Positions 1 to 64,000 of a DNA stretch of 64,000 nucleotides are shown piece by piece. Source of the stretch: Enterovibrio calviensis DSM 14347 (GTDB lineage Bacteria; Pseudomonadota; Gammaproteobacteria; Enterobacterales; Vibrionaceae). Under the pieces are notes generated by a model. The model saw only the letters and a program-made list of their open reading frames with translations, searched no databases and was not told the origin of the DNA. Where the stretch lies: assembly GCF_000621165.1 (NCBI RefSeq), contig NZ_JHZA01000001.1, forward strand, positions 248,001 through 312,000, written 5' to 3'. Position 1 is the first letter of the stretch. Each line of letters opens with the position of its first letter. The position numbers and the translations under genes are program-made.

Positions 1-667
1 ACTGCGGGGAATTGAGGGAATTTATTATCTACGGCGACTTAGCAAAGATAGGATTTGCAAGTCAGCGGACAGGTTAAATAACAGCCACCGTGTGTCCGTA
101 AATCCTCCAAGCTTGGAGTCCCAACTAACCGATGTAAGTTAACGTTCTAATTTTTCTGAATTTAACTATGAAAAATCGCATCCCCCGCGTTATTTATTTT
201 AATTTTGAGGCATTGCTTCATTTTATAATTGGAGCACGTGTGTTAAGTAACCAGGTAATAATGTGCCGCTATTCCTTTAACGTATAAAAAAGCAACAAAG
301 CCACTGATTTCGCGGTGGCTTGTTTATTTAAGCGGAAGGATAGAATTGACTTGGCTGAAGGCGAGCAACCCACCTTTAGTATCTCGGGGCTCTATTTGGA
401 GATATTCTGAGGTTAAACAGAACGAAGATTTCGTGGCTTCTTGCACAGATTCTTGGTCAACACTAAGCGTGACTAGAAAATCATTGGGTTGTGTTGGTAT
501 CGAATACTCTGGCTTTCGCCAAATGGGAAAGGGACAAAAACGGGTTTCAAGCTAACCTAGTGAATGTGCCGGAACAACACAGTATTACTGCCCTTCGCCG
601 CTAAACCTCTACTAGGTTCTTCCCTGATAGTGATAAAATCTCCGCATCAGAATTACCGAGAAACTCT
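1..667. other. AT-rich stretch with no secure gene
   Basis: I find no convincing gene here. Two frames are open from the left edge, to about 114 and about 139 on the plus strand. They could be the tail of a gene starting outside the window, but neither tail is recognisable. A terminator-like hairpin lies at 298-326. A 69-codon frame at 346-555 has no ribosome binding site and an unlikely composition. Confidence 0.5.
298..326 (+). terminator. Rho-independent terminator candidate
   Basis: Arms AAGCCAC (298-304) and GTGGCTT (315-321) pair perfectly and are followed by a T-rich GTTTATTT. It may end a transcript arriving from beyond the left edge. Confidence 0.5.
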
Positions 668-1006
668 ATGTATATCCATCATGTTAATGGCATCGACTGG
701 CTGGTGATTACAGCTTTTGAAGAACTGAAAACGATGTTTATCGAAGAAGCCGGTGCGATCCCCTCTTGCTTCTCTACCGCCAGCGAATTGAACCTGATTG
801 ATCAAGCCAAGCGCACATATGGATATTTGCCGACACTCAGCGGCGTGATCACCGATACAGGCGTCTTTCAAAGCAAGGACAACGAAGAAGATTTGAACCC
901 ACTGCTTGCCTGCCTCGTTGAAGGTCGTGGTCGAGTGTTTATCTACTGGGGTGGTTTTGTGGCTTTTGTGGGTGACGAGCAAACCTTTATTACCCGAATG
1001 GACTGA
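668..1006 (+). CDS. Small hypothetical protein (112 aa)
   Basis: This is an unrecognised 112-residue protein with balanced composition, no signal peptide and no membrane segment. The C-terminal part reads like a compact globular domain rich in hydrophobic and aromatic residues (GRVFIYWGGFVAFVGDEQ). The upstream GAGAAA is only a weak ribosome binding site. The opposite strand is also open, from 1054 to 653 (133 codons), but that reading is rich in His, Arg, Phe and Cys and looks less like a real protein, so I prefer the plus strand. It stands alone, with no gene close enough for an operon. No function can be assigned. Confidence 0.5.
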   Translation: MYIHHVNGIDWLVITAFEELKTMFIEEAGAIPSCFSTASELNLIDQAKRTYGYLPTLSGVITDTGVFQSKDNEEDLNPLLACLVEGRGRVFIYWGGFVAFVGDEQTFITRMD

Positions 1007-1762
1007 AAATCGTTCAGTCAGTTGAAATCGGCGAATTGAACGGAGCCGGAGCAAACCGACCTGACATGAATTTCGGCACTTTTGAGCTAGTGACTATTGC
1101 ATTGGCTGTTGGCGCAGCCAAAAGAGCTCTAATGTCTACTTATCTGAGAAGAACTTGTATATGATATGCGCTCACCCAAAGATTTCGTAGTGTCAACTTT
1201 ATGTAGTTACTTAGCTTTCGTTTTACTATCTTAAAAATTTCAACTTCGAACCCAAATTTAAAATTTAGCGAGATTTTAAACATTAGCTAGTGATCCTATT
1301 TTTAACTTACTCAAGCAACAAATCGTATTCCCCGGATCAAAAAGCTGAGTTTTAACCACTTAAGATAGTAAAAAATCAACCTTTTCCTCCTTGGCGAGCA
1401 CCAGCGAACTGGACTATTGTAAATAAAATATTCTTATAAATTATTGAGGAATGAGCTTCCTCACACACTACTTACTTATATATCTTAGACTAAATCATAT
1501 TCTTAGCAGACTTTACTGCATTACCTGAACTCTAAATTCTCTTTGCTTTGGTGTAATGTAAAAAACCACCGCATACCCCCTCCATTTAATCTATAGTTAT
1601 ATTTCAAATGAGAGGCATATCACATATAAAAGATTAGCATATGGCTGTTAATTTCACCACTAACCACCTTTAAATCCTATTGGAAATATTAGTTAAAATT
1701 CAATAGCTTAAATTAATTTATTAAAACAAAAAATGCTCTATTTTTTGTCTAATACAGGTATA
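1007..1762. other. AT-rich intergenic stretch
   Basis: About 750 bases of strongly AT-rich DNA without an open frame of useful length on either strand. I see no clear terminator, repeat array or RNA gene. The composition differs visibly from the GC-balanced genes to the right of 5.6 kb and fits an acquired region. Confidence 0.5.
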
Positions 1763-2233
1763 CTAAATTACATCACCTGGCCACTCTTTATTGCGTAACT
1801 TCCTTATGGTTTCAGATACATCAAATAGCTTTGCGAGTAACGGAATGGAACACAAAACCAATATAATAAATATAACTTTAACTCCATATTCATTCTCAAT
1901 GATAAAGGATGATAACAAAAATAAAACAAAGAAAAAAGCACAAGAAAGTATACCAATCTTCAAAATGAAATATATAGAGTATAGTACAATCACTTCAGTA
2001 GACGGATTCCATATTTTATTTTCTCTTTTGTATGAAAGGTATGTTAGGTCAAAATACTTCACCAGCATCCAAAAAATATAAAACAATAAAACTATTGCCA
2101 TGACAGAATTTTCAGACAGCAAGAGGATTAATGCCCCAACAACCACCTCCAGTCCAAAGTATAACTTCCTATAAATACTACTCCTAGAAAGAAACCATTC
2201 TTTTAATAGATGTTCAAATAACATATAAATCAT
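1763..2233 (-). CDS. Small polytopic membrane protein, hypothetical
   Basis: This 156-residue protein is dominated by hydrophobic segments. I see about four membrane spans, near residues 26-42, 44-60, 80-110 and 118-135. A short charged loop around 66-75 and a basic C-terminal tail (RKLRNKEWPG) suggest an inner-membrane protein. The start is uncertain: ATG codons occur at residues 1 and 4, and neither has a strong Shine-Dalgarno sequence. Base composition is very AT-rich, unlike the core genes of the window, which suggests horizontal acquisition. I recognise no family. Lone small membrane proteins in islands can be immunity proteins or defence effectors, but nothing in the sequence shows that here. 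Confidence 0.55.
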   Translation of the reverse strand: MIYMLFEHLLKEWFLSRSSIYRKLYFGLEVVVGALILLLSENSVMAIVLLFYIFWMLVKYFDLTYLSYKRENKIWNPSTEVIVLYSIYFILKIGILSCAFFFVLFLLSSFIIENEYGVKVIFIILVLCSIPLLAKLFDVSETIRKLRNKEWPGDVI

Positions 2234-2611
2234 AATCTTGACATACTGATAAATTCAATTATGAAAGTATAGCTAGTTAAATAACCCTTGCTTTCTATAC
2301 TTCGAGACAAGAAATAAATAAATATGTGTTTATTTATTGAAGCTAATAAAACTACAACCCATCAGACCTCATGACATTAAAAAATAGTTAAAAATATCAT
2401 GAGCATAAATACCCACTAAACCATCAACATCTCAGTAGAAGCTAGACGAGTTTAGAAAGAAGTTATTTGGCGGCTACGCACTCGTGTGTTCACTTCGTAT
2501 AAACTCCGATAGGAGAAAACGAAGTCGTCGACTTTGTTGTTCGAACGCACTGACTGCTGATGCAGCCCAAAGAAGATTATAGTCTATTGACCGAAGAAGG
2601 GATCATATGTG
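2234..2611. other. Intergenic stretch, no gene seen
   Basis: About 380 bases between the small membrane protein and the zinc-ribbon gene. I see no open frame worth reporting and no clear terminator. The last 130 bases are less AT-rich than the rest and may be a remnant of a different insertion. Confidence 0.4.
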
Positions 2612-3718
2612 TTAAAAACCATTTTCCGCAATACTTGCCCTAACATCATCCTCGCATCTAACACAAGCAAAATACTGAATAGTATCCATGTCTCCTGTAA
2701 CAAACTCATCGCAATTGGGACATGAAATTGCTCCCCAGCCTCTATCAAAACAAGAGACGCAACTCCAAAGACCATCAATGTAGAATACGGACGGAGTATC
2801 GTCATGGCATCCGTGACAGTAAGCTACCCACTCACCTTCCTCACACCAGCCATCGCCATCAGAGTATTGCTCCTTACACGCTTTCAATACATATTCATGC
2901 TCGATCTCCGCGTCACAATGAGGACAGTTTTTTAGGTCTTTATTGAAGAATTCAAAGTCCTCATTGCAACTTTGACAAGGTATTGTAGCCTTAGTTTTTT
3001 TAAGCAAAGTGTCTTTGACACCACAGACTAAACATTCGAAGTCGTTGCCCCATCTGTTTTCTTCAATCACCTCAGCAGCAGCCATATTGCAATGATTACA
3101 AACTTCAATTTGTTTACCAGACTTCTTCTTATTTTCAATATCAGGGTAAATTTCAGTAAACCGAGCTGTAATGAAGTCTTGCTGCCTCATCATTCGTTTA
3201 TGAATTCGTTGAATTTCCTCGATGTAATCATCAAAAACAGGAGACCAAGTTGTAACTAGTAACTCATGCAGGTAATGCCACGCACACCATTGTTCAACTA
3301 CAACACTCACTTTGGTAGCATCAATGTCATGATATTTCGTATGCGCGAAATGAACGATTTGGTTTCTATGCTCTCCTAGAGCTTTGAATGCATCCACCGC
3401 TTTCGTGGGAATTGGTTCACAAAGAATGTTTTTCATTCTTTTAACCGCATCATCGAGGAAAACAGAATGGAAATCTCCGACTTGAAAACTATTTAGGTTC
3501 GCTAACTCTGGACGGCTAAGGATTAATGTCCAATGTTCATGCATTAACCTTGCTTTCAAAAATAGTTCGACAGATGAGTAAAAATCAACAATAGAGTTTT
3601 TTGGTCTCTTATCAAGGTCGTCCAGTGAGGAATCCAAAAAATCAACTGCATTTTTTACTAATGCATCAAACATCTCTTCTTTATTTTGTTTCTTTTGAGA
3701 AATGAATTTATGTCCCAC
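2612..3718 (-). CDS. HEPN-like protein with array of zinc ribbons
   Basis: Unrecognised as a whole, but two parts are readable. The N-terminal part (about residues 15-165) is alpha-helical and carries R118-N119-x3-H123 in the context EHRNQIVHF. This is the Rx4-6H signature of HEPN domains, many of which are metal-independent RNases. The C-terminal part holds eight CxxC pairs (Cys 207/210, 229/232, 248/251, 265/268, 301/304, 320/323, 333/336, 352/355), enough for four zinc ribbons that could bind nucleic acid or protein. I start it at the GTG at 3718, which has AGAGGA six bases upstream. A TTG at 3745 is possible but has no such site. The neighbour upstream is the 443-residue gene on the same strand, 162 bases away. 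A role in phage defence or RNA cleavage is inference only. Confidence 0.7.
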   Translation of the reverse strand: MGHKFISQKKQNKEEMFDALVKNAVDFLDSSLDDLDKRPKNSIVDFYSSVELFLKARLMHEHWTLILSRPELANLNSFQVGDFHSVFLDDAVKRMKNILCEPIPTKAVDAFKALGEHRNQIVHFAHTKYHDIDATKVSVVVEQWCAWHYLHELLVTTWSPVFDDYIEEIQRIHKRMMRQQDFITARFTEIYPDIENKKKSGKQIEVCNHCNMAAAEVIEENRWGNDFECLVCGVKDTLLKKTKATIPCQSCNEDFEFFNKDLKNCPHCDAEIEHEYVLKACKEQYSDGDGWCEEGEWVAYCHGCHDDTPSVFYIDGLWSCVSCFDRGWGAISCPNCDEFVTGDMDTIQYFACVRCEDDVRASIAENGF

Positions 3719-3880
3719 AATTTTTCCTCTGATTTTCAACACCAAATTAAGTGGTACTCAACCTTACTTGATATAAACCAAACAAGAATGCAACGTCTGC
3801 AATAAGGTGTGCCCCTCCAAACCAGCAAAGCACACTGAAATCCATGCCAAAACCGCAGAGTGTAACGCATCACCTTGTTT

Positions 3881-5212
3881 TTATGCCGATGATTTCGTGA
3901 ATGGCTTGTGATACAGTGACGACATTTCATCCTGCTTCAGATAAAACTTAGGCATTTGTTCCTTTTGAACCCAGGCATAACCATTTAAGCGGTCTTTTAG
4001 AGCACCATATTGTGAAGGCATTGAAAGTTCGTTCATAACCTTTTTGACAAATGAACGATAGCGTTTACCAACAAAATACTGTTTATACAATACTGCAGGA
4101 ATCGGTAGCTCAACTTTTGCATCATCACCAGAAACACTAATACCTAACATTTTTGTTGGTGGTGATAATTTTATAAACCTAGGATCTACACCTTTCTCTT
4201 TTAAGAGGTTATCTCCTACGGCCTCAATTTCGCGAACCATCTTTGAATGCTTCTGATAGTGACCAAGTTCCATGTCACGCTCGATATCAGTAAGACGCTC
4301 TCTAATTTCAATAACTTCCGCTGTTTTTCTATAATGTGATAGTGCATCTAGGTATTCTTGACCATTTGCACACTCCTTTACCAGCATTGGAATAAAGTTA
4401 GGAAGGCGTAATTCATCTGAATTTGGTACTAGATCTAGGTCACCGTATGTTTGGAGCATCTTCTTTTGAAAACCTCGCATACCCACATGAAATGATTTCG
4501 CGAAATCACCAGATGAATTTGCTCCATGATTTAATCGGTCAAGGAAGTCATAAGAAAAGAAATCTCTCAAAGGGTGCGACATATAATTGACACCAAGTTT
4601 GGCTGCATATACTTGATGCCAAATATATTGATTACCAAGCCATGCCATAACCGAAAGCATACGCTTTACATGTCCCGATAACTTTTCCCAGTTTACAGGG
4701 AGACCATCTGTCCCTCTAATTTTTAGTTTTTCACCTAAACCATAATCAGCAGGACTAGCCAACACAGCTTCAATTAATGGATTTTCTTTTTCTACCCCCA
4801 TACTACGAAAAACCAAATAGAACTCTGAACTAGCATGCTCCCAAATAAATTTACTAAATGCATTCGCTTGCTCAAAATATTGAGAGAATAAAGTTCTATC
4901 TGACCCTGCCTTGTATGCGGTCGTCCAAGCATCAGAAAGAGCGTTGGATATCGTCAACAAATCAGAATCCTCTTTCGCGTCAACAGTAGTAAAAGAGAAC
5001 ACTGGATCTGATAACATTATTTTTCGAGCTGGAGTGAGAGCTTGTTTATAAGTGTCAGGAACAATAATTCTATCGCTTAGTAAAAATGCCTCACTGAAAC
5101 GCTCAAGTGCAACATGCTCAACATCAAGTAACGCAGGCTCCTTTGTAGGAGCTTTACCTAAAGCACGCTGCACACTTGATATAGTTGCATTGTCCAATAA
5201 CACTGAAGACAT
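3881..5212 (-). CDS. Hypothetical protein (443 aa), island gene
   Basis: I do not recognise this protein. It is soluble, with no signal peptide or membrane segment. The N-terminal third contains the hydrophobic stretch FLLSDRIIVPDTY. The middle is aromatic-rich (WLGNQYIWHQVYAAK). A probable coiled coil covers about residues 300-345 (many Glu, Arg and Ile), and the end is lysine-rich. The start at 5212 is chosen because AAGGAG lies nine bases upstream, although the frame stays open to 5350. A strong inverted repeat lies 37-74 bases upstream of the start. The gene runs in the same direction as the HEPN-like gene and both are AT-rich, so they may form a two-gene module. No catalytic motif was identified. 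Confidence 0.7.
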   Translation of the reverse strand: MSSVLLDNATISSVQRALGKAPTKEPALLDVEHVALERFSEAFLLSDRIIVPDTYKQALTPARKIMLSDPVFSFTTVDAKEDSDLLTISNALSDAWTTAYKAGSDRTLFSQYFEQANAFSKFIWEHASSEFYLVFRSMGVEKENPLIEAVLASPADYGLGEKLKIRGTDGLPVNWEKLSGHVKRMLSVMAWLGNQYIWHQVYAAKLGVNYMSHPLRDFFSYDFLDRLNHGANSSGDFAKSFHVGMRGFQKKMLQTYGDLDLVPNSDELRLPNFIPMLVKECANGQEYLDALSHYRKTAEVIEIRERLTDIERDMELGHYQKHSKMVREIEAVGDNLLKEKGVDPRFIKLSPPTKMLGISVSGDDAKVELPIPAVLYKQYFVGKRYRSFVKKVMNELSMPSQYGALKDRLNGYAWVQKEQMPKFYLKQDEMSSLYHKPFTKSSA

Positions 5213-5248
5213 TGATGAACTCTCCTTAAAATATAACAATTTATTAGA

Positions 5249-5286
5249 TCCCAAAGTGGGGTAATTAAACACTCCACTTTGGGATT
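5249..5286. repeat. Strong inverted repeat upstream of the 443-aa gene
   Basis: Arms ATCCCAAAGTGG and CCACTTTGGGAT (12 of 12 pairing) flank a 14-base AT-rich loop, and a T run follows on the plus strand. Read on the minus strand it lies in the leader or promoter of the gene starting at 5212, so it may be an operator, an attenuator or a plus-strand terminator. Confidence 0.6.
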
Positions 5287-5572
5287 TTTTGCGCATCCGC
5301 CGGACACTTGGACTTAGCATAAGCGCATGTTTTGAATAGAGTATCATCATACTCTACAAAATCACGAACGGGAAAATACGACAAAGTGCGGGATTTTCTC
5401 CACACCTCACGACTGGATTAGAAAATCTATCGAAAACTCTCGATGTGACAATAATGAGGTTAACTTTCGCTAAGAAGGAATGGGGCAGAAACAGTTTAGA
5501 GTGCCCCCAAAACTCAGGCTTTACCCCAATCATCCTAGAGAAAACCCTGACCACTCCCCACGCACGCAACAC
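5287..5572. other. Intergenic stretch at the island boundary
   Basis: Nearly 290 bases between the inverted repeat and the terminator of the SDR gene. Short open frames exist on both strands, but none has a ribosome binding site or a protein-like composition. Base composition changes here from AT-rich to balanced, so an island junction could lie in it. I found no tRNA and no obvious attachment site. Confidence 0.35.
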
Positions 5573-5600
5573 AAAAAAGCCATCTAAAAAGATGGCTTTG
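5573..5600 (-). terminator. Rho-independent terminator of the SDR gene
   Basis: Arms GCCATC/GATGGC with an A/T loop. On the minus strand it ends in six T residues, just past the stop of the SDR gene. Confidence 0.8.
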
Positions 5601-5626
5601 GGGCTCTCAATAATTGTTGAAAAGCT

Positions 5627-6346
5627 TTATGGCTGCTGGCGTGTTGCGGCAATCACGATTTCACGTACGCAGACATTCTGCGGCTGGTTGTATGCGTAAG
5701 TCACTGCGTTCGCGATGTCATCCGCGGCTAGGATGCCGCCCATGTCTTCTTTCCAGCTTTCGTAGCCTTCTTTGATTTCTTCACTGGTGGTGTGAGAAAG
5801 CAATTCGGTTTCTACTGCGCCAGGGGCGATGGTGATAACACGCACGTTGGCGGCTGCCACTTCTTCACGCACGTTTTCAGAAATCGCGTGTACCGCGAAT
5901 TTTGTGCCGCAGTAAGCCGCGTGGTTAGGGAAGGTTTTACGGCCTGCCACTGAGCTGATGTTGATGATGGTGCCGCTGTTACGCGCAATCATTGGGGCAA
6001 GTACGGCTTGCATCCCGTTCATCAAACCGACCACGTTAACGTTGAACATGTTTTGCCATTCAGCAGCGTCTTGCGTTGCCATGTCGCCCAGCAACATCAC
6101 CCCTGCATTGTTAACCAACAAATCAGCTTCACCGTACATCGCTTCTGCCTCAGCAACAGCGTCGTCAAACGAGGCTTTTTCAGTGATATCGACTTTCTTG
6201 CACAGTGTGTTAGGTAGGTTAAGGGCTTCTAGGCGATCTGCACGGCGCGCAAGCAGCAACAACGGGTGACCTTGTGCTGATAATTGTTTTGCGATGGCTT
6301 CACCAATACCTGAGCTTGCACCAGTGATAACAACTAACTTTTTCAT
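5627..6346 (-). CDS. Short-chain dehydrogenase/reductase (SDR)
   Basis: Classical SDR oxidoreductase of 239 residues, the normal family length, acting in the cytoplasm with NAD(P)H. The glycine-rich cofactor loop TGASSGIG is at residues 8-15, NNAG at 79-82, the catalytic Ser in INISSVAG near 131, and YxxxK at Tyr145/Lys149. The Arg-Arg after the second beta strand (LLARRADR) suggests a preference for NADP. It resembles the YdfG/3-hydroxy acid dehydrogenase group, but the substrate cannot be told from sequence. The gene is divergent from a LysR-type regulator across about 110 bases, the usual layout for a regulator controlling its neighbour. It ends at its own terminator. Confidence 0.9.
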   Translation of the reverse strand: MKKLVVITGASSGIGEAIAKQLSAQGHPLLLLARRADRLEALNLPNTLCKKVDITEKASFDDAVAEAEAMYGEADLLVNNAGVMLLGDMATQDAAEWQNMFNVNVVGLMNGMQAVLAPMIARNSGTIINISSVAGRKTFPNHAAYCGTKFAVHAISENVREEVAAANVRVITIAPGAVETELLSHTTSEEIKEGYESWKEDMGGILAADDIANAVTYAYNQPQNVCVREIVIAATRQQP

Positions 6347-6459
6347 GTTCTACCTCGATCGGAATGTTTGTTTTTTATTAACTATTTCTTATTGAGGCTG
6401 CATTCTAAATAAGTCATGATTGTTGATATATATGTCACAATAAAACTCAGTGTTACGCT

Positions 6460-7377
6460 ATGAGCACCAATAAAGACCCATTGAATGACAACCTTGCTGA
6501 TATCCGCGCCTTCGTGGCGATTGCCGAATCGGGCAGCTTTTCCAAAGCGGCTGAAAAGCTCGGTGCATCGCGCGCGCACATGTCACGTCAGCTTAGTCAG
6601 CTTGAAAGCCGCCTAGGTGTGCAACTCATTATTCGTACCACCCGTTCTCAACGTTTAACCACAGCAGGCGAGGCCTTCTTTACACGTTGCCAAGCGGCGA
6701 TGATGCAAATTGATGATGCTATTTCCGATGCCATTGATGATTCCGACCAACTACGCGGTCGCATTGCGGTGAACTGCGTGGGAGGAATATTGGGAGAATC
6801 ACTGGTGGGCGATGTGATCCACCGATTCTGTTTTGACCACCCTGATATTCATGTTGAATTGGATTTCAGCAGCGAACGGGTGGATCTGATTGAGTCCCGT
6901 TTTGACTTGGTACTGCGCATGGGTGCGCTGAATGATTCGCGATTGATTGGTCGCTACTTGGGTGACATTGAAATTGGTACCTATGCCGCGCCACATTATT
7001 TATCGCAACGGGGTCGCCTTGAGCACCCAAGGGATTTACTGAAACACGATTGCTTAACGGGGTCTGTGACACGTTGGCGTTATGTCCGTGCGGATGACCA
7101 TTCCCAACATGTCGATGTCGATGTGAAAGGCAATTTACAATGTAAAAACGGCCATGTGTTGATGAGCGCATCGTTACAAGGAAACGGTATTTGTCGACTC
7201 CCATCGCTGTACTGCGAAAGCCATGTTCAAGCGGGAAGATTAGAAAACGTCTTTACCGAGTGGGAAGTGGAGAAAGTCCCGTTGTATTTGCTTTATCACA
7301 AAGACCGCCACCAGCCGAAACGATTGAAAGCCTTAATACAACGCATGGTTGCAGACGTACCACCTCAGCTTTCATAA
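6460..7377 (+). CDS. LysR-family transcriptional regulator
   Basis: LysR-type regulator of 305 residues. The winged helix-turn-helix covers about residues 13-71, with the typical AxSGSFSKAAEKLGASRAHM segment and the recognition-helix pattern SRQLSQLESRLGVQL. It is followed by the linker helix and a periplasmic-binding-protein-like effector domain. It belongs to the large subgroup that often controls a divergent oxidoreductase, and here it lies back to back with the SDR gene. The shared 110-base intergenic region is the likely operator, and the SDR gene the likely target. The effector is unknown. Confidence 0.9.
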   Translation: MSTNKDPLNDNLADIRAFVAIAESGSFSKAAEKLGASRAHMSRQLSQLESRLGVQLIIRTTRSQRLTTAGEAFFTRCQAAMMQIDDAISDAIDDSDQLRGRIAVNCVGGILGESLVGDVIHRFCFDHPDIHVELDFSSERVDLIESRFDLVLRMGALNDSRLIGRYLGDIEIGTYAAPHYLSQRGRLEHPRDLLKHDCLTGSVTRWRYVRADDHSQHVDVDVKGNLQCKNGHVLMSASLQGNGICRLPSLYCESHVQAGRLENVFTEWEVEKVPLYLLYHKDRHQPKRLKALIQRMVADVPPQLS

Positions 7378-7469
7378 CGGTTACGCCGAATAACCGAACG
7401 ATTAAGTGTGAGTACACACTTCGGCTAAAACAAGCTGATTTTCTTACCTATCTATTGGTTTCAGGCAAT

Positions 7470-7500
7470 AAAAAACCACGCTGAATAGCGTGGTTTTTTT
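7470..7500. terminator. Bidirectional terminator
   Basis: ACCACGC/GCGTGGT hairpin flanked by A and T runs on both sides. It ends the LysR gene on the plus strand and could end the EamA gene on the minus strand. Confidence 0.8.
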
Positions 7501-7613
7501 AGCATATCATTTCTCACGATGACTTATCGTCGATAGCCGTCGCCACGATCTTCTTCATCGCTACAACCTCCGCTAACTCACTATCTCCACTATCTCCAAA
7601 GTCGCCACCGTTA

Positions 7614-8693
7614 TCAAACAGCGCCCGTCACTTTGTTTGGCGTAATGATGTGGTCAGCATGAACACAAGATTCTCGCGTTTCCTCTTCACTCGCCACAAC
7701 GTCATCATCGGGCAAAATGATACTGTCAGCCATCGCAGACTTTTCAGCCAGTGCGATGTCATCATCTTCCGTGCGCATGTCTTCGGTTAAGCTCGCAAAC
7801 GTTGTCTCTGTCGCCAACGCTTCTTCTCTCGCCGCGCGTTTTGTTTTGCGCTTTTCTAGGCCAGCAAGCCAGATGAGAGGCACAACAATCAACGAGGTTC
7901 CGACAATCATTAGCATGTCTGGTACTTCACCAAACAGAACAAGGCCGACGCCAACTGCACAAACCAAGCCGCTGTATTCTGCACTCGCGATCTTGTTACT
8001 TTCCGCAGCGCGGTAGGCAATTACACACGTGGCGGCATACACCAAAATGAACGCGGTTGAACCAGACGCACGCAGGAATAAATCCATGCTAAATGGCGCA
8101 CCTTCATACAAGGCCAACCCCAATGCGATAGGAATACCGATCAGGTTATGCAGCAACAAGGTTTGCGGCACGGTTTGTTCACGCGGAATTTTCGGGATCA
8201 ACAAGTTGTTCACCGCCAGCGTGACCGCCACGATCATGGCGGAAATTGCCGCCCAGCTGAGTTCTGTCGGGCGCACCAAGATAAGCACACCAATAAAGCC
8301 CACCACGGCAGCAGCAATAGATGCCGATGACAGCTTTTCACGCAAGAACATGGCAGCCAATGGAAGCATGATCAAGGGTGCTGCGTAGAAGATCGCGTTC
8401 GCCGTTGCCAATGGCAAGGTGGTTAACGCAATCACCGAAAAGAACACACCGACTAGCCACACATGAGCACGTAGAAAGTGCCACTTAAGCCCAAGTGTCA
8501 GGTTCTTCTTCGGTGCCGTTAAACAGAAAGGAAGTAAAATGAGAACGGCTGACACCTGACGAAACAAAGCAAATTGGAAGATAGCGCCATCAGGCCCGCC
8601 TTCCATCGTTTTAACCAGCGCGTCCGAAAACGTCGCGCTAAGGTTACCAATGACCAACAAGGTCATGGCCATCCCAATTGAAATATTACGCAT
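7614..8693 (-). CDS. EamA/DMT-family membrane transporter
   Basis: Drug/metabolite transporter superfamily protein with two EamA repeats and about ten membrane helices between residues 5 and 280. The first repeat covers about 5-140 and the second 150-280 (VYAATCVIAYRAAESNKIA belongs to the second). Members export amino acids, metabolites or drugs. The protein is longer than the usual ~300 residues: a hydrophilic, acidic C-terminal tail of about 75 residues (many Glu, Asp and Thr) follows the last helix and is of unknown purpose. It is divergent from a LysR regulator at 8899, which probably controls it. The substrate cannot be deduced. Confidence 0.85.
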   Translation of the reverse strand: MRNISIGMAMTLLVIGNLSATFSDALVKTMEGGPDGAIFQFALFRQVSAVLILLPFCLTAPKKNLTLGLKWHFLRAHVWLVGVFFSVIALTTLPLATANAIFYAAPLIMLPLAAMFLREKLSSASIAAAVVGFIGVLILVRPTELSWAAISAMIVAVTLAVNNLLIPKIPREQTVPQTLLLHNLIGIPIALGLALYEGAPFSMDLFLRASGSTAFILVYAATCVIAYRAAESNKIASAEYSGLVCAVGVGLVLFGEVPDMLMIVGTSLIVVPLIWLAGLEKRKTKRAAREEALATETTFASLTEDMRTEDDDIALAEKSAMADSIILPDDDVVASEEETRESCVHADHIITPNKVTGAV

Positions 8694-8898
8694 GATAAAG
8701 GCTCCTGTTCATGTCGTATTTCCTCTCTCACGATGTTGCGGCGTTCAAAATAGCGGATTGAGTTATCGCCATTCAGACATGCAACCTCTCGAGATTAAGG
8801 GCCCAAAGATCTAATCTGGATCACAGAATGGGCATAGTAGCGCTGCTTTAGCATGACGTATAATGATGAAAATTCGCTATTCATGAGTTTTTTAGATA

Positions 8899-9789
8899 AT
8901 GAAGCTTCCCCCACTGCGAGCGGTGCAATATTTTGAAGTGGTTGCCCGACTCAATAGTTTCTCTAAAGCCGCCGAAAAACTCAGCGTGACCCAAAGCGCC
9001 GTGAGCCACCAAATACGCTTGTTGGAAGATTTTCTGGGTGAATCATTGTTTGATCGCCAAGGAAGGTTGTTGCAACTGACGCCTGTTGGCCAGCGTTACT
9101 ATGATGATGTCGCCGACCCATTGCAGGCCATTGCCCGAGCCAGTCACCAAGTTCGAGAGGGCGTATCAGGCCAACTGAGGCTTGCGGTTTTTAGCTCATT
9201 GGCCGTGAAATGGCTGATGCCGCAATTGTCTGATTTCCGTCAGCAGCACCCAGAAATCGACCTTGCGCTCGAAATGTTTGCCGACCACCCTCACCTTTCC
9301 GACAAGTTGGCAGATTGCTTCATTGTCGATTTTGAGCCGGGGCGAAACTACCAATATGATTTGCTGTACAAAGAGTATCTGTACCCTGTTTGTAGCAATA
9401 AGATTTGGCAGCAGATCAAAGATAAACCCCTTCCTGACGCCCTTTGGGATTACCCGCTATTGTCTGTCACGTCATTGATGGAAAACGACTGGGCGCAATG
9501 GTGCAAATTGGGCGGCTTTGCGCTGCCTAATCATGTGAAAATTCATTCTTTCAGCCACATGCTGCTTGCCACGGAAGCGGCGCGATATGAGCATGGTATT
9601 ACTTTTTTGAATTACTATTTCATGAACGAAATCGACCGCGAGCAACTGGTGCGCATTCCTATGCACGAAATGCCGACTGGCGACAGTTTGTATTTTGTTT
9701 ATAAGAAGCATCGCGCCCGTCAGCCAGAAATCCTCAAGCTTGGACGCTGGTTGCAGCAAATCTCGGCACAAGAGGAACTGGGCAACTAA
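8899..9789 (+). CDS. LysR-family regulator, GcvA-like
   Basis: LysR-type regulator of 296 residues. The N-terminal helix-turn-helix (about residues 5-64: LRAVQYFEVVARLNSFSKAA, SVTQSAVSHQIRLLE) and the motif GRLLQLTPVGQRYY are typical of the GcvA/AmpR branch. The effector-binding domain follows. It lies divergently from the EamA exporter with about 200 bases between them, so the exporter is the likely target. GcvA itself controls glycine cleavage in enterobacteria, but no gcv gene is nearby, so the name is not transferred. Confidence 0.88.
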   Translation: MKLPPLRAVQYFEVVARLNSFSKAAEKLSVTQSAVSHQIRLLEDFLGESLFDRQGRLLQLTPVGQRYYDDVADPLQAIARASHQVREGVSGQLRLAVFSSLAVKWLMPQLSDFRQQHPEIDLALEMFADHPHLSDKLADCFIVDFEPGRNYQYDLLYKEYLYPVCSNKIWQQIKDKPLPDALWDYPLLSVTSLMENDWAQWCKLGGFALPNHVKIHSFSHMLLATEAARYEHGITFLNYYFMNEIDREQLVRIPMHEMPTGDSLYFVYKKHRARQPEILKLGRWLQQISAQEELGN

Positions 9790-10114
9790 AAAGCCACGCT
9801 TTCTGAGGATATGACATGACGCAGTATCGATTCCGATGTTGCCGCGTTCACGCGTTCCTTCATTGACGGGTTTCTTCTTTTTTTGCTCGTTTTAGCGTTT
9901 CGTCAAAATATCCCCTCGCTCGACTCCTTCGTCCTACTCCACTGCCCTACTCCTTCGCTCCCTTGCTACACCTCTTGCAGCACCCCTTGCAATGCAGTTG
10001 GCACAAGCACTTGTCTAAACATGCATTTAGATGAAATCCGTCTAAACTCAAATGTGAGCCATCACTTAGTTTTGAGCCGTTCTTATTAATTTTGATGCAG
10101 TGAGAAATTAGGGA
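9790..10114. other. Intergenic stretch
   Basis: About 325 bases before the secreted protein. An open frame at 9883-10089 lacks a ribosome binding site and is rich in Ser, Pro, Cys and Leu, so I do not call it. No clear hairpin terminator follows the LysR gene. The promoter for the 10115 gene should lie in the last 100 bases. Confidence 0.4.
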
Positions 10115-10735
10115 ATGAAACATTTAACGAAGATTTATGTTCGCTCAATCGCGACCTCTTTGAAGGTTAGCGCGACCTTATTCATCACCCTTATCACGTG
10201 GGCCAGCGCTTGGCCTGCACTTGCCGCTGACGCCTCAAAAACGGCTAATGTCGACTACGGCTACTCAAAATTGTACGGCGAACTCACGCCCACTCAGGTT
10301 TACTCATTGGTCAAAAACATCGATTCGATGGTGATGCACTACGCGTATCGATACAAACCAAAGACAGCAAGCAAACTGCCTCGAAAAATCATACCGGTTA
10401 ACGGCTACCGACCAGAACAAGTCTTCGTTGCGCTCGGAAAGCTCAGTGACGATATTGATGTGTTCGCAAAGCAACAGAATGTCCCGCCAGTCACACGTAT
10501 CAAACGTGAAGCCAAAGACGCCATTCCAGCCGAGGTGTTTTTACTTGCTGGCGCCAGTTTAGATACGTTTTCCGCAGCAATGGCAGTCCTTGAACCCAAC
10601 AATACATTTGGCGATTTCTACGCGCACCGAACCTATTCACGCAACAAAACGCCCTCCGATGTTTATGCCCTTGTCGATCTGATTAACAGAAAGCTGACCA
10701 TATTGCTTGGCCAACCATTAGAACCCATTAAGTGA
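10115..10735 (+). CDS. Exported hypothetical protein upstream of a chemoreceptor
   Basis: Unrecognised 206-residue protein with a clear Sec signal: basic start, hydrophobic core about residues 15-33, and likely cleavage after ALAA near residue 38. The mature part (about 168 residues) is basic and probably helical, with no cysteine pair and no lipobox. Its stop is only seven bases before the start of the large chemoreceptor gene, so the two are almost certainly cotranscribed and translationally coupled. A periplasmic binding partner that hands a ligand to the receptor is a reasonable inference, as known for other chemoreceptors with binding-protein partners, but no binding-protein family is recognisable. 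Confidence 0.8.
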
Positions 10736-10742
10736 AGAATCC

Positions 10743-13652
10743 ATGAATCGTCGATATTTCCGCTACACGATTGGTAAACGCCTAACACTTGGTTTTGGCT
10801 TGATCATTGCGATTTTAGTGACAGCAGTGAGTTTGTCGAATCAACGTCTCGCCGATGTGAATATCGTGGAGCGTGAGCTAGTAGGCTCCACATTCCCAGC
10901 CACGCTGGCGAGTAATCAGTTAGTGGCGGAGGTGAATCGCTCTTTGGCCATTCTGCGAGGATACGTGGTGCTTGGTAACGAGGAGTTTTTGTCAAAACGG
11001 CAAACGACATGGGAAAACATCGACAAACAACTCCTTGTTCTCAACCGTTCAATCAGCAGTTCACATGTTAGTAGCGACGACTACATTGCCAAAATAGAAA
11101 GATTGAAAGAAAGCCTTAGTCTTTACCGCGCAGCACAAGATGACATTGAGCGCATTGCAAACACCGCCGATGAACAACCCGCCATGAAGATCTACAGGGA
11201 GCAAGGCGAACCCATCATGATTCGTCTGGTGTCTGCCATCAATCTTCTCACCAGTATCGAACGAGGCTTGCCTGCCACGCCAGAACGTAAGGAATTACTC
11301 GGTTTATTTGCGGAATCAAGCGCGTCGTTTTCTTTAGGCCTTGCCGCTGCCCGTTCGTACCTCATCACTGGCGAAGCCGCATTCAAAGCGTCTTTTTTCG
11401 AGAAATGGACAACCAATGAAAATCACCTGTTTAGCATTGAAGATAAAGCCCATCTGCTGACTCGCGAGCAAGCAAAGCTATTCAAAGAATACAGTGATTA
11501 CCGTGATCAGTTTTCCCCCGTGGTGATGCAGATGTTCAACGTGAGGGACTCTGAACAGTGGAACATGTCGCAATACCTCTTAGGCACGAAAGCGTCACCG
11601 CTTGCGACACAATCTCTATCGCTGATTGGCGAAATTGTCGCTCTTCAGCAGGAAGCGTTAAACACCGAGGTGAAAACGCTCGACTCGCTAAACCAAGAGA
11701 TTTCCACCGTCCTCGCGTTAACGGGTATTGTTGGGGTCATTTTAGGTCTTGTGATTGCCGTATTAATTACGCGATCAGTCACAACGCCTCTGACAAAAAT
11801 GACGCGCAGCTTAAAGCAGGTATCAAGATCGGGCGACTATTCCCTTCGCCTTGTCGTTAAAGGGAACGACGAAATCAGCCAGTCATCAGCCGCGTTCAAC
11901 TCGCTGATGGATGCCACTCAAAATGCACTTAGCGAAATCAACACAGTCATGGCACGGATTTCTGAAGGTGACCACAGTGTTCGTATTAAAGGAGATTATT
12001 GTGGTGATCTACTGTCAATTAAAGAAGCCACTAACCTCTCTCTCAACAATGCGGAATTGGCTGAGCAAGCTAAACGTGAGTATGAGCATTCATCAAACAT
12101 TATTGCAGAGGAAAATGCGCAGGTTAGACAGGCGTTAGATGGTGTATCAAACAACATCATGCTGGCGAATAACGACAATGAAATTATTTATCTCAACGAT
12201 GCTGCAAAAACGATGCTAAACGAAACACAAAGCGATTTTGCACTAGAAATTACTGGCTTTAACCCTGATAACGTTATCGGAAAACCGATTGATGTTTTTC
12301 ACAAGGAACCGTCCAAACAACATAAAATCCTATCCTCTCTCACGCAGCCTTTTTCCAGTGAATTCAGTGTTGGAAATAGAGTGATGGCCATCAACGCCAT
12401 GCCCATGTGCAACCCAAACGGCGAACGCATAGGAACGGCAATAGAATGGAAAGATCGCACTGCTGAAGTCGCTATTGAGCGTGAAATTGCCGAGGTTATC
12501 TCTCGCGCCACACGCGGGGAGTTTGGCGGACGCATCGAAATCTCAGGTAAAGAGGGGTTTTTCTTCAATTTGGCTGAAGGGTTGAATTTGCTCACAGAGA
12601 ATGTCGATAACTCATTGGCCGACATGCAACACATTCTCGCCGCCATGGCGAAAGGCGACCTTACTCAGCAAGTTGAAAAAAATTACAGTGGCCGACTCGC
12701 CCAACTGAAAAAAGACACCAACCAAACCATCGATAAATTAACTGACGTGATCCATAGCATTCGCGAAACCAGCTCGACAGTTGCTGCATCTTCGCGCGAA
12801 ATTGTGACTGGCAACCAAGATTTAAGCGCGAGAACAGAAGCGCAGGCGACGTCTTTGCAATCCACCGCCGCGAGCATGGAGCAAATGACAGGGACAGTGA
12901 AACACAGCGCTGAGAATGCCTTTTCAACGAAAATGGTTAGCATGAAAGCGCGCGCAAAAGCCCGTGAGGGTGGGCATTCAGTTTCCCGAACTATTGAAGC
13001 AATGCGAGACATTACCGAGGCCAGTAACGAGATTGCCCAAATCATTACCGTGATTGATGAAATTGCCTTTCAAACCAACTTGCTCGCCCTCAATGCGGCG
13101 GTGGAAGCGGCTCGCGCTGGCGAACAAGGCAGAGGGTTCGCTGTCGTCGCTGGTGAAGTGCGCAATCTCGCCCAACGCTCCGCCAGCGCAGCAAAAGCAA
13201 TCAAAGACTTGATTGAAGCCAGTAAGAAAAAAGTGGCGGTTGGATCCGATTTGGTTGAAGAGTCAGGAAAAACGCTGAAAGAAATCGTCGCCATGGTCGA
13301 AGAGGTCGGCAGCAAAATGGAAGACATATCAGATGCCGCCCAAGAGCAAAGTGTCGGCATTGAGCAAGTTAACTTAGCCATCACCAAAATGGATGACATG
13401 ACGCAACAAAATGCCGCGCTGGTTCAACAAGCAACAACGGCAAGTGAAAGCATGTGGCATCTATCGCAAGACATGACCGAAATGCTGGCCTTTTTTATCC
13501 TGCCAGACGACGGCACCGAACCACGAAATCAACAGGCTTCCCCTTCAAATTCGTTTGCTGATCACCTTATTTTTGAAGACGACGATGAGGATGATGACGA
13601 CGACGATGAGGCTCAAGGAAGCAGCACCAATAAAGATACCAGCGAGTTTTAA
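10743..13652 (+). CDS. Methyl-accepting chemotaxis protein, multi-HAMP with PAS
   Basis: Membrane chemoreceptor of 969 residues, much longer than the usual ~540. Transmembrane segment 1 is at about 14-32. A periplasmic helical sensor of about 290 residues follows, then transmembrane segment 2 at about 325-345 ([15 protein letters not shown]). A HAMP domain covers about 346-400, a second HAMP-like stretch 400-450, a PAS-like domain 465-570 and another HAMP-like stretch 580-630. The signalling hairpin tip reads [20 protein letters not shown] and [18 protein letters not shown], the CheA/CheW-binding region. The C-terminus is unusual: a run of almost pure Asp and Glu follows FADHLIFE and replaces the usual CheR-tethering pentapeptide. 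It sits directly behind an exported protein gene, a likely partner. The ligand is unknown. Confidence 0.92.
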
Positions 13653-13964
13653 CGAGATAACTTGGTAACGTGGTAGTTCACCAACCCTCTTATTGGGAAA
13701 GCGTCACCTATAGGCATCTTAAATAGCGTATGTTGCGTTTGTTTGGATGCAAGAAACCAAACCCGCAACGGATAACACGAAGCCCAAGTACGCAAGATCT
13801 AGCATGCAGCGCCTTGAATACAGAGGCACTACCCCATAAACCAAACCTAAACATACATAAACCCAAATTATTGCGTTGAAACTGGGCAACCTCGGACACA
13901 AAAAAACGGGCTTTCGCCCGTTTTTTGTTGCTTGATTTAGTCGCTTTGGCTATTTGTCTGCGTG
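13653..13964. other. Intergenic stretch between convergent chemoreceptor genes
   Basis: About 310 bases between two convergent genes. Apart from the bidirectional terminator at 13901-13927 I see only short frames without ribosome binding sites. Confidence 0.5.
13901..13927. terminator. Bidirectional terminator
   Basis: CGGGC-TTTC-GCCCG stem flanked by six A and six T, symmetrical. It serves the convergent chemoreceptor genes on either side. Confidence 0.85.
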
Positions 13965-16397
13965 CTAGCCTGCTTTCGTTTTAAAGAAAGACACCAAGTC
14001 TCGTTGTCCTTCGGCTTCAACGAGCAAGTTCTCACTGGCTGCCGTGGCCTCTTCCGCCAAACCCGCGTTTTGTTGGGTCATGTTGTCCATTTCCGTCACA
14101 GCACGGTTTATCTCAGCGATGCCTTGCGACTGCTCGGTATTCGCCGTGCTCATGTCATTGATCAGGGTCGATACGCTCTTAATGGCTTCAACAATTTCAT
14201 CAAGGTTCTCGCCAGATTTTCTCACCAAATGTGTGCCATCTTTGGTCTTGTTAACGCTGGCGTTAATCAGCTCTTTAATTTCAACGGATGCTTTCGCACT
14301 TCGTTGCGCCAAATTTCGAACCTCACCTGCCACAACCGCAAAACCCCTTCCTTGTTCACCCGCTCTGGCGGCTTCAACAGCAGCATTCAAAGCCAGTAGA
14401 TTGGTTTGGAAGGCAATTTCATTGATCACGCCAATGATGTCTGAGATTTGATTGCTCGATTTCTCAATTTCAGCCATGGCGCTAATAGCTTCCGTGACCA
14501 CTTTCCCACCCAGTTCAGCCTTCTTCGTTGCCTCGGTCGCGAGCATAACGGCATTTTGCGAGGTCTCCGCATTTTGCTGCACGGTCGCTGTGATTTCTTG
14601 CATGCTTGCGGCAGTTTCTTCCAAACTTGCCGCTTGGGTTTCGGTTCTGTCACTCAAATCACCGGTTCCCAATTTAATTTCGCGCGCGCCGGAGCTGACC
14701 GAGTTTGACGCTTTCACAATGTCTTTTACCAAGGTATTAAGATGCGCAATCATTGAGTTCAGAGCATCCCTCACAGGCTCAAACTCTTCATCCAATTTTT
14801 CTGTAATGGTATGGTCAAGGTCGCCCTTAGACAAAGACAGCAAACAGCCGCTGATTAAAGACACGGCACGTTTTTTTGCCGTAATATCCGATGCGTATTT
14901 CACTACCTTGAAGGGCTTGCCATTGATGTCGCGGATCGGGTTATAAGATGCCTGAATCCAGACTTCTCGCCCACCTTTGGCAATGCGGCGAAACTCTGCA
15001 CTTTCAAAATCACCGCTATTGAGCTTCGCCCAAAACGCTTTGTACTCTGCAGATTTGCTGTCTTTCGGATCAACGAAAATAGAATGGTGACGACCTTTAA
15101 CTTCACTTAAGGTGTAACCCATTGCATTCAAAAAGTTCTCGTTGGCAAAGCGAATCGTGCCGTCCATGTCGAACTCAATAACTGCCTGCGACTTGCCAAT
15201 GGCTTCAATCTGGCCTTCAAAATCAGCATTCTTCAGTTTCTGTTCGGTGATATCACTGGCGTATTTAACCACTTTAAAAGGCCGGCCAGAGGCATCCAAA
15301 ATGGGGTTGTATGAGGCTTGAATCCAGATCTCTCTGCCTCCTTTTCCTATTCGCTTGTACTCGCCGGCTTGAAATTCCCCTTGTGCAAGAGAATTCCAAA
15401 AACTCTTGTACTCATTAGAAGAAGCCAGGTCGCTCGTGACAAACATTGAGTGATGCTTGCCCTTAATTTCCTCCAGCTTGTAGCCAACCGCATTGAGGAA
15501 GTTCTCGTTGGCATTGCGAATGGTGCCATCAAGTTCAAATTCAATCACCGCCTGCGATTTACCAATGGCCCTGATTTGCCCCGCGAAGTCAGCATTACGC
15601 AGTTTGTGTTCGGTAATGTCGGTGGCAAATTTCACCACTTTAAAGGGGTTGCCTTCGTCATCAAAAATGGGGTTGTAAGACGCACTGATCCACACTTCTT
15701 TGCCGCCTTTGCCCAAGCGCTTGAATTGCTCAGACACGGTTTTGCCTGTGGCTAGTGTTTCCCAAAATCTTTTGTAGTCTGAAGAGCGCGAAAATTCAGA
15801 TTCGACAAAAATGGAATGATGTTTACCAAGAATTTCTTCGATCTTGTATCCCATTACACTCAGGAAATTCTCATTGGCTGAGAGAATATTGCCTTGCAAA
15901 TCGAACTCGATCACCGCTTGAACATTGTTTATTGCATCCATTTTCCCGGAAAAATCTAAGCTCTGATTCTTTTCCTGAGTGATGTCTGCGGCAAACTTTA
16001 CAACTTTCTCCACACTGCCATCTTCAGCAAAAACGGGATTGTAGGTTGCCTGTATCCAGACAATCACGCCGTTTTTCCCACGTCGCTTATATTGCGAAGA
16101 AAAGGATTTCCCTTGGTTCAATTGCGCCCAAAAATCTCGATAAGCTGGCGAATTAGAATAAGAGGACTCAACAAATATTGAATGATGCTTTCCTTGAATT
16201 TCTGACAGTTGATATCCCATCACTTTCAGAAAATTATCGTTCGCGGAAAGCACTTTGCCAGAAGGATCAAATTCAATGATGGCTATCGATTTATCAAGCG
16301 CAGCTATCTTTGCCTTGGCATCACTGCCAATGTCGGTGTGAGAGCCAATCACACTGCCTATGGCTCGCTTCAAGTTTGATAGTATTGAGTTTTGCAT
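13965..16397 (-). CDS. Soluble chemoreceptor with four tandem PAS domains
   Basis: Chemotaxis-type transducer of 810 residues with no membrane segment. Four PAS/PAC units of exactly 122 residues follow each other (about 30-151, 152-273, 274-395, 396-517). Each carries a GKHHS-type motif (GRHHS in the fourth), with the second His at 72, 194, 316 and 438, and a YNP...KVVKxAxDIT ending. A signalling domain of about 290 residues follows, with tip [20 protein letters not shown]. The architecture is like Aer-2/BdlA-type cytoplasmic receptors, which sense redox, oxygen or energy through heme or flavin in PAS domains. Cofactor residues cannot be confirmed here. The identical period suggests recent tandem duplication. 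It is encoded alone, between two terminators. Confidence 0.92.
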
Positions 16398-16501
16398 TTA
16401 CGCCTCTCCTAGTCCGTTACTAGAATTCTAGTCGATGAGACATATTCTTCCTGCTAAGACTCGTTTTAAATCAATAATATTTTGGGCGACTGTCCACAAA
16501 A

Positions 16502-16524
16502 AAAGCCAGCGTGATGCTGGCTTT
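16502..16524 (-). terminator. Terminator of the 2OG oxygenase gene
   Basis: Arms AAAGCCAGC/GCTGGCTTT with a five-base loop. On the minus strand a T run follows. Confidence 0.8.
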
Positions 16525-16547
16525 GGTATTTATTCATATCGAATCGG

Positions 16548-17387
16548 CTAAATCAGCCCAAGTTCGCGTAGACGTTCCATCAAATAACTGTCTGCGGTAT
16601 AACGCTCGGACAGCACGACATCAGGCTTTGGGTGCAAGAATAATGGCAAAGAGATGCGAGATTTACGCATGTCAGCACCTTCAGGGTTAACCACTCGGTG
16701 CGTGGTTGACGGGAAGTAACCTCCAGACGCTTCTTGCAACATGTCACCGATGTTAATGATAAGGTTGCCAAAATCGCACGGCACATCCAACCATTCGCCA
16801 TCTTTGCCCTTTACTTGTAAGCCAGGTTCATTCGCAGCAGGCAGAATAGTTAATAGGTTAATGTCTTCATGCGCTGCAGCGCGAATCGCTCCGGGGGCTT
16901 CATCGCCTTGCATTGGCGGGTAGTGCAGAACACGAAGCAGAGTTTTGTCGCTTCCATCAATCATGCTCGATAGCGATTGCGAATAATGCTGAGAAACCTC
17001 TGCTGGGGAGTGCGTTTCTACCCATGCGAGAAGTTGTTGGGCTAAGCCATTTGCCTGATCGTAATAGTCTTGTAGCTCATCTCTGAGTGTGTCGGGGCAT
17101 TGTCCCCACGGGTAGTAATGGAAGAACTCTTTGATGTCTTTTTGTTGCTGACCTTTGGCGACTTCTGACACTTCTGAAGGGAACAAACCATCTTGGCTTT
17201 CGGGGTTAAAACGAAAACGCAGTTTGTCTTCACTGTCGAAGAACTGCTGCCAATTTTGATAAATAGACGCGACAAGGTCTTGGTTAATCGGGTGGTTTTT
17301 CAGTACGCCAAATCCTGTATTTCGCAGAGATTCAACAAAACGCGCCGCGGCATCGGGCGCATTGAAATCGACGGCTTCCAATTTCAT
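16548..17387 (-). CDS. 2-oxoglutarate/Fe(II)-dependent oxygenase, IPNS family
   Basis: Cytoplasmic non-heme iron oxygenase of 279 residues, of the isopenicillin-N-synthase-like group. The iron ligands are visible as HED in AAHEDINLLTIL and the distal His in STTHRVVNPEG. The 2-oxoglutarate-binding pair is the RxS in KSRISLPLFLHP. The N-terminal DIOX_N-like part (residues 1-100) contains the typical GFGVLKNHPI segment. Family members oxidise small molecules, including ethylene-forming and antibiotic-precursor substrates, so the reaction cannot be named. AGTGAG lies five bases before the start. It stands alone with its own terminator. The next gene upstream on the same strand, the acetyltransferase, is about 300 bases away. 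Confidence 0.88.
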   Translation of the reverse strand: MKLEAVDFNAPDAAARFVESLRNTGFGVLKNHPINQDLVASIYQNWQQFFDSEDKLRFRFNPESQDGLFPSEVSEVAKGQQQKDIKEFFHYYPWGQCPDTLRDELQDYYDQANGLAQQLLAWVETHSPAEVSQHYSQSLSSMIDGSDKTLLRVLHYPPMQGDEAPGAIRAAAHEDINLLTILPAANEPGLQVKGKDGEWLDVPCDFGNLIINIGDMLQEASGGYFPSTTHRVVNPEGADMRKSRISLPLFLHPKPDVVLSERYTADSYLMERLRELGLI

Positions 17388-17435
17388 GGTGACTCACTTT
17401 CTTATGGTTTGTGATTATTGTAATACCCACACCAA

Positions 17436-17486
17436 CCCAAGTTACCTGATGATGCCATATGCAAGAGACCATCAGGTTTGTTTGGG
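17436..17486. repeat. Palindromic dispersed repeat, degenerate copy
   Basis: CCCAAGTTACCTGATG faces CATCAGGTTTGTTTGGG. It has the same CCCAA...CCTGA/TCAGG...TTGGG structure as the three clearer copies at 18.4, 18.7 and 19.2 kb, so it is probably a decayed member. Confidence 0.55.
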
Positions 17487-17693
17487 CGTCTGCAATAGCA
17501 TGTTGAGCATCTATGCAATTAAATCGACGAGACGTCGAAACCTGTCGTGGGGCTTTTAGTATACTCAAATCACTCAATAACGCAGGAGAGAATCGTCACA
17601 ATCGCAGCCCGAAGAGTTCGACTGCACGTCCCGAGCGAAAAGCGTTTCATGCTGTTCGCTTGAAAAAACTCAACCAGCCAAGGCCGACAGACC

Positions 17694-18257
17694 CTAGCTA
17701 ACACAGCGAAGTTTATTGTCCTTTTTTTGCAGAGCCTGCCACTCATCACGCAATACGCCATAACGTAAAGAGTCATAGTACTGACCTTGGTGGAAACGGA
17801 CTTTACGGATCCTTCCTTCTTCCTGCATACCTAAAGCAGTGGCACATTTCATCATACGAGGATTACCAGACCACGTGGTTAGTCCAATTCGTTCGACGTC
17901 ATAGTGTTCGAACAGATGGGAGATCCACAATGTGAGTGCCTTGCGGCCCAATTGTTTTCCCCAGTGTGCTGAGGTGAAAATGGTGATGCCAACTTCTAGC
18001 CAGCGTGTTGACTGATCCTCCCAGTAGCACGAGAGATAACCAATCGCTTCGCCGTGATAATCAATGACGATGGCCGTTTTTGCTTCTTTTAGGCGTTTAA
18101 ACAAATGTCGGCGAAACTGAAATTTGGATTGATGCTCCAATGGAAAATAAGGGGCATCATGCGCTTTCCACTCATTTTCCACATAGATAAAGTGCCAAAG
18201 ATGATCCCGCTCTTCTGTTTTAGCAGGCCGCAAGCAAATATCGCTAAATGTAAACAT
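17694..18257 (-). CDS. GNAT-family N-acetyltransferase
   Basis: Acetyl-CoA-dependent acetyltransferase of 187 residues, RimJ/RimL-like subgroup. The acetyl-CoA motif region is around HWGKQLGRKALTLWISHLFE (a Q/RxxGxG/A variant). It is preceded by the strand WLEVGITIF and followed by RIGLTTWSGNPRMMKCATALGM, the usual motif B segment with the Asn. The frame continues to 18398, but I start at the ATG at 18257 because AAGGAG lies just upstream and the translated N-terminus (MFTFSDICLRPA) then fits the family. Substrates of this group range from ribosomal proteins to amino acids and drugs and cannot be deduced. Palindromic repeats lie on both sides. Confidence 0.85.
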   Translation of the reverse strand: MFTFSDICLRPAKTEERDHLWHFIYVENEWKAHDAPYFPLEHQSKFQFRRHLFKRLKEAKTAIVIDYHGEAIGYLSCYWEDQSTRWLEVGITIFTSAHWGKQLGRKALTLWISHLFEHYDVERIGLTTWSGNPRMMKCATALGMQEEGRIRKVRFHQGQYYDSLRYGVLRDEWQALQKKDNKLRCVS

Positions 18258-18423
18258 GCTGCTCCTTGTCATGTCGCCGCTGTGACGGTCTTTTTTTTGA
18301 TAATGTAGCGCGAACCCGATACCCATCAGGACAAACCAGTTATGCGCTTCAATCATCTGCATGCAAAGTGTTTGACGCTGTGCCCAAGCTGCTATCACGT
18401 GCTTGATCAGCGAGAGTTCGCCT

Positions 18424-18497
18424 TATATACCCAAGCAACTTGACGGCCTACCTTCGGACGAGTTGAATCCTGCATCTTCAGGTTGCTTGGGTATATA
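18424..18497. repeat. Palindromic dispersed repeat, copy 1
   Basis: A perfect 16-base terminal inverted repeat (TATATACCCAAGCAAC and its complement) encloses about 42 bases that include GAATCCTGCATCTTCAG. Related copies lie at 18717-18757 and 19223-19287. It is too short to encode anything, so it is a REP- or MITE-like element. Confidence 0.8.
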
Positions 18498-18716
18498 GAA
18501 GCTCACTCTGAATAGTGTATGAAGATGATTTCAATTAAATTATCTAACAAACCGCTGAAATCGCTAATAGGAAAGTCAATAACATTGGTGAGATCCAATT
18601 ATGGATGTTAAGCGCGTTCCATTTACATCAAAGATCACCGCACGTCATGTTACGAAAAAGTTAACTGGACAATGAGCTAGGTTTTCCTAACCTTTTGATA
18701 GAAGACACTACAAATA

Positions 18717-18757
18717 TTTATGCCCAAGTCACCTGAAGGTGCTTGGGTATATATTCA
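18717..18757. repeat. Palindromic dispersed repeat, copy 2 (short)
   Basis: A shortened member of the same family: CCCAAGTCACC pairs with GGTGCTTGGG over a TGAA loop. It lies directly upstream of the globin start, so it is within the promoter or leader of that gene. Confidence 0.7.
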
Positions 18758-18784
18758 TTGCATCATCTTTTGGGGATTCCTGTC

Positions 18785-19198
18785 ATGGCGTTAACAGCAC
18801 ACCAAGTCACTTTGATCACAGAGAGCTTTAAAAAAGTAGAGCCCATCTCGCTCAAAGCCGCAGAGATATTTTACGACACCTTGTTCTCTTATGATCCGTC
18901 GCTTAAATCTCTGTTTAAAGGTGATATGAAACAACAAGGTCGCAAGTTGATGGCCATGCTCCACGCAGCGGTAAGTACATTGAATGCACCCGAACAGTTG
19001 CTCCCTGTATTGCAGCAATTGGCAAAACGACATGAAGGATACGGGGTAAAAAAATCCCACTTCACGCCTGTCGGCAATGCCCTGCTTCACACCCTGAAAG
19101 TCGGGTTGGGGGACGATTTCACCCCAGAAACTCGCGCTGCTTGGGTCGCACTGTTGCACTTCGTTGCGGATACGATGAAAGCTGAAATGGCCGCATAA
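18785..19198 (+). CDS. Single-domain globin
   Basis: Bacterial globin of 137 residues (the normal size for a single globin domain), heme-binding, cytoplasmic. The segment VEPISLKAAEIFYDTLFSYDP and the proximal-His region AKRHEGYGVKKSHFTPVGNALLH follow the Vitreoscilla-type and flavohemoglobin globin pattern. The proximal His is the one in AKRHEGYGV, and Tyr/Gln distal residues are plausible but not confirmed. There is no reductase domain, so it would need a separate partner. Likely roles are oxygen or nitric oxide handling. The start at 18785 (MALTAHQ) is chosen for the GGGG nine bases upstream, although the frame opens at 18743 inside a repeat. Palindromic repeats flank it on both sides. Confidence 0.88.
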   Translation: MALTAHQVTLITESFKKVEPISLKAAEIFYDTLFSYDPSLKSLFKGDMKQQGRKLMAMLHAAVSTLNAPEQLLPVLQQLAKRHEGYGVKKSHFTPVGNALLHTLKVGLGDDFTPETRAAWVALLHFVADTMKAEMAA

Positions 19199-19222
19199 CG
19201 TGCGTTAAACTCATGTGCATGG

Positions 19223-19287
19223 ATACCCAAACAACCTGAAGATGCTCGATTTTTACTGAATCCTGCATCTTCAGGTTGTTTGGGTGT
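19223..19287. repeat. Palindromic dispersed repeat, copy 3
   Basis: Inverted arms of about 23 bases (ATACCCAAACAACCTGAAG and onward) with few mismatches around a short centre. It is the best-preserved hairpin of the family and lies just downstream of the globin stop. Confidence 0.8.
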
Positions 19288-19319
19288 AGTGGTAAGTCAG
19301 TCATCGTTAGCGCCGTAAA

Positions 19320-19365
19320 AAAGCACAAAAAAAAAGAGCCTCTCATCGGCTCTTTTTTGTGCTTT
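19320..19365. terminator. Bidirectional terminator between globin and torA
   Basis: Long hairpin with inner arms AAAAAGAGCC/GGCTCTTTTT and outer arms AAAGCAC/GTGCTTT. It can serve both convergent transcripts. Confidence 0.85.
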
Positions 19366-19395
19366 CTGTTACTGACGAAAAACGTCTTTACGAAC

Positions 19396-21879
19396 TTACG
19401 TTGACGGTACCACGACAATCGGTCCGCTAAAGGCATTCACTGCAGGTGCTTCACCGCTGAATTTCTCGTATTCAACCAAACATGTATACGCACTGCACGC
19501 TTGCGCAAGCTCAGACGTGCCGATATCCAAGGTCATCGTGTTCGGGTCGCCATAAGTATCTATCGCACCGATTTCAGAGCCTGTTGGGCCATACCAAGCA
19601 CCTTCTTGGATGCGAATCACACCCGGTGGATAGTTGGCGGACACCACGGCCCCCGCAATGAGTTGGCCTCGGTCGTTATACACCCGAATCAAATCACCAT
19701 CTTTAATGCCTTTTGCTTTGGCATCATCTGGGTTGATATAGGCTGGCTCGCGCCCTTGAACCGTATAGGTTTCACGGATAGCGGGTGACTCACACATCTG
19801 GGAGTGAAGGCGTTTATCAGGGTGACAGGACTGCAGCCAATAGGGGAAGGATGCTGACCCGGGCCCACCATGAGAACGCTCGGCCTTTTCAAACCACATC
19901 GGGTGTTCTTGGCAATATTCGTAACCAAAACTGCCGATTTTACGGCTGGTGATCTCAATAAAGCCGGAAGGGGTGCCTAACGGGTTCAACTCTGGGTCTT
20001 CTCGGAACAGTGCATGACGAACAAAGGTGCTGCCTTCGCCGAAGCTGACATAGCCATCTTTCCAGAAGGTACTGAAATCTGGCATCTCAAACTTACCTTT
20101 GTTGGCGGCAACGCATTCGTTGTAGAGCTTCTCAACCCACTGCATTTCCGTCATTTCTTGGGCATATTCTTTATCTTTACCCGCGCCAAAACGCTGTGCC
20201 AGCCCTTTGAAGATGTCAAAGTCGGTTCGCGATTGATAAAGCGGGTCCACCAGCTTGTGCATAGCAATGATGCCCGTGGCTGAATAAGCGCCATAGAGAT
20301 CTAAATCGTTGCGCTCAAACTGGGTACAGGCAGGCAATACAATGTCAGAGAAACGGCAGGTCGCTGTCCATGCAAAATCAATGGTGACGGCGGTTTCAAT
20401 GTTGTAATACGCCTTCTTCATCCGATTATGATCTTGGTGGTGATGCCATGGGTTGTTCCCGCTGACCACAACCATTTTAATCGGTGGTAACTTCACTTTG
20501 TTACCATTGTGATTGATCACTTTACCCGGCTCTTCAATGGATTCTATCCATCGCGCCACAGGAATCGTGCTGGCATACCCTTTGTAATCTGCATTGGGGT
20601 GGAGCGGCGTCATTCCGGGGTCGAGGTTACGAGGGAAACCACCCGGGCCTGCTGCTCCTGTTGCTGGCTCACCGATACCGCTGTAGTGGTGCGCATACGA
20701 CACCCCACCCCCAGGAAGGCCAATGCCTCCGAGCATGCTTGCGATCACGGCACCCATCCAATAAGGTTGCTCACCATGTTGTTGACGCTGAACACACCAG
20801 CCAAACATCAGCTGAGTGCGCTCGCTCGCTATCATGCGGGAGAACTCGCGAATTTTTTCGGCAGGTACGCCACAGATTTCCGCTGCCCACTCGGGTGTTT
20901 TCTCTACCTTGTCTTTGGTTTTACCCATCACATAATCGACGAAGGGCTCAAAGCCAAGACAATAGAGCTTGATGAAATCTTTGTCGTAGAGGTCTTCGGT
21001 ATAGAGCGTGTGGGCAATCCCCAACATGAAGGGAACATCAGTTTGCGGGTTGATATAGAGCTGATCACAACCCAGATAGTTCTGTGTTTTGCTCACCACA
21101 GGATCGACAGAAATCACTTTAATGTCGCCGCTGGCCACTTTGTCTTTTAGCTCGGCAAAATAGCCATACACGTCATGGGTCGGACACTGCCAGCCCACTT
21201 GCGCATTCTTGATCGGATCGTTCGCCCAAATAACGATTTGTTTGGCATGCTCCAACACCAAAGGCCACGAGGTTTGCTGTGCATACACCTCTGTTGACCC
21301 AAGAACATAAGGCATGATGGTTTGCCCTGCTCCTGTGGAGTAATCCCCGATCTTCTTAACAAAGGCGCCATGCATCGCAACAGCGCGCTGCATGTGGGTG
21401 GTACAGCTGTGGAACTGGCCGGTCTGTCGCCAACCTGTTTGACCCGCAAGTAAGCCTGAAGGCCCGTAGGTTTTCTGCACCCGCTCTAGTTCGTCGTAGA
21501 ACAAATCGAGCGCTTGATCCCACGTCACACGCACAAAGCGATTATCGCCACGTGTGGTATTCCAGCCTTCGGTTTTTTTCAGCCAATCTAATCGCACCAT
21601 CGGGTATCTCACCCGAGATGGGTTGTAGATCAATCCTTTGATCCCTTCGATCATTTCGGTGGGATGTTTGTCATGGCTAAATGCCACGACTTCTGCCACT
21701 TCACCGCCCACCACTCGCGCTCTAAAAGCGCCCCAGTGGGAACCCGACGTGCGCCATGCACCTTCGAGTAATTCCGCATTCGCCTCTGCGTCCGTCGCAA
21801 CCAACAGGCTTGGCCCGATAGCTACGGTTGCACTGACAGACAACATGCGTTTTAAGAAAGAACGTCTATTCATCGCCAT
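19396..21879 (-). CDS. torA: Trimethylamine-N-oxide reductase, molybdoenzyme
   Basis: Periplasmic molybdopterin enzyme of 827 residues that reduces TMAO to trimethylamine as a terminal electron acceptor. The twin-arginine signal NRRSFLKRM at residues 4-12, with cleavage near 34, shows Tat export after cofactor loading. The molybdenum-ligand serine is in GDYSTGAGQ (Ser181), as in TorA and DMSO reductase. The C-terminal cofactor-binding domain (ARSHG-like RSHGGPG, then [14 protein letters not shown]) is complete. I start at 21879, which has GAGAGGA eight bases upstream and begins 13 bases after the torC stop. An upstream start at 21906 would overlap torC. Last gene of torECA. No torD chaperone gene follows. 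Confidence 0.95.
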
Positions 21880-21892
21880 GTCGCTATTCCTC

Positions 21893-23071
21893 TCAGTGTT
21901 CAGCAAATGTGCTGGAGTGTTTTTGGAGATACTTCAGCACCAGCGACTGTGTTGCCTGATCGAAATTCACAAAGCCCATCATGCCGTCAAACATGCCCGG
22001 CCACGTGTTGGCATCAAAGTGCGCAACATCGGGTTGGGTGTGACACAAGCTACAGTTGGTGTCGTATGCTTGCTTCGCTTCGGTCCACACAGGGTCAATG
22101 TTGTCGAGGAAGTTGGCTTTTTTCGCCCACAAGTCCACTTCAACACGCTGCCATGTCAGGCCAGTCAGGTCATCTTCTTTGGTCTCGAAGGTTCTCACGT
22201 CGGTATCACTCTGTGCGACGGCTTTCGACAAGGCGGCAGAAGCAATATTCAATCCGAAGTCTTCATAAATCACCCGACCAAAACCCTTCATTTTACGCCA
22301 GCCAGTGATAGACACTCTGATGGCCTCTTTACTGTCATCAATCACAGTCACTTTGGTTGCAGGCTCAAGCACACCACCGTCAGTGGTCAGTTCTTTATCG
22401 ACATACATTTCTAAGAAGTTGACGCTATAAACGGGTTTGTCTTTGTCGTAACTGGTGCTGTGAGACATGGAAATCAACTTACCGAGCATGCCGCCTGTTG
22501 AGTCCATTTCAGCGGGTAGCTCGTGGGCGATCCCTTTGTGACAATCAATACAGCTTTGGTCACGTTCTGCCGCTTGCGCCATTTGCAGACGTGCCGCTGG
22601 GCGCATGTTTTCAATCTGCATACTTTCGTATTTATGGCAGGTTTTACACTCAGCCGAACCATTGGCTGTAAACCTTGCCCATTCGTGCTGAGCCAACTCT
22701 AAGCGCTTATCGAGGAATTTTTCACGTGTACCAATCACGCCAAAAATCTGCGCGTACACTTCTTTACTTGCCTGCATTTTCCGCGCAATTTTATCTGTCC
22801 AATTATGAGGAACGTGACAATCAGGACACGTCGCTCTCACGCCAGATGTGTTAGACCAATGCACGGTGTGCTGAAGCTCAGGATATACGTTGTCACGCAT
22901 GGAGTGACAGCTGATACAAAACTTCTCAGTATTGGTGACTTCTAATGCGGTGTTGAATCCACCCCAGAAAATCACCCCTGCAATGAACCCACCAAGGGTC
23001 AAGGTGCCAAGGCTGATTTTGGTTGCTGGACGTTTCAGCGTCGTCCAGAGTTTCATTAAGAATTCTTTCAT
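21893..23071 (-). CDS. torC: Pentaheme c-type cytochrome TorC
   Basis: Membrane-anchored pentaheme cytochrome of 392 residues that passes electrons from menaquinol to TorA. One N-terminal membrane anchor spans about residues 19-40. Five CxxCH heme sites are visible at Cys 52, 82, 142, 174 and 340. The first four form the NapC/NirT-like module and the last sits in the C-terminal TorC-specific domain, which touches TorA. Length and heme count match the family. It lies between torE (43 bases upstream) and torA in one operon. The fifth heme site CSLCH is intact, so the protein should be functional. Confidence 0.95.
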
Positions 23072-23114
23072 GGTTATCTGCTCTTATTCATCGCTCAGGA
23101 AGTGTTGCGGGGTA

Positions 23115-23294
23115 CTAACCATGCCCAGGGGGGCCGAAAAAGAACACCTGACTCATCCAAATGGCGAACCCGTAACCGCCAATGAGCATCACGCTCAAAA
23201 TCGGAAACAGAAACACAGTAATAAATAAGAACGCACGCCACTCGTAGCTCTGCTTCTCTGGCTCTTGAACAATATCTGCTTCGTGTTGGCTCAT
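23115..23294 (-). CDS. torE: TorE, small NapE/TorE-family membrane protein
   Basis: This 59-residue protein is the first gene of the torECA operon. It begins MSQHEADIVQEPEKQSYEWR, has one membrane helix (about residues 21-46) and ends VFFFGPPGHG, the pattern of NapE/TorE proteins found in TMAO and nitrate reductase operons of Shewanella and Vibrio. The function is not well known; a role in assembly or electron transfer at the membrane is presumed. AGAGGA stands nine bases before the ATG. A perfect 16-base palindrome lies just upstream. Confidence 0.88.
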   Translation of the reverse strand: MSQHEADIVQEPEKQSYEWRAFLFITVFLFPILSVMLIGGYGFAIWMSQVFFFGPPGHG

Positions 23295-23311
23295 GACCTA
23301 TTTCCTCTGTC

Positions 23312-23327
23312 TCGGTGTCGACACCGA
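23312..23327. promoter_or_regulatory. Perfect 16-bp palindrome in the torECA leader
   Basis: TCGGTGTC followed by its exact complement GACACCGA, 17 bases upstream of the torE start. It could be a transcription-factor operator or an RNA hairpin ahead of the ribosome binding site. It does not match the TorR box known from E. coli. Confidence 0.55.
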
Positions 23328-23482
23328 AATGGTTCCAGAATTAAATTTATGTACAAAAGTAGTTTAGGAGATTGGAGATAAAAACGTGTCTCTTTATTGA
23401 CTCTGGGATAAATATAAAGTCATTGTTTACAGTACGGTAAGTGGTAGGGCGAGAAGAACATAACGACGAAAAATGTAAGGAT

Positions 23483-23505
23483 GGGGACAGGGCGTCCCCA
23501 TGTCT
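23483..23505 (-). terminator. Weak terminator hairpin after the PAS receptor
   Basis: Arms ATGGGGAC/GTCCCCAT with a short loop, close behind the receptor stop. The T tract is poor (CCTTACATTTTT), so read-through into torECA is possible. Confidence 0.5.
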
Positions 23506-23509
23506 AAAA

Positions 23510-25225
23510 TTACTGACCCGTTGATACTTTGAGAACGGCAGCCAGTTCGTCCAACAGCTTCTGGGTATCATCAGAAAGACGGTTGATTTCGTTGGTCGAC
23601 TCTGATGAGCGCGAAGCCAATTGTCTGACTTCATCTGCCACGACGGCAAACCCTCGGCCATGTTCACCCGCACGCGCCGCTTCGATCGCAGCATTCAATG
23701 CCAGTAAGTTGGTTTGCTCAGAGATACCATCGATCACTTTCGCGATGTTGGATATTTCTGCACTTGAGTTTGCTACGCCACCCATGATTTCACTCATGCC
23801 TTCGCGCTGTTGAACCTGCGCCGTGACATCTTTGACAAAAGCGGTGTACATGGTTTTCCCATCTACTTCGACCTTAGACAATGACAGTAAGCCGTAGGCC
23901 AATTTGCCGTCCTTACGATGAACAGGGACTTCGCGGCTAGAGCCGACAATTTTGTCCTGTCCTGTCGTACGATTCGCGTTAACGTAACTATCGTGGTTGG
24001 CTTGGATTTCTGGCGGTACTAGCATTTTGATGTTTTGCCCGACGACTTCCGAAGGGTCATAGCCCCACAGTTTTTCAGCGGCAGGGTTGAAGAAAGTCAC
24101 GATGTTGTTTTCATCGATGGTGACAACCGCATCCAGTGCCTGTGACAAGGTTTGATTGATTGCTTCTTGCGCTGTGCGTTGCTCTGTAATATCCCGAACA
24201 AAGGCGGTGTAACCAATGTTGCCGCCAATATCGACTTTTGACAGCGAAAAGTTCACCCAAATACGTGACTTATCTTTACGCTGCATTTCCAACTCACGGG
24301 CAGAACCCACTATCTTGTTGTTACCCGTGCGACGGTTCGCGTTCACGAAGTTATCGTGGTTCGCTTGAAACTCATCAGGCACCAGCATGCGAACGTTATT
24401 GCCCACGACTTCATCACTTTTGAATCCCCAAAGCTCTTCTGCCGCAGGGTTAAAGAATGTCACATTATTGTCAGAGTCAATACTGACCACGGCATCGATC
24501 GCCTGTCGAAGCACTTGTTCATTTTCTTCGCGAGCGAGGCGTTCTTTACTGATGTCTCGAGTAAACGCTGTGTACCCCACTTCATCGCCGACTTCGATAC
24601 GAGAAAGTGACAGATTTGCCCACAGGGTTGTTCCATCTTTTCGCTCCAGTTCGACATCCCGGCTTGTTCCAACAATCATATCGACTTTGGACTCACGGTT
24701 AGTGTTGACGTAGGTATCGTGGAAGGCGCGAATATCTTTGGGAACGAGCATTTTGACGTTTTTCCCAATCACTTCCTCTTTGCTGTAACCCCACAACTCA
24801 ACGGCAGCATCGTTCATGTAAGTGACACAGTTTTGGCCATCAATGGAGACAACGGCATTCACCGATTGCGACACCATTTGTTCTGAGCGTTCGCGCGCGA
24901 GCACTTCTTCAGTGACATCACGGAGAAAGGCTGACCAACCAACGCCACCAGAAACCGACACTTTGTTTAGTGTGATATCGCACCACACTTTCTTGTTTCC
25001 CTGATCTTTCAGCTCAACGCGTGTCGTGCCTTCCTGAAGCGCACCAATCTGTAACGTACTGAAATCTTGCCCTATTTTGTCTTTCTCTGACACGCCAAAG
25101 AAACGTTCCGCAGCGGCATTCATGTAATGAATTCTGTTTTTCTTATCTGTATAAACAATAGCGTCCGACGCTTTATCCAGAATCTGTTTGCTCACGCCAT
25201 TTGTGTTGCTTCCAAACAATCCCAT
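23510..25225 (-). CDS. Four-PAS methyl-accepting transducer with short signalling domain
   Basis: Cytoplasmic chemotaxis transducer of 571 residues. Four PAS domains occupy about residues 10-480. The last three are highly similar to one another and share FFNPAAE/YMNDAA and MLVP...ANHDxxVNANR segments. The signalling region is unusually short: only about 30 residues stand before the conserved tip ([28 protein letters not shown]) and about 40 after it, so the coiled-coil hairpin is much shorter than in standard receptors. The frame opens at 25312, but the ATG at 25225 begins the conserved start MGLFGS and is the likelier start. It precedes torECA on the same strand by about 215 bases, which suggests a role in redox or TMAO taxis (inference). 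Confidence 0.88.
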
Positions 25226-25427
25226 ATCTCGACCTGTACTGAGTAAAAGGAACAACCGTGTCACATACACGACATTTGTATAAAGCGTAGACAGATATTC
25301 TAAGGCCAACAAATATGTTTATTTGAGAAGGTCACCAATGGGAGAGCTTGCGAGCTAAATGGTTTAATCGGTCACCGTTGGTTTAGGCGATTTCTCATTT
25401 TGAGTCTCAATTTGCGTATGTACTTCT

Positions 25428-25442
25428 ATTTACACTGTAAAC
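25428..25442. promoter_or_regulatory. parS2 partition site
   Basis: ATTTACACTGTAAAC matches the Vibrio chromosome II centromere consensus nTTTACAnTGTAAAn at every fixed position. It lies between the PAS receptor and the GH13 gene, about 13 kb left of parAB. Confidence 0.85.
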
Positions 25443-25527
25443 CGAAAGTCTAGATAATAAATCACGAACACCACGTATCCATGCGCTACGCTATAGGGGG
25501 TAAACCACTAGGAAATAAAGAAAAACC

Positions 25528-27144
25528 ATGAAACTCAGTGCATCGCCAATTCTCTACCACATCTACGTTAGAAGCTTCTTCGACAGCAATGGCGACGGGG
25601 TTGGTGATCTCAATGGCATTCGAGAAAAGCTCGATTACTTTGCGTGGCTAAATGTCGACGGCATTTTATTGTCTCCAATATTTGAATCGCCATTGAGCGA
25701 CTTTGGATACGACATTACCAATCTCTGCGCGATCAATCCTGAATACGGCGATATGTCGACGTTCGCGGCGCTGGTGGAAGAAGCCAAAGCACGTGGCATT
25801 GCGGTTTTTCTAGATTTCGTGGCCAACCACACCTCAAGTAAGCATCCATGGTTTTTGGAAAGCGCCAGTGGAACTCCCAACGAAAAATCGGATTGGTATA
25901 TTTGGTCGCCCGCTCGCGCTGATGGCACGCCGCCCAATAACTGGCTCACTATTTTTGGCGAATCAGCGTGGCGATGGCACCCGACGCGTGGTGAGTATTA
26001 TCTGCACAACACCCTCAGTAATCAGCCGGATTTAAATTACCGAAATCCCAATGTCGTCCGTCAGCTAATGAAAGATGTACGATTTTGGCTCGACACGGGC
26101 ATCACCGGTCTTCGTCTTGATTCAGTGAACCTGTTTTTGCACGATGATAAGCTACGCAATAATCCCCCCCGTCATTTGGGGTGGCAAGACGAAGCCAGAA
26201 ACGACCCATATCTGTACCAAAGCCAACGCTATAACATCAGTCGTCCTGAAAACATTCATTTGCTCAAACAATTGCGGGTGATTGCTGACGGGTATGATGA
26301 AAGAAAGTGGCTGCTCGGTTCATTAAGCGACCCTTCACCCTATGCCGTGATCGACCGCTACACCAGTGAAGGGGATGCCCTTGATGCGGCCAACATCTTT
26401 GAATCGCTGAGTCTTTGCCAGAATGTGCAGCAAGTTGGCGAGCAGTTCACCCAGTTCTTCAATGCCGTTCATCCAGGATTAGGCTGCTGGGGGTTGGGGA
26501 ATCACGATATCGCGCGCACGGTTTCCCGCTGGCAACAGGCCAACAACCAACCCGCGGCGGCGAAAATGCTGCTTGCGTTGCTTTGCTCGCTGCAAGGTGT
26601 GATTAGCATTTATCAAGGCGAAGAGCTGGGCTTACCCGAAGCGAATGTTTCCCCATCCGATCGAAAAGATTTATTCGGCCAGCAAGTGATTGCTAACTAC
26701 GTGGGAAGAGATGGGTGTCGCACTCCCCTGCCATGGGAAAAAGACGCCCCTTTCTTTGGGTTCAGTTCCCAGTCACCATGGCTACCCATTGATGACGAGC
26801 ACCAAGCCTTTTCAATTGATGCTCTGCAAGAAGATCCTCAATCTACGCTCAACTTCACCCGCGAAATGCTGGCATGGCGACAGCAGCAACCCGCGTTGTG
26901 CGAAGGCAGTTGCCGCATGCTGGCATATAATGAAGCACTCATGGTGTTTGAACGTCACCATGAGTCACAGACCTTAGTCATTGCCATCAATGGCTCAAAC
27001 CAAGACGCAACTATCCGCCTTAATTTACCCAGCCCCGCGAAAACACTGCCTATTCCGCATATGCAGGTGTCACCTCCACCACACAACGAGGCGCTGCACT
27101 TACGACCTTGGCAAGTTTGGGTCGGAGAGATTCATAGCAACTAG
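25528..27144 (+). CDS. GH13 alpha-glucosidase-like protein lacking the acid/base Glu
   Basis: Glycoside hydrolase family 13 protein of 538 residues, oligo-1,6-glucosidase-like, cytoplasmic. Region I (DFVANHTSSKHPWF) and the nucleophile Asp198 in GLRLDSVNLF are present, as is region IV with Asp327 in GLGNHDIAR. The general acid/base Glu of region III is missing. Where the paralogue at 30107 reads VGEIGDDNPLALM, this protein reads LGSLSDPSPYAVI, with Ser265 in the Glu position. Nearby family residues are also changed (FDLLN becomes FESLS). It may be inactive, or it may act as a transferase, binding or regulatory protein. It is the only gene in its apparent unit and about 3 kb from the ABC sugar operon. 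Confidence 0.88.
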   Translation: MKLSASPILYHIYVRSFFDSNGDGVGDLNGIREKLDYFAWLNVDGILLSPIFESPLSDFGYDITNLCAINPEYGDMSTFAALVEEAKARGIAVFLDFVANHTSSKHPWFLESASGTPNEKSDWYIWSPARADGTPPNNWLTIFGESAWRWHPTRGEYYLHNTLSNQPDLNYRNPNVVRQLMKDVRFWLDTGITGLRLDSVNLFLHDDKLRNNPPRHLGWQDEARNDPYLYQSQRYNISRPENIHLLKQLRVIADGYDERKWLLGSLSDPSPYAVIDRYTSEGDALDAANIFESLSLCQNVQQVGEQFTQFFNAVHPGLGCWGLGNHDIARTVSRWQQANNQPAAAKMLLALLCSLQGVISIYQGEELGLPEANVSPSDRKDLFGQQVIANYVGRDGCRTPLPWEKDAPFFGFSSQSPWLPIDDEHQAFSIDALQEDPQSTLNFTREMLAWRQQQPALCEGSCRMLAYNEALMVFERHHESQTLVIAINGSNQDATIRLNLPSPAKTLPIPHMQVSPPPHNEALHLRPWQVWVGEIHSN

Positions 27145-27324
27145 TTGTTTATTCAGTCACATAGCTGATCTAGTAAGCCCATTCTGAGCGCATGCTAATT
27201 TAGATGAAGCTCATTATTGAACACACACAAAGTGCAACATACAGCCATACTGTTATCACCAAGCACCTTACATAAACTAACAAGCTTGGACTCTGGAAGT
27301 CATGTCGTTCATAAGGAGCTAACG

Positions 27325-28872
27325 ATGACAGATCCTGTCGTGTTTGATAACAAACCTACAAAAGTCGACCTCGAAAAAGGGAAAGAGTATTACTACTGTC
27401 GCTGCGGTAAATCAGCGTCTCAACCCTACTGTGACGGTTCCCATGCAGGCACGGGCATCACGCCGCTTGCGTACAAGGCAGAGAAAGATGGCGAAGCCTA
27501 TTTCTGCGCCTGTAAACACTCTGCCAACATGCCGTTTTGCGATGGCACCCATACCCGATACAGCGCAGAAGATGTGGGAAAACCCGCACCTGAAGTGATC
27601 GTCACCGACGCTGCGACACAACCCGCGGCGAAAGCCACCAAAGAAGAACCGAATGTGGAGCTTATCCACCAGCTCGCAAAAGATGGCCTCACCAAGTTTG
27701 GTCACCATGGCCCGATGACATCGATGGGTGTCCCCCGCTACCAATTGCCGGAGTGGGATCAAATCCAAATAATGGTGGCGCAAATGGCGGCCAAGCCATT
27801 GCTGGATGAAGACGCTGTCGGGACGGAATTGGTGATTGGCCCGAACGCGAAAAAGCCGCTGACATTGAAAACGCCGCTGTTTGTCTCTGACATGAGTTTT
27901 GGTGCGCTGTCTGAAGAAGCCAAAGTTGCACTCGCCACCGGCGCGGAATTGGCAGGCACGGGGATCTGCTCTGGCGAAGGCGGCATGCTGCCAGAAGAAC
28001 AAGCGGCGAACAGCCGCTATTTCTATGAACTTGCCAGTGCGGAGTTTGGCTACAACAAGGACTTGATGAAAAAAGTCCAAGCCTTCCATTTCAAAGGTGG
28101 TCAAGGGGCGAAAACGGGCACAGGTGGCCACCTGCCGGGGATCAAAAACAAAGGGAAGATTTCCCAAGTCCGTGGCATTGCCGAAGGCACAGATGCGATT
28201 TCACCCTCAACGTTTACGGACATGAAAACCGCGGCGGATTTTGCCCGTTTTGCGGATGAGGTTCGAAAAGAAAGTGGCGGCATTCCAATCGGCTTTAAGC
28301 TCAGTGCTAACCACGTTGAACGAGACATGGCTTTCGCTCTGGAAGCCGGCGCTGATTACATCATCCTTGATGGACGCGGCGGCGGCACAGGTGCAGCGCC
28401 TGTGATGTTCCGCGATCATATCAGTGTGCCCACCATTCCAGCGCTGGCGCGTGCTCGTCACTTCCTTGATTCTCAGGGCGTGAACGGCGTGACGCTGATC
28501 ATCACGGGCGGTTTACGTGTACCGAGTGATTTCGTGAAGGCGTTGGCATTGGGTGCAGACGGTATCGCCCTATCAAACAGTGCCATGCAAGCCATTGGCT
28601 GTGTCGGCGCGCGCATGTGTAACTCCAACATGTGTCCGTCTGGTATTGCCACGCAAGACCCTGAGCTTCGCAAACGCATGAATGTGGAAGTTGGCGCAGA
28701 GCGTCTGCAAAACTTCTTCAATGCATCGACACACTTGATGCAAGTGATGGCGAGAGCATGTGGGCATGATCACCTCAATAAATTTGTGATGGATGATCTG
28801 GCGACTTTCCACAAAGACATGGCGGAGCTGACGGGGATCCCGTATTCCGGCGTAGGACCGCGAAACAGGTAG
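27325..28872 (+). CDS. Double CDGSH iron-sulfur / glutamate synthase-like fusion
   Basis: Fusion protein of 515 residues. The N-terminal part holds two CDGSH-type 2Fe-2S sites: Cys25, Cys27, Cys36, His40 (CRCGKSASQPYCDGSH) and Cys61, Cys63, Cys72, His76 (CACKHSANMPFCDGTH). From about residue 110 onward it is an FMN-binding glutamate synthase-like domain. The latter carries the TIM-barrel segments DMSFGALS, GGQGAKTGTGG, DGRGGGTGAAP and the 3Fe-4S-type cysteines in CVGARMCNSNMCPSGIA. The glutaminase domain of true GltB is absent. The protein is probably an oxidoreductase, with the CDGSH part supplying electrons; the substrate is unknown. The start at 27325 has AAGGAG six bases upstream. The longer frame from 27217 has no such site. 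Confidence 0.88.
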   Translation: MTDPVVFDNKPTKVDLEKGKEYYYCRCGKSASQPYCDGSHAGTGITPLAYKAEKDGEAYFCACKHSANMPFCDGTHTRYSAEDVGKPAPEVIVTDAATQPAAKATKEEPNVELIHQLAKDGLTKFGHHGPMTSMGVPRYQLPEWDQIQIMVAQMAAKPLLDEDAVGTELVIGPNAKKPLTLKTPLFVSDMSFGALSEEAKVALATGAELAGTGICSGEGGMLPEEQAANSRYFYELASAEFGYNKDLMKKVQAFHFKGGQGAKTGTGGHLPGIKNKGKISQVRGIAEGTDAISPSTFTDMKTAADFARFADEVRKESGGIPIGFKLSANHVERDMAFALEAGADYIILDGRGGGTGAAPVMFRDHISVPTIPALARARHFLDSQGVNGVTLIITGGLRVPSDFVKALALGADGIALSNSAMQAIGCVGARMCNSNMCPSGIATQDPELRKRMNVEVGAERLQNFFNASTHLMQVMARACGHDHLNKFVMDDLATFHKDMAELTGIPYSGVGPRNR

Positions 28873-28909
28873 CCTGCTAACGTTCTAACTTGGTAACACG
28901 AAGATAAAA

Positions 28910-28936
28910 AAAGAGGCAGGTTAACCCTGCCTCTTT
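28910..28936. terminator. Bidirectional terminator
   Basis: Arms AAAGAGGCAGG/CCTGCCTCTTT with a five-base loop, between the convergent CDGSH fusion and ABC ATPase genes. Confidence 0.85.
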
Positions 28937-28963
28937 GGCCTTCTAACGTTGTTTTATTATATT

Positions 28964-30097
28964 TTACGGTGTGACGACCAGTGATGGCTTGGTTTCACCC
29001 ACCACTGAACGTTTAAACGCTTTTCCGTCACGGTCAAACAAGTGACAGTATTCTTGAGGAAACTCGATACAGCGCTTGTCACCAGCGCGGATCGTAGTTT
29101 GTCCTTCGATACGAATAACCACAGGATCGTTGCTTTGCGGCGTGTTGAAATACATCAAGCATTCGTTACCCAATTGCTCAACCACACTCAGCTCAACGCC
29201 GCCTTCTTGAATAGCGTCGTTCTCTCCAAACTGAATATGTTCGGGACGAATACCCACCACGCACGGGTCACCCACGCTCGCGCCCAAGGTATTCGCAGCC
29301 ACAGTAATCTCTTGCCCACGGTGAATTTGAACACGTGTGGTTAACTCCCCCGCTTCCACAATATCCGCAGTGAGGAAATTCATCTTCGGTGAGCCAATAA
29401 AGCCCGCCACAAATGTATTAGCGGGGTGGTTGTATAGCTCAAGGGGTGAACCTACTTGTTCCACACGACCCGCATCGAGTACCACGATCTTGGTGGCAAG
29501 CGTCATGGCTTCGACCTGATCGTGTGTCACGTAGATCATGGTTGCCCCCAAACGCTCGTGCAGTCGCGCGATCTCCATGCGCATTTGCACACGTAAAGAC
29601 GCATCCAAATTCGACAATGGTTCATCAAACAAGAACACTTTTGGCTCACGCACAATCGCACGACCAATCGCCACACGCTGACGTTGCCCACCTGACAACT
29701 CTTTGGGTTTACGCTCTAGTAACGGTTCTAATTGCAACGCCGCCGCCACGTCGCGCACTTTCTCGTCCACGGTTTTCGGTTCAGTTTTAGCCAGTTGTAG
29801 ACCAAAGGCCATGTTTTCGTAGACCGTCATATGCGGGTAGAGCGCGTAGGACTGGAACACCATGCCGATCCCACGTTCCGGTGGAGGAAGATCGTTGCAA
29901 ACCCGCCCTTCGATCATGAGTTCGCCGCTGGTGATATCTTCAAGCCCTGCGATCAATCGCAACAATGTCGATTTACCACAGCCAGACGGGCCGACAAACA
30001 CCACAAAATCACCGGAATGAATATCGAGATCCACGTCTTTGGTAACGTGAACTTTGCCAAATTTCTTATTTACTTGCTTTAAAATGACCTCAGCCAT
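28964..30097 (-). CDS. Sugar ABC transporter ATPase, MalK/UgpC-like
   Basis: ATP-binding subunit of 377 residues of a carbohydrate ABC importer. Walker A is GPSGCGKST (about 36-44), the Q-loop is FQSYALYPHMTVYENMAFGL, the signature is LSGGQRQRVAIGRA and Walker B is VFLFDEPLSNLDA. The switch His is in YVTHDQVEA. A C-terminal OB-fold (TOBE) regulatory domain of about 140 residues (VGIRPEHIQ) marks the MalK/UgpC class, where it often binds regulators such as IIA-Glc. It is the last gene of the operon, nine bases after the GH13 glucosidase, and energises the two permeases and binding protein encoded upstream. Confidence 0.93.
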   Translation of the reverse strand: MAEVILKQVNKKFGKVHVTKDVDLDIHSGDFVVFVGPSGCGKSTLLRLIAGLEDITSGELMIEGRVCNDLPPPERGIGMVFQSYALYPHMTVYENMAFGLQLAKTEPKTVDEKVRDVAAALQLEPLLERKPKELSGGQRQRVAIGRAIVREPKVFLFDEPLSNLDASLRVQMRMEIARLHERLGATMIYVTHDQVEAMTLATKIVVLDAGRVEQVGSPLELYNHPANTFVAGFIGSPKMNFLTADIVEAGELTTRVQIHRGQEITVAANTLGASVGDPCVVGIRPEHIQFGENDAIQEGGVELSVVEQLGNECLMYFNTPQSNDPVVIRIEGQTTIRAGDKRCIEFPQEYCHLFDRDGKAFKRSVVGETKPSLVVTP

Positions 30098-30106
30098 AAT
30101 GCGTCC

Positions 30107-31738
30107 TTACCCGTTTAATTTTGTTGCAAATGCCGCCTGATACGGTGGCAAGATGACCGAGTCATCGCGAATATCGAAGGTAAATCCATGCCCTTCCAGT
30201 GCGTGCCAATCACCTGCTGGCAACGTCATGGTCATCGGAGAATCCGTTAGGTTAAACGCCACCAGCACGGCTTGATCCCCCTCACGTCGAACAAAGCTCA
30301 AGCCTTGTTCGTTGGACGTCAGATTGGTGAGATCGCCATTAACCAGCGCGAGATGCTGTTTACGCCAACGTAAATAGCCTCGGTAATGCGCGAGCATGCT
30401 GTTCACGTCCGTTTCCTGTTGATCAACGGCCAGCGCATTGTGTCGCGCGTCAACAGGTAGCCAAGGTTCATTCACACTGAATCCCGCATGGTCTTGCTTT
30501 GCTTCCCACGGGATGGGCGTTCGGCAGCCATCTCGGCCCTTGTATTCAGGCCAAAACGGAATGCCGTAAGGGTCTTGAATTTTATCGAAGGGAATATCGG
30601 CTTCAGGAAGCCCTAACTCTTCGCCTTGATACAAGCAGACACTGCCACGCAGCGTGGTCAGCAGCGCCAACAGCACCTTGCCATAGGCGAACGGATCGGC
30701 TTCTTGGTCTCCCCAGCGCGAGATACAACGCACTACATCGTGGTTTGACAGTGCCCAACACGGCCAGCCATCGCCAATAGCCGCTTCAATGTTGGTGATC
30801 ACTGATGCCAAATACGCTGGAGAGCGATGCACGTTGAGTAAATCAAACGTATACGCCATATGGAGTTTGTCGTTGCCGCTGGTGTATTCCGCCATCAATG
30901 CCAGTGGGTTGTCATCGCCAATCTCCCCCACTGTCGTGATGTCATCATATTGGTCCAACAGTGTTCGTAAGCGCTTCAGAAACCCAATATTCTCCGGCTG
31001 CGAAATATCGTAGCGGTGCTTTTGCATCGAGTAAGGATTGGTGCCCGGTACCCCAAGTGATTTGCTGTCGCCTGCCGACAGCGGCGGGTTATCGCGCAAT
31101 TGGCGGTCATGGGTGTAGAAATTAACGGTATCGAGTCGAAAACCGTCAACGCCCAAATCAAGCCAAAACTTCACCACTTCCAATAAGTGTTCAACCACTT
31201 CTGGGTTATGGAAGTTCAAGTCAGGCTGGCTGACCAAGAAGTTATGAAGATAGTACTGCTGGCGCCGACTTTCCCACTGCCACGCACAGCCACCAAAAAT
31301 CGAAAGCCAGTTGTTCGGTGGCGTGCCATCAGGCTTGGGATCCGCCCACACATACCAATCGGATTTCGGGTTGTCGCGACTCACACGACTTTCCTCAAAC
31401 CACGCATGCTCGTCCGAGGTATGGCTGAGTACCTGATCGATCATGACTTTAAGGCCGAGATCATGTGCGGCGCGAACCAATTGTTTGAAATCATCTAACG
31501 ATCCGAACAAAGGATCGACATCGCAATAATCAGAGACGTCATAGCCAAAGTCTTTCATTGGCGATGTGAAAAAGGGTGATAGCCAAATGGCGTCGACACC
31601 CAGCGCTGCAATGTAAGGCAGCTGTTGGGTGATCCCCGGTAAATCGCCAATTCCGTCTTGGTTTGCATCATAGAAACTACGCGGATAAATCTGGTAAATC
31701 ACCGCACCGCGCCACCAAGGCATCTGTTGTTGTGTCAT
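30107..31738 (-). CDS. GH13 alpha-glucosidase of the ABC sugar operon
   Basis: Cytoplasmic alpha-glucosidase of 543 residues, glycoside hydrolase family 13. All catalytic parts are present: region I (DQVLSHTSDEHAWF), nucleophile Asp in GFRLDTVNFY, acid/base Glu in TVGEIGDDNP and the third Asp in ALSNHDVVR. It probably hydrolyses the alpha-glucoside imported by the transporter. The order binding protein, two permeases, glucosidase, ATPase equals that of the rhizobial aglEFGAK cluster, so an alpha-glucoside such as trehalose, maltose or sucrose is expected. The start at 31738 has AAGGGA ten bases upstream and lies seven bases past the permease stop. It is paralogous to the degenerate protein at 25528. 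Confidence 0.92.
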   Translation of the reverse strand: MTQQQMPWWRGAVIYQIYPRSFYDANQDGIGDLPGITQQLPYIAALGVDAIWLSPFFTSPMKDFGYDVSDYCDVDPLFGSLDDFKQLVRAAHDLGLKVMIDQVLSHTSDEHAWFEESRVSRDNPKSDWYVWADPKPDGTPPNNWLSIFGGCAWQWESRRQQYYLHNFLVSQPDLNFHNPEVVEHLLEVVKFWLDLGVDGFRLDTVNFYTHDRQLRDNPPLSAGDSKSLGVPGTNPYSMQKHRYDISQPENIGFLKRLRTLLDQYDDITTVGEIGDDNPLALMAEYTSGNDKLHMAYTFDLLNVHRSPAYLASVITNIEAAIGDGWPCWALSNHDVVRCISRWGDQEADPFAYGKVLLALLTTLRGSVCLYQGEELGLPEADIPFDKIQDPYGIPFWPEYKGRDGCRTPIPWEAKQDHAGFSVNEPWLPVDARHNALAVDQQETDVNSMLAHYRGYLRWRKQHLALVNGDLTNLTSNEQGLSFVRREGDQAVLVAFNLTDSPMTMTLPAGDWHALEGHGFTFDIRDDSVILPPYQAAFATKLNG

Positions 31739-31745
31739 CTTGTGT

Positions 31746-32576
31746 TTATCCCTTAACTGCGCCCGCGGTGAGGCCTGAAACAATGCGGCGCTGGAATACC
31801 AGAACCATAACGATAAGCGGCACCGTCACGATGACCGATGCGGCCATGATTGTGCCCCAAGGCAATTCATATTGACCTGCACCCGATATCAAGGCGATCG
31901 CCACAGGCACTGTGCGCTCCTCGTTAGTGAGGGTGAAAGTCAGCGCGAACAAGAACTCATTCCATGCGGCAATAAACGCCAATAAGCCCGTCGTCACCAA
32001 CGCAGGCCAAAGCAGAGGCATCAACACCTTGGTGATGATTTGCCACGGCGTTGCGCCATCCACAATTGCAGCCTCTTCGAGTTCGAGCGGCAATTGCTGC
32101 ATGAAGGTGGTCAGCACCCACACCGTAAACGGCAAGGTGAAGATCATGTAGGCCAAGGCCAAGCCAGGCATGGAGTTATAAAGCCCCAATGCGCGGATCA
32201 ACTCAAACAGCCCTGACAGCACCGCCACTTGCGGGAACATGGACACACCCAATATCGTTAGCAAGACCACGTTTCGCCCACGAAAGCGGATACGCCCCAA
32301 TGCGTAAGAAGCGGTGACGCCAAGCAGCAGGGAAATTGCCACGACCACGGTGGATACACCCACGGAGTTGAGCAAGTTTCGCCCAAACGTGCCGCCAGAG
32401 AAGACGGATGCGTAGTTACTCCAATCAAAAACGGATGGGAAATATTCGACCTCAAACAAGGCAGAGCCTGACTTAAATGACGTCACGATGGCGTAATAGA
32501 ACGGGAACACGGAGAACACGACAATCACCGCGACTAAAAGATAAAACCCGACTCGCCAATACCATTTCTTTGACAT
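31746..32576 (-). CDS. Sugar ABC transporter permease, MalG-like
   Basis: Inner-membrane permease of 276 residues with six membrane helices. It has the conserved EAA loop (ELEEAAIVDGATPWQIITKVLMPLLWPA in outline), which contacts the ATPase. It is the MalG/AglG type, the second permease of the heterodimer. The frame opens at 32591, but the ATG at 32576 fits GAGGGGA in the end of the preceding gene and begins MSKKWYWRVGFYLL. The preceding gene's stop TAA directly adjoins this ATG, so the two are translationally coupled. Confidence 0.92.
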   Translation of the reverse strand: MSKKWYWRVGFYLLVAVIVVFSVFPFYYAIVTSFKSGSALFEVEYFPSVFDWSNYASVFSGGTFGRNLLNSVGVSTVVVAISLLLGVTASYALGRIRFRGRNVVLLTILGVSMFPQVAVLSGLFELIRALGLYNSMPGLALAYMIFTLPFTVWVLTTFMQQLPLELEEAAIVDGATPWQIITKVLMPLLWPALVTTGLLAFIAAWNEFLFALTFTLTNEERTVPVAIALISGAGQYELPWGTIMAASVIVTVPLIVMVLVFQRRIVSGLTAGAVKG

Positions 32577-32577
32577 A

Positions 32578-33498
32578 TTAGGTCCCCTCATTCATGTTTC
32601 TACGCCCGATGTAGAGGTAGAAAATGGTGCACAGTGCCACGATCAAGAACAGCAAGGTTGAAGCCGCTGATCCGTAGCCGACGTCTTGGAAATCCACCAA
32701 ATTTTGCCGCGCATATATCGACATCGACATGGTGGCCTCATTCGAGGGTGTGAGGACGTAAATCAGATCAAAGACCCGCAATGCATCAAGGGCGCGGAAT
32801 ACTACCGCCACCATGACCGCAGGCATGATCAAGGGAAGCGTTACTTTAAAGAACACGCGCACAGGATGGATCCCGTCAATTTTGGCGGCTTCGTAGCAAT
32901 CGGAAGGCAGCATTTGCAATGCTGCGAGCACTAACAGCGCCATAAACGGCGTGGTTTTCCACACATCGACAGCAATCACCACGTTGAGCGACATGTCACT
33001 GTCAGCGGTCCATGCCAACGGCGCTGCAATCAAGCCAAACGTCATCAAGAAGTCGTTCACGATGCCGAACTGATCATGCAGCATCCATCCCCACATTTTT
33101 GCAGACACAATGGTAGGTATCGCCCACGGCACCAGCACGGCAGCACGAACTAGCCCCTGCCCTTTGAACTTGGTATTGAGCACCAAGGCGACAATGATGC
33201 CGAAAACAGTTTCAAGGCTGACTGACACGACGGCGAAATACAGGGTGTTCCACACCGCCTGCCACCATGTTGGGTCAAACAAAATCCCATAGTATTCGCC
33301 GTCTTCGTAGATAAAGTAGTTATCAAATCCAATAAACTCAGAAACGCCACTGCCGTCGAGCGTGGCATTGGTCATGCTGAACCAGAATGTTCGCAGCAAT
33401 GGCCACCCCGCCACCATGGCAAGGGTAATGAGCATAGGCGCAAGAAACCACCAAGCGGCGCGTACGCGTTTCCGCGTGAGAGCGCTTGTCTGTTCCAT
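32578..33498 (-). CDS. Sugar ABC transporter permease, MalF-like
   Basis: Inner-membrane permease of 306 residues with six helices, MalF/AglF/UgpA type, first partner of the heterodimer. The EAA loop reads YEAAKIDGIHPVRVFFKVTLP. N-terminal helix at about residues 15-35 and a periplasmic loop of about 50 residues (residues 45-95) as in short MalF homologues. It is coupled to the next permease with no intergenic gap and begins about 60 bases after the binding-protein stop. Confidence 0.92.
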   Translation of the reverse strand: MEQTSALTRKRVRAAWWFLAPMLITLAMVAGWPLLRTFWFSMTNATLDGSGVSEFIGFDNYFIYEDGEYYGILFDPTWWQAVWNTLYFAVVSVSLETVFGIIVALVLNTKFKGQGLVRAAVLVPWAIPTIVSAKMWGWMLHDQFGIVNDFLMTFGLIAAPLAWTADSDMSLNVVIAVDVWKTTPFMALLVLAALQMLPSDCYEAAKIDGIHPVRVFFKVTLPLIMPAVMVAVVFRALDALRVFDLIYVLTPSNEATMSMSIYARQNLVDFQDVGYGSAASTLLFLIVALCTIFYLYIGRRNMNEGT

Positions 33499-33559
33499 AT
33501 TATTTCCTTTTGAATGCTGCAGTCAGCCGCTTAGAGCGCCTGACTGCATGAAAGCCACC

Positions 33560-34822
33560 TTACCAACGACCGCCGCGACTGATGCGCTTCAGATCTTTTT
33601 GCAATTTCGTCAATGCAGCGTCTGCATCTTTACTGCCAGACAGAACGCTATGGGTCGCATTCCAAAACGCATTAGAAACTTGGTTGTATTTCACGCCTGT
33701 CGCAGTCGATGGACGCGGCGTACCATTTGCAAAGGTGTCATAGAGGCTGCCGAAGAAAGGAACCGCAGTCAGTACTTCTTCATCTTCATAGAGGGATTCA
33801 ATGGTAGGGTTGTACGAGCCAACAATCGCGCGACGTTTTTGCTCTTCAAGCGAGGTCAGGTACATCACGAGGCTTGCTGCTAGCTCTGGATTTTCAGAGT
33901 ACTTGGAAACCGAAAGCTGCCAGCCGCCCAAGGTGCCTGAATGGCTGCCATCTTCGCCGCCTTTAGGCAAAGCAACGACGCCAATGTTGCCTTTGATTGG
34001 TGAATCTTCGCTGTTACCAAGAGACCACGCATATGGCCAGTTGCGCATGAATACCGCGTTACCCGTTTGGAAAACACCGCGCGCTTCCTCTTCACCGTAG
34101 TTGAGCACGCCTGGTGGAGAGATCGTGTCTACCCAGCCTGCCGCCGTGGTGAGTGCTTGTTTGGCATTGTCATTGTTGATGGTGATCTTGCCATCTTGAT
34201 CGACAATGGTGCCGCCATTGTAGGAAGCCACCCACTCTAATGCGTCACAGGTCAAGCCTTCATAAGCACGACCTTGCCAAACAAAGCCCCACATTTTGTC
34301 ATTGCCGGCTTCGCGTTCAGCGTTCATGACTTTCTCAGCCGTCGCCGTCAACGCTTCCCACGTCTTAGGCGGCTCTTCGTCATATTTTTCGAGGAGATCA
34401 GTGCGATAATAGAGTACGCCTGCATCAGTAAACCATGGCATAGCCACCAAGCGATCTTTCACTGTGTTGTTGGAAACAATGGAAGGAAAGTGGCTGGCTT
34501 CTTCCCCATTCGAATACGGTTTCAAATCGATGAAGTGGTTGCCAAGGATACCCGGCCAAATCACGTCAATCTGGAACACATCAATATCGTTAGCACCCGC
34601 TGCGAGTAGCTGTTGATACAAGGCAAGTCGTTCAGTGGTTGAGTTAGGCGTCGTGACAATTTTTACGGTGTGACCCGTCTCTGCTTCCCATGCCGCAACC
34701 CCTTGCTGACATAGTTCCAATTCTTGGCCTACCGCACCACATGAAATAGAAATCGTCTCTGCGTATGCGCTAACACTGAGTAGAGAAGAGGCGAACATAG
34801 CTCCGATGATAGAACGTTTCAT
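33560..34822 (-). CDS. Sugar ABC transporter substrate-binding protein
   Basis: Periplasmic solute-binding protein of 420 residues, family 1 (MalE-like). Signal peptide at residues 1-21 with cleavage after AYA, no lipobox Cys. The segments PNSTTERLALYQQLLAAGANDIDVFQIDVIWPG and VAMPWFTDAGVLYYR resemble trehalose/maltose binding proteins of the ThuE type. With the glucosidase downstream this suggests an alpha-glucoside ligand. The mature protein has Cys near its N-terminus and in the middle (ISCGAVGQELELC, LTCDALEW), which could form disulfides. It is the first transport gene of the operon and lies 29 bases after a small hypothetical gene on the same strand. Confidence 0.93.
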   Translation of the reverse strand: MKRSIIGAMFASSLLSVSAYAETISISCGAVGQELELCQQGVAAWEAETGHTVKIVTTPNSTTERLALYQQLLAAGANDIDVFQIDVIWPGILGNHFIDLKPYSNGEEASHFPSIVSNNTVKDRLVAMPWFTDAGVLYYRTDLLEKYDEEPPKTWEALTATAEKVMNAEREAGNDKMWGFVWQGRAYEGLTCDALEWVASYNGGTIVDQDGKITINNDNAKQALTTAAGWVDTISPPGVLNYGEEEARGVFQTGNAVFMRNWPYAWSLGNSEDSPIKGNIGVVALPKGGEDGSHSGTLGGWQLSVSKYSENPELAASLVMYLTSLEEQKRRAIVGSYNPTIESLYEDEEVLTAVPFFGSLYDTFANGTPRPSTATGVKYNQVSNAFWNATHSVLSGSKDADAALTKLQKDLKRISRGGRW

Positions 34823-34851
34823 GAAAAACTCCCTGTCGCGTCATCCCGGTG

Positions 34852-35220
34852 TTACCCATCTTTTTCTATTTTCCACAGTGATGACGGCACCTCTAGCTCC
34901 GACGCATCGACGCTAGGGTTGTCTTCAATGTGAAGAGAAAAATCCGAGTAAGGTTTTCGACCGATCAGCCAACCGAAAGGAACAGACGTGTACAGTGAGT
35001 TATCCAAGAGCACACGTTGCGTGCTCGATGCTTCGCCTTTGGCCTGATTATTGGCGCAATGCTCGGCAATTTTTAGCACCTGATGCCAGCTTTCAAAACC
35101 ATTTTGGCGTGCGATCGCTTCCAGCGCCTGCATGTGGGTACATTGCAGGATACGTCGCTGTTGTTTCGCTTGCCGTTTAAAGGCTTTGAGATCTGAGGCG
35201 CTCAGGATCTTGGAAGTCAC
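34852..35220 (-). CDS. Small hypothetical protein ahead of the sugar operon
   Basis: Unrecognised basic protein of 122 residues. The first half is helical (ILSASDLKAFKRQAKQQRR, ALEAIARQNGFESWHQVLKI) and resembles the short helical module seen at the N-terminus of some glyoxalase-superfamily and toxin-antitoxin-associated proteins, a weak comparison from memory. The second half is hydrophilic with a single WLIGRKPY stretch. I start at a GTG at 35220 because AAGGAA lies four bases upstream. An ATG at 35238 has no ribosome binding site. It ends 29 bases before the binding protein gene, so it is probably the first gene of the sugar operon. A regulatory role is possible but not shown. Confidence 0.65.
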   Translation of the reverse strand: MTSKILSASDLKAFKRQAKQQRRILQCTHMQALEAIARQNGFESWHQVLKIAEHCANNQAKGEASSTQRVLLDNSLYTSVPFGWLIGRKPYSDFSLHIEDNPSVDASELEVPSSLWKIEKDG

Positions 35221-35632
35221 AGTGTTCCTTTGGATCATTGACCGGTGAAAATACGCGCTGCGCGGCCCACTCACGACAAGCATCCCTTCCGGGTGACAAC
35301 CAAATTCTTAGAAGTTTTAATTGGGGGGATATTGCGCTTGCTTTGCCAGTGTGGACGGCAGGCCGATATCTGCGGCACTGGTTAAACGCTAGCACTGCAT
35401 TAACGACTTTGCAACATCTCAAGGTGTGACTAATTTATCAAATTGTCATATTGATAAGTCTATTGCCGAAATTTTGGGCAAAAAAAACGAGCCATCGGGC
35501 TCGTAAAGGGTTAGCAAATAATGCATCGGGTGGCCCCGAATGCCAATAGGACAAAGGTATCTATTCGCCTTTAATCCTAGTAGCTTCGCAATATTGCCAT
35601 GTCAGAGTTCTGTCAATACAGCGTCATGTTTA
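35221..35632. other. Intergenic stretch between rctB and the sugar operon
   Basis: About 410 bases holding the rctB terminator (35481-35504) and presumably the promoter of the operon that starts at 35220. Two short antiparallel frames around 35177-35429 are shadows of each other and lack ribosome binding sites. Nothing else is recognisable. Confidence 0.5.
35481..35504 (-). terminator. rctB terminator
   Basis: ACGAGCC/GGCTCGT stem, followed on the minus strand by a run of T residues, about 130 bases past the rctB stop. Confidence 0.8.
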
Positions 35633-37615
35633 TTAACCACCAGACGCGACTTCATCGAGAACTGTTAGCACTGAATTGTCTAAATGACCGTCATACACTT
35701 GGCGACAAACCTTACGTCGTACAGCCAGTCCGGAGATCAGACGTTCTATTGACAGATGTTTAACATCTTGCTGCTGATTATAAAACTCGATGGTTTTACT
35801 CAAGGTCTCATACGGCATGATATCGCCGTCTACCCTCAGCCAATCAAGCTTCTCCATGAATGCCTGACACTCTTCCGCAATCGTTGCAACAGGATGGCCC
35901 GTCATTGCAGACAACGCGGTAATACTGCGCTGCAGCGCTTCTGGGGAAGTGTACTTCGACAAGGTGATCGTCAGTTCATCCGCGTTGATCTCAACCAGGT
36001 GCTTACGTTGCTTAACACGACGCCCCAAACGGCCTCCGCGCTTTTCTTTACGCTGGATCGGTTCAAACTCACCATCAATGATCCCGGAAAGCTGATCAAG
36101 GTCTTGCTTAGGCAAGATCTCATTACGAAGCGGGTTAGGCATAGTCGGTGCTAAGGATCGTTTCCCTTCGTTGTATGTTTTTGCTCGCGAATAACGGATC
36201 ACTTCGTCGACGTTACACTTGATGTCAATTCTGAAGTCGGAATGCTTTTTGTCGTCATCCATTCGGGACACGGTCAGATGGTAACCGTAAAGATTCAGGG
36301 CAAACACATCCTCAGTTTGTGTTTCCTTCTTCGCCATTTTGCGAAGCTCGCGGATCAAATCACTCGAAAAACGTCGCCATTCGATGTTTCTAGCGATTTT
36401 CTGGTTCAAGTCACTCAATGTCATGGAATCTTCTAATCGACGCGACATACGGCTTCTGAAGAGGCTATAGAGCTGAAATACCAGGGTATGTTGACGCAGG
36501 ATCTCTGGCGGGAACAAGAAAAAGTAATCGCGTGTCATCAATTCTTCAAAGAACGATGGTTCCCAAACCAAGATATATAGATTCGGTTTAATACGAATTT
36601 CGCCGTCTTCACCTTCTCGAGGTGCCTCTTCAGAGGCCGTGATCGTACGAGCAATAAATCGGAATCGGTCACTCTTAAAACCTTCAGGCATGTTTTCACT
36701 CAGCCAACGGCCCGTTAATTCATGCAACTGAAAATCTGTAAATTCAATACGATCGATACTTTCTCGGATCGAGTCACGGGCAGGACCACTGTCTTTTTTA
36801 CCACGAAGTGACAAAATATCAGTGATATACACGGGCGTTTTGTTGCCGACCTTTTGCGTTTGCAGTTCATAATTTGGCAGATGGTGATCGTGGTATTGAA
36901 CCGTCAGCGTGAACAATGCAAATAAGGTCATCAGATCATCCACAGTCATGATCGACTTGGAAGATCGTGTTTCGATGATCGCTTTGGTGCCGCTGATTGC
37001 GACCATGGATTTTTGATAGCTCTTTTTCGTGCGTGGTGGCGCAAGCGCTTGGTCGATGATCCCAGCCCAACTGGTTGGTGCGATCACAATATGATCTTTC
37101 TCATCTTGCATCGACGGAGGAATGCCCAAACCATGTTCGCTAAGCAGTTGTTTATTGACATGATTCTGAGCTAATGCTTTGGAGCGCTTCTGTTTCTCCA
37201 TCACTTTTGTCTTTTCAGACATTAGACCTGAAGCGCCAAGAACAGAGATTAGCTGGCTTGGATTCACAAAGTGATGAAGCATGGTTTTACCAGCCAAGCC
37301 TTCTTCGAATCGAACGCCTTGTTGCTTAAACAATCCAATCTGTACTGCGGCACGAAGGCGCTGTTGGATTGCAGCACGAGTGAGATGGCCATCTGTGGCT
37401 TCAATCAGTTCCGTTGTAGAAACGTAGCCATCTTTCGATGCAAATCCACGTAACGAAATTAAGTTCAGCAATTCGAGAATGCTTTTGGTCACCCCTTTGA
37501 AATGTTCATACTGAGGGAGCCAATCGATCAATTGACCATGAACTTGAAATAAGTGTCCATCTTTGTGTGATCTTGGCGCTGTGATCAGTATTTTTTCCAC
37601 GGGGTTTGAGGCCAT
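35633..37615 (-). CDS. rctB: RctB, chromosome II replication initiator
   Basis: Initiator protein of 660 residues, specific to Vibrionaceae chromosome II and about the length known from V. cholerae. Recognisable conserved stretches include HFKGVTKSILELLNLISLRG, LTRAAIQQRLRAAV, AGIIDQALAPPRTKKSYQKS, ITDILSLRGKKDSGPARDSI and LVEINADELTITLSKYTSPE. It binds iterons to start replication and 29/39-mer sites to limit it, through winged-helix domains; the monomer/dimer balance is controlled by DnaK/J in the known system. AAGGAG stands ten bases before the ATG. A 29-mer-like site lies 49-70 bases upstream of the start, where it would repress the rctB promoter. It is transcribed away from the origin. 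Confidence 0.97.
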   Translation of the reverse strand: MASNPVEKILITAPRSHKDGHLFQVHGQLIDWLPQYEHFKGVTKSILELLNLISLRGFASKDGYVSTTELIEATDGHLTRAAIQQRLRAAVQIGLFKQQGVRFEEGLAGKTMLHHFVNPSQLISVLGASGLMSEKTKVMEKQKRSKALAQNHVNKQLLSEHGLGIPPSMQDEKDHIVIAPTSWAGIIDQALAPPRTKKSYQKSMVAISGTKAIIETRSSKSIMTVDDLMTLFALFTLTVQYHDHHLPNYELQTQKVGNKTPVYITDILSLRGKKDSGPARDSIRESIDRIEFTDFQLHELTGRWLSENMPEGFKSDRFRFIARTITASEEAPREGEDGEIRIKPNLYILVWEPSFFEELMTRDYFFLFPPEILRQHTLVFQLYSLFRSRMSRRLEDSMTLSDLNQKIARNIEWRRFSSDLIRELRKMAKKETQTEDVFALNLYGYHLTVSRMDDDKKHSDFRIDIKCNVDEVIRYSRAKTYNEGKRSLAPTMPNPLRNEILPKQDLDQLSGIIDGEFEPIQRKEKRGGRLGRRVKQRKHLVEINADELTITLSKYTSPEALQRSITALSAMTGHPVATIAEECQAFMEKLDWLRVDGDIMPYETLSKTIEFYNQQQDVKHLSIERLISGLAVRRKVCRQVYDGHLDNSVLTVLDEVASGG

Positions 37616-37663
37616 CTCGCCACAGCTCCTTGTTAAGCTGATAGGTTATCAGAATACACTTGA

Positions 37664-37685
37664 CCGTAATTAGGCCATCTTTCCG
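37664..37685. promoter_or_regulatory. 29-mer-like RctB site at the rctB promoter
   Basis: CCGTAATTAGGCCATCTTTC plus CG shares the CCGTAAT start and TTTCCG/GTTCCG end of the 39-mer-like elements but is shorter inside. Its position just upstream of rctB fits the autorepression site known as the 29-mer. Confidence 0.7.
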
Positions 37686-37856
37686 AGAAGATTAATAGAA
37701 AAAAAACAAGAATGAAAGATCTTTTTTGAAGAGTCTTTTTAACTGATCTTTATGATTATATAGGATCTAATTGATTATATGATCTTATGATCAGGTTGAG
37801 TTTTTTCCTGTAAGGCATTGAAATTAATATTTATTATTTTCGCACTCTCCGAAAGA

Positions 37857-37978
37857 ATGATCATGTTAAGAGCGGAAAGATGATCATTAAATGTTTGAAA
37901 GCATGATCATTAGAAGCCCGAAACTATGATCATCAAACGCATGAAAACGTGATCATCAATGGTCCAAAAGAATGATCA
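37857..37978 (+). repeat. Six RctB iterons with exact 23-bp period
   Basis: ATGATCA words start at 37857, 37880, 37903, 37926, 37949 (GTGATCA variant) and 37972, each exactly 23 bases apart. Most are preceded by a purine-rich GAAAG- or AAA-type block. The spacing of about two helical turns places all sites on one face of the DNA. All contain a Dam site. This is the core array for RctB loading. Confidence 0.93.
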
Positions 37979-37993
37979 TGGTTGAATCACAGG

Positions 37994-38002
37994 TTATCCA
38001 CA
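37994..38002 (+). promoter_or_regulatory. DnaA box
   Basis: TTATCCACA is a perfect high-affinity DnaA box, 15 bases to the right of the sixth iteron word. DnaA is needed at ori2 in V. cholerae. Confidence 0.9.
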
Positions 38003-38081
38003 GATCGTTGCGGCCCTATTGGGTATAACGTTTGATTTGTACGTCTAATTTGGTCGTTAGCGCTTAAATAGCTGCGGAAAG

Positions 38082-38250
38082 ATGATCATGAAAATGCTAT
38101 TTGGACTTATTTTTACATGTTTCTGCGCATACTGAGCGGTAAGTTGGACGATACTGACACAAGTTTGTGCTTGGATATGTTCAATTGAAATAGCATCAAG
38201 CGTATTCTAGTCGCGTATGCATATGTGTCCGTGATACGAAAGAATGATCA
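38082..38250 (+). repeat. Two single iterons to the right of the DnaA box
   Basis: ATGATCA at 38082-38088 (preceded by GCGGAAAG) and 38244-38250 (preceded by CGAAAGA), same orientation as the core array. They lie around a 39-mer-like element at 38200-38231. Confidence 0.75.
38200..38231. promoter_or_regulatory. 39-mer-like element, divergent
   Basis: GCGTATTCTAGTCGCGTATG and onward to GTCCG aligns without gaps to the element at 38720, keeping TCTAGTCG and the TCCG end. It is less conserved than the other two. Confidence 0.45.
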
Positions 38251-38360
38251 AGACGGTCATTTGGTATTTCAATTGAATACGTGCATTCATCGTTCTCTCG
38301 CTCTGATCGGGCTCTTTAGTGCCTGATTCTGCTCTCGATTCAGTATTGAGAAGGCATGAG

Positions 38361-38392
38361 CCGTAATTTAGACGGTGTCATTCATCGTTCCG
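38361..38392 (+). promoter_or_regulatory. 39-mer-like RctB site 1
   Basis: CCGTAATTTAGACGG, then a variable spacer, then TTCATCGTTCCG. It matches the element at 38720-38751 at 24 of 32 positions, counted by eye. 39-mers bind RctB and restrain initiation in V. cholerae. Confidence 0.75.
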
Positions 38393-38429
38393 AGGTTAAA
38401 TCCCTGCGCATTTACAGTCGATAATGTCT

Positions 38430-38622
38430 TGATCATTTTTTCGGTCTAAGAGGATCCAACTGCAGAGAGATATGGTGATTTGTTGCACTGAATATCGCCT
38501 TGATCATAGTTCCTTTGTGTTTCTAATTCTTTGGAAAGATGATCAAGGTATCTTTCCGCAACGTCCTTCTTTACATGGGCATACCTATCTACTTCTTGAT
38601 CATTGTTCCGTAAACATGATCA
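38430..38622. repeat. Five iterons of the rctA-type control region
   Basis: TGATCA words sit at 38430-38436, 38501-38507, 38539-38545, 38597-38603 and 38616-38622. Their flanks (TTCC on one side, AAG on the other) show both orientations. The last reads ATGATCAAGAGA, which I recall as the V. cholerae 12-mer form. Confidence 0.8.
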
Positions 38623-38719
38623 AGAGACAGCCGTTGCCCGCTCAATTGATGTACCCTCCCCTTTCTTTTTGCCGTTTTTGTCACTCGTAATGAAAGATGC
38701 CATGTTGAAATGCACTATG

Positions 38720-38751
38720 CCGTAATCTAGTCGGATGTTTTCAACGTTCCG
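38720..38751 (+). promoter_or_regulatory. 39-mer-like RctB site 2
   Basis: CCGTAATCTAGTCGG, spacer, then TCAACGTTCCG, in the same orientation as the copy at 38361. It lies between the rctA-type iterons and the parS2 site. Confidence 0.75.
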
Positions 38752-38783
38752 GTTATTTTGTCTTGTTTATCGTCGTTATATCG

Positions 38784-38798
38784 GTTTACATTGTAAAA
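38784..38798. promoter_or_regulatory. parS2 partition site at the origin
   Basis: GTTTACATTGTAAAA fits nTTTACAnTGTAAAn. It is 178 bases upstream of parA2, so ParB2 bound here could also affect parA2 transcription. Confidence 0.85.
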
Positions 38799-38975
38799 AG
38801 GTGACGCCGTAACACTTTAAAAAGTGAATGATTTCGACGTGCATAAGACTCAGAATTTTGCACAGTTATTTGCCATATTGACGTAAAGTGACCGCGATCT
38901 TGCTTTTTTAGCAACTCGTTCAGCTTTTTATTGTAAGTACTGTTATATGTTGTACAATCATTTTAATTCTCTTTT

Positions 38976-40199
38976 ATGGCGAAAAGAAAAATGAATAGGG
39001 AAAAGACGATAGAAAACCTGCAAACTATTGCAGAGCAAACCAAACAGGTACAAGCCGACAGAATTGAAATCGTGATGGAAGAACGTCACGATCAGTTGTT
39101 CCCGCCAATGTCTAAAGCATTGATGGAAACGCGTTCTGGTTTAACCCGTCGCAAGCTTGATGAAGCGATTACGCGAATGGAAGAAGCGGGACATCAGTTC
39201 ACCAAAAACAACGCCAACCACTATTCGATTACGTTAGATGAAGCCCACAAGATTATGGAAGCGGCAAAAATGCCAGCGTTCCATCAAGGTAAAGGGGCAA
39301 ACCATAAGCCTTGGGTGATCAACATTCAAAACCAAAAAGGGGGTACCGGTAAGTCAATGACTGCGGTACATCTCGCGGCGTGTTTGGCGCTAAATTTGGA
39401 GAAACGTTACCGTATCTGTTTGATTGACCTTGATCCTCAAGGGTCACTGCGTCTTTTCTTAAACCCTCAAATCAGTGTTACTGAGCAAGAGGGGATATAT
39501 TCTGCTGTTGATGTGATGTTGGAAAACACGCCTCAGGAAGCTGATAAAGAGTTCATGATGAAAAATGTGCTCTTGCCGACTCAATACCCGAATTTGAAAA
39601 CCATTGCAGCTTTCCCTGAAGATGCGATGTTTAATGCCGAAGCGTGGCAAAGCCTTGCGACTGATGGCTCATTGGATGTGGTGCAGCTTCTCAAAGAGAA
39701 GGTCATCGATAAAATTGCTGACGAATTTGATGTGATCATGGTGGACACTGGCCCGCATATTGATCCACTGGTTTGGAACGCGATGTATGCGTCAAATGCC
39801 TTGCTGATCCCTTGTGCGGCAAAACGCCTGGATTGGGCTTCGACGGTTAACTTCTTCCAACATTTGCCGACGGTTTATCAAATGTTTCCAGAAGATTGGC
39901 CTGGGTTGGAGTTTGTTCGCCTTGTTCCGACTATGTTTGAAGATGACAACAAAAAGCAGGTATCTGTGCTTACTGAGATGAATTATCTGCTCAGTGATCA
40001 AGTGATGATGGCAACCATTCCACGTAGTCGTGCGTTTGAAACGTGTGCCGATACCTACAGCACAGTGTTTGACCTGACTTCTCAGGATTTTGAGGGCGGC
40101 AAGAAAACACTCTCTACCGCACAAGAAGCGGTTCACCGAGCAGGACTGGAGCTTGAACGCGTGCTTCACAGTCACTGGTCGCAACGCAATCAGGAGTGA
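38976..40199 (+). CDS. parA: ParA2, chromosome II partition ATPase
   Basis: Walker-type partition ATPase of 407 residues, type Ia, with an N-terminal helix-turn-helix region (residues 1-105) that binds its own promoter in related proteins. The deviant Walker A is KGGTGKS (about 126-132: INIQNQKGGTGKSMTAVHLA). Walker A' is LIDLDPQGS and Walker B is VIMVDTGPH. The segment LFPPMSKALMETRSGLTRRK is typical of Vibrio chromosome II ParA2. An alternative start at 38991 (MNREKT) may be the true one by comparison with V. cholerae; neither has a strong ribosome binding site. It moves parS2-ParB2 complexes to the poles. It is followed four bases later by parB2. Confidence 0.95.
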   Translation: MAKRKMNREKTIENLQTIAEQTKQVQADRIEIVMEERHDQLFPPMSKALMETRSGLTRRKLDEAITRMEEAGHQFTKNNANHYSITLDEAHKIMEAAKMPAFHQGKGANHKPWVINIQNQKGGTGKSMTAVHLAACLALNLEKRYRICLIDLDPQGSLRLFLNPQISVTEQEGIYSAVDVMLENTPQEADKEFMMKNVLLPTQYPNLKTIAAFPEDAMFNAEAWQSLATDGSLDVVQLLKEKVIDKIADEFDVIMVDTGPHIDPLVWNAMYASNALLIPCAAKRLDWASTVNFFQHLPTVYQMFPEDWPGLEFVRLVPTMFEDDNKKQVSVLTEMNYLLSDQVMMATIPRSRAFETCADTYSTVFDLTSQDFEGGKKTLSTAQEAVHRAGLELERVLHSHWSQRNQE

Positions 40200-40203
40200 T
40201 TAA

Positions 40204-41172
40204 ATGGCCATTAAAACCTCTGAATTAAATGCGCGTTTGTTTGGTAAAGCGGATAAGCGACGCGCATCCACGGTACAGGAAGCGCAAAAGGCGGCCTCAG
40301 AAAAAGCGGCTGTGATTGAGTTGTCCGTTGCGGGTGAAGCGACGGTAGAGTTCGAACTTGTTCGTGTCGCTTCAGCAGATGTCGTGACCCGAACTTCAGT
40401 GTTTGCTGAAAATGCGCGTGAACAATCGTTCCTAAACGAGTTGGCGCTGTCAGATATTTTGGTGACCCTGAAAGATCGTGGTCAACAGTATCCGGCCGTT
40501 GGACGCTGGCTAGAAGGTAACAAGATTGAAGTGCTAGACGGTAGTCGCCGTCGCATGTCTTGTATCTTAGCAAACCAAGACTTTCTGATTTATGTCGCTA
40601 AGGGCATCAACAGTAAGCATGCGAAGTTCTTATCCGATGTTGCGAATGCACATAAGCCACTTTCGCTTTTTGAACGTGGTAAAGAAATGCAGACCATGCT
40701 TGATCGTGGCGATGTGCTTGACCAAAAAGAACTGGCAAAAGTCTGCCAATGCAGTGAAGCGCTAGTGAGTGGGGCGCTTAAGGCGGCAGCGTTGCCTTTG
40801 GCGCTGTTGCAAGCTTACCCAAGCGTGGGCGAACTTGGTCGACCAACCATCGTTAAGTTGCACCGCATGTTTTTCTCACTGACTCAAGAAGAACAAACCG
40901 TGTTCTTGGTGAAGTTGGATGAGAACCCTGTTTGGAAAACCGTGGATGCTTCAGGCGTAAGCCGAATTACTCGTGAAGTCACTTTGATTTTGGAACAGTG
41001 GTGCGAGTCTTTGAAACCTGTGGTTGCCAAGGCTGAAGCGCCCTCAACTGAACTGGTTAAAGGCCGTGCAACGTATCGCCGTAAGGGTGACGCGCTGTCG
41101 ATAAATTTGAAGAAGATGAGCGAAGAAGACGCGGAAGCGATTCTATCATTCATTAAGTCGCGTCTTGATTGA
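40204..41172 (+). CDS. parB: ParB2, chromosome II centromere-binding protein
   Basis: Centromere-binding protein of 322 residues. Residues about 55-140 form the ParB N-terminal nucleotide (CTP)-binding domain, with the arginine patch in VLDGSRRRMSC (GxxRR type). A helix-turn-helix follows around LAKVCQCSEALVSGALKAAA. The C-terminal dimerisation domain ends in KKMSEEDAEAILSFIKSRLD. It recognises the parS2 palindromes found at 25.4, 38.8, 44.1 and 46.6 kb in this window. It begins four bases after the parA2 stop and is followed by a strong terminator, so parAB is a complete two-gene operon. Confidence 0.95.
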   Translation: MAIKTSELNARLFGKADKRRASTVQEAQKAASEKAAVIELSVAGEATVEFELVRVASADVVTRTSVFAENAREQSFLNELALSDILVTLKDRGQQYPAVGRWLEGNKIEVLDGSRRRMSCILANQDFLIYVAKGINSKHAKFLSDVANAHKPLSLFERGKEMQTMLDRGDVLDQKELAKVCQCSEALVSGALKAAALPLALLQAYPSVGELGRPTIVKLHRMFFSLTQEEQTVFLVKLDENPVWKTVDASGVSRITREVTLILEQWCESLKPVVAKAEAPSTELVKGRATYRRKGDALSINLKKMSEEDAEAILSFIKSRLD

Positions 41173-41203
41173 CGTATTCTCTCTTCATTTCTCGCCAAAT
41201 TAA

Positions 41204-41230
41204 ACGTGCCTAAAGGCACGTTTTTTTTTG
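41204..41230 (+). terminator. parAB terminator
   Basis: ACGTGCC-TAAA-GGCACGT stem followed by about ten T residues, 31 bases past the parB2 stop. Confidence 0.9.
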
Positions 41231-41264
41231 AATTCTACGTCGTTCCGGTATCATGACTTAGTGA

Positions 41265-43352
41265 TTGATAACTTGTGGCGACCCTGTGCTTTCAGAACCC
41301 AACTCTGCTCTACGACAACTCCACCAATTGGTAACGCGTGGCAATGTGCGCGTGCCTGTTTTCATTCGCGGTGACCGAGACTTCGCGTTCAGTTTGATGC
41401 AAGCAATACCCGACATCACAGTCGTGACCGATGATTCGAATGACGTCAGTGCGTTTACGTTTCAGCGTTTACGGTGGGGCGATGCTAAGCAGTTATTAGG
41501 GCAGGAAACGGGTTCTCTGGCGCTTGATGTACGCCAGCACATTGATGTTGAAAAACTATGTGCGATTAGCGGCTGTATTCGTGGTGGTGAACTCCTGATT
41601 TTTCTCGTCGATAATGGGGAAGAAAAGGCTACGTCAGCATTTCGCCAGCGCTTTTTGGGTTTTGCCTCCCATGCTAATGCGGCGTTGTTTTGTCAGTCGG
41701 GACTTATATCGCTACCCAAAACCGTTATTAATGAATCCCCAACCGTAATGAGAACGGACACAACGTCGGATCAAGATATCGCTATTGACGCGATTGTTCG
41801 CGTATTGTCTGGCCATCGTCGTCGTCCTGCATTGTTGGTTGCTGACCGCGGGCGAGGGAAGTCGTCTGCTATGGGGTTAGCTGCCGCCAAGATGATGCAG
41901 ACCGCGAAGAAGCGACTCCTTGTCACTTCACCAACCGTCGCTAATGTCGAAATTTTGCTTAAGCATGCTGCTTCTATGAGTGGGATTAGTCGCAACGGCA
42001 AGTATGGGTTAAAGGGCGAAAATGGCAGTGAACTCTCCTTTGTTGCTCCTGACTCCTTGCTGCTAAACAAACCTGATTGCGATTTGTTGCTCGTTGACGA
42101 GGCGGCAGCAATTCCGCTGCCTATGTTAGATACTTGCCTTGAACACTATAGCCGCGTGGTATTTTCTTCTACTGAGCACGGTTATGAAGGTACTGGCCGC
42201 GCTTTCAGTATCCGCTTCCGTCAATTGCTGGATGAGAAAACAAAAAGCTGGAACGAGGTTCGATTGGCTCAGCCTATCCGTTGGTCTGAAAATGATCTTC
42301 TGGAGCAGTGGCTATTCGATGCTTTCTTGTTTGATGCAGAGCCCGATTATGTCGCGACGAAAGATGATGTGAGTCTTCGCGTTATCGAGCAAAGCGAACT
42401 GTTGGCGGACGAATCTTTGTTAAGACAAGTCTTCGCGCTTTTGGTCAGTGCTCATTACCAAACCTCTCCCAATGATTTGGTTCAGTTACTTGATGGTCAT
42501 GATCAGTTTCTGATTGCTGCGTTTAAAGGCGAATCGCTGGTTGGCGTCGTTTTCGCACAACAAGAAGGTGGGTTTGACGATGAGCTGGCGAGATCCGTCG
42601 TGGCTGGTAAGCGTCGTGTGAAAGGTCATCTTCTCGCTCAGAGCTTAGCGACGCATACGGGAATCATTGACCCTTTGTTAAGTCCTTTGCTTCGTATAAC
42701 CCGTATCGCAGTTTTGGCTGACGTTCGTCACTGCGGAATAGGGCGTTCGCTCATTGATGCGATGGAACGCTTGGCGACGCAAAAGGGGATTGCCACGATT
42801 GGTACCAGCTTTGGCGTCAATTCTGATCTATTCCAATTCTGGTCATCGTTAGAATATCTTCCTGTGCGGCTTGGTGTGTCCAGAGACGCCGCAAGCGGCA
42901 CGTATTCATTGCAGATGGCAAAGGCACTCTCGTCTCCTCCAAAGTGGATACATCAGGCACATACGCTTTTTGCTTTGAACTTCCCGCTTCAACTTCATGA
43001 ACAATACACTGTGATGAGTCCCTATCTGATTGCTCAGCTTTTGTATCAGGTGCCGGGCATCGACACACCTAGTGAGTTGGCAGAAAAGCAGGTAAGTCTT
43101 TTTGCACAAGGTGCGCTCGGTTATGATTTGGTGACAGGAAGCCTATGGCGTTGGTTTATCTATTGGCTATCACGAAACAACGCGTTTGCTTACCAAAGCA
43201 ACGCGTGTATGGCACTGATTGAACGCGTTCTAAATCGTCATTCTTGGCAAGATGTTGCCAAGGATTGTGGCTATCAGGGACGGAAAGAAACCGAGTCTGC
43301 CATTCGCTTATGGGTGTCAGAACAACTCTCCAACGAAAAGGAACTCGTATGA
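41265..43352 (+). CDS. tmcA: tRNA(Met) cytidine acetyltransferase
   Basis: RNA-modifying enzyme that uses acetyl-CoA and ATP to make N4-acetylcytidine at the wobble position of elongator tRNA-Met. Order of domains: N-terminal domain (1-150), RecD-like helicase (Walker A RGRGKSSA about 195-202, VDEAAAIP as Walker B, YEGTGRAF, QPIRWSE), GNAT acetyltransferase (LRITRIAVLADVRHCGIGRS) and a tRNA-binding C-terminal domain. The start is uncertain: the frame opens with TTG at 41265, and a GTG at 41286 (reading VLSEPNS) is at least as likely, as no clear ribosome binding site exists. Its stop overlaps the start of the PHP gene by four bases (ATGA). Confidence 0.92.
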   Translation: MITCGDPVLSEPNSALRQLHQLVTRGNVRVPVFIRGDRDFAFSLMQAIPDITVVTDDSNDVSAFTFQRLRWGDAKQLLGQETGSLALDVRQHIDVEKLCAISGCIRGGELLIFLVDNGEEKATSAFRQRFLGFASHANAALFCQSGLISLPKTVINESPTVMRTDTTSDQDIAIDAIVRVLSGHRRRPALLVADRGRGKSSAMGLAAAKMMQTAKKRLLVTSPTVANVEILLKHAASMSGISRNGKYGLKGENGSELSFVAPDSLLLNKPDCDLLLVDEAAAIPLPMLDTCLEHYSRVVFSSTEHGYEGTGRAFSIRFRQLLDEKTKSWNEVRLAQPIRWSENDLLEQWLFDAFLFDAEPDYVATKDDVSLRVIEQSELLADESLLRQVFALLVSAHYQTSPNDLVQLLDGHDQFLIAAFKGESLVGVVFAQQEGGFDDELARSVVAGKRRVKGHLLAQSLATHTGIIDPLLSPLLRITRIAVLADVRHCGIGRSLIDAMERLATQKGIATIGTSFGVNSDLFQFWSSLEYLPVRLGVSRDAASGTYSLQMAKALSSPPKWIHQAHTLFALNFPLQLHEQYTVMSPYLIAQLLYQVPGIDTPSELAEKQVSLFAQGALGYDLVTGSLWRWFIYWLSRNNAFAYQSNACMALIERVLNRHSWQDVAKDCGYQGRKETESAIRLWVSEQLSNEKELV

Positions 43353-44098
43353 AATTTATCGCCGACACCCATACGCATACACTGGCAAGTGGTCACGCAT
43401 ATAGTACAGTGATCGAAAATGCCGCCGCTGCAGCGAAAGCTGGCCTTCAGTTTATGTGTGTCACTGACCACGCCACAACCATGCCAGGCGCACCGCATCA
43501 CTGGCATTTTGTCAATCAACGTGTATTGCCTTCGTCACTGAGCGGCGTTCGACTCCTAAAAGGCGTCGAGGCCAATATCTTGAATGGGGAAGGTGAGCTT
43601 GATATGCCCCTCTACGTCTACAGCGATCTTGAATGGGTGAATGCGAGTCTTCATGAGGCAGTGTTCCGCGCTTCTGATAAAGCCACACACACGCAGGCAT
43701 TGATTAATGCAATGAGATCTGAGCGCGTAGACGCCATTGCACATGCAGGTAACCCTTCTTATCCCATCGATGCGGAAGCCGTTGTACGCGAAGCGGTTAA
43801 GTGTGGTGTGGCCATCGAACTTAATAATTCATCGCTTAATGGATCCAGAAAAGGTAGCGAACCGAACTGCTTGACTCTTGCCTCATTAGCGAAAGAATTG
43901 GGCGCTTGGGTCACAACGGGCTCGGATGCGCATTTTTCACATAATGTGGGCGACCTTGCCAGTGTGTCTGAATTGATCCAGAAAGTGGGCTTACCTAAAG
44001 ACCAAATCATTACCTCTGACGCCACTCTATTTGAAGCGTTTGTCACCAAGCGCCAATCGATACGAAAGCAAAGGGTGCAGGCTGATTCATCTCTGTAA
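43349..44098 (+). CDS. PHP-domain phosphatase, YcdX-like
   Basis: Metal-dependent hydrolase of 249 residues, polymerase-and-histidinol-phosphatase fold. Metal ligands are visible in DTHTHTLASGH (residues 6-16), the DH of CVTDHA, the Glu of KGVEANIL, AHAGNP and GSDAHF, which fits the trinuclear zinc site of E. coli YcdX. The natural substrate is unknown; phosphatase activity on small phosphates and a link to swarming are reported for YcdX. The ATG at 43349 overlaps the tmcA stop and has AAAGGAA six bases upstream, so the two are coupled. Confidence 0.9.
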   Translation: MKFIADTHTHTLASGHAYSTVIENAAAAAKAGLQFMCVTDHATTMPGAPHHWHFVNQRVLPSSLSGVRLLKGVEANILNGEGELDMPLYVYSDLEWVNASLHEAVFRASDKATHTQALINAMRSERVDAIAHAGNPSYPIDAEAVVREAVKCGVAIELNNSSLNGSRKGSEPNCLTLASLAKELGAWVTTGSDAHFSHNVGDLASVSELIQKVGLPKDQIITSDATLFEAFVTKRQSIRKQRVQADSSL

Positions 44099-44101
44099 GT
44101 G

Positions 44102-44116
44102 ATTTACACTGTAAAC
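44102..44116. promoter_or_regulatory. parS2 partition site
   Basis: ATTTACACTGTAAAC, a full match to nTTTACAnTGTAAAn, three bases past the PHP stop and about 3 kb right of parB2. Confidence 0.88.
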
Positions 44117-44240
44117 CCTCAAAATTAAACATTCTTTCATGACTTGCGCGTCTAACTTTCAATACACTTGGTGTAACGGAATGCTAATATAATACAAACT
44201 TGCTGCAAAACGCTTCGTTGGTGCGGTGGGGGGAGCCAGT

Positions 44241-44630
44241 ATGATTAAGACCTATGAAAAGCTATGCGATGTATTGATTGAACAATCTGGCGGCGAAAGT
44301 GCGTGTAAGCGATTTCAAGAGCGCGTCGAATTAGGGAATGGTGGAATCCATGCCCGATTACATGTTGCTCCACACCATATAGATAATGATCACGAAGAAT
44401 CTGAGTTTGGACACCGCGTCCTCATTCGTGATGTCAGCAGAAGTGGCCTTGGACTTGTGGCCGATGAAGATATTGAACTTGCAGCCTGCTGCTATTTGAA
44501 TGTGGTTGATGTCCCACAGTTAAAGGGCAGCCTCGTCTATCAAAATAGCGAGGAAGAAGGCAAGTTTCGATATGGTTTTAGTTTAGATGAATGGCTTTCT
44601 GATGAAATGCACCAAACACTGTCACCTTAG
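44241..44630 (+). CDS. PilZ-like domain protein
   Basis: Small cytoplasmic protein of 129 residues. The segment RVLIRDVSRSGLGLVADED matches the core of PilZ domains (DxSxxG), which bind cyclic di-GMP. A following hydrophobic strand (CYLNVVDVPQLKGSLVYQN) and the end GKFRYGFSLDEW also fit. The upstream RxxxR half of the binding motif is not clearly present, so nucleotide binding is uncertain. The ATG at 44241 is chosen, with GGGGGAG seven to eight bases upstream. It stands alone with its own terminator, next to a DUF342 protein and near the c-di-GMP-controlled lap operon. Confidence 0.7.
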   Translation: MIKTYEKLCDVLIEQSGGESACKRFQERVELGNGGIHARLHVAPHHIDNDHEESEFGHRVLIRDVSRSGLGLVADEDIELAACCYLNVVDVPQLKGSLVYQNSEEEGKFRYGFSLDEWLSDEMHQTLSP

Positions 44631-44671
44631 GTGTGATATCCACACAATATCCTGAGTAACTCACTGATTTT

Positions 44672-44701
44672 AAAAGCACACTGATGCAGTGTGCTTTTTT
44701 T
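44672..44701 (+). terminator. Terminator of the PilZ-like gene
   Basis: AAAAGCACAC/GTGTGCTTTT hairpin with a T run. Confidence 0.85.
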
Positions 44702-44927
44702 GTATATGGCTTATCAAGATTAATCCCGCTCAATTAAAGCAGAATGGTTAAAACTCTCTATAATTCATTTATATGACTCGTGTTTGATAACTGAGTCACT
44801 TGTAATTTATTTAATGCGATCTGAATCTAACTTGCCCCTAACGGTGATACTGTCTGAGTCTTGCATCTGGGTACAATGCTAGCGTGATGTTCGTTCGTAT
44901 TTTTAATTTTCTGATTTAGGGGATTCC

Positions 44928-46586
44928 ATGCTGCAACAGCTTTTGCGGCTGTCTAATGATGGTCGCAGGGTATACATGACCGTAGTATCAAAGGCAGAAG
45001 AAGATGCACCCCGTATAGAGAAAAAACATATTGTAAACTGGTTACAAGAACATAATGTGGCCAGCTTTTTTCGTTTCGACGAAACAATAGAAACTGTTCT
45101 CGATAAAATCAATGCATCGAATGATGAATGGAAAGGGGAGCCTGATGACGTTGTTGTGGCAGAACGCCGCGATGCGACGGTTAGCGCTCGATTCGACGAG
45201 CAAAAAATGACAGCGCTTCTTCGCGTAAATGGCGCTTGCGGCGGTAACCCAATAAAAGGTAACGATTTACTTGGAGCGTTAAAAAAATCTCAGATTGTTC
45301 GAGGCGTTAAAAAGCAAACTTTGCAGAAGTTGCTGACAGCGTCTGCTCGTTTAAAACCAGGTGAATACCTGGAAGTTCCTATTGCCTCTGGAAAATGGCC
45401 GACACCCGGTGAAGATTCAAAGATTGCGTACCTAGTTCAAGACAGTAAAGCGCGTGTACTAAGACCTCAGCAACGTGAAGATGGGACCGTAGACATGCGT
45501 GACCTCGGTAAGATGATCACGGTACAAGAAGGACAACCACTCGCTAAACGAATTCCGCCCACTAAAGGTATCGAAGGATTTCGAGTCACTGGAGAAGTCC
45601 TTCCAACAACAACGGGCAAAGACTTACCACTTAAGCTTTATCCTGGTAGTAAGTTCAGTGCGAATGACGAGAACGTTATCGTGTCTGAAACTGCTGGCAT
45701 GCCGATTCTTCATCCTGACGGCGTGGAAGTGGACAATGCGCTATGCATGAAGGCGGTCACTGTTGCCACGGGTCACATTGACTTCGAAGGTAGTGTGGTT
45801 ATAAACGGTGACGTTCATGCGGGCATGAAAGTCAACGCGACTGGCTCAATTACTGTCGGTGGTGTGGTGGAGTCAGCGACACTTGAAGCTGGCGGAGACA
45901 TTGTCATCCACAACGGCATTTTGGGGCGTCAAGTTCAGTCAGATCAGGAAATTACTACCAGCATTAAAGCAAATGGTTCTGTGATCGCAAAGTTTGCTCA
46001 GTATGCGAGTATTGAAGCAAAAAAAGACATCACCATTAGTCAGCACGCCATGCACTGTAAAACATACACCCATAATCATCTCATTGTCAGTGATCAGGCT
46101 AAGCGAACCGGTACACTGACTGGCGGCACTCACATTGCTGAGCGAGGCGTTCAAGTTGTGACGCTTGGTGCGGCTTCAGGTGTACATACTCATGTTTATG
46201 CGTTTACTGGCTTGAGTAAGTTGATGGAAGAAACGCAGAGTTTGTCGAAAGAACTCGACCACGAGCACGAACAGTTGATGAAGGTTAAAGATGCTGAATT
46301 AAAACTATTGCAGCAACCAGCAAATAAGCGACCTGACGAGCTTATAGAGCGCTTGTCGTGGACTAAAACACACCACTTTGAACGTATTGCTGAGATTAAG
46401 TCAAAAATGGAGAGCAGCGCTTCTGAGATGAGTGCGTTATACCGCAGGTATTCCATTGATGTATTGAAAAATTGCTACCCAGGAGCACATGTTCATATCG
46501 GCGACACTGTCTTGAATATCTCTAACGAGTATGGGGCTGGTCGCTTTGTCACAAATGGTAGAGAGGTTGTCGCCGAGCCGCTTTGA
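44928..46586 (+). CDS. DUF342/FapA-family protein
   Basis: Cytoplasmic protein of 552 residues of the FapA (DUF342) family, named in Vibrio and Bacillus for a role in flagellar or polar assembly. The centre (about residues 185-390) is a right-handed beta-helix-like region with repeated hydrophobic turns: GSVVINGDVHAGMKVNATGS, TVGGVVESATLEAGGDIVIH. A coiled coil follows at about 425-490 (LMEETQSLSKELDHEHEQLM), then a final beta segment. Most FapA genes lie in flagellar clusters; this one does not, so it is likely a paralogue with another role. A parS2 site lies just after its stop. Confidence 0.85.
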   Translation: MLQQLLRLSNDGRRVYMTVVSKAEEDAPRIEKKHIVNWLQEHNVASFFRFDETIETVLDKINASNDEWKGEPDDVVVAERRDATVSARFDEQKMTALLRVNGACGGNPIKGNDLLGALKKSQIVRGVKKQTLQKLLTASARLKPGEYLEVPIASGKWPTPGEDSKIAYLVQDSKARVLRPQQREDGTVDMRDLGKMITVQEGQPLAKRIPPTKGIEGFRVTGEVLPTTTGKDLPLKLYPGSKFSANDENVIVSETAGMPILHPDGVEVDNALCMKAVTVATGHIDFEGSVVINGDVHAGMKVNATGSITVGGVVESATLEAGGDIVIHNGILGRQVQSDQEITTSIKANGSVIAKFAQYASIEAKKDITISQHAMHCKTYTHNHLIVSDQAKRTGTLTGGTHIAERGVQVVTLGAASGVHTHVYAFTGLSKLMEETQSLSKELDHEHEQLMKVKDAELKLLQQPANKRPDELIERLSWTKTHHFERIAEIKSKMESSASEMSALYRRYSIDVLKNCYPGAHVHIGDTVLNISNEYGAGRFVTNGREVVAEPL

Positions 46587-46599
46587 TACCGATACCGTC

Positions 46600-46614
46600 A
46601 TTTACACTGTAAAA
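46600..46614. promoter_or_regulatory. parS2 partition site
   Basis: ATTTACACTGTAAAA, a full match to nTTTACAnTGTAAAn, between the DUF342 and lapB genes. Confidence 0.87.
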
Positions 46615-46644
46615 CTGTAAATAAGACGCTAAATTGAAACGAAA

Positions 46645-46669
46645 AAAAAGCACCTTCGGGTGCTTTTTT
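46645..46669. terminator. Bidirectional terminator between DUF342 gene and lapB
   Basis: AAAAAGCACC-TTCG-GGTGCTTTTT, a symmetrical UUCG tetraloop hairpin between convergent genes. Confidence 0.88.
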
Positions 46670-46691
46670 AATGGGTAACGTTTTGTACTAG

Positions 46692-48809
46692 TTAGCCGGC
46701 TTTCTGAACCTTGCCTTCTTTGAGTGCTTGAAGCACTGCCATTTTCGACCCGTCAGCAACAATGCTGCCTTGTTCGATCACAATGATGCGATCGACGATA
46801 TCTAGCATGCCCGTTTTATGGGTGTTCAAGATTAACGTCTCGTCACGACGCAGCGTCGCCAGTTGCTGCTTAATGTATTGCTCTGAACGGTTATCCATGG
46901 CGCTGGTTGGTTCATCCATCATCAATACGGGTGGTCGGCTAAGTAAGGCGCGTGCAATGGCGATAGCTTGGCGTTGGCCTCCAGACAGTTGATTACCCCC
47001 TTCACCCACTTGTCGCTCCAAACCAGCAGGGTCACGTTGTGTAAATGTGGTCACCCCTGAACGGTTGGCTGCATCGAGAATGTCGCGGTCATCCGCCAAT
47101 GGGCGTCCAAGCGTGATGTTGTCGCGAATAGAACCAAAGAAGAGCGTAGGGTCTTGCGGTACACAGCCTATATTACGTCGTATGTCGATATTATGGATTT
47201 GGCTGATGTCGGTCTCATCAATCCTTACTGAGCCTTCTGTAGGGTGATACAGGCCCATTAGCAAGCGACTTAGGGTTGTCTTACCCGAACCAATACGCCC
47301 GATGATCGCGACCTTCTCTCCAGGAAGAATGGTAAAGGAGATATCGCGTAGGGCTGATACTTCTGAATTGGGGTAGTTGAAGTTAACGCGATCAAATTCG
47401 ATTTTCCCGCGAATGATGGGGCGGTGAATATAGCGTTTACCTTCTTCTTGTTCTGACGGCATCTCCATCAACTGGTTGATGATTTCCATCGCTGATTTCG
47501 CTTGGTTGTATCGGGTAGATAACAGAGAAAGCTGTACCAGTGGCCCAACTGCACGAGAGCTCAACATGGTTGCAGCAATCAGGCCACCCATGGTGAGGTC
47601 ACCATTGGAGATGAGATAAACACCGAATACGATCATTGCGACGCTAACAAACTGTTGGATAAACCCTGCGGCATTTTGCACTGAGTCGGTTAAGCGACGC
47701 GTTTTAATCCCCCAGTTAGCCATGTGCGCCACGGCTTCTTCCCAACGATATTGAAACTGGCTTTCTGCGCCAAATAACTTAATGGTTTCTAGCCCCGCAA
47801 GGCTCTCAATCAAGTTGGCATTCTTCTGTGAAGAAAGGCGAGAGCCTTCTTCAATGGTGTGTCTTAGCGGCTTTTGAATAATCATGGCGTGAATCATGAG
47901 TATTAACACAGCCACAATGGGGACGAGAACCAAGGGGCCAGCCACTATCCAAATGACGAACAGGAAGAAGAACGCAAAAGGTAAATCTATTAATGCGGAT
48001 ACGGACGCTGAGGTGAAGAAGTCCCGTATCGACTCAAACTCCTGCATATGCCGCGCAAACGCGCCGACAGAAGGAGGACGAGCCTCCATCCGAATGCCCA
48101 TGACTTTTTGGAAAATACGGGCAGAAATCAAAAGGTCAGATTTCTTGCCAGAAATATCGATAAAGTAACTTCGCAACATCTTGAGCACGAGGTCGAAGAT
48201 GAAGATGACGAAGACGCCACTGGCTAATACCCACAAAGAATCAAAGGCAAGGTTAGGCACAATTTTGTCATAGACAATGCGCGAAAATATCGGTGTTGCT
48301 ATTGCAAAGGTGTTGATGAATATCGACGCAATCAATACATCTCGATAAATGGATCTGGATTCCCAAAGGGTGCTCCAAAACCAGTGTCCGGAACGTTCCT
48401 TTAATATCTCCGGTGAGCGTTCGTCATATCGAAAGCGTTTTTTCAGTAGGAAAACACGGCCTAAGTATTCTTCATCCAAATCGGTGATCAGAACAACGTT
48501 AGACGTGGTTTCAGTATGGGGGGTAACAATTTCTGCTTCCCCCTTTTCTTGGTTGATACCCAGTAGTACACAGGCTTCATTGTTTTTGAGAAGTAAAATA
48601 CAAGGGCACAAGAGGCTCGAGAGATCACTAAGACTCATTCTTGTTTCTTTGGCATCGATGCCAGCGCGTTCTGCTGCGCGAGGAAACAGAAATGGCGCTA
48701 GGTAGCCGTCTGAAATCGGCAAGCCTGATACTAATGCATCAGGCGAGTTTGATTGACCGAAGTAGCGGCTAACGTAAACCAAAGATTGCAAGAGTGGATC
48801 TTTAACCAT
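46692..48809 (-). CDS. lapB: LapB, type I secretion ABC transporter
   Basis: Inner-membrane exporter of 705 residues. The N-terminal ~130 residues form a C39-like domain that lacks the catalytic Cys (C39-like, as in LapB and HlyB), used to hold substrate rather than cut it. Six membrane helices follow (about 155-430), then the ATPase with Walker A GRIGSGKTT, signature NQLSGGQRQAIAIARA, Walker B VLMMDEPTSA and the switch His in LNTHKTG. It works with LapC and LapE to export a large RTX-type adhesin. Its start overlaps the end of lapD by eight bases. Last gene of the operon. Confidence 0.92.
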   Translation of the reverse strand: MVKDPLLQSLVYVSRYFGQSNSPDALVSGLPISDGYLAPFLFPRAAERAGIDAKETRMSLSDLSSLLCPCILLLKNNEACVLLGINQEKGEAEIVTPHTETTSNVVLITDLDEEYLGRVFLLKKRFRYDERSPEILKERSGHWFWSTLWESRSIYRDVLIASIFINTFAIATPIFSRIVYDKIVPNLAFDSLWVLASGVFVIFIFDLVLKMLRSYFIDISGKKSDLLISARIFQKVMGIRMEARPPSVGAFARHMQEFESIRDFFTSASVSALIDLPFAFFFLFVIWIVAGPLVLVPIVAVLILMIHAMIIQKPLRHTIEEGSRLSSQKNANLIESLAGLETIKLFGAESQFQYRWEEAVAHMANWGIKTRRLTDSVQNAAGFIQQFVSVAMIVFGVYLISNGDLTMGGLIAATMLSSRAVGPLVQLSLLSTRYNQAKSAMEIINQLMEMPSEQEEGKRYIHRPIIRGKIEFDRVNFNYPNSEVSALRDISFTILPGEKVAIIGRIGSGKTTLSRLLMGLYHPTEGSVRIDETDISQIHNIDIRRNIGCVPQDPTLFFGSIRDNITLGRPLADDRDILDAANRSGVTTFTQRDPAGLERQVGEGGNQLSGGQRQAIAIARALLSRPPVLMMDEPTSAMDNRSEQYIKQQLATLRRDETLILNTHKTGMLDIVDRIIVIEQGSIVADGSKMAVLQALKEGKVQKAG

Positions 48810-50739
48810 GATTCTCTACTTTCTTCTCAAAGATGAACCCTTGGAAACCGCTAACAAACAGTTCAGAAAGCTTGTTGAGCTGGGCTTCCGTTTCTACTCG
48901 AGTTGCAATGGTGGTTATGTTTAAGTTGTGTGCCGTTCGACAAATGGAAGCAAGCACATGGCTTTGCGCTTCGTCATCAAGGTTGCTGGTGTAAGCAAAG
49001 TCAATTTTGACGTATGACGGTTTGAACTTGTTGAGGTAATCCAATGACTGGAAGTTACGCCCGTAGTTATCAACGCCAAATCCAAAGTTGAATCTGTGTG
49101 CTTGTTCGGTCAGCAAACTGACGTGGTCTGGGAAACGAACGAATACACTCTCGGGTATTTCAAAGAATAGACGTCCTGCTAAGTTTCTATGTTTTTGCAT
49201 TGCAGTCGTTAGCCAACGAATGAACGATGCATTGGTAACACTGTTTTGCGTAATGTTGATAGCCACTGGCCCAAGGTCAGGTTCGTCTGTTAACCGTTCA
49301 ATCATGTGGTTCACTACGTACCGGTCGAACGATTCGCCCAATTGCAATTGTTCAACAGCCCCGAGGAAGTGAGCAGCACCGTAATAGTCGTCGCCTCTTT
49401 CAATGGCTGAGAATACTTCACGGTGGATAACCTGCTGGTCGCTGGTTGATGCTGGCTGGAGCTTAAATACAAACCAATCATGCGCGATGGCATCCAAAAT
49501 AAGGGCTTTCCATTGTTGTTTGCCCATGGATGAATCGTTGGCGGTTTGGTCAATCATCGAGATTGGGTGGCTAGGCGAGTTACGCGCCTGTGTCAGTGCG
49601 TTGTCCACTTGAGATAGCAATACACTTGGGTCGCGGTTTACGGAGTTGTTGACCGCTAAACCAATAGCCACTTTGGGTGGTGTGATCCCCATAGGGTCGT
49701 GCTGCATATCGTTGACGATGGCAAGGAGGCTTTCACCAATGAGTGTCAGTTCTTCGCTGCTGCAATTAGGCGCCAGAATGACGAATTCGTCTTTTGAAAT
49801 ACGTGAAGCCGTGACGTCTGCATCGGTAAGGGTTGTGTTCAGTTTTTTGGAGAACTGAGTGACCAGTGTGTCACCTTGCGCAAAGCCTTGGCTCTGGTAG
49901 GTGTCAGTGATCAAATCTACCTTGGCCATCACAAGGCCACCCACGGCTGATTCGGCGAGCCACGATTTTAGCTGACCCACGAAGAAGCTGCGGTTACCGA
50001 GGCCGGAAACGGTATCTCGATAAGCATGCTCTCTTAGTCTGTCTGCTTCTTTCGCTTGCTGGTCGAAGTAAGCTTCAAGCTGGCTACTCATCTGGTTAAT
50101 GGCTTTTACAACGGTTCTGAGTTCGGTGGTCGGCGGCAGTTCGATCGGTTCACCAAATTTATTACGCGCAATGTCTTTGGCGCGTTCGGTGATACTCGCC
50201 AATGGTTTAAGCGATCGACTTAGCTGAACAGCGATGATCAGCATGGCGGCAACAAACAACGCACCAATCCAAATACCAAGTTGGATGGTGGAGTGCCACA
50301 TTTCGCGATACGCGTAACCAGGGTGAGAGACCACTTTGACTTCTGCTAGCTGAAGCCAACCGCTGGTAAACGTCCGTTCTTCTGTGATAACAGGGAAGAG
50401 GTCCAATGAAATGTACCAATTCGGCACCCCTTCGACGGTAACGGGATACTTGCGAATGATCTCACTGCCATCGGAGAGCATTTTCAAGCGAACTTCTTGA
50501 TAGAAGCCGCCATCAAATAGGGCATTGATAACAGATTCAGTAGCGACTTTGTCATCGTCTTCTAGATACGGTGCGAGCGCGAGCCCCATCGAGTTGATTG
50601 TGTTATTAACCTCAGCAGATTGCTGAGTCAGCAGGAAGTTACGAGTGGTGTTAAGTTCAACGCCCGTCACTGCTAAGATTAGCAGGAAGAATATTGCCAA
50701 CATCCATGTAAACAATTGCCGGTATAAAGTCATAGACAT
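48802..50739 (-). CDS. lapD: LapD, c-di-GMP receptor with degenerate GGDEF and EAL
   Basis: Inner-membrane receptor of 645 residues. Helix at about 9-27, periplasmic LapD/MoxY-type output domain (30-150), second helix 152-171, HAMP (172-225), GGDEF domain (235-395) and EAL domain (410-640). Both enzyme signatures are changed: SKDEF at 315-319 replaces GGDEF, and HREVF at 439-443 stands where the EAL motif would be. This is as expected for LapD, which binds rather than makes or cuts c-di-GMP. In the known system LapD with bound c-di-GMP holds the protease LapG and so keeps the adhesin on the surface. The gene starts directly after the lapG stop. Confidence 0.93.
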   Translation of the reverse strand: MSMTLYRQLFTWMLAIFFLLILAVTGVELNTTRNFLLTQQSAEVNNTINSMGLALAPYLEDDDKVATESVINALFDGGFYQEVRLKMLSDGSEIIRKYPVTVEGVPNWYISLDLFPVITEERTFTSGWLQLAEVKVVSHPGYAYREMWHSTIQLGIWIGALFVAAMLIIAVQLSRSLKPLASITERAKDIARNKFGEPIELPPTTELRTVVKAINQMSSQLEAYFDQQAKEADRLREHAYRDTVSGLGNRSFFVGQLKSWLAESAVGGLVMAKVDLITDTYQSQGFAQGDTLVTQFSKKLNTTLTDADVTASRISKDEFVILAPNCSSEELTLIGESLLAIVNDMQHDPMGITPPKVAIGLAVNNSVNRDPSVLLSQVDNALTQARNSPSHPISMIDQTANDSSMGKQQWKALILDAIAHDWFVFKLQPASTSDQQVIHREVFSAIERGDDYYGAAHFLGAVEQLQLGESFDRYVVNHMIERLTDEPDLGPVAINITQNSVTNASFIRWLTTAMQKHRNLAGRLFFEIPESVFVRFPDHVSLLTEQAHRFNFGFGVDNYGRNFQSLDYLNKFKPSYVKIDFAYTSNLDDEAQSHVLASICRTAHNLNITTIATRVETEAQLNKLSELFVSGFQGFIFEKKVENHG

Positions 50740-51408
50740 TTACCCATCATAGTTTTTGATCGGTCTGTTTAGCTTGACAGACCCCATACGCGCTCTGAGA
50801 TCGTTCCACAATCCTAAGCGCGATGATTTACCTGCAAGCTCACCTTTACCGCGTTCTTTCATGAGCCACAACCGGCTACCGTTAAAACTGTATACCGGAA
50901 GCAGATCTCGTCGTTTCGACGCCTTTTTTATTTCAGGATTAATATTGTCTAGCAGAACCGGCTCTGAAGAAGCAGTGGGATAATAAGCAACAACCATGTG
51001 AAACTGGTTTAGCTCTATGGCTTTTACGTAAACAAGCCTGAGCTTCTTATCATCGACACCTAACTCTCGTAACGTGAAGTACTTGGCAATACTAAAGTCT
51101 TCACAGTCACCCGCAGCGCTACCTAAAAACTCCAGTGGCGTTGCCCAGTAATCCTTCTTTCCCCACAGGTCGATATCATTGACAAAATAGAGTTGGTTAA
51201 AGAAATTGTTAACCGCTGCCAACTTCTCCTGCTCGGAGAGGTTGGCAGAGTCCGCAACCACGTTACGCCACGCCGTAACGCGCTTTCCTGCTCTTTCGCC
51301 ATAAAAACTTGCCACTTTGTTAACCCACTGAGCATCAGTGCTGTTAAGTGCAAACGTCATTATCGACGGCAACAGGAACAATGAAAAAAGCGCCGCACGC
51401 TTAAGCAT
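50740..51408 (-). CDS. lapG: LapG, periplasmic cysteine protease for the adhesin
   Basis: Transglutaminase-like cysteine protease of 222 residues, periplasmic (signal about residues 1-20, MLKRAALFSLFLLPSIMTFA). The catalytic triad is visible as Cys102 in GDCEDFS, His137 in FHMVVAYYP and Asp154 in LLDNINP. LapG cuts the N-terminal anchor of LapA-type adhesins when c-di-GMP falls and LapD lets it go; calcium binding by the DxE region (DCED) is known for the family. It directly precedes lapD in the operon and follows the OmpA-like gene by 16 bases. Confidence 0.93.
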   Translation of the reverse strand: MLKRAALFSLFLLPSIMTFALNSTDAQWVNKVASFYGERAGKRVTAWRNVVADSANLSEQEKLAAVNNFFNQLYFVNDIDLWGKKDYWATPLEFLGSAAGDCEDFSIAKYFTLRELGVDDKKLRLVYVKAIELNQFHMVVAYYPTASSEPVLLDNINPEIKKASKRRDLLPVYSFNGSRLWLMKERGKGELAGKSSRLGLWNDLRARMGSVKLNRPIKNYDG

Positions 51409-51424
51409 TAAGCGATCTCAACAC

Positions 51425-52018
51425 TTATTGTTCCCGTCGGGTAAAGATGGTCCATGCTTCTTTTATATCTCCTTTCAATCCTTTAACCCGACCAACGACA
51501 CGTCTGTTAACCAATTGTGTGGTTTCCGTGCTGTCAGCCAACATCAAATCGCCTTCACCAAGACCGAGTATGGTGAGACGGCTGGCATCTATGCCTCTTT
51601 CAATAAGTTGTGCTTTTACTGCTTCCGCACGTCGGATAGACAAGTCAGAATTGTAATCGTTAGACCCAATCGAACTTGTATGTCCTTGAAGTTCAAGAGA
51701 GGTTTCGGGATAAAGATTAAGGAATTCCGCCATTTTGTCCAGTGCTTCTAAGTAAGCAGGTTCGACAATTGCAGCATCGTTAGCAAACTGGATTCTTAGT
51801 GAATTGTCACTTTCATGTAAAAGGTATGTTGGACAGCCATCATTGTCGATTATCGCCACGCTTGGCGTATCGTCACAATAGTCGCGTGCGTTAATAACGC
51901 CATCGTTATCGGCGTCGAGTAAATCGGAACGTTGTTCAGCAAGGGGAGGTGCATCGGCGGAGATAGAGCATCCGCTAATGGCCAACAGAATGCTGCTGAA
52001 AAGCCAAACGTATTTCAT
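51425..52018 (-). CDS. OmpA-family lipoprotein
   Basis: Envelope lipoprotein of 197 residues. The lipobox ISGCS gives a lipidated Cys at residue 16-17 after a short signal. A thrombospondin type-3-like segment follows (DADNDGVINARDYCDDTP). The C-terminal ~110 residues form the peptidoglycan-binding OmpA domain (LELQGHTSSIGSNDYNSDLS, RRAEAVKAQLIERGI). It lies between lapE and lapG in the same operon and probably ties the secretion or control machinery to the cell wall. Similar OmpA-like genes accompany lap clusters in other Vibrio genomes, as I recall. Confidence 0.88.
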   Translation of the reverse strand: MKYVWLFSSILLAISGCSISADAPPLAEQRSDLLDADNDGVINARDYCDDTPSVAIIDNDGCPTYLLHESDNSLRIQFANDAAIVEPAYLEALDKMAEFLNLYPETSLELQGHTSSIGSNDYNSDLSIRRAEAVKAQLIERGIDASRLTILGLGEGDLMLADSTETTQLVNRRVVGRVKGLKGDIKEAWTIFTRREQ

Positions 52019-52031
52019 GAATCAAACCTTC

Positions 52032-53342
52032 TTATTCAATAACGGGATCAAGCCATTCCTCCGGAACATCGACACGCAGGGCATCAAGTAAATTGCCCAT
52101 GCTGTTGAGCACGCGGTACTTGGCGGTGATGTGAGCGTAATGAGCATCTAAATATGAACGACGGGCCTCAAACAATTCGTTTTCGGTGTTCAACAAATCA
52201 AGCAGTGTCCTTCGGCCGATTCGAAACTGCTTCTCATAAGCAATGACCGTTTCGGAAGCCGCATCAACATGTTGTGCGAGATAGGTTTTTTGTTGTTCCG
52301 TCAATTCATATGCGCTCCACGCGAGACGAGTACTTTCTCCTAATAGACGAGATGCATTTTCGAAAACATCTTTAGATTTGTTGAGTTGGTAAGCGCTGCG
52401 GCGAACGTTCGCGCGATCGCTTCCTCCATTATAAATGTTGAAACGAAGGCGCAGCATGGCGCTGAATTCGTTGACCTCTTCTTCGACGCCATTGGCGTCT
52501 TCCGTCCAATTCTGGCTGGCTTCGAAAGAGAGGGTTGGATAGAAATTACCTTTGTTTTGTCGATATTGCGCTCGCGCAGCATCAATGTCGTAGGTGGCGA
52601 GTTTAATCACAGGGTTGGTGGCGAAAGCCACTTCGATCGCCTCAGCTTGGTTTTGCGGCATGTAGAGCGAGTCCACTTCGGGATCAACCGGCGAATCAAG
52701 TCTCACACCGACAAGACGGAAGAACTCAGTATGAGCGTCATCAAGATTGCTTTTTGCTGCGAGCATATTGGTAAATGAGCGAGCAACACGTGCCTGAACT
52801 TGCGATAGATCGGCGGTGGAACCAATGCCTGACTCTGCACGGCGCTGAATGTCTGACAGCATTTTGTTGTGCACTTCAACATTGGCTTCCGACAGTGACA
52901 ACAGTTGTTTGGCAAGCAGCACTGCCACGTAAGCTTCGGTCACTCTCAGGGACTTGTCCTGAGCATCTGACAGCAATTGATAACGCTGCGCTTCGGCTTC
53001 AAATTCGGTGCGATCGATATTGTTACTCGTGGTGCCATCCCAAATTAGCTGAGTAAGACTGAGATTGGCATCCTTTCTGTTGTAGTCCTGTTTTCCGCTG
53101 GCTTGTGTGGAACTGTTGTCGATATTCTCGAAGCCATATCCCGCGTTTAAATTAATATCGGGCAGGTATTCACCTTGTGCAGAGTTAATGTCCTCACGAT
53201 TGCTCATGAAGTCATTGAATGCACTTTTCAATTCGGGATCTGTCGCCATCGTGGTAGCAACAGCTTGTTCGACCGACATCGACCATGCTTGTGTGCATAG
53301 CGTACTGACGGCTGACGCAATAAGTAGCATTTTCCAGTTCAA
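52032..53342 (-). CDS. lapE: LapE, TolC-family outer membrane channel
   Basis: Outer membrane efflux protein of 436 residues, TolC family. Signal peptide about residues 1-21 (NWKMLLIASAVSTLCTQAWS). Two repeats of the TolC fold follow, with long helices (LSQVQARVARSFTNMLAAKS, ENASRLLGESTRLAWSAYEL) and the DLLNTENELFEARRSYLDAHYA end helix. I start at a TTG at 53342 because AAGGGGGA stands seven bases upstream. An ATG at 53375 has no such site, and one at residue 5 is too far from it. It forms the exit pore with LapB and LapC. It is preceded by lapC, about 55 bases away, and followed by the OmpA-like gene. Confidence 0.92.
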   Translation of the reverse strand: MNWKMLLIASAVSTLCTQAWSMSVEQAVATTMATDPELKSAFNDFMSNREDINSAQGEYLPDINLNAGYGFENIDNSSTQASGKQDYNRKDANLSLTQLIWDGTTSNNIDRTEFEAEAQRYQLLSDAQDKSLRVTEAYVAVLLAKQLLSLSEANVEVHNKMLSDIQRRAESGIGSTADLSQVQARVARSFTNMLAAKSNLDDAHTEFFRLVGVRLDSPVDPEVDSLYMPQNQAEAIEVAFATNPVIKLATYDIDAARAQYRQNKGNFYPTLSFEASQNWTEDANGVEEEVNEFSAMLRLRFNIYNGGSDRANVRRSAYQLNKSKDVFENASRLLGESTRLAWSAYELTEQQKTYLAQHVDAASETVIAYEKQFRIGRRTLLDLLNTENELFEARRSYLDAHYAHITAKYRVLNSMGNLLDALRVDVPEEWLDPVIE

Positions 53343-53396
53343 AGCACATTCCCCCTTAATTGGCTGAATAACCAACCCAAAACTTGACCGATCAGC

Positions 53397-54797
53397 TTAT
53401 TCTCTGAGTGCTGATTTCTGAGCCTGTAAAATTGGTTTCAATAAATAATCAAGCACACTGCGTTTACCGGTAATGATGTCTGTCGACGCGGTCATTCCGG
53501 GAATAATAGGCAGTTCTTCGCCATCACCAATGTTGTTAGATTCGGTGCGAATTTTGACAAGATAGAAGCTATTGCCTTCTTCATCCTGAATCGTATCGGC
53601 ACTGATGGTTTCTAGAATCCCGGTTAATCCGCCATACACGGTAAAGTCATACGCACTGAATTTGACGATAGCTTCTAAGCCTGGACGCAAGAATGCGATG
53701 TCCTGAGGGGCGATTTTGGCTTCAATAAGCAAATTGTCTTCACTGGGGACGATTTCCACCAAATCCATGCCCGGCTGAATAACCCCGCCTACCGTATTGA
53801 CGTGTAGTTTCTTAATGGTTCCATCAACGGGACTGAGCACGACGGTACGTTGAACACGGTCAGCCAGCGTGACTCGGGTCTCTGTCATGGCGAGCAGTTT
53901 GTCTTCAACGTCGTTTAATCGCTCTTGCTGTTCACCTCTGAACTTCAACGCGACATCAATATGCTTGAACACCATCTCTTGCAGTGATGAAGAAAGGGAG
54001 GGCAACGAAAGCTCCGCCGAAGATAGCTCTCTTTTGGTATCGTTGACCTGACGTTGTAATTTCAACAGATCAATTTGAGGAACCACACCTTCATCCGCCA
54101 AGGGCTTCGTGATGTTGTACTCTTCGAGAGCATAGTTGTAACTTTGCCTGAGGTTTTGTACGCGAGACTTCACCTCGATCAGTTCTTGTTCTTTCTGACG
54201 TATTTGCTGAGAGGTAACGGAAAGCTGATTTTGCAAATTGTTGAGTTTTTCTCGGTACGCCGCACGTTGTCTCGATACTACCGAGCGGTGTTCGTCTTCA
54301 AACTTGGGCTGAAAAACCAAATCGTTGCGTGGCAACGTGACGGACTGCTGCCAGTTATTAATGTCTGTATCTGGGTTGACTACCACGGAGTTAACCAGCG
54401 CGCTTAAGGTCACGGAGTCACCCTGCAAGCTCGTTAATTCTTGGACACGCTCTCGAAAGTCCGAGCGGAACATGGTGTCATCGATCAACAGCAGCTGCTG
54501 ATCTTTGGTGACAACATCCCCTTCTCGGATGAGCAGTTCCTTCACCAATCCACCTTCTAGGTTTTGCACAACCTGAAGCTGAGACGACGGAATCACTTTT
54601 CCTTGCCCAACGGTGACTTTGTCTAATTCTGCAAATGATGCCCAGACAACACTGATAGAAAGAAATAGCACGATAACCCACAATAAAACTCTGGCACTTT
54701 TGGGTGAAGACAGTAAAAGTGCGGCCGTTTTATCGTCGATATAATCGAGGTGTTCACTGGCTGGCAGTCTGGCTCCAGACTGATCCCGTTTTGTCAT
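53397..54797 (-). CDS. lapC: LapC, HlyD-family membrane fusion protein
   Basis: Periplasmic adaptor of 466 residues for type I secretion. One membrane helix at about 34-54 (VLLWVIVLFLSISVVWASFA). It has lipoyl/barrel-sandwich halves on each side (VIPSSQLQVVQNLEGGLVKE and VVLSPVDGTIKKLHVNTVGG) and long coiled coils between (about 140-300). A beta-barrel domain ends in VLDYLLKPILQAQKSALRE. It joins LapB in the inner membrane to LapE. It is the first gene of the lap operon. About 180 bases separate it from the two-component gene, and the operon promoter should lie there. Confidence 0.92.
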   Translation of the reverse strand: MTKRDQSGARLPASEHLDYIDDKTAALLLSSPKSARVLLWVIVLFLSISVVWASFAELDKVTVGQGKVIPSSQLQVVQNLEGGLVKELLIREGDVVTKDQQLLLIDDTMFRSDFRERVQELTSLQGDSVTLSALVNSVVVNPDTDINNWQQSVTLPRNDLVFQPKFEDEHRSVVSRQRAAYREKLNNLQNQLSVTSQQIRQKEQELIEVKSRVQNLRQSYNYALEEYNITKPLADEGVVPQIDLLKLQRQVNDTKRELSSAELSLPSLSSSLQEMVFKHIDVALKFRGEQQERLNDVEDKLLAMTETRVTLADRVQRTVVLSPVDGTIKKLHVNTVGGVIQPGMDLVEIVPSEDNLLIEAKIAPQDIAFLRPGLEAIVKFSAYDFTVYGGLTGILETISADTIQDEEGNSFYLVKIRTESNNIGDGEELPIIPGMTASTDIITGKRSVLDYLLKPILQAQKSALRE

Positions 54798-54978
54798 TGT
54801 TTTACCAACTATAAAATCAACGAAACTTACTATGTAAGAGTAGTTTAACTATGAGAATCTCACGAATTTGAATCAGTCTACTGACAGTGCTCTGTCTCAA
54901 TGCTCTTAAAAATGAGAATGTTGATATTATTGTCAGTGTCAGTAAATATGCGGGCTGTAGAGGAATTAAGGGCTGGAA

Positions 54979-56286
54979 TCAGCCCTTGAAGTTTTCTTTG
55001 TCTAAATCGTGTTTCTTTAGCTTTTCATATAAAGTTTTACGCGCCAAACCCAGTTCGGTTTGCACTTCCTTTAACATGCCGTTGTGTCTATTGAGGGAAT
55101 CAAAAAGAATCGCCCGTTCAACCTTTTGCATGCGTTCGCTCAGAGAATCATGTTCATTGTCATGGGTACTTTGACCGTCTTGGCTAAGAGGCTGCTCGCC
55201 CATAAGAACCCAACGTTCCGCATAAGACCTCAACTCTCGCACGTTGCCATGCCACGGATGATGACTGATCTTCGCTTTTAGCGCTGAATCGATATTTGGT
55301 GGCGCAATGCCGAACCGAGAGGCGGTTGTTCTTAAAAAGTTTTGGCACAGGGTGATGATGTCGTCTTGTCTTTGACGTAATGGCGGGAACACTAGCGTGG
55401 TTTCTGAGAGTGACGTTAGCAGTGGTTGAGAAAACCTGTTTTGCTTGGCGCTTTCGGAGAGATCTATGCGCGTTGATGCGATAACTCGCGGCCGAGGAGA
55501 CACCAAAAGCCATTGATTGAGTTTACTTTGCACTTGAGGGGGGAGTGATTCAATACCATCAAGAAAGAGAGTACCTTGTCCTGCCGCTGCTACCTTGCTG
55601 TTTTTGTGGGTGGGCAATGTGGACAAAGCACCATGTTGTGAGCCAAATAATTCTAGCTCCATTAGGGCTTCGGGTGTTTGACGGCATTTAAAAGCCACGA
55701 AGGGTTCATCTTGGCGATTGCCGTGATCGTGGATAAATCGCGCGGCTAGCTCTTTACCTGTGCCACGTTCGCCTTGCAACAATACGTCGCCGGATTGATC
55801 TTTTAGATGAAAAATAGAGCGCCGTAGTTGTTTTATTGATTCACAGTTTCCAAGGATTCGGGGGCCTGGTGCGCTTTGCGTCTCCAATTCCCGTTTCAAC
55901 TCTCTGTTCTCAATGACCAAGCGGCGCTTTTCGATCCCCCGTCGTAGAACATCCAAAAGGTGGTCTGAAGAAAAGGGTTTTTCGATAAAATCGTAAGCCC
56001 CTTTTCGTATCGCCGATACGGCGGTTGAAATATCGCCATGTCCGGTCAGCATGACCACGGACAATTCAGGATCAATCTGTTGCGCTTGGGTGAGAAACGT
56101 CATCCCATCCATGATGGGCATGTTGATGTCAGAGACAATCACGCCTTCAAAAGTGGAAGAAAGCTGCGCTAGGGCCTCTGTCGCCGATGAAAAAGCCCGT
56201 GATTGATACCCTTCAATCTCCAAGGTTTGGCTTAAAGCGTCTCGAATAGCGCGCTCATCATCAATGATCCATATCTCGTGCGTCAT
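54979..56286 (-). CDS. DctD-like response regulator with lost GAFTGA motif
   Basis: NtrC/DctD-type response regulator of 435 residues. Receiver domain 1-120 with Asp53 as phosphate acceptor, Thr81 and Lys103. AAA+ domain about 140-370 with an intact Walker A (GERGTGKE, 172-179). Fis-like helix-turn-helix at the end (LKEVQTELGLARKTLYEKLK). Two features needed for sigma-54 activation are altered. The GAFTGA loop reads GALSTL (219-224), and the Walker B glutamate is Gly244 (LFLDGIESLP instead of LFLDEI). It probably binds DNA and responds to phosphorylation but may not activate sigma-54 RNA polymerase. It overlaps the upstream kinase gene by four bases. Confidence 0.9.
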   Translation of the reverse strand: MTHEIWIIDDERAIRDALSQTLEIEGYQSRAFSSATEALAQLSSTFEGVIVSDINMPIMDGMTFLTQAQQIDPELSVVMLTGHGDISTAVSAIRKGAYDFIEKPFSSDHLLDVLRRGIEKRRLVIENRELKRELETQSAPGPRILGNCESIKQLRRSIFHLKDQSGDVLLQGERGTGKELAARFIHDHGNRQDEPFVAFKCRQTPEALMELELFGSQHGALSTLPTHKNSKVAAAGQGTLFLDGIESLPPQVQSKLNQWLLVSPRPRVIASTRIDLSESAKQNRFSQPLLTSLSETTLVFPPLRQRQDDIITLCQNFLRTTASRFGIAPPNIDSALKAKISHHPWHGNVRELRSYAERWVLMGEQPLSQDGQSTHDNEHDSLSERMQKVERAILFDSLNRHNGMLKEVQTELGLARKTLYEKLKKHDLDKENFKG

Positions 56287-58091
56287 GCTGGCGTATCTCC
56301 ATCGTAAAGCCGCTGCAGGTTAACAATAAATTCTGCGCCTCCAGAGGTATGATCTCGCACTTGTAAGCTGCCGCCAAAGCCTTCAATAATTCGACGACAA
56401 ATCGTTAAACCAAGCCCAAGGCCTTCCTTTTTCGTTGTGTAGAAAGGAGAGAAAATGTGCTTTTTGGTGCTGTTATCCATGCCGGGGCCGTTATCCCACA
56501 CATGGATCGACACTCGGTCTAGATGCGTTTCAATGGTCATGCCTATTTGTGCAGAAGGTTGGTTGGCGACTGCTTGAGACGCATTACTTAACAGATTCAG
56601 GATCACCTGCTCAAGTTGAACGGTATCGGCATTCACAATCAGCCCCTGCTCTGGGATCTGGCAATCAATATGGATACCAATTTTGTTGAAGCTAGCCTCA
56701 GACAATTTGATGGATGCATTGACCACATCTTCAATGGCAGCGCGTGATTTGCTGTCACTGTTTTGTTTGCGCGCAAAGATCTTAAATCTTGCAACGATGT
56801 CGGCCACCAAACCTATTAACTCATTCATCGTGGAGAGGTTTCTGTTAACGGCGTCATAGCGCTCTCTTTGCATCAGCTTAATGCTGTTCTCTGTATAGGT
56901 GCGCATGGCAGCAAGAGGTTGGTTGATTTCATGGTTAATACTGGCTGACATTTCCCCTAACATGGCCAGTTTGGCGGCTTGAATTAGCTCTGATTCAGTT
57001 TGGCGCAGCGCTTGTTGCGTCTCTTCATATTGTTGAATACTTTGACGTAATGCGGAGTTGGTTTCTTCAAGGCTGGCGGTACGATCTGCGACCGTTTGTT
57101 CCAGACCATCATTGAGTTTGGCCAGTTTCCTTTGGGTTTTTAAGGTTTGTATCCAAGCGGTGATCACCAAGACAAGAAGCACGTAAAACGTCGCGAAAAG
57201 TAACATGGCTTGGATAACAACAGGCCAAATATGGGTGGTAGGAATAAAACCATAAATCCGCCAGCCAGCACTGCCGAGATCCGTACTTGATAACAAAACG
57301 CGAGATCTATCTTGTGCTTGGATCCCCAAGGACAGGGTAGACAAAGGCTTAAGCGACGCGAGATCGGCGTAATGAGTCAGACTGCTGAGTGATGAATTGC
57401 CATAGCGACGAGAAGCACGGATGGCGTGTTTTTGATTTTCTGTCAGTTTGGCAAGAGATTGGTAGAGCCATTCATCACGTGAACTGTAGAAGACCACACC
57501 GAGTGGGTCGGCAATCAAGTAGTCAAACTTTTGCTGATCCCAAATTCGCTCAATGATTGATAGGTCGACCTTCAGGGTCAACACGCCAGTAATAGCGCCC
57601 TCATCCCAAACGGGATAAGAAAAATAGTAGCCACGTTTATCCGACACGACGCCCAACGCATAATACCGACCTTTGTTGCCTTCCATCGCTTGTTGGAAGT
57701 AAGGACGATAGTTGTAGTTGTGCCCAACGAAACTGGCCTCTTCTTGATGATTACTGGAAGACAGCGTTAAGCCATTGCGATCCATCAAATAGATAACATC
57801 ACTGTTTAAGCGTGTATTCCAATCAGAAAGAAGTTGATGGGTATTTTTAAGAAGACGGTGGCTGTTGGGGACTCTCAATAGCCGCTTTAAGCGCGGGTCA
57901 GCGGAGAGCACGACAGGGATCTCGCTATATCGCGCGAGCTCTGCGGTGAGCTTTTCTTGAAGCTGATAGACATCATTTTCAACGTCATCATTAAGGCGCT
58001 CTTCAACGGATAAGTATGTAACCGTCGCAACTATCGACGCTAAAAGTAAGCCAACGAGAGTGACGATCGTAATAAAAACTTGGCGAGGCAT
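56283..58091 (-). CDS. DctB-like sensor histidine kinase
   Basis: Membrane sensor kinase of 602 residues, DctB type. Helices at about 5-27 and 291-313 enclose a double-Cache/PAS-like periplasmic sensor with the pattern NYRPYFQQAMEGNKGRYYAL and YYFSYPVWDEGAITGVLTLK, typical of C4-dicarboxylate sensors. A coiled coil at 320-390 leads to the HisKA H-box (INHEINQPLAAM, His about 401). The ATPase domain has NLLSNA, DNGPGM, GLGLGL. Its partner is the regulator overlapping its stop. No dicarboxylate transporter gene is in the window, so the signal may be a dicarboxylate or another small molecule. Confidence 0.92.
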   Translation of the reverse strand: MPRQVFITIVTLVGLLLASIVATVTYLSVEERLNDDVENDVYQLQEKLTAELARYSEIPVVLSADPRLKRLLRVPNSHRLLKNTHQLLSDWNTRLNSDVIYLMDRNGLTLSSSNHQEEASFVGHNYNYRPYFQQAMEGNKGRYYALGVVSDKRGYYFSYPVWDEGAITGVLTLKVDLSIIERIWDQQKFDYLIADPLGVVFYSSRDEWLYQSLAKLTENQKHAIRASRRYGNSSLSSLTHYADLASLKPLSTLSLGIQAQDRSRVLLSSTDLGSAGWRIYGFIPTTHIWPVVIQAMLLFATFYVLLVLVITAWIQTLKTQRKLAKLNDGLEQTVADRTASLEETNSALRQSIQQYEETQQALRQTESELIQAAKLAMLGEMSASINHEINQPLAAMRTYTENSIKLMQRERYDAVNRNLSTMNELIGLVADIVARFKIFARKQNSDSKSRAAIEDVVNASIKLSEASFNKIGIHIDCQIPEQGLIVNADTVQLEQVILNLLSNASQAVANQPSAQIGMTIETHLDRVSIHVWDNGPGMDNSTKKHIFSPFYTTKKEGLGLGLTICRRIIEGFGGSLQVRDHTSGGAEFIVNLQRLYDGDTPA

Positions 58092-58211
58092 AGCTTCCCT
58101 GATGAGTGATGGGGCGTTCTGCTAATTGAATACCTATTAATGCCATGAAATTCTCTTGAGAAAAGAGACCAGCCACATCAAAATGATGAAAACAGAAATC
58201 GGAGCACCACA

Positions 58212-58850
58212 ATGGATTTGTATGATATTCGAAGAGAATATAACCAAGGCGGATTGAGACGCAAAGACCTGCCTGAAAACCCTGTTCAATTCTTTGAGCA
58301 CTGGCTCAAACAAGCCATTGACGCGAAGCTTCCCGATCCCACTGCAATGACAGTGGCGACGGTTGACGAAAATGGTCAGCCTTTTCAACGTATTGTATTG
58401 TTGAAGCACGTGGATGATGGCGGCTTTGTTTTTTATACCAATCTCGGTAGCCGCAAGGCAAAACAACTTGCTGATAATGCACGCATTAGTTTGCATTTTC
58501 CTTGGCATCCCTTAGAGCGCCAAGTACACATCACAGGGGTTGCAGAGAAATTAAGCAAGCTAGAAGTGATGAAGTATTTCATGTCACGTCCAAAAGAGAG
58601 CCAGCTTGCAGCGTGGGCAAGTCGTCAAAGCGAGCGCATTACTGCGCGTACTGCGTTAGAAAGTAAGTACATGGAACTCAAACAACAGTTTGAGAAGGGC
58701 GAAGTGCCAGTGCCGACATTTTGGGGAGGCTTTCGTGTTAAACCTTCATCATTTGAGTTCTGGCAAGGTGGCGAGCACCGATTGCATGACAGGTTCGTCT
58801 ATCAAGATGACCAAGATGGGTCATGGGACGTCGAGCGTCTAGCGCCTTAG
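58212..58850 (+). CDS. pdxH: Pyridoxamine 5'-phosphate oxidase
   Basis: FMN-dependent enzyme of 212 residues that makes pyridoxal 5'-phosphate from pyridoxine or pyridoxamine phosphate, last step of vitamin B6 salvage. Typical segments: [20 protein letters not shown] (start), [20 protein letters not shown] (FMN/PLP part), [39 protein letters not shown] and the C-terminal [20 protein letters not shown] motif. Length matches E. coli PdxH (218). It is monocistronic, divergent from the kinase gene and closed by its own terminator. Confidence 0.97.
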
Positions 58851-58876
58851 CCGCCATTCATTGCCAAATACACAGT

Positions 58877-58904
58877 AAAAAAGCAGCTTAGGCTGCTTTT
58901 TTTG
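58877..58904. terminator. Bidirectional terminator pdxH/vqmA
   Basis: AAAAAAGCAGC-TTAG-GCTGCTTTTTT between convergent genes. Confidence 0.88.
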
Positions 58905-58957
58905 TGCTGGTGAGATGCATAGACGCTGTGAGTGTGCTGGTACCCATTCGGTGGGTA

Positions 58958-59662
58958 TTACTCTGCGATCACGATGGCCATTTGTTTTTTCAGCAAGGAA
59001 TCGGGGATCCTCGAACCTACGCCGAATTCAAGCGCTTTGTCGGCCAATTCGGTTTTCGATGATGCACCGAGTTTTACCCTAAGATTGGCAAAATGATTCT
59101 CGATGGTTTTGACCGACAGCCCTAGCATATCAGCGATAGATTTAGGTTTTTTTCCGTATAGGTGAAGAAAGAGGACTTCAGATTCTCGTGGCGTCAGAGA
59201 TGGGCGTGTTGAGTGCTCTTTCTTGTCATGATGTATTTCATTCTCATTTTCTATGGCTTTGCACAACCACTGTCCTGCCTCCAACATGGCGCTGTTGTTG
59301 ATAGCTTGCCCGTGGAAAAGAATCCCTTTTATATTCCCCTCATCATCGTACCAAGGCACTTTCGTGAAAATATGCGCACGCCACTGACCATCTGGGTAGG
59401 GATGGACATTTAAAATGCGCATGCAGCGCTCGGTTTCCATGACTTGAGTGTCTTGCCGTTGGAAAACGTCAGCAAAAACAGAGAGAGAATCTGAAAATTC
59501 AGTGCCTTTTTTACCAATAAGAGCATCAGGAGAACTGGCACCAACAAGCGTAGAAAACTCGTTGTTGACGTAAACAAAGCAAGAATGGGTGTCTTTACAT
59601 CCCCAGCATCCTGGCATTTGTTCAAACACGGAAGCTAGCGGTGGGAGAGAGAGGTTTTTCAT
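58958..59662 (-). CDS. vqmA: VqmA, DPO-responsive LuxR-type regulator
   Basis: Quorum-sensing receptor and transcription factor of 234 residues. PAS domain at about residues 5-120, LuxR-type helix-turn-helix at about 160-220. Distinctive stretches MPGCWGCKDTHSCFVYVNNE, HPYPDGQWRAHIFTKVPW and ESEVLFLHLYGKKPKSIA agree with V. cholerae VqmA as I remember it, including the HIFTK region near the ligand pocket. VqmA binds 3,5-dimethylpyrazin-2-ol and activates the small RNA VqmR. The ATG at 59662 fits the start of homologues (MKNLSLPP); the frame extends to 59689 without a ribosome binding site. A small RNA with a terminator lies directly upstream, as in V. cholerae. Confidence 0.88.
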   Translation of the reverse strand: MKNLSLPPLASVFEQMPGCWGCKDTHSCFVYVNNEFSTLVGASSPDALIGKKGTEFSDSLSVFADVFQRQDTQVMETERCMRILNVHPYPDGQWRAHIFTKVPWYDDEGNIKGILFHGQAINNSAMLEAGQWLCKAIENENEIHHDKKEHSTRPSLTPRESEVLFLHLYGKKPKSIADMLGLSVKTIENHFANLRVKLGASSKTELADKALEFGVGSRIPDSLLKKQMAIVIAE

Positions 59663-59751
59663 AACGCGACTAGATATACGCCTTAACATTAAGTGTATTG
59701 TAATTTCTTACATTTAGTTGCAAATGTATCATATTTTGGGCTTTTTAGGCG

Positions 59752-59778
59752 AAAAAAAACCGGCTCGTAGAAGCCGGT
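59752..59778 (-). terminator. vqmR terminator
   Basis: ACCGGC/GCCGGT stem followed by eight T residues on the minus strand. Confidence 0.85.
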
Positions 59779-59900
59779 AAAGACAAGATCACAGCGACTA
59801 AGCACTGAGTCTTGTACGACGTGTAGAAGAGCCACTTATTTTCTTGTTATCAGCGTAATAACGTCGATAAATAAGTGGGACACCGAGGTAAATTCAGTGT
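59752..59900 (-). ncRNA. vqmR: VqmR small RNA (5' end estimated)
   Basis: Read on the minus strand, this stretch folds into three hairpins. The first is CCACTTATTT facing AAATAAGTGG with an inner GTTAT/ATAAC pair. The second is ACAAGA...CAG facing CTG...TCTTGT. The third is the terminator. It is directly upstream of vqmA, on the same strand and about 90 bases from it, the position of VqmR in V. cholerae, where VqmR represses biofilm and other genes. I have not aligned it to known VqmR, and the 5' end is a guess. Confidence 0.65.
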
Positions 59901-59968
59901 TTAAACAGATACATACTGCAATATGTTCTGTTCGCGAATGACTATACAGAGTTACTAGAAAGTCGGAC

Positions 59969-59986
59969 AGGGGGGGAATGGACTAG
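59969..59986. promoter_or_regulatory. Possible VqmA box half-site
   Basis: AGGGGGGG followed by AATGGACTAG. The left half equals the AGGGGGG half of the VqmA palindrome known from V. cholerae, while the right half is degenerate. It lies about 70-85 bases upstream of the assumed vqmR start. Confidence 0.4.
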
Positions 59987-60083
59987 TTTGCATTTAATTG
60001 ATTAATTTGTTTTTAACTAGAGATCAAGATCGCGATTGGGTGTCTTGTTATTCGTGCCTGAGAGAGCATGTTGATTACAAAAG

Positions 60084-60113
60084 AAAAGCCCGTCACACAT
60101 TGAGACGGGCTTT
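60084..60113 (-). terminator. Terminator of the PEGA/SUMF1-like gene
   Basis: AAAGCCCGTC/GACGGGCTTT hairpin with a T run on the minus strand. Confidence 0.85.
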
Positions 60114-60140
60114 CATCAATCATTGAGTCATAGCGAGAGA

Positions 60141-61979
60141 CTAGATATTTCTAACCACTCGGAATCCCAAATAATTCGCGCTGAGGTCGGACTTCAGTTC
60201 CAAGCGTTCTGAGACGCGTGCGCTGCTTGGAGAAAAGCTCCATGCGCCGCCACGAGCTACGGGTGCTTGGCTTTCTGCCCACTCCCACACATTCCCTGCG
60301 GTGTCGTAAACGCCGAATGGGTTAGCTGGGAAACTGCCAACGGGCGACGTACTTCTGTTTGACCAAGCGGTACCGCTCCAACCTGTGTTAGCGTTGCCAA
60401 CACCGATGTCGTTGCCCCACCAAAAATCTGATGCGCTACCAGCACGTGCTGCAACTTCCCACTGAACTTCAGAAGGCAGTGCGTAGTTAAAGCCAGTTTG
60501 CTTGCTTAGCCACGAAGAATAGGTGACTGCATCTTGACGAGTAATACAAACAACAGGGGAGTTGTCTGCTTGGTCAAAGCCCGGCTTGCGCCAGTTATGA
60601 TTGAGTAGCTGTTTAGGCTCGCCATTGACAAGAGAGGTACAACCTTGACCTTCTTCTGCTTCCGTCACATAGCCGGTTGCAGCAACAAACTCACCAAACT
60701 GCTTCACCGTGACTGGCGTTGCAGCGATAGAGAAGGGCTGATCGACCACCACAGGCTGCTTGGCTTCAAAACCAACGTTATATTGGCCTGCGCCGATAAC
60801 GACCATTTTCGGTGCCTGACGGTTGTTGGTTAGCTTGTCAGCGAATCGCTTTCCCGGTTTTGGGCGGTTCTCCTGCTCTCTGAGGCTGGCCCATACAACG
60901 GAATCTTTGTTCATGTTCATTTGACGGCTATAAGGTTCGAACCCTGGCTTTTCCACTGTCAGTTGATGTTGGCCCGCAGGCAACATGATTTCCACAGGGG
61001 TAGATCCGTAGGTAACGCCGTTAATGGTGACATTGTCTTCAAAGCGATTTGAGCGAATTTTGACGTTAACCCAACGTTTAGCTTGCTGCTTTGGTGTCGC
61101 TTTTGCAGCAGTAAATGATTTATCAACACAGTAACGCTCTGCAAAATCAAGCAACTTACACGCAGCGTTGTCATCAGGCTTGCTGCGCATTTCCGCTTGC
61201 AAGCGCGTGATGTAACGGTTGTTACCGCTAAATCCGCTGTCCACCACGTTGCTGTTCATTACGTGAATGTTGAACGAGACACGGTTGGCATTCAGCTTGG
61301 CTGTCGAAGATTCCGTTACTTTGTCTAAAACGTGTGATTGAAAGGTGTTAACGGCTTTTTGCATGGTCAGGGTTTTACCCTGATTGGAACATGCAGCTAA
61401 CGTCATCGACTCGCTACACGTAATGGTGTGAACCACTTCGATGGTATCGGCAAACGTCAGTTCTTGACGAAGGCGCTTCACACGCGCTTCTTTCTTCGAC
61501 TCTTGTAAGTTTTCAAGCGAGCTCACCAACAATTGTTTCTGGCGGTTTTCGCCTTCGACAATGCGCTGTTGTTCGGCGACGGCTTGATCATTACTCAGCG
61601 TCAAAGTTTGATTTTCTTTTACCGCTTTCCATGCAGCTTGGTAATCATCTTTATACTGCGTGAGATCGGTGTCAGGATTTTCAATGAGGCGACGGAATTG
61701 TTCGTCTAGACGCTCTTGCGCCATTGTCCGTCTTTTTTCCAAATCAATCGCTTTAGTCGCCAAATTTTCACGTTCGGAGAGTAAAGCGTCCAGTCTATCT
61801 CTTTGCGTCTGGAGGTTTTCAGCATGAGAGCCGATTTCACTTCTTTTATCTGCTAGCTTTTGTTCCAGAGCAACGACCGGGTCATTGGTTGCTACATTGG
61901 TTTCATTGGCAAGCGATTGACCACTAAGAAGAATCGGCGTTAGCGCGAAGACCAACGCGGTGATGCGATTACTTTTCAT
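60141..61979 (-). CDS. Exported coiled-coil/PEGA/SUMF1-like protein
   Basis: Exported protein of 612 residues. Signal peptide about residues 1-25 (MKSNRITALVFALTPILLSG). Coiled coil at about 35-175 (many Gln, Glu, Arg). A middle domain with six Cys (CSESMTLAACS, AACKLLDFAERYC) follows, then a PEGA-like domain about 300-360 (VTINGVTYGSTPVEIMLPAG, HQLTVEKPGFEPY). The C-terminal SUMF1/FGE-type domain covers about 395-610 (TPVTVKQFGEF, LPSEVQWEVAARAG, FGVYDTAGNVWEW, GFRVVRN). The Cys pair that makes formylglycine in true FGE is not present in the RGGAWSFSPSSARVSE segment, so it is probably a binding or structural protein. The start at 61979 has AAGGGA three to four bases upstream. It is monocistronic. 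Confidence 0.82.
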   Translation of the reverse strand: MKSNRITALVFALTPILLSGQSLANETNVATNDPVVALEQKLADKRSEIGSHAENLQTQRDRLDALLSERENLATKAIDLEKRRTMAQERLDEQFRRLIENPDTDLTQYKDDYQAAWKAVKENQTLTLSNDQAVAEQQRIVEGENRQKQLLVSSLENLQESKKEARVKRLRQELTFADTIEVVHTITCSESMTLAACSNQGKTLTMQKAVNTFQSHVLDKVTESSTAKLNANRVSFNIHVMNSNVVDSGFSGNNRYITRLQAEMRSKPDDNAACKLLDFAERYCVDKSFTAAKATPKQQAKRWVNVKIRSNRFEDNVTINGVTYGSTPVEIMLPAGQHQLTVEKPGFEPYSRQMNMNKDSVVWASLREQENRPKPGKRFADKLTNNRQAPKMVVIGAGQYNVGFEAKQPVVVDQPFSIAATPVTVKQFGEFVAATGYVTEAEEGQGCTSLVNGEPKQLLNHNWRKPGFDQADNSPVVCITRQDAVTYSSWLSKQTGFNYALPSEVQWEVAARAGSASDFWWGNDIGVGNANTGWSGTAWSNRSTSPVGSFPANPFGVYDTAGNVWEWAESQAPVARGGAWSFSPSSARVSERLELKSDLSANYLGFRVVRNI

Positions 61980-62027
61980 ATGTCCCTTGCGTATTCTCAG
62001 AATTTCAATAGAAAAGCGTTGTCCCAA

Positions 62028-62641
62028 ATAGCTAGATTAACACGTCAGTGTCATTTAGCTCGTCCATGTTACTAATTATTTGATGCTTATCGTTATTAAT
62101 CAATATCTATATTTTGATAAACAACTCAATAATTAACGGTGACATTTAGTTGACGCCAAAAATATAACGCGTTAACTGCTTAATGAAATAGAAATAATGG
62201 CGAGTTTGACGTTCAATTATTATTTAGCGTCATATTATTGACGACGTGGAAAATAATTTTAATTCCGCGGGTAGGTTAACGACACAATGAAACAGTGAGG
62301 ATCGCTTTCATCGGAACGATGATCATGAAGGGATCTTGCGTGTATTGATTCGAAAGCATGATCAAGCGTTGTAAAACCTACAGAATCAGTGGCCGACTGA
62401 TATTAAGTTATTAATTTACAGTTACTTATGTGTATTTTCGTGAAGTGCAGAGTATATGGGTGTTCTTGTCTACCTTGATCAAACTCGCGCTTTCGTTGAG
62501 ATCATGCACAAAAATCGAGTCGAAATGACATTGCCCGTAGTTTACGCATCTCTTGATCATCTTTCCGTGGTGATTTTGCTTCTCGTTTTTATGTGATGCG
62601 TGGCAGAATGACAAGTTGTTAAGTCACCTATCATTATATCT
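62028..62641. other. Intergenic region with distal RctB-site cluster
   Basis: About 610 bases without a gene. The first 250 are AT-rich and should contain the promoter of the exported-protein gene. The rest holds an iteron and 39-mer-like cluster, described separately. A 62-codon minus frame at 62426-62614 overlaps it and is not protein-like. Confidence 0.7.
62319..62567. repeat. Distal cluster of RctB iterons with 39-mer-like element
   Basis: ATGATCA words at 62319-62325 and 62358-62364 (preceded by CGAAAGC), TGATCAA at 62476, a weaker GAGATCATG near 62499 and TGATCAT at 62554-62560. The last is followed by CTTTCCG, so on the minus strand it reads CGGAAAGATGATCA, exactly like an ori2 iteron. 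An overlapping 39-mer-like element (62535-62567) starts CCGTAGTTTACGCATC and ends CATCTTTCCG. V. cholerae chromosome II is known to have an extra RctB-binding cluster of this kind away from its origin. Confidence 0.75.
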
Positions 62642-63415
62642 ATGGCATCTGAATTTAAGCACTCGCAAGTCATGGCTCTTCCCAATCATCCGTCGTTGCA
62701 TGCGCACGACTACCGTCAGGTTGTGATTGGGTTGCAAGGCCAAACAGAGTTTGAGCTTTCTGGGCGCGGCAGTCTTGTCGGGCCGGGTCAAGGATGTCTG
62801 GTGTCTGAGTCAGAGCTTCATGCGTTTTCCGGCGTAGGGCACAATGAAATCCTGGTGATAAACCTTCCCGAGCCTCTGTTGTTGGGGGAGCTAAGCATGA
62901 AACAGAAAGTCGATACGCTGTTTGCAAGAGAAGCGTACTTCCAATTGGATAGCCAAGCACAAACCTTAGTGAAGGCGCTGACCGCTGAAATGGTGGCAAA
63001 TCCAAATGACAAGCTGTTGGGGCGCGCCTGTGCCGATACCTTGTTGTGTGTGATGGAACGACATTTTCGTGACCAACTCGCTCCGCGCCGTCATGGGCAT
63101 CGCTTGAATATGGATATTATTGATCTCTATATTCGACAACACATCAGTCGCAAGATCAGCGTGGCACAAATGGCAGGCTCGGTATTTTTGGCCGAAAGTC
63201 AGTTCCACCAGCTGTTTAAGACACAAGTGGGTATGACCCCGCATCAATACGTTTTGATGCGACGTTTTGAGCTTGCACAAGAATTGTTACGCTCCAGCGA
63301 ACTGAATCTCACGCAGATCTCAGACAGCTGTGGTTTTGCTTCTCAGAGCGGATTCACCTCTGCATTTTCTCGCCAGTTTGGCATTTCCCCTTCTCGCTTC
63401 CGCCAGCAAGACTGA
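62642..63415 (+). CDS. AraC-family transcriptional regulator
   Basis: AraC/XylS-type regulator of 257 residues. The N-terminal half is a cupin-like sensing domain (HAHDYRQVVIGLQGQTEFEL, LVGPGQGCLVSESELHAFSG). The C-terminal ~100 residues hold the two helix-turn-helix motifs (ISVAQMAGSVFLAESQFHQL, QISDSCGFASQSGFTSAFSR, then FGISPSRFR). It stands directly upstream of putA on the same strand, so it may control proline use, as the AraC-type PutR does in some Vibrio species (from memory). No strong ribosome binding site precedes either ATG (62642 or 62672), so the start is uncertain. Confidence 0.88.
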   Translation: MASEFKHSQVMALPNHPSLHAHDYRQVVIGLQGQTEFELSGRGSLVGPGQGCLVSESELHAFSGVGHNEILVINLPEPLLLGELSMKQKVDTLFAREAYFQLDSQAQTLVKALTAEMVANPNDKLLGRACADTLLCVMERHFRDQLAPRRHGHRLNMDIIDLYIRQHISRKISVAQMAGSVFLAESQFHQLFKTQVGMTPHQYVLMRRFELAQELLRSSELNLTQISDSCGFASQSGFTSAFSRQFGISPSRFRQQD

Positions 63416-63617
63416 TCTAAATCAAGAGATATGAAACAAATTGTTATCAGGCAACAGAAGCTGCGGTTCTCTGTTTGTTAATGATCGGAGTTTTTTGCAA
63501 TAATGCCGCAGAATTTTGAAAGACTCCGCATCGCATCCTACCTAGAATCGGTCGTTAATCTAACATATTAGTAACATATGCCACTGTGTTGTGGTCATAG
63601 GAGAGAGGAATCTGCTT

Positions 63618-64000
63618 ATGTTGAAAGCGACCGATGTGTTGTTGCCAAGCTATCTTGAGCAGTCAACAAAGGAACTGTGGGCGTCAATTTCGTCGCACTA
63701 TTGCGTGGATGAAAGTGAGCTGTTGGAATCATTGATTCCTTTGGCGACGCCTTCAGCGCAAGAGCGTGATGAAGCACAATCGCGCGCCGCCGAGTTGATC
63801 GAACGTGTAAGAGCGGACAAAAAAGCCGTTCAGATGATCGATGCCCTGTTGCTTGAATACAGTCTTGATACCCGCGAAGGCATCTTGCTGATGTGTTTGG
63901 CTGAAGCGCTAATGCGCGTGCCAGACGCGAAGACGGCAGATGCTCTAATCCGTGACAAACTCGGCGTGGCAGATTGGAAAGCGCACCTTAAAGGGTCGGA
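63618..64000 (+). CDS. putA: Proline utilisation protein PutA, N-terminal part (runs off the window)
   Basis: The first 127 codons of a gene cut by the right edge. It begins MLKATDVLLPSYLEQSTKEL and continues with KAVQMIDALLLEYSLDTREG and ILLMCLAEALMRVPDAKTAD. These are the arm and helical N-terminal segments of bifunctional PutA, which oxidises proline to glutamate through FAD-dependent proline dehydrogenase and the aldehyde dehydrogenase. GAGAGAGGAA stands seven bases before the ATG. It follows an AraC-type regulator by 200 bases, where the promoter should lie. The rest, including both catalytic domains, is outside the window. Confidence 0.9.
   Translation, partial: MLKATDVLLPSYLEQSTKELWASISSHYCVDESELLESLIPLATPSAQERDEAQSRAAELIERVRADKKAVQMIDALLLEYSLDTREGILLMCLAEALMRVPDAKTADALIRDKLGVADWKAHLKGS

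Follow-up and report, generated by a model that had tools for sequence, protein, structure and literature searches.

A cluster of predicted RctB sites was located in a 64,000-nucleotide stretch of Enterovibrio calviensis DSM 14347 DNA (the window), upstream of an AraC-family regulator gene. On the basis of its sequence and of analogy with V. cholerae, the cluster is interpreted, with a probability of about 0.85, as the Enterovibrio-type counterpart of the V. cholerae site chrII-10, with two added upstream iterons, that would serve as a set of distal RctB sites restraining initiation of chromosome 2. An earlier note on this DNA had placed the cluster 24 kb from the origin, between a gene for an exported-type protein and an AraC gene. 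The distance to the ori2 iteron array is about 24.3 kb, and Pfam assigned the flanking genes to the FGE-sulfatase/PEGA and AraC families (Table 1). The extent then proposed, 62319-62567, starts too late, since iteron 1 begins at 62313; the 39-mer-like element itself reaches back to about 62528.

Table 1. Coordinates of the RctB-site cluster, its flanking genes, and the rctB-ori2 region in the window
Feature	Position	Strand	Sequence, basis or remark
rctB initiator gene	35633-37615	-	Pfam RctB_central, E 2.4e-186
ori2 (iteron array and regulatory half), presumed target	37851-38751		pattern matches
ori2 iteron array	37851-37979
Two ori2 39-mers, regulatory half	38361-38392, 38720-38751
ParA-type gene	38976
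FGE-sulfatase/PEGA-domain protein gene, one flank of cluster	60141-61979	-	Pfam
Iteron 1	62313-62326	+	GGAACGATGATCA (62313-62325) / GGAACGATGATCAT (62313-62326); TGATCA at 62320
Iteron 2	62352-62365	+	GAAAGCATGATCA (62352-62364) / GAAAGCATGATCAA (62352-62365); TGATCA at 62359
Lone TGATCA without GRAA flank	62476-62481		weak candidate, probably not functional
Conserved block	62496-62512		GAGATCATGCACA / GAGATCNTGCACA; 10 of 17 columns invariant in genus
39-mer-like element	62528-62567	+	ACATTGC lead, CCGTAGTTT box, spacer, right arm ending TTCCG
Iteron 3, nested in right arm of 39-mer	62554-62566	-	GGAAAGATGATCA; GATC is a Dam site
AraC-family regulator gene, other flank	62642-63415	+	Pfam HTH_18 / AraC_binding

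The three iterons of the cluster each combine TGATCA, with its Dam GATC, and an ori2-type flank. Matches to the extended iteron, GRAANNATGATCA, numbered 14 in the window, compared with 0.08 expected from dinucleotide shuffles, and were distributed as 10 in ori2, 3 in the cluster, and 1 at 8362. The whole 5.5 Mb genome contains 25 (10 in ori2, 3 in the cluster, and 12 elsewhere), so that three within 254 bp are far beyond chance. The 39-mer pattern CCGTARTN{19,22}TTCCG was matched three times in the window (0.04 expected), by the two ori2 39-mers and by the distal element, although over the whole genome this loose pattern was not selective, giving 4 matches versus 21 for the reversed control. 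The core of the distal element from CCGTA to TTCCG (CCGTAGTTT..TTCCG) spans 62535-62567, with iterons 1 and 2 beginning 222 and 183 bp before its CCGTA box and the AraC start 74 bp past its end. One TTTCC box is common to iteron 3 and the 39-mer right arm, and iteron 3 and the ori2 iteron at 38533 are identical over 15 bases (GGAAAGATGATCAAG); the earlier description of an iteron lying inside the 39-mer-like element and reading like an ori2 iteron was thus accurate. The element differs from the two ori2 39-mers in its 33-bp spacing, which is 32 bp in the latter, and it carries a nested GATC. Single extended iterons far from ori2 were also observed on the window's own contig (8362-8374 in the window; C1:338991 and C1:404555 in the genome), and are possible further titration sites.

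Within the genus, 18 genomes were compared, including the window's own, and the 14 that contain an AraC orthologue (82-100% identity) provided an alignment of 14 loci. The TGATCA words of all three iterons occupy fixed places in 14/14 loci, which agrees with the three clear iterons first described. The two weaker iterons that had been added to them are unsupported, because the TGATCA at 62476 is kept in only two of the 14 loci; this word also lacks the GRAA flank, and the stretch contains no fifth TGATCA. Invariant columns amount to 13 of 14 in iteron 1, 11 of 14 in iteron 2, and 27 of 40 in the element, compared with 29 of 257 in the remaining intergenic stretch; in the AraC gene, 145 of the first 259 columns are invariant. 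GATC is found at 6-7 per 345 bp in the cluster stretch, compared with 0.8-1.6 in other parts of these loci. The conserved block between the lone TGATCA and the element is perhaps the AraC promoter, which is a guess. Among 16 named loci of Enterovibrio, Grimontia, and Salinivibrio, 15 also contain the nested element, in one case with TCGTA for CCGTA, as the pattern used permits; the remaining locus (G. marina) stops short of the element's position. These 16 loci, left from 18 after two unrelated ones were dropped, overlap with the genome set and are not independent of it.

Conservation of the nested element extends across the family. The pattern CCGTARN{9,20}TTGATCATNNTTYC, searched with no mismatches, was found in 212 of 329 Vibrionaceae genomes, representing 7 of 13 genera, versus one match to the reversed pattern in all 329. 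Exactly one match is present in all but eight of the 212 genomes; among the matches listed, at least two, both the sole match of their genome (G043, G196), have irregular spacing. The position relative to rctB was compared in 80 hand-chosen genomes of the 212, all of which yielded rctB. In 71 of them the element is on the same contig as rctB; 61 of these have it on the upstream side of that gene and on the strand opposite to it, as a rule within 60 kb (59 genomes; median over all 61, 21 kb), with two genomes at 217 and 320 kb. Position or orientation departs from this layout in the other 10 of the 71, one of which (G159) was evaluated without allowing for circularity. By its coordinates, the window's element is likewise a nested iteron and 39-mer upstream of rctB and outside the origin, as expected of a chrII-10-type site.

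Forty-one loci were read in detail, comprising 40 fetched loci and the window, after a second match in G161 was dropped. In 36 of the 41, the element is followed at a distance of 19-328 bp by the start of an AraC-like ORF, as judged from mechanically assigned ORF starts; the product of this ORF is 44-100% identical to that of the window. The spacing of the distal element is 32 bp in 30 loci and 33 bp in 11. In blastn comparisons of the intergenic DNA, a 46-bp stretch over the element was the sole significant match to G192, a V. cholerae-like genome (E 1e-5, compared with 0.08 for the second-best match), and the best match covered the element in all four other-genus loci G192, G115, G050, and G090 (E 1e-5, 2e-7, 8e-5, and 4e-6, respectively), the other matches having E values of 0.004 or worse and being in some cases iteron against iteron. 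The words are therefore conserved in relatives, both in the genus and in the family, as the earlier note had required beforehand of a functional cluster. This wide, near-single-copy conservation of the nested site, defined at the sequence level, is new here; no earlier report on the conservation of chrII-10 was found in the literature searched, which comprised the main texts of openly accessible papers.

The 117 genomes that lack the exact pattern were approached through the gene downstream of AraC, which we take to be putA, a name assigned from its protein sequence rather than from an annotation. PutA was searched for in 80 of these genomes and matched in 71, and up to 4.1 kb of upstream DNA was fetched in 60. 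A weight matrix derived from the 41 elements was applied with a cut-off of 12.8, the highest score among 60 base-shuffled sequences; 44 of the 60 stretches scored at least 12.8 and 33 at least 20, and in the other 16 any element upstream of putA fell below the shuffled maximum. In 39 of the 44 scoring stretches the element lies near the start of the AraC gene, at a distance of 1.0-1.8 kb from the end that adjoins putA, and in the remaining five it is 171-249 bp from that end. Eleven scores between 12.8 and 20 (ten from group g2, and G184) are weak, because the opposite strand, a stricter control than shuffling, also reaches 12.8 or more, and they rest mainly on the constant place of the element; besides nine g8 genomes described below, such opposite-strand scores occurred in G026 (19.7), G098, G171, G030, and G028. 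For 10 of the 16 negatives, the search was extended to the 34-40 kb upstream of rctB, where shuffled sequences scored at most 10.5. The five from g8 have a nested element at another place, about 12-14 kb from rctB (scores 25.9-29.6), and the five from g12 have no such element within the extended stretch outside ori2. The nested site is therefore common, can move or be lost, and tends to be near ori2.

All 12 fetched g2 genomes have degenerate forms only (12.8-22.9), and TGATCA has been lost from the degenerate distal copies in G032, G101, and G184. Together with the genomes without an element, and with the almost silent deletion reported in the available text for V. cholerae (PMC3937223), the g2 forms are what would be expected if the sites were remnants of an older and longer ori2, or of a gene rearrangement, and were drifting without function. 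Such drift is nevertheless very improbable for the window's cluster, given the excess of invariant columns in the element over the intergenic background in the genus, the coincidence of the best match with the element in four loci of other genera, and the retention of the element in genomes of 2.1 and 2.6 Mb.

The closest known counterpart was described in V. cholerae, where RctB was mapped by ChIP-chip and its distal chrII sites extend from 956828 to 1030773 (Baek and Chattoraj 2014, PMC3937223, available text). According to the same portions of that paper, chrII-10, whose position is about 1027996-1028033 as derived from the flanks of its deletion, consists of an iteron within a 39-mer, and both parts bind RctB in EMSA experiments, the 39-mer even in the absence of methylation. 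Of the sites, it inhibited a mini-chrII plasmid most strongly, more RctB gave no relief, and extra copies lowered the mini-chrII copy number and oriII/terII; its deletion caused no growth phenotype and, per the authors, no significant effect. The conservation stated in this text concerns the chrI site. A ChIP-seq study from 2025 identified six chr2 RctB regions including ori2, which was about ten-fold stronger than the other loci (PMC11711613, available text). The overlap of the two site types, which the earlier note considered unusual, is thus already known as the published chrII-10 design, and it recurs across the Vibrionaceae.

The likeness that had been proposed to the distal chromosome II cluster of V. 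cholerae was strengthened by G192, whose RctB, over 329 residues, has 98% identity with the sequence of the V. cholerae structure. The nested element of G192 is 42 kb from rctB, on the upstream side, between the same two gene families as that of the window. Its nearest extended iterons (locus L082) are located at -2741, +3047, and +3139 from the element, in sulfatase-like and putA-like ORFs; counted from chrII-10 with the orientation reversed, these correspond to about 1030.77 and 1024.9-1025.0 kb. Because these offsets fit the outermost published site and the two-iteron region, the published cluster and that of the window are most likely the same locus, as judged from the sequence of G192 rather than that of N16961. 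No paper naming both VCA1075 and RctB was found in the literature search. In both chrII-10 and the window, an iteron and a 39-mer are nested outside ori2 but in its neighbourhood, and both carry the nested GATC, making the same exception to the 39-mers of V. cholerae ori2, which are stated to contain no Dam site (PMC6090056, available text). The window copy differs in its spacing of 33 instead of 32 and in its two extra upstream iterons, and it is known from sequence alone, whereas binding and inhibition were demonstrated in V. cholerae.

The location of the element directly before the AraC gene, and the presence of an AraC-like ORF in the same place at most of the 41 loci, would also suit an operator through which RctB or another factor regulates the AraC gene and, via AraC, the putA-like genes, coupling transcription to the replication cycle. 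Some of the V. cholerae data are compatible with a regulatory role: the 29-mer contributes to the repression of rctB, and a weak but significant positive effect of RctB on VC1803 was reported, but RctB made minimal to no difference to two other tested genes (PMC11711613, available text). The distance from the element to the AraC start differs among loci, and ten loci keep the element without an AraC gene. In five of these (G001, G005, G033, G042, and G172) no AraC-like ORF follows the element according to ORF clustering, and in the other five (G098, G126, G136, G176, and G177) the element is too near putA for an AraC gene to lie between. In G001 and G005, the genomes of 2.1 and 2.6 Mb, no AraC match was found anywhere in the genome, and the element and an upstream extended iteron are kept 6.7 kb from rctB, though not on the usual side or in the usual orientation. 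Since the element is retained where the AraC gene is not, an AraC operator is unlikely to be the main reason for its conservation, and we regard this explanation of the cluster as improbable. The regulatory half of ori2 in these two genomes contains no recognisable 39-mer (L220; L221). In G005, the distal nested element (L111) and the iteron array are about 5.5 kb apart, and by eye other DNA seems to be in place of the ori2 39-mers.

If the cluster is a chrII-10-type brake on chromosome 2, RctB would bind its three iterons when they are Dam-methylated and its 39-mer whatever the methylation state. Sites 24 kb from ori2 would be duplicated soon after initiation, and the duplicated sites would then remove free RctB, pair (handcuff) with ori2 sites, or both, thereby discouraging re-firing. 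Because the nested iteron carries its GATC inside the 39-mer, a methylation-dependent change of mode is possible: the element would act in the 39-mer mode when hemimethylated after passage of the fork, and as iteron plus 39-mer once remethylated. By analogy with V. cholerae we infer the binding of RctB and its effect in E. calviensis; the methylation switch we infer from the placement of the GATC. The 39-mer mode may be weaker in the window's genus, because its spacing is 33 bp compared with 32 in the ori2 39-mers. A comparable arrangement, to which Baek and Chattoraj referred (PMC3937223, available text), is datA of E. coli, where an initiator site near, but not in, the origin holds back re-initiation; datA involves the DnaA initiator and other sequences, whereas binding to the window cluster is predicted only.

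Iterons, dense GATC, and a 39-mer are also components of ori2 itself, and the cluster might accordingly be viewed as a secondary, conditional replication origin. This is highly implausible, as the cluster lacks a regular iteron array, and a V. cholerae fragment at 1025 kb, about 3 kb from chrII-10, had no origin activity (PMC3937223, available text). For the restraining function favoured here, a more general form can be proposed, although it is speculative and rather doubtful: the Vibrionaceae might keep one dual-mode RctB site near ori2, with its methylation-reading 39-mer as a timer of the refractory period, and the surrounding iterons might move between intergenic and coding DNA. The chrII-10 site looked dispensable in V. 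cholerae, but nested sites of this design are found widely in the family, in most cases close to the origin, and persist after the loss of neighbour genes. Either redundancy in V. cholerae masks a real cell-cycle role, or the site is of importance in conditions that have not been tried. The family offers a natural panel of variants (32- or 33-bp spacing, a broken iteron, head-to-head pairs, and doubled elements) with which titration could be separated from pairing.

The surroundings of the element vary with the clade, as revealed by a survey of upstream and downstream iterons that used a somewhat looser iteron pattern. In the window's genus, as in g7, g8, g9, and g11, the element is preceded by one to three extended iterons, most of them at -140 to -340. 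The g12 loci have an upstream extended iteron in only 2 of 25; in 23 of 25, one or more extended iterons occur at +2.7 to +3.2 kb, in a putA-like ORF, and in 11 of 25 one is found near -2.74 kb, in a sulfatase-like ORF. A second iteron follows the element directly, head to head, in 23 of 101 loci (9/41 and 14/60). The inverted iteron of these pairs has a TTCCGGAA-like centre, for example TGATCATCGTTCCGGAACTATGATCA (L152, L154, L155, L090, L091, and others). Nine g8 genomes (G051, G052, G077, G080, G068, G054, G067, G058, and G071; loci L137-L140, L142-L145, and L151) have a nested element on the opposite strand as well, with scores of 27-37, and at least five TGATCA words within about 450 bp were seen in four viewed g8 loci.

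Like the inhibitory RctB sites of ori2, the 39-mers and the 29-mer, the distal element has a left box CCGTA, which reads TTACGG on the opposite strand, and a right arm TTCCG, but it contains a full iteron with a Dam site, whereas TGATCA was found in none of 64 ori2 39-mers, all with CCGTA and a spacing of 32 bp, that came from 38 of the 41 ori2 regions; this contrast arises partly by construction, because the distal search pattern demands TGATCAT. In four g12 genomes (G122, G130, G188, and G189), an ori2 stretch with an intact TGATCA in the right arm but without the CCGTA box scored 25-26. The idea that the right arm of the ori2 39-mer is a decayed iteron beat within-arm shuffles (0/2000), yet another offset in the same 39-mers was nearly equal (-18.5 against -16.1); the resemblance is suggestive, and the idea was set aside. 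Distant RctB-like proteins (24-31% identity) are encoded on other contigs in four genomes (G041:C32, G104:C3, G126:C3, and G138:C3), and are perhaps plasmid initiators.
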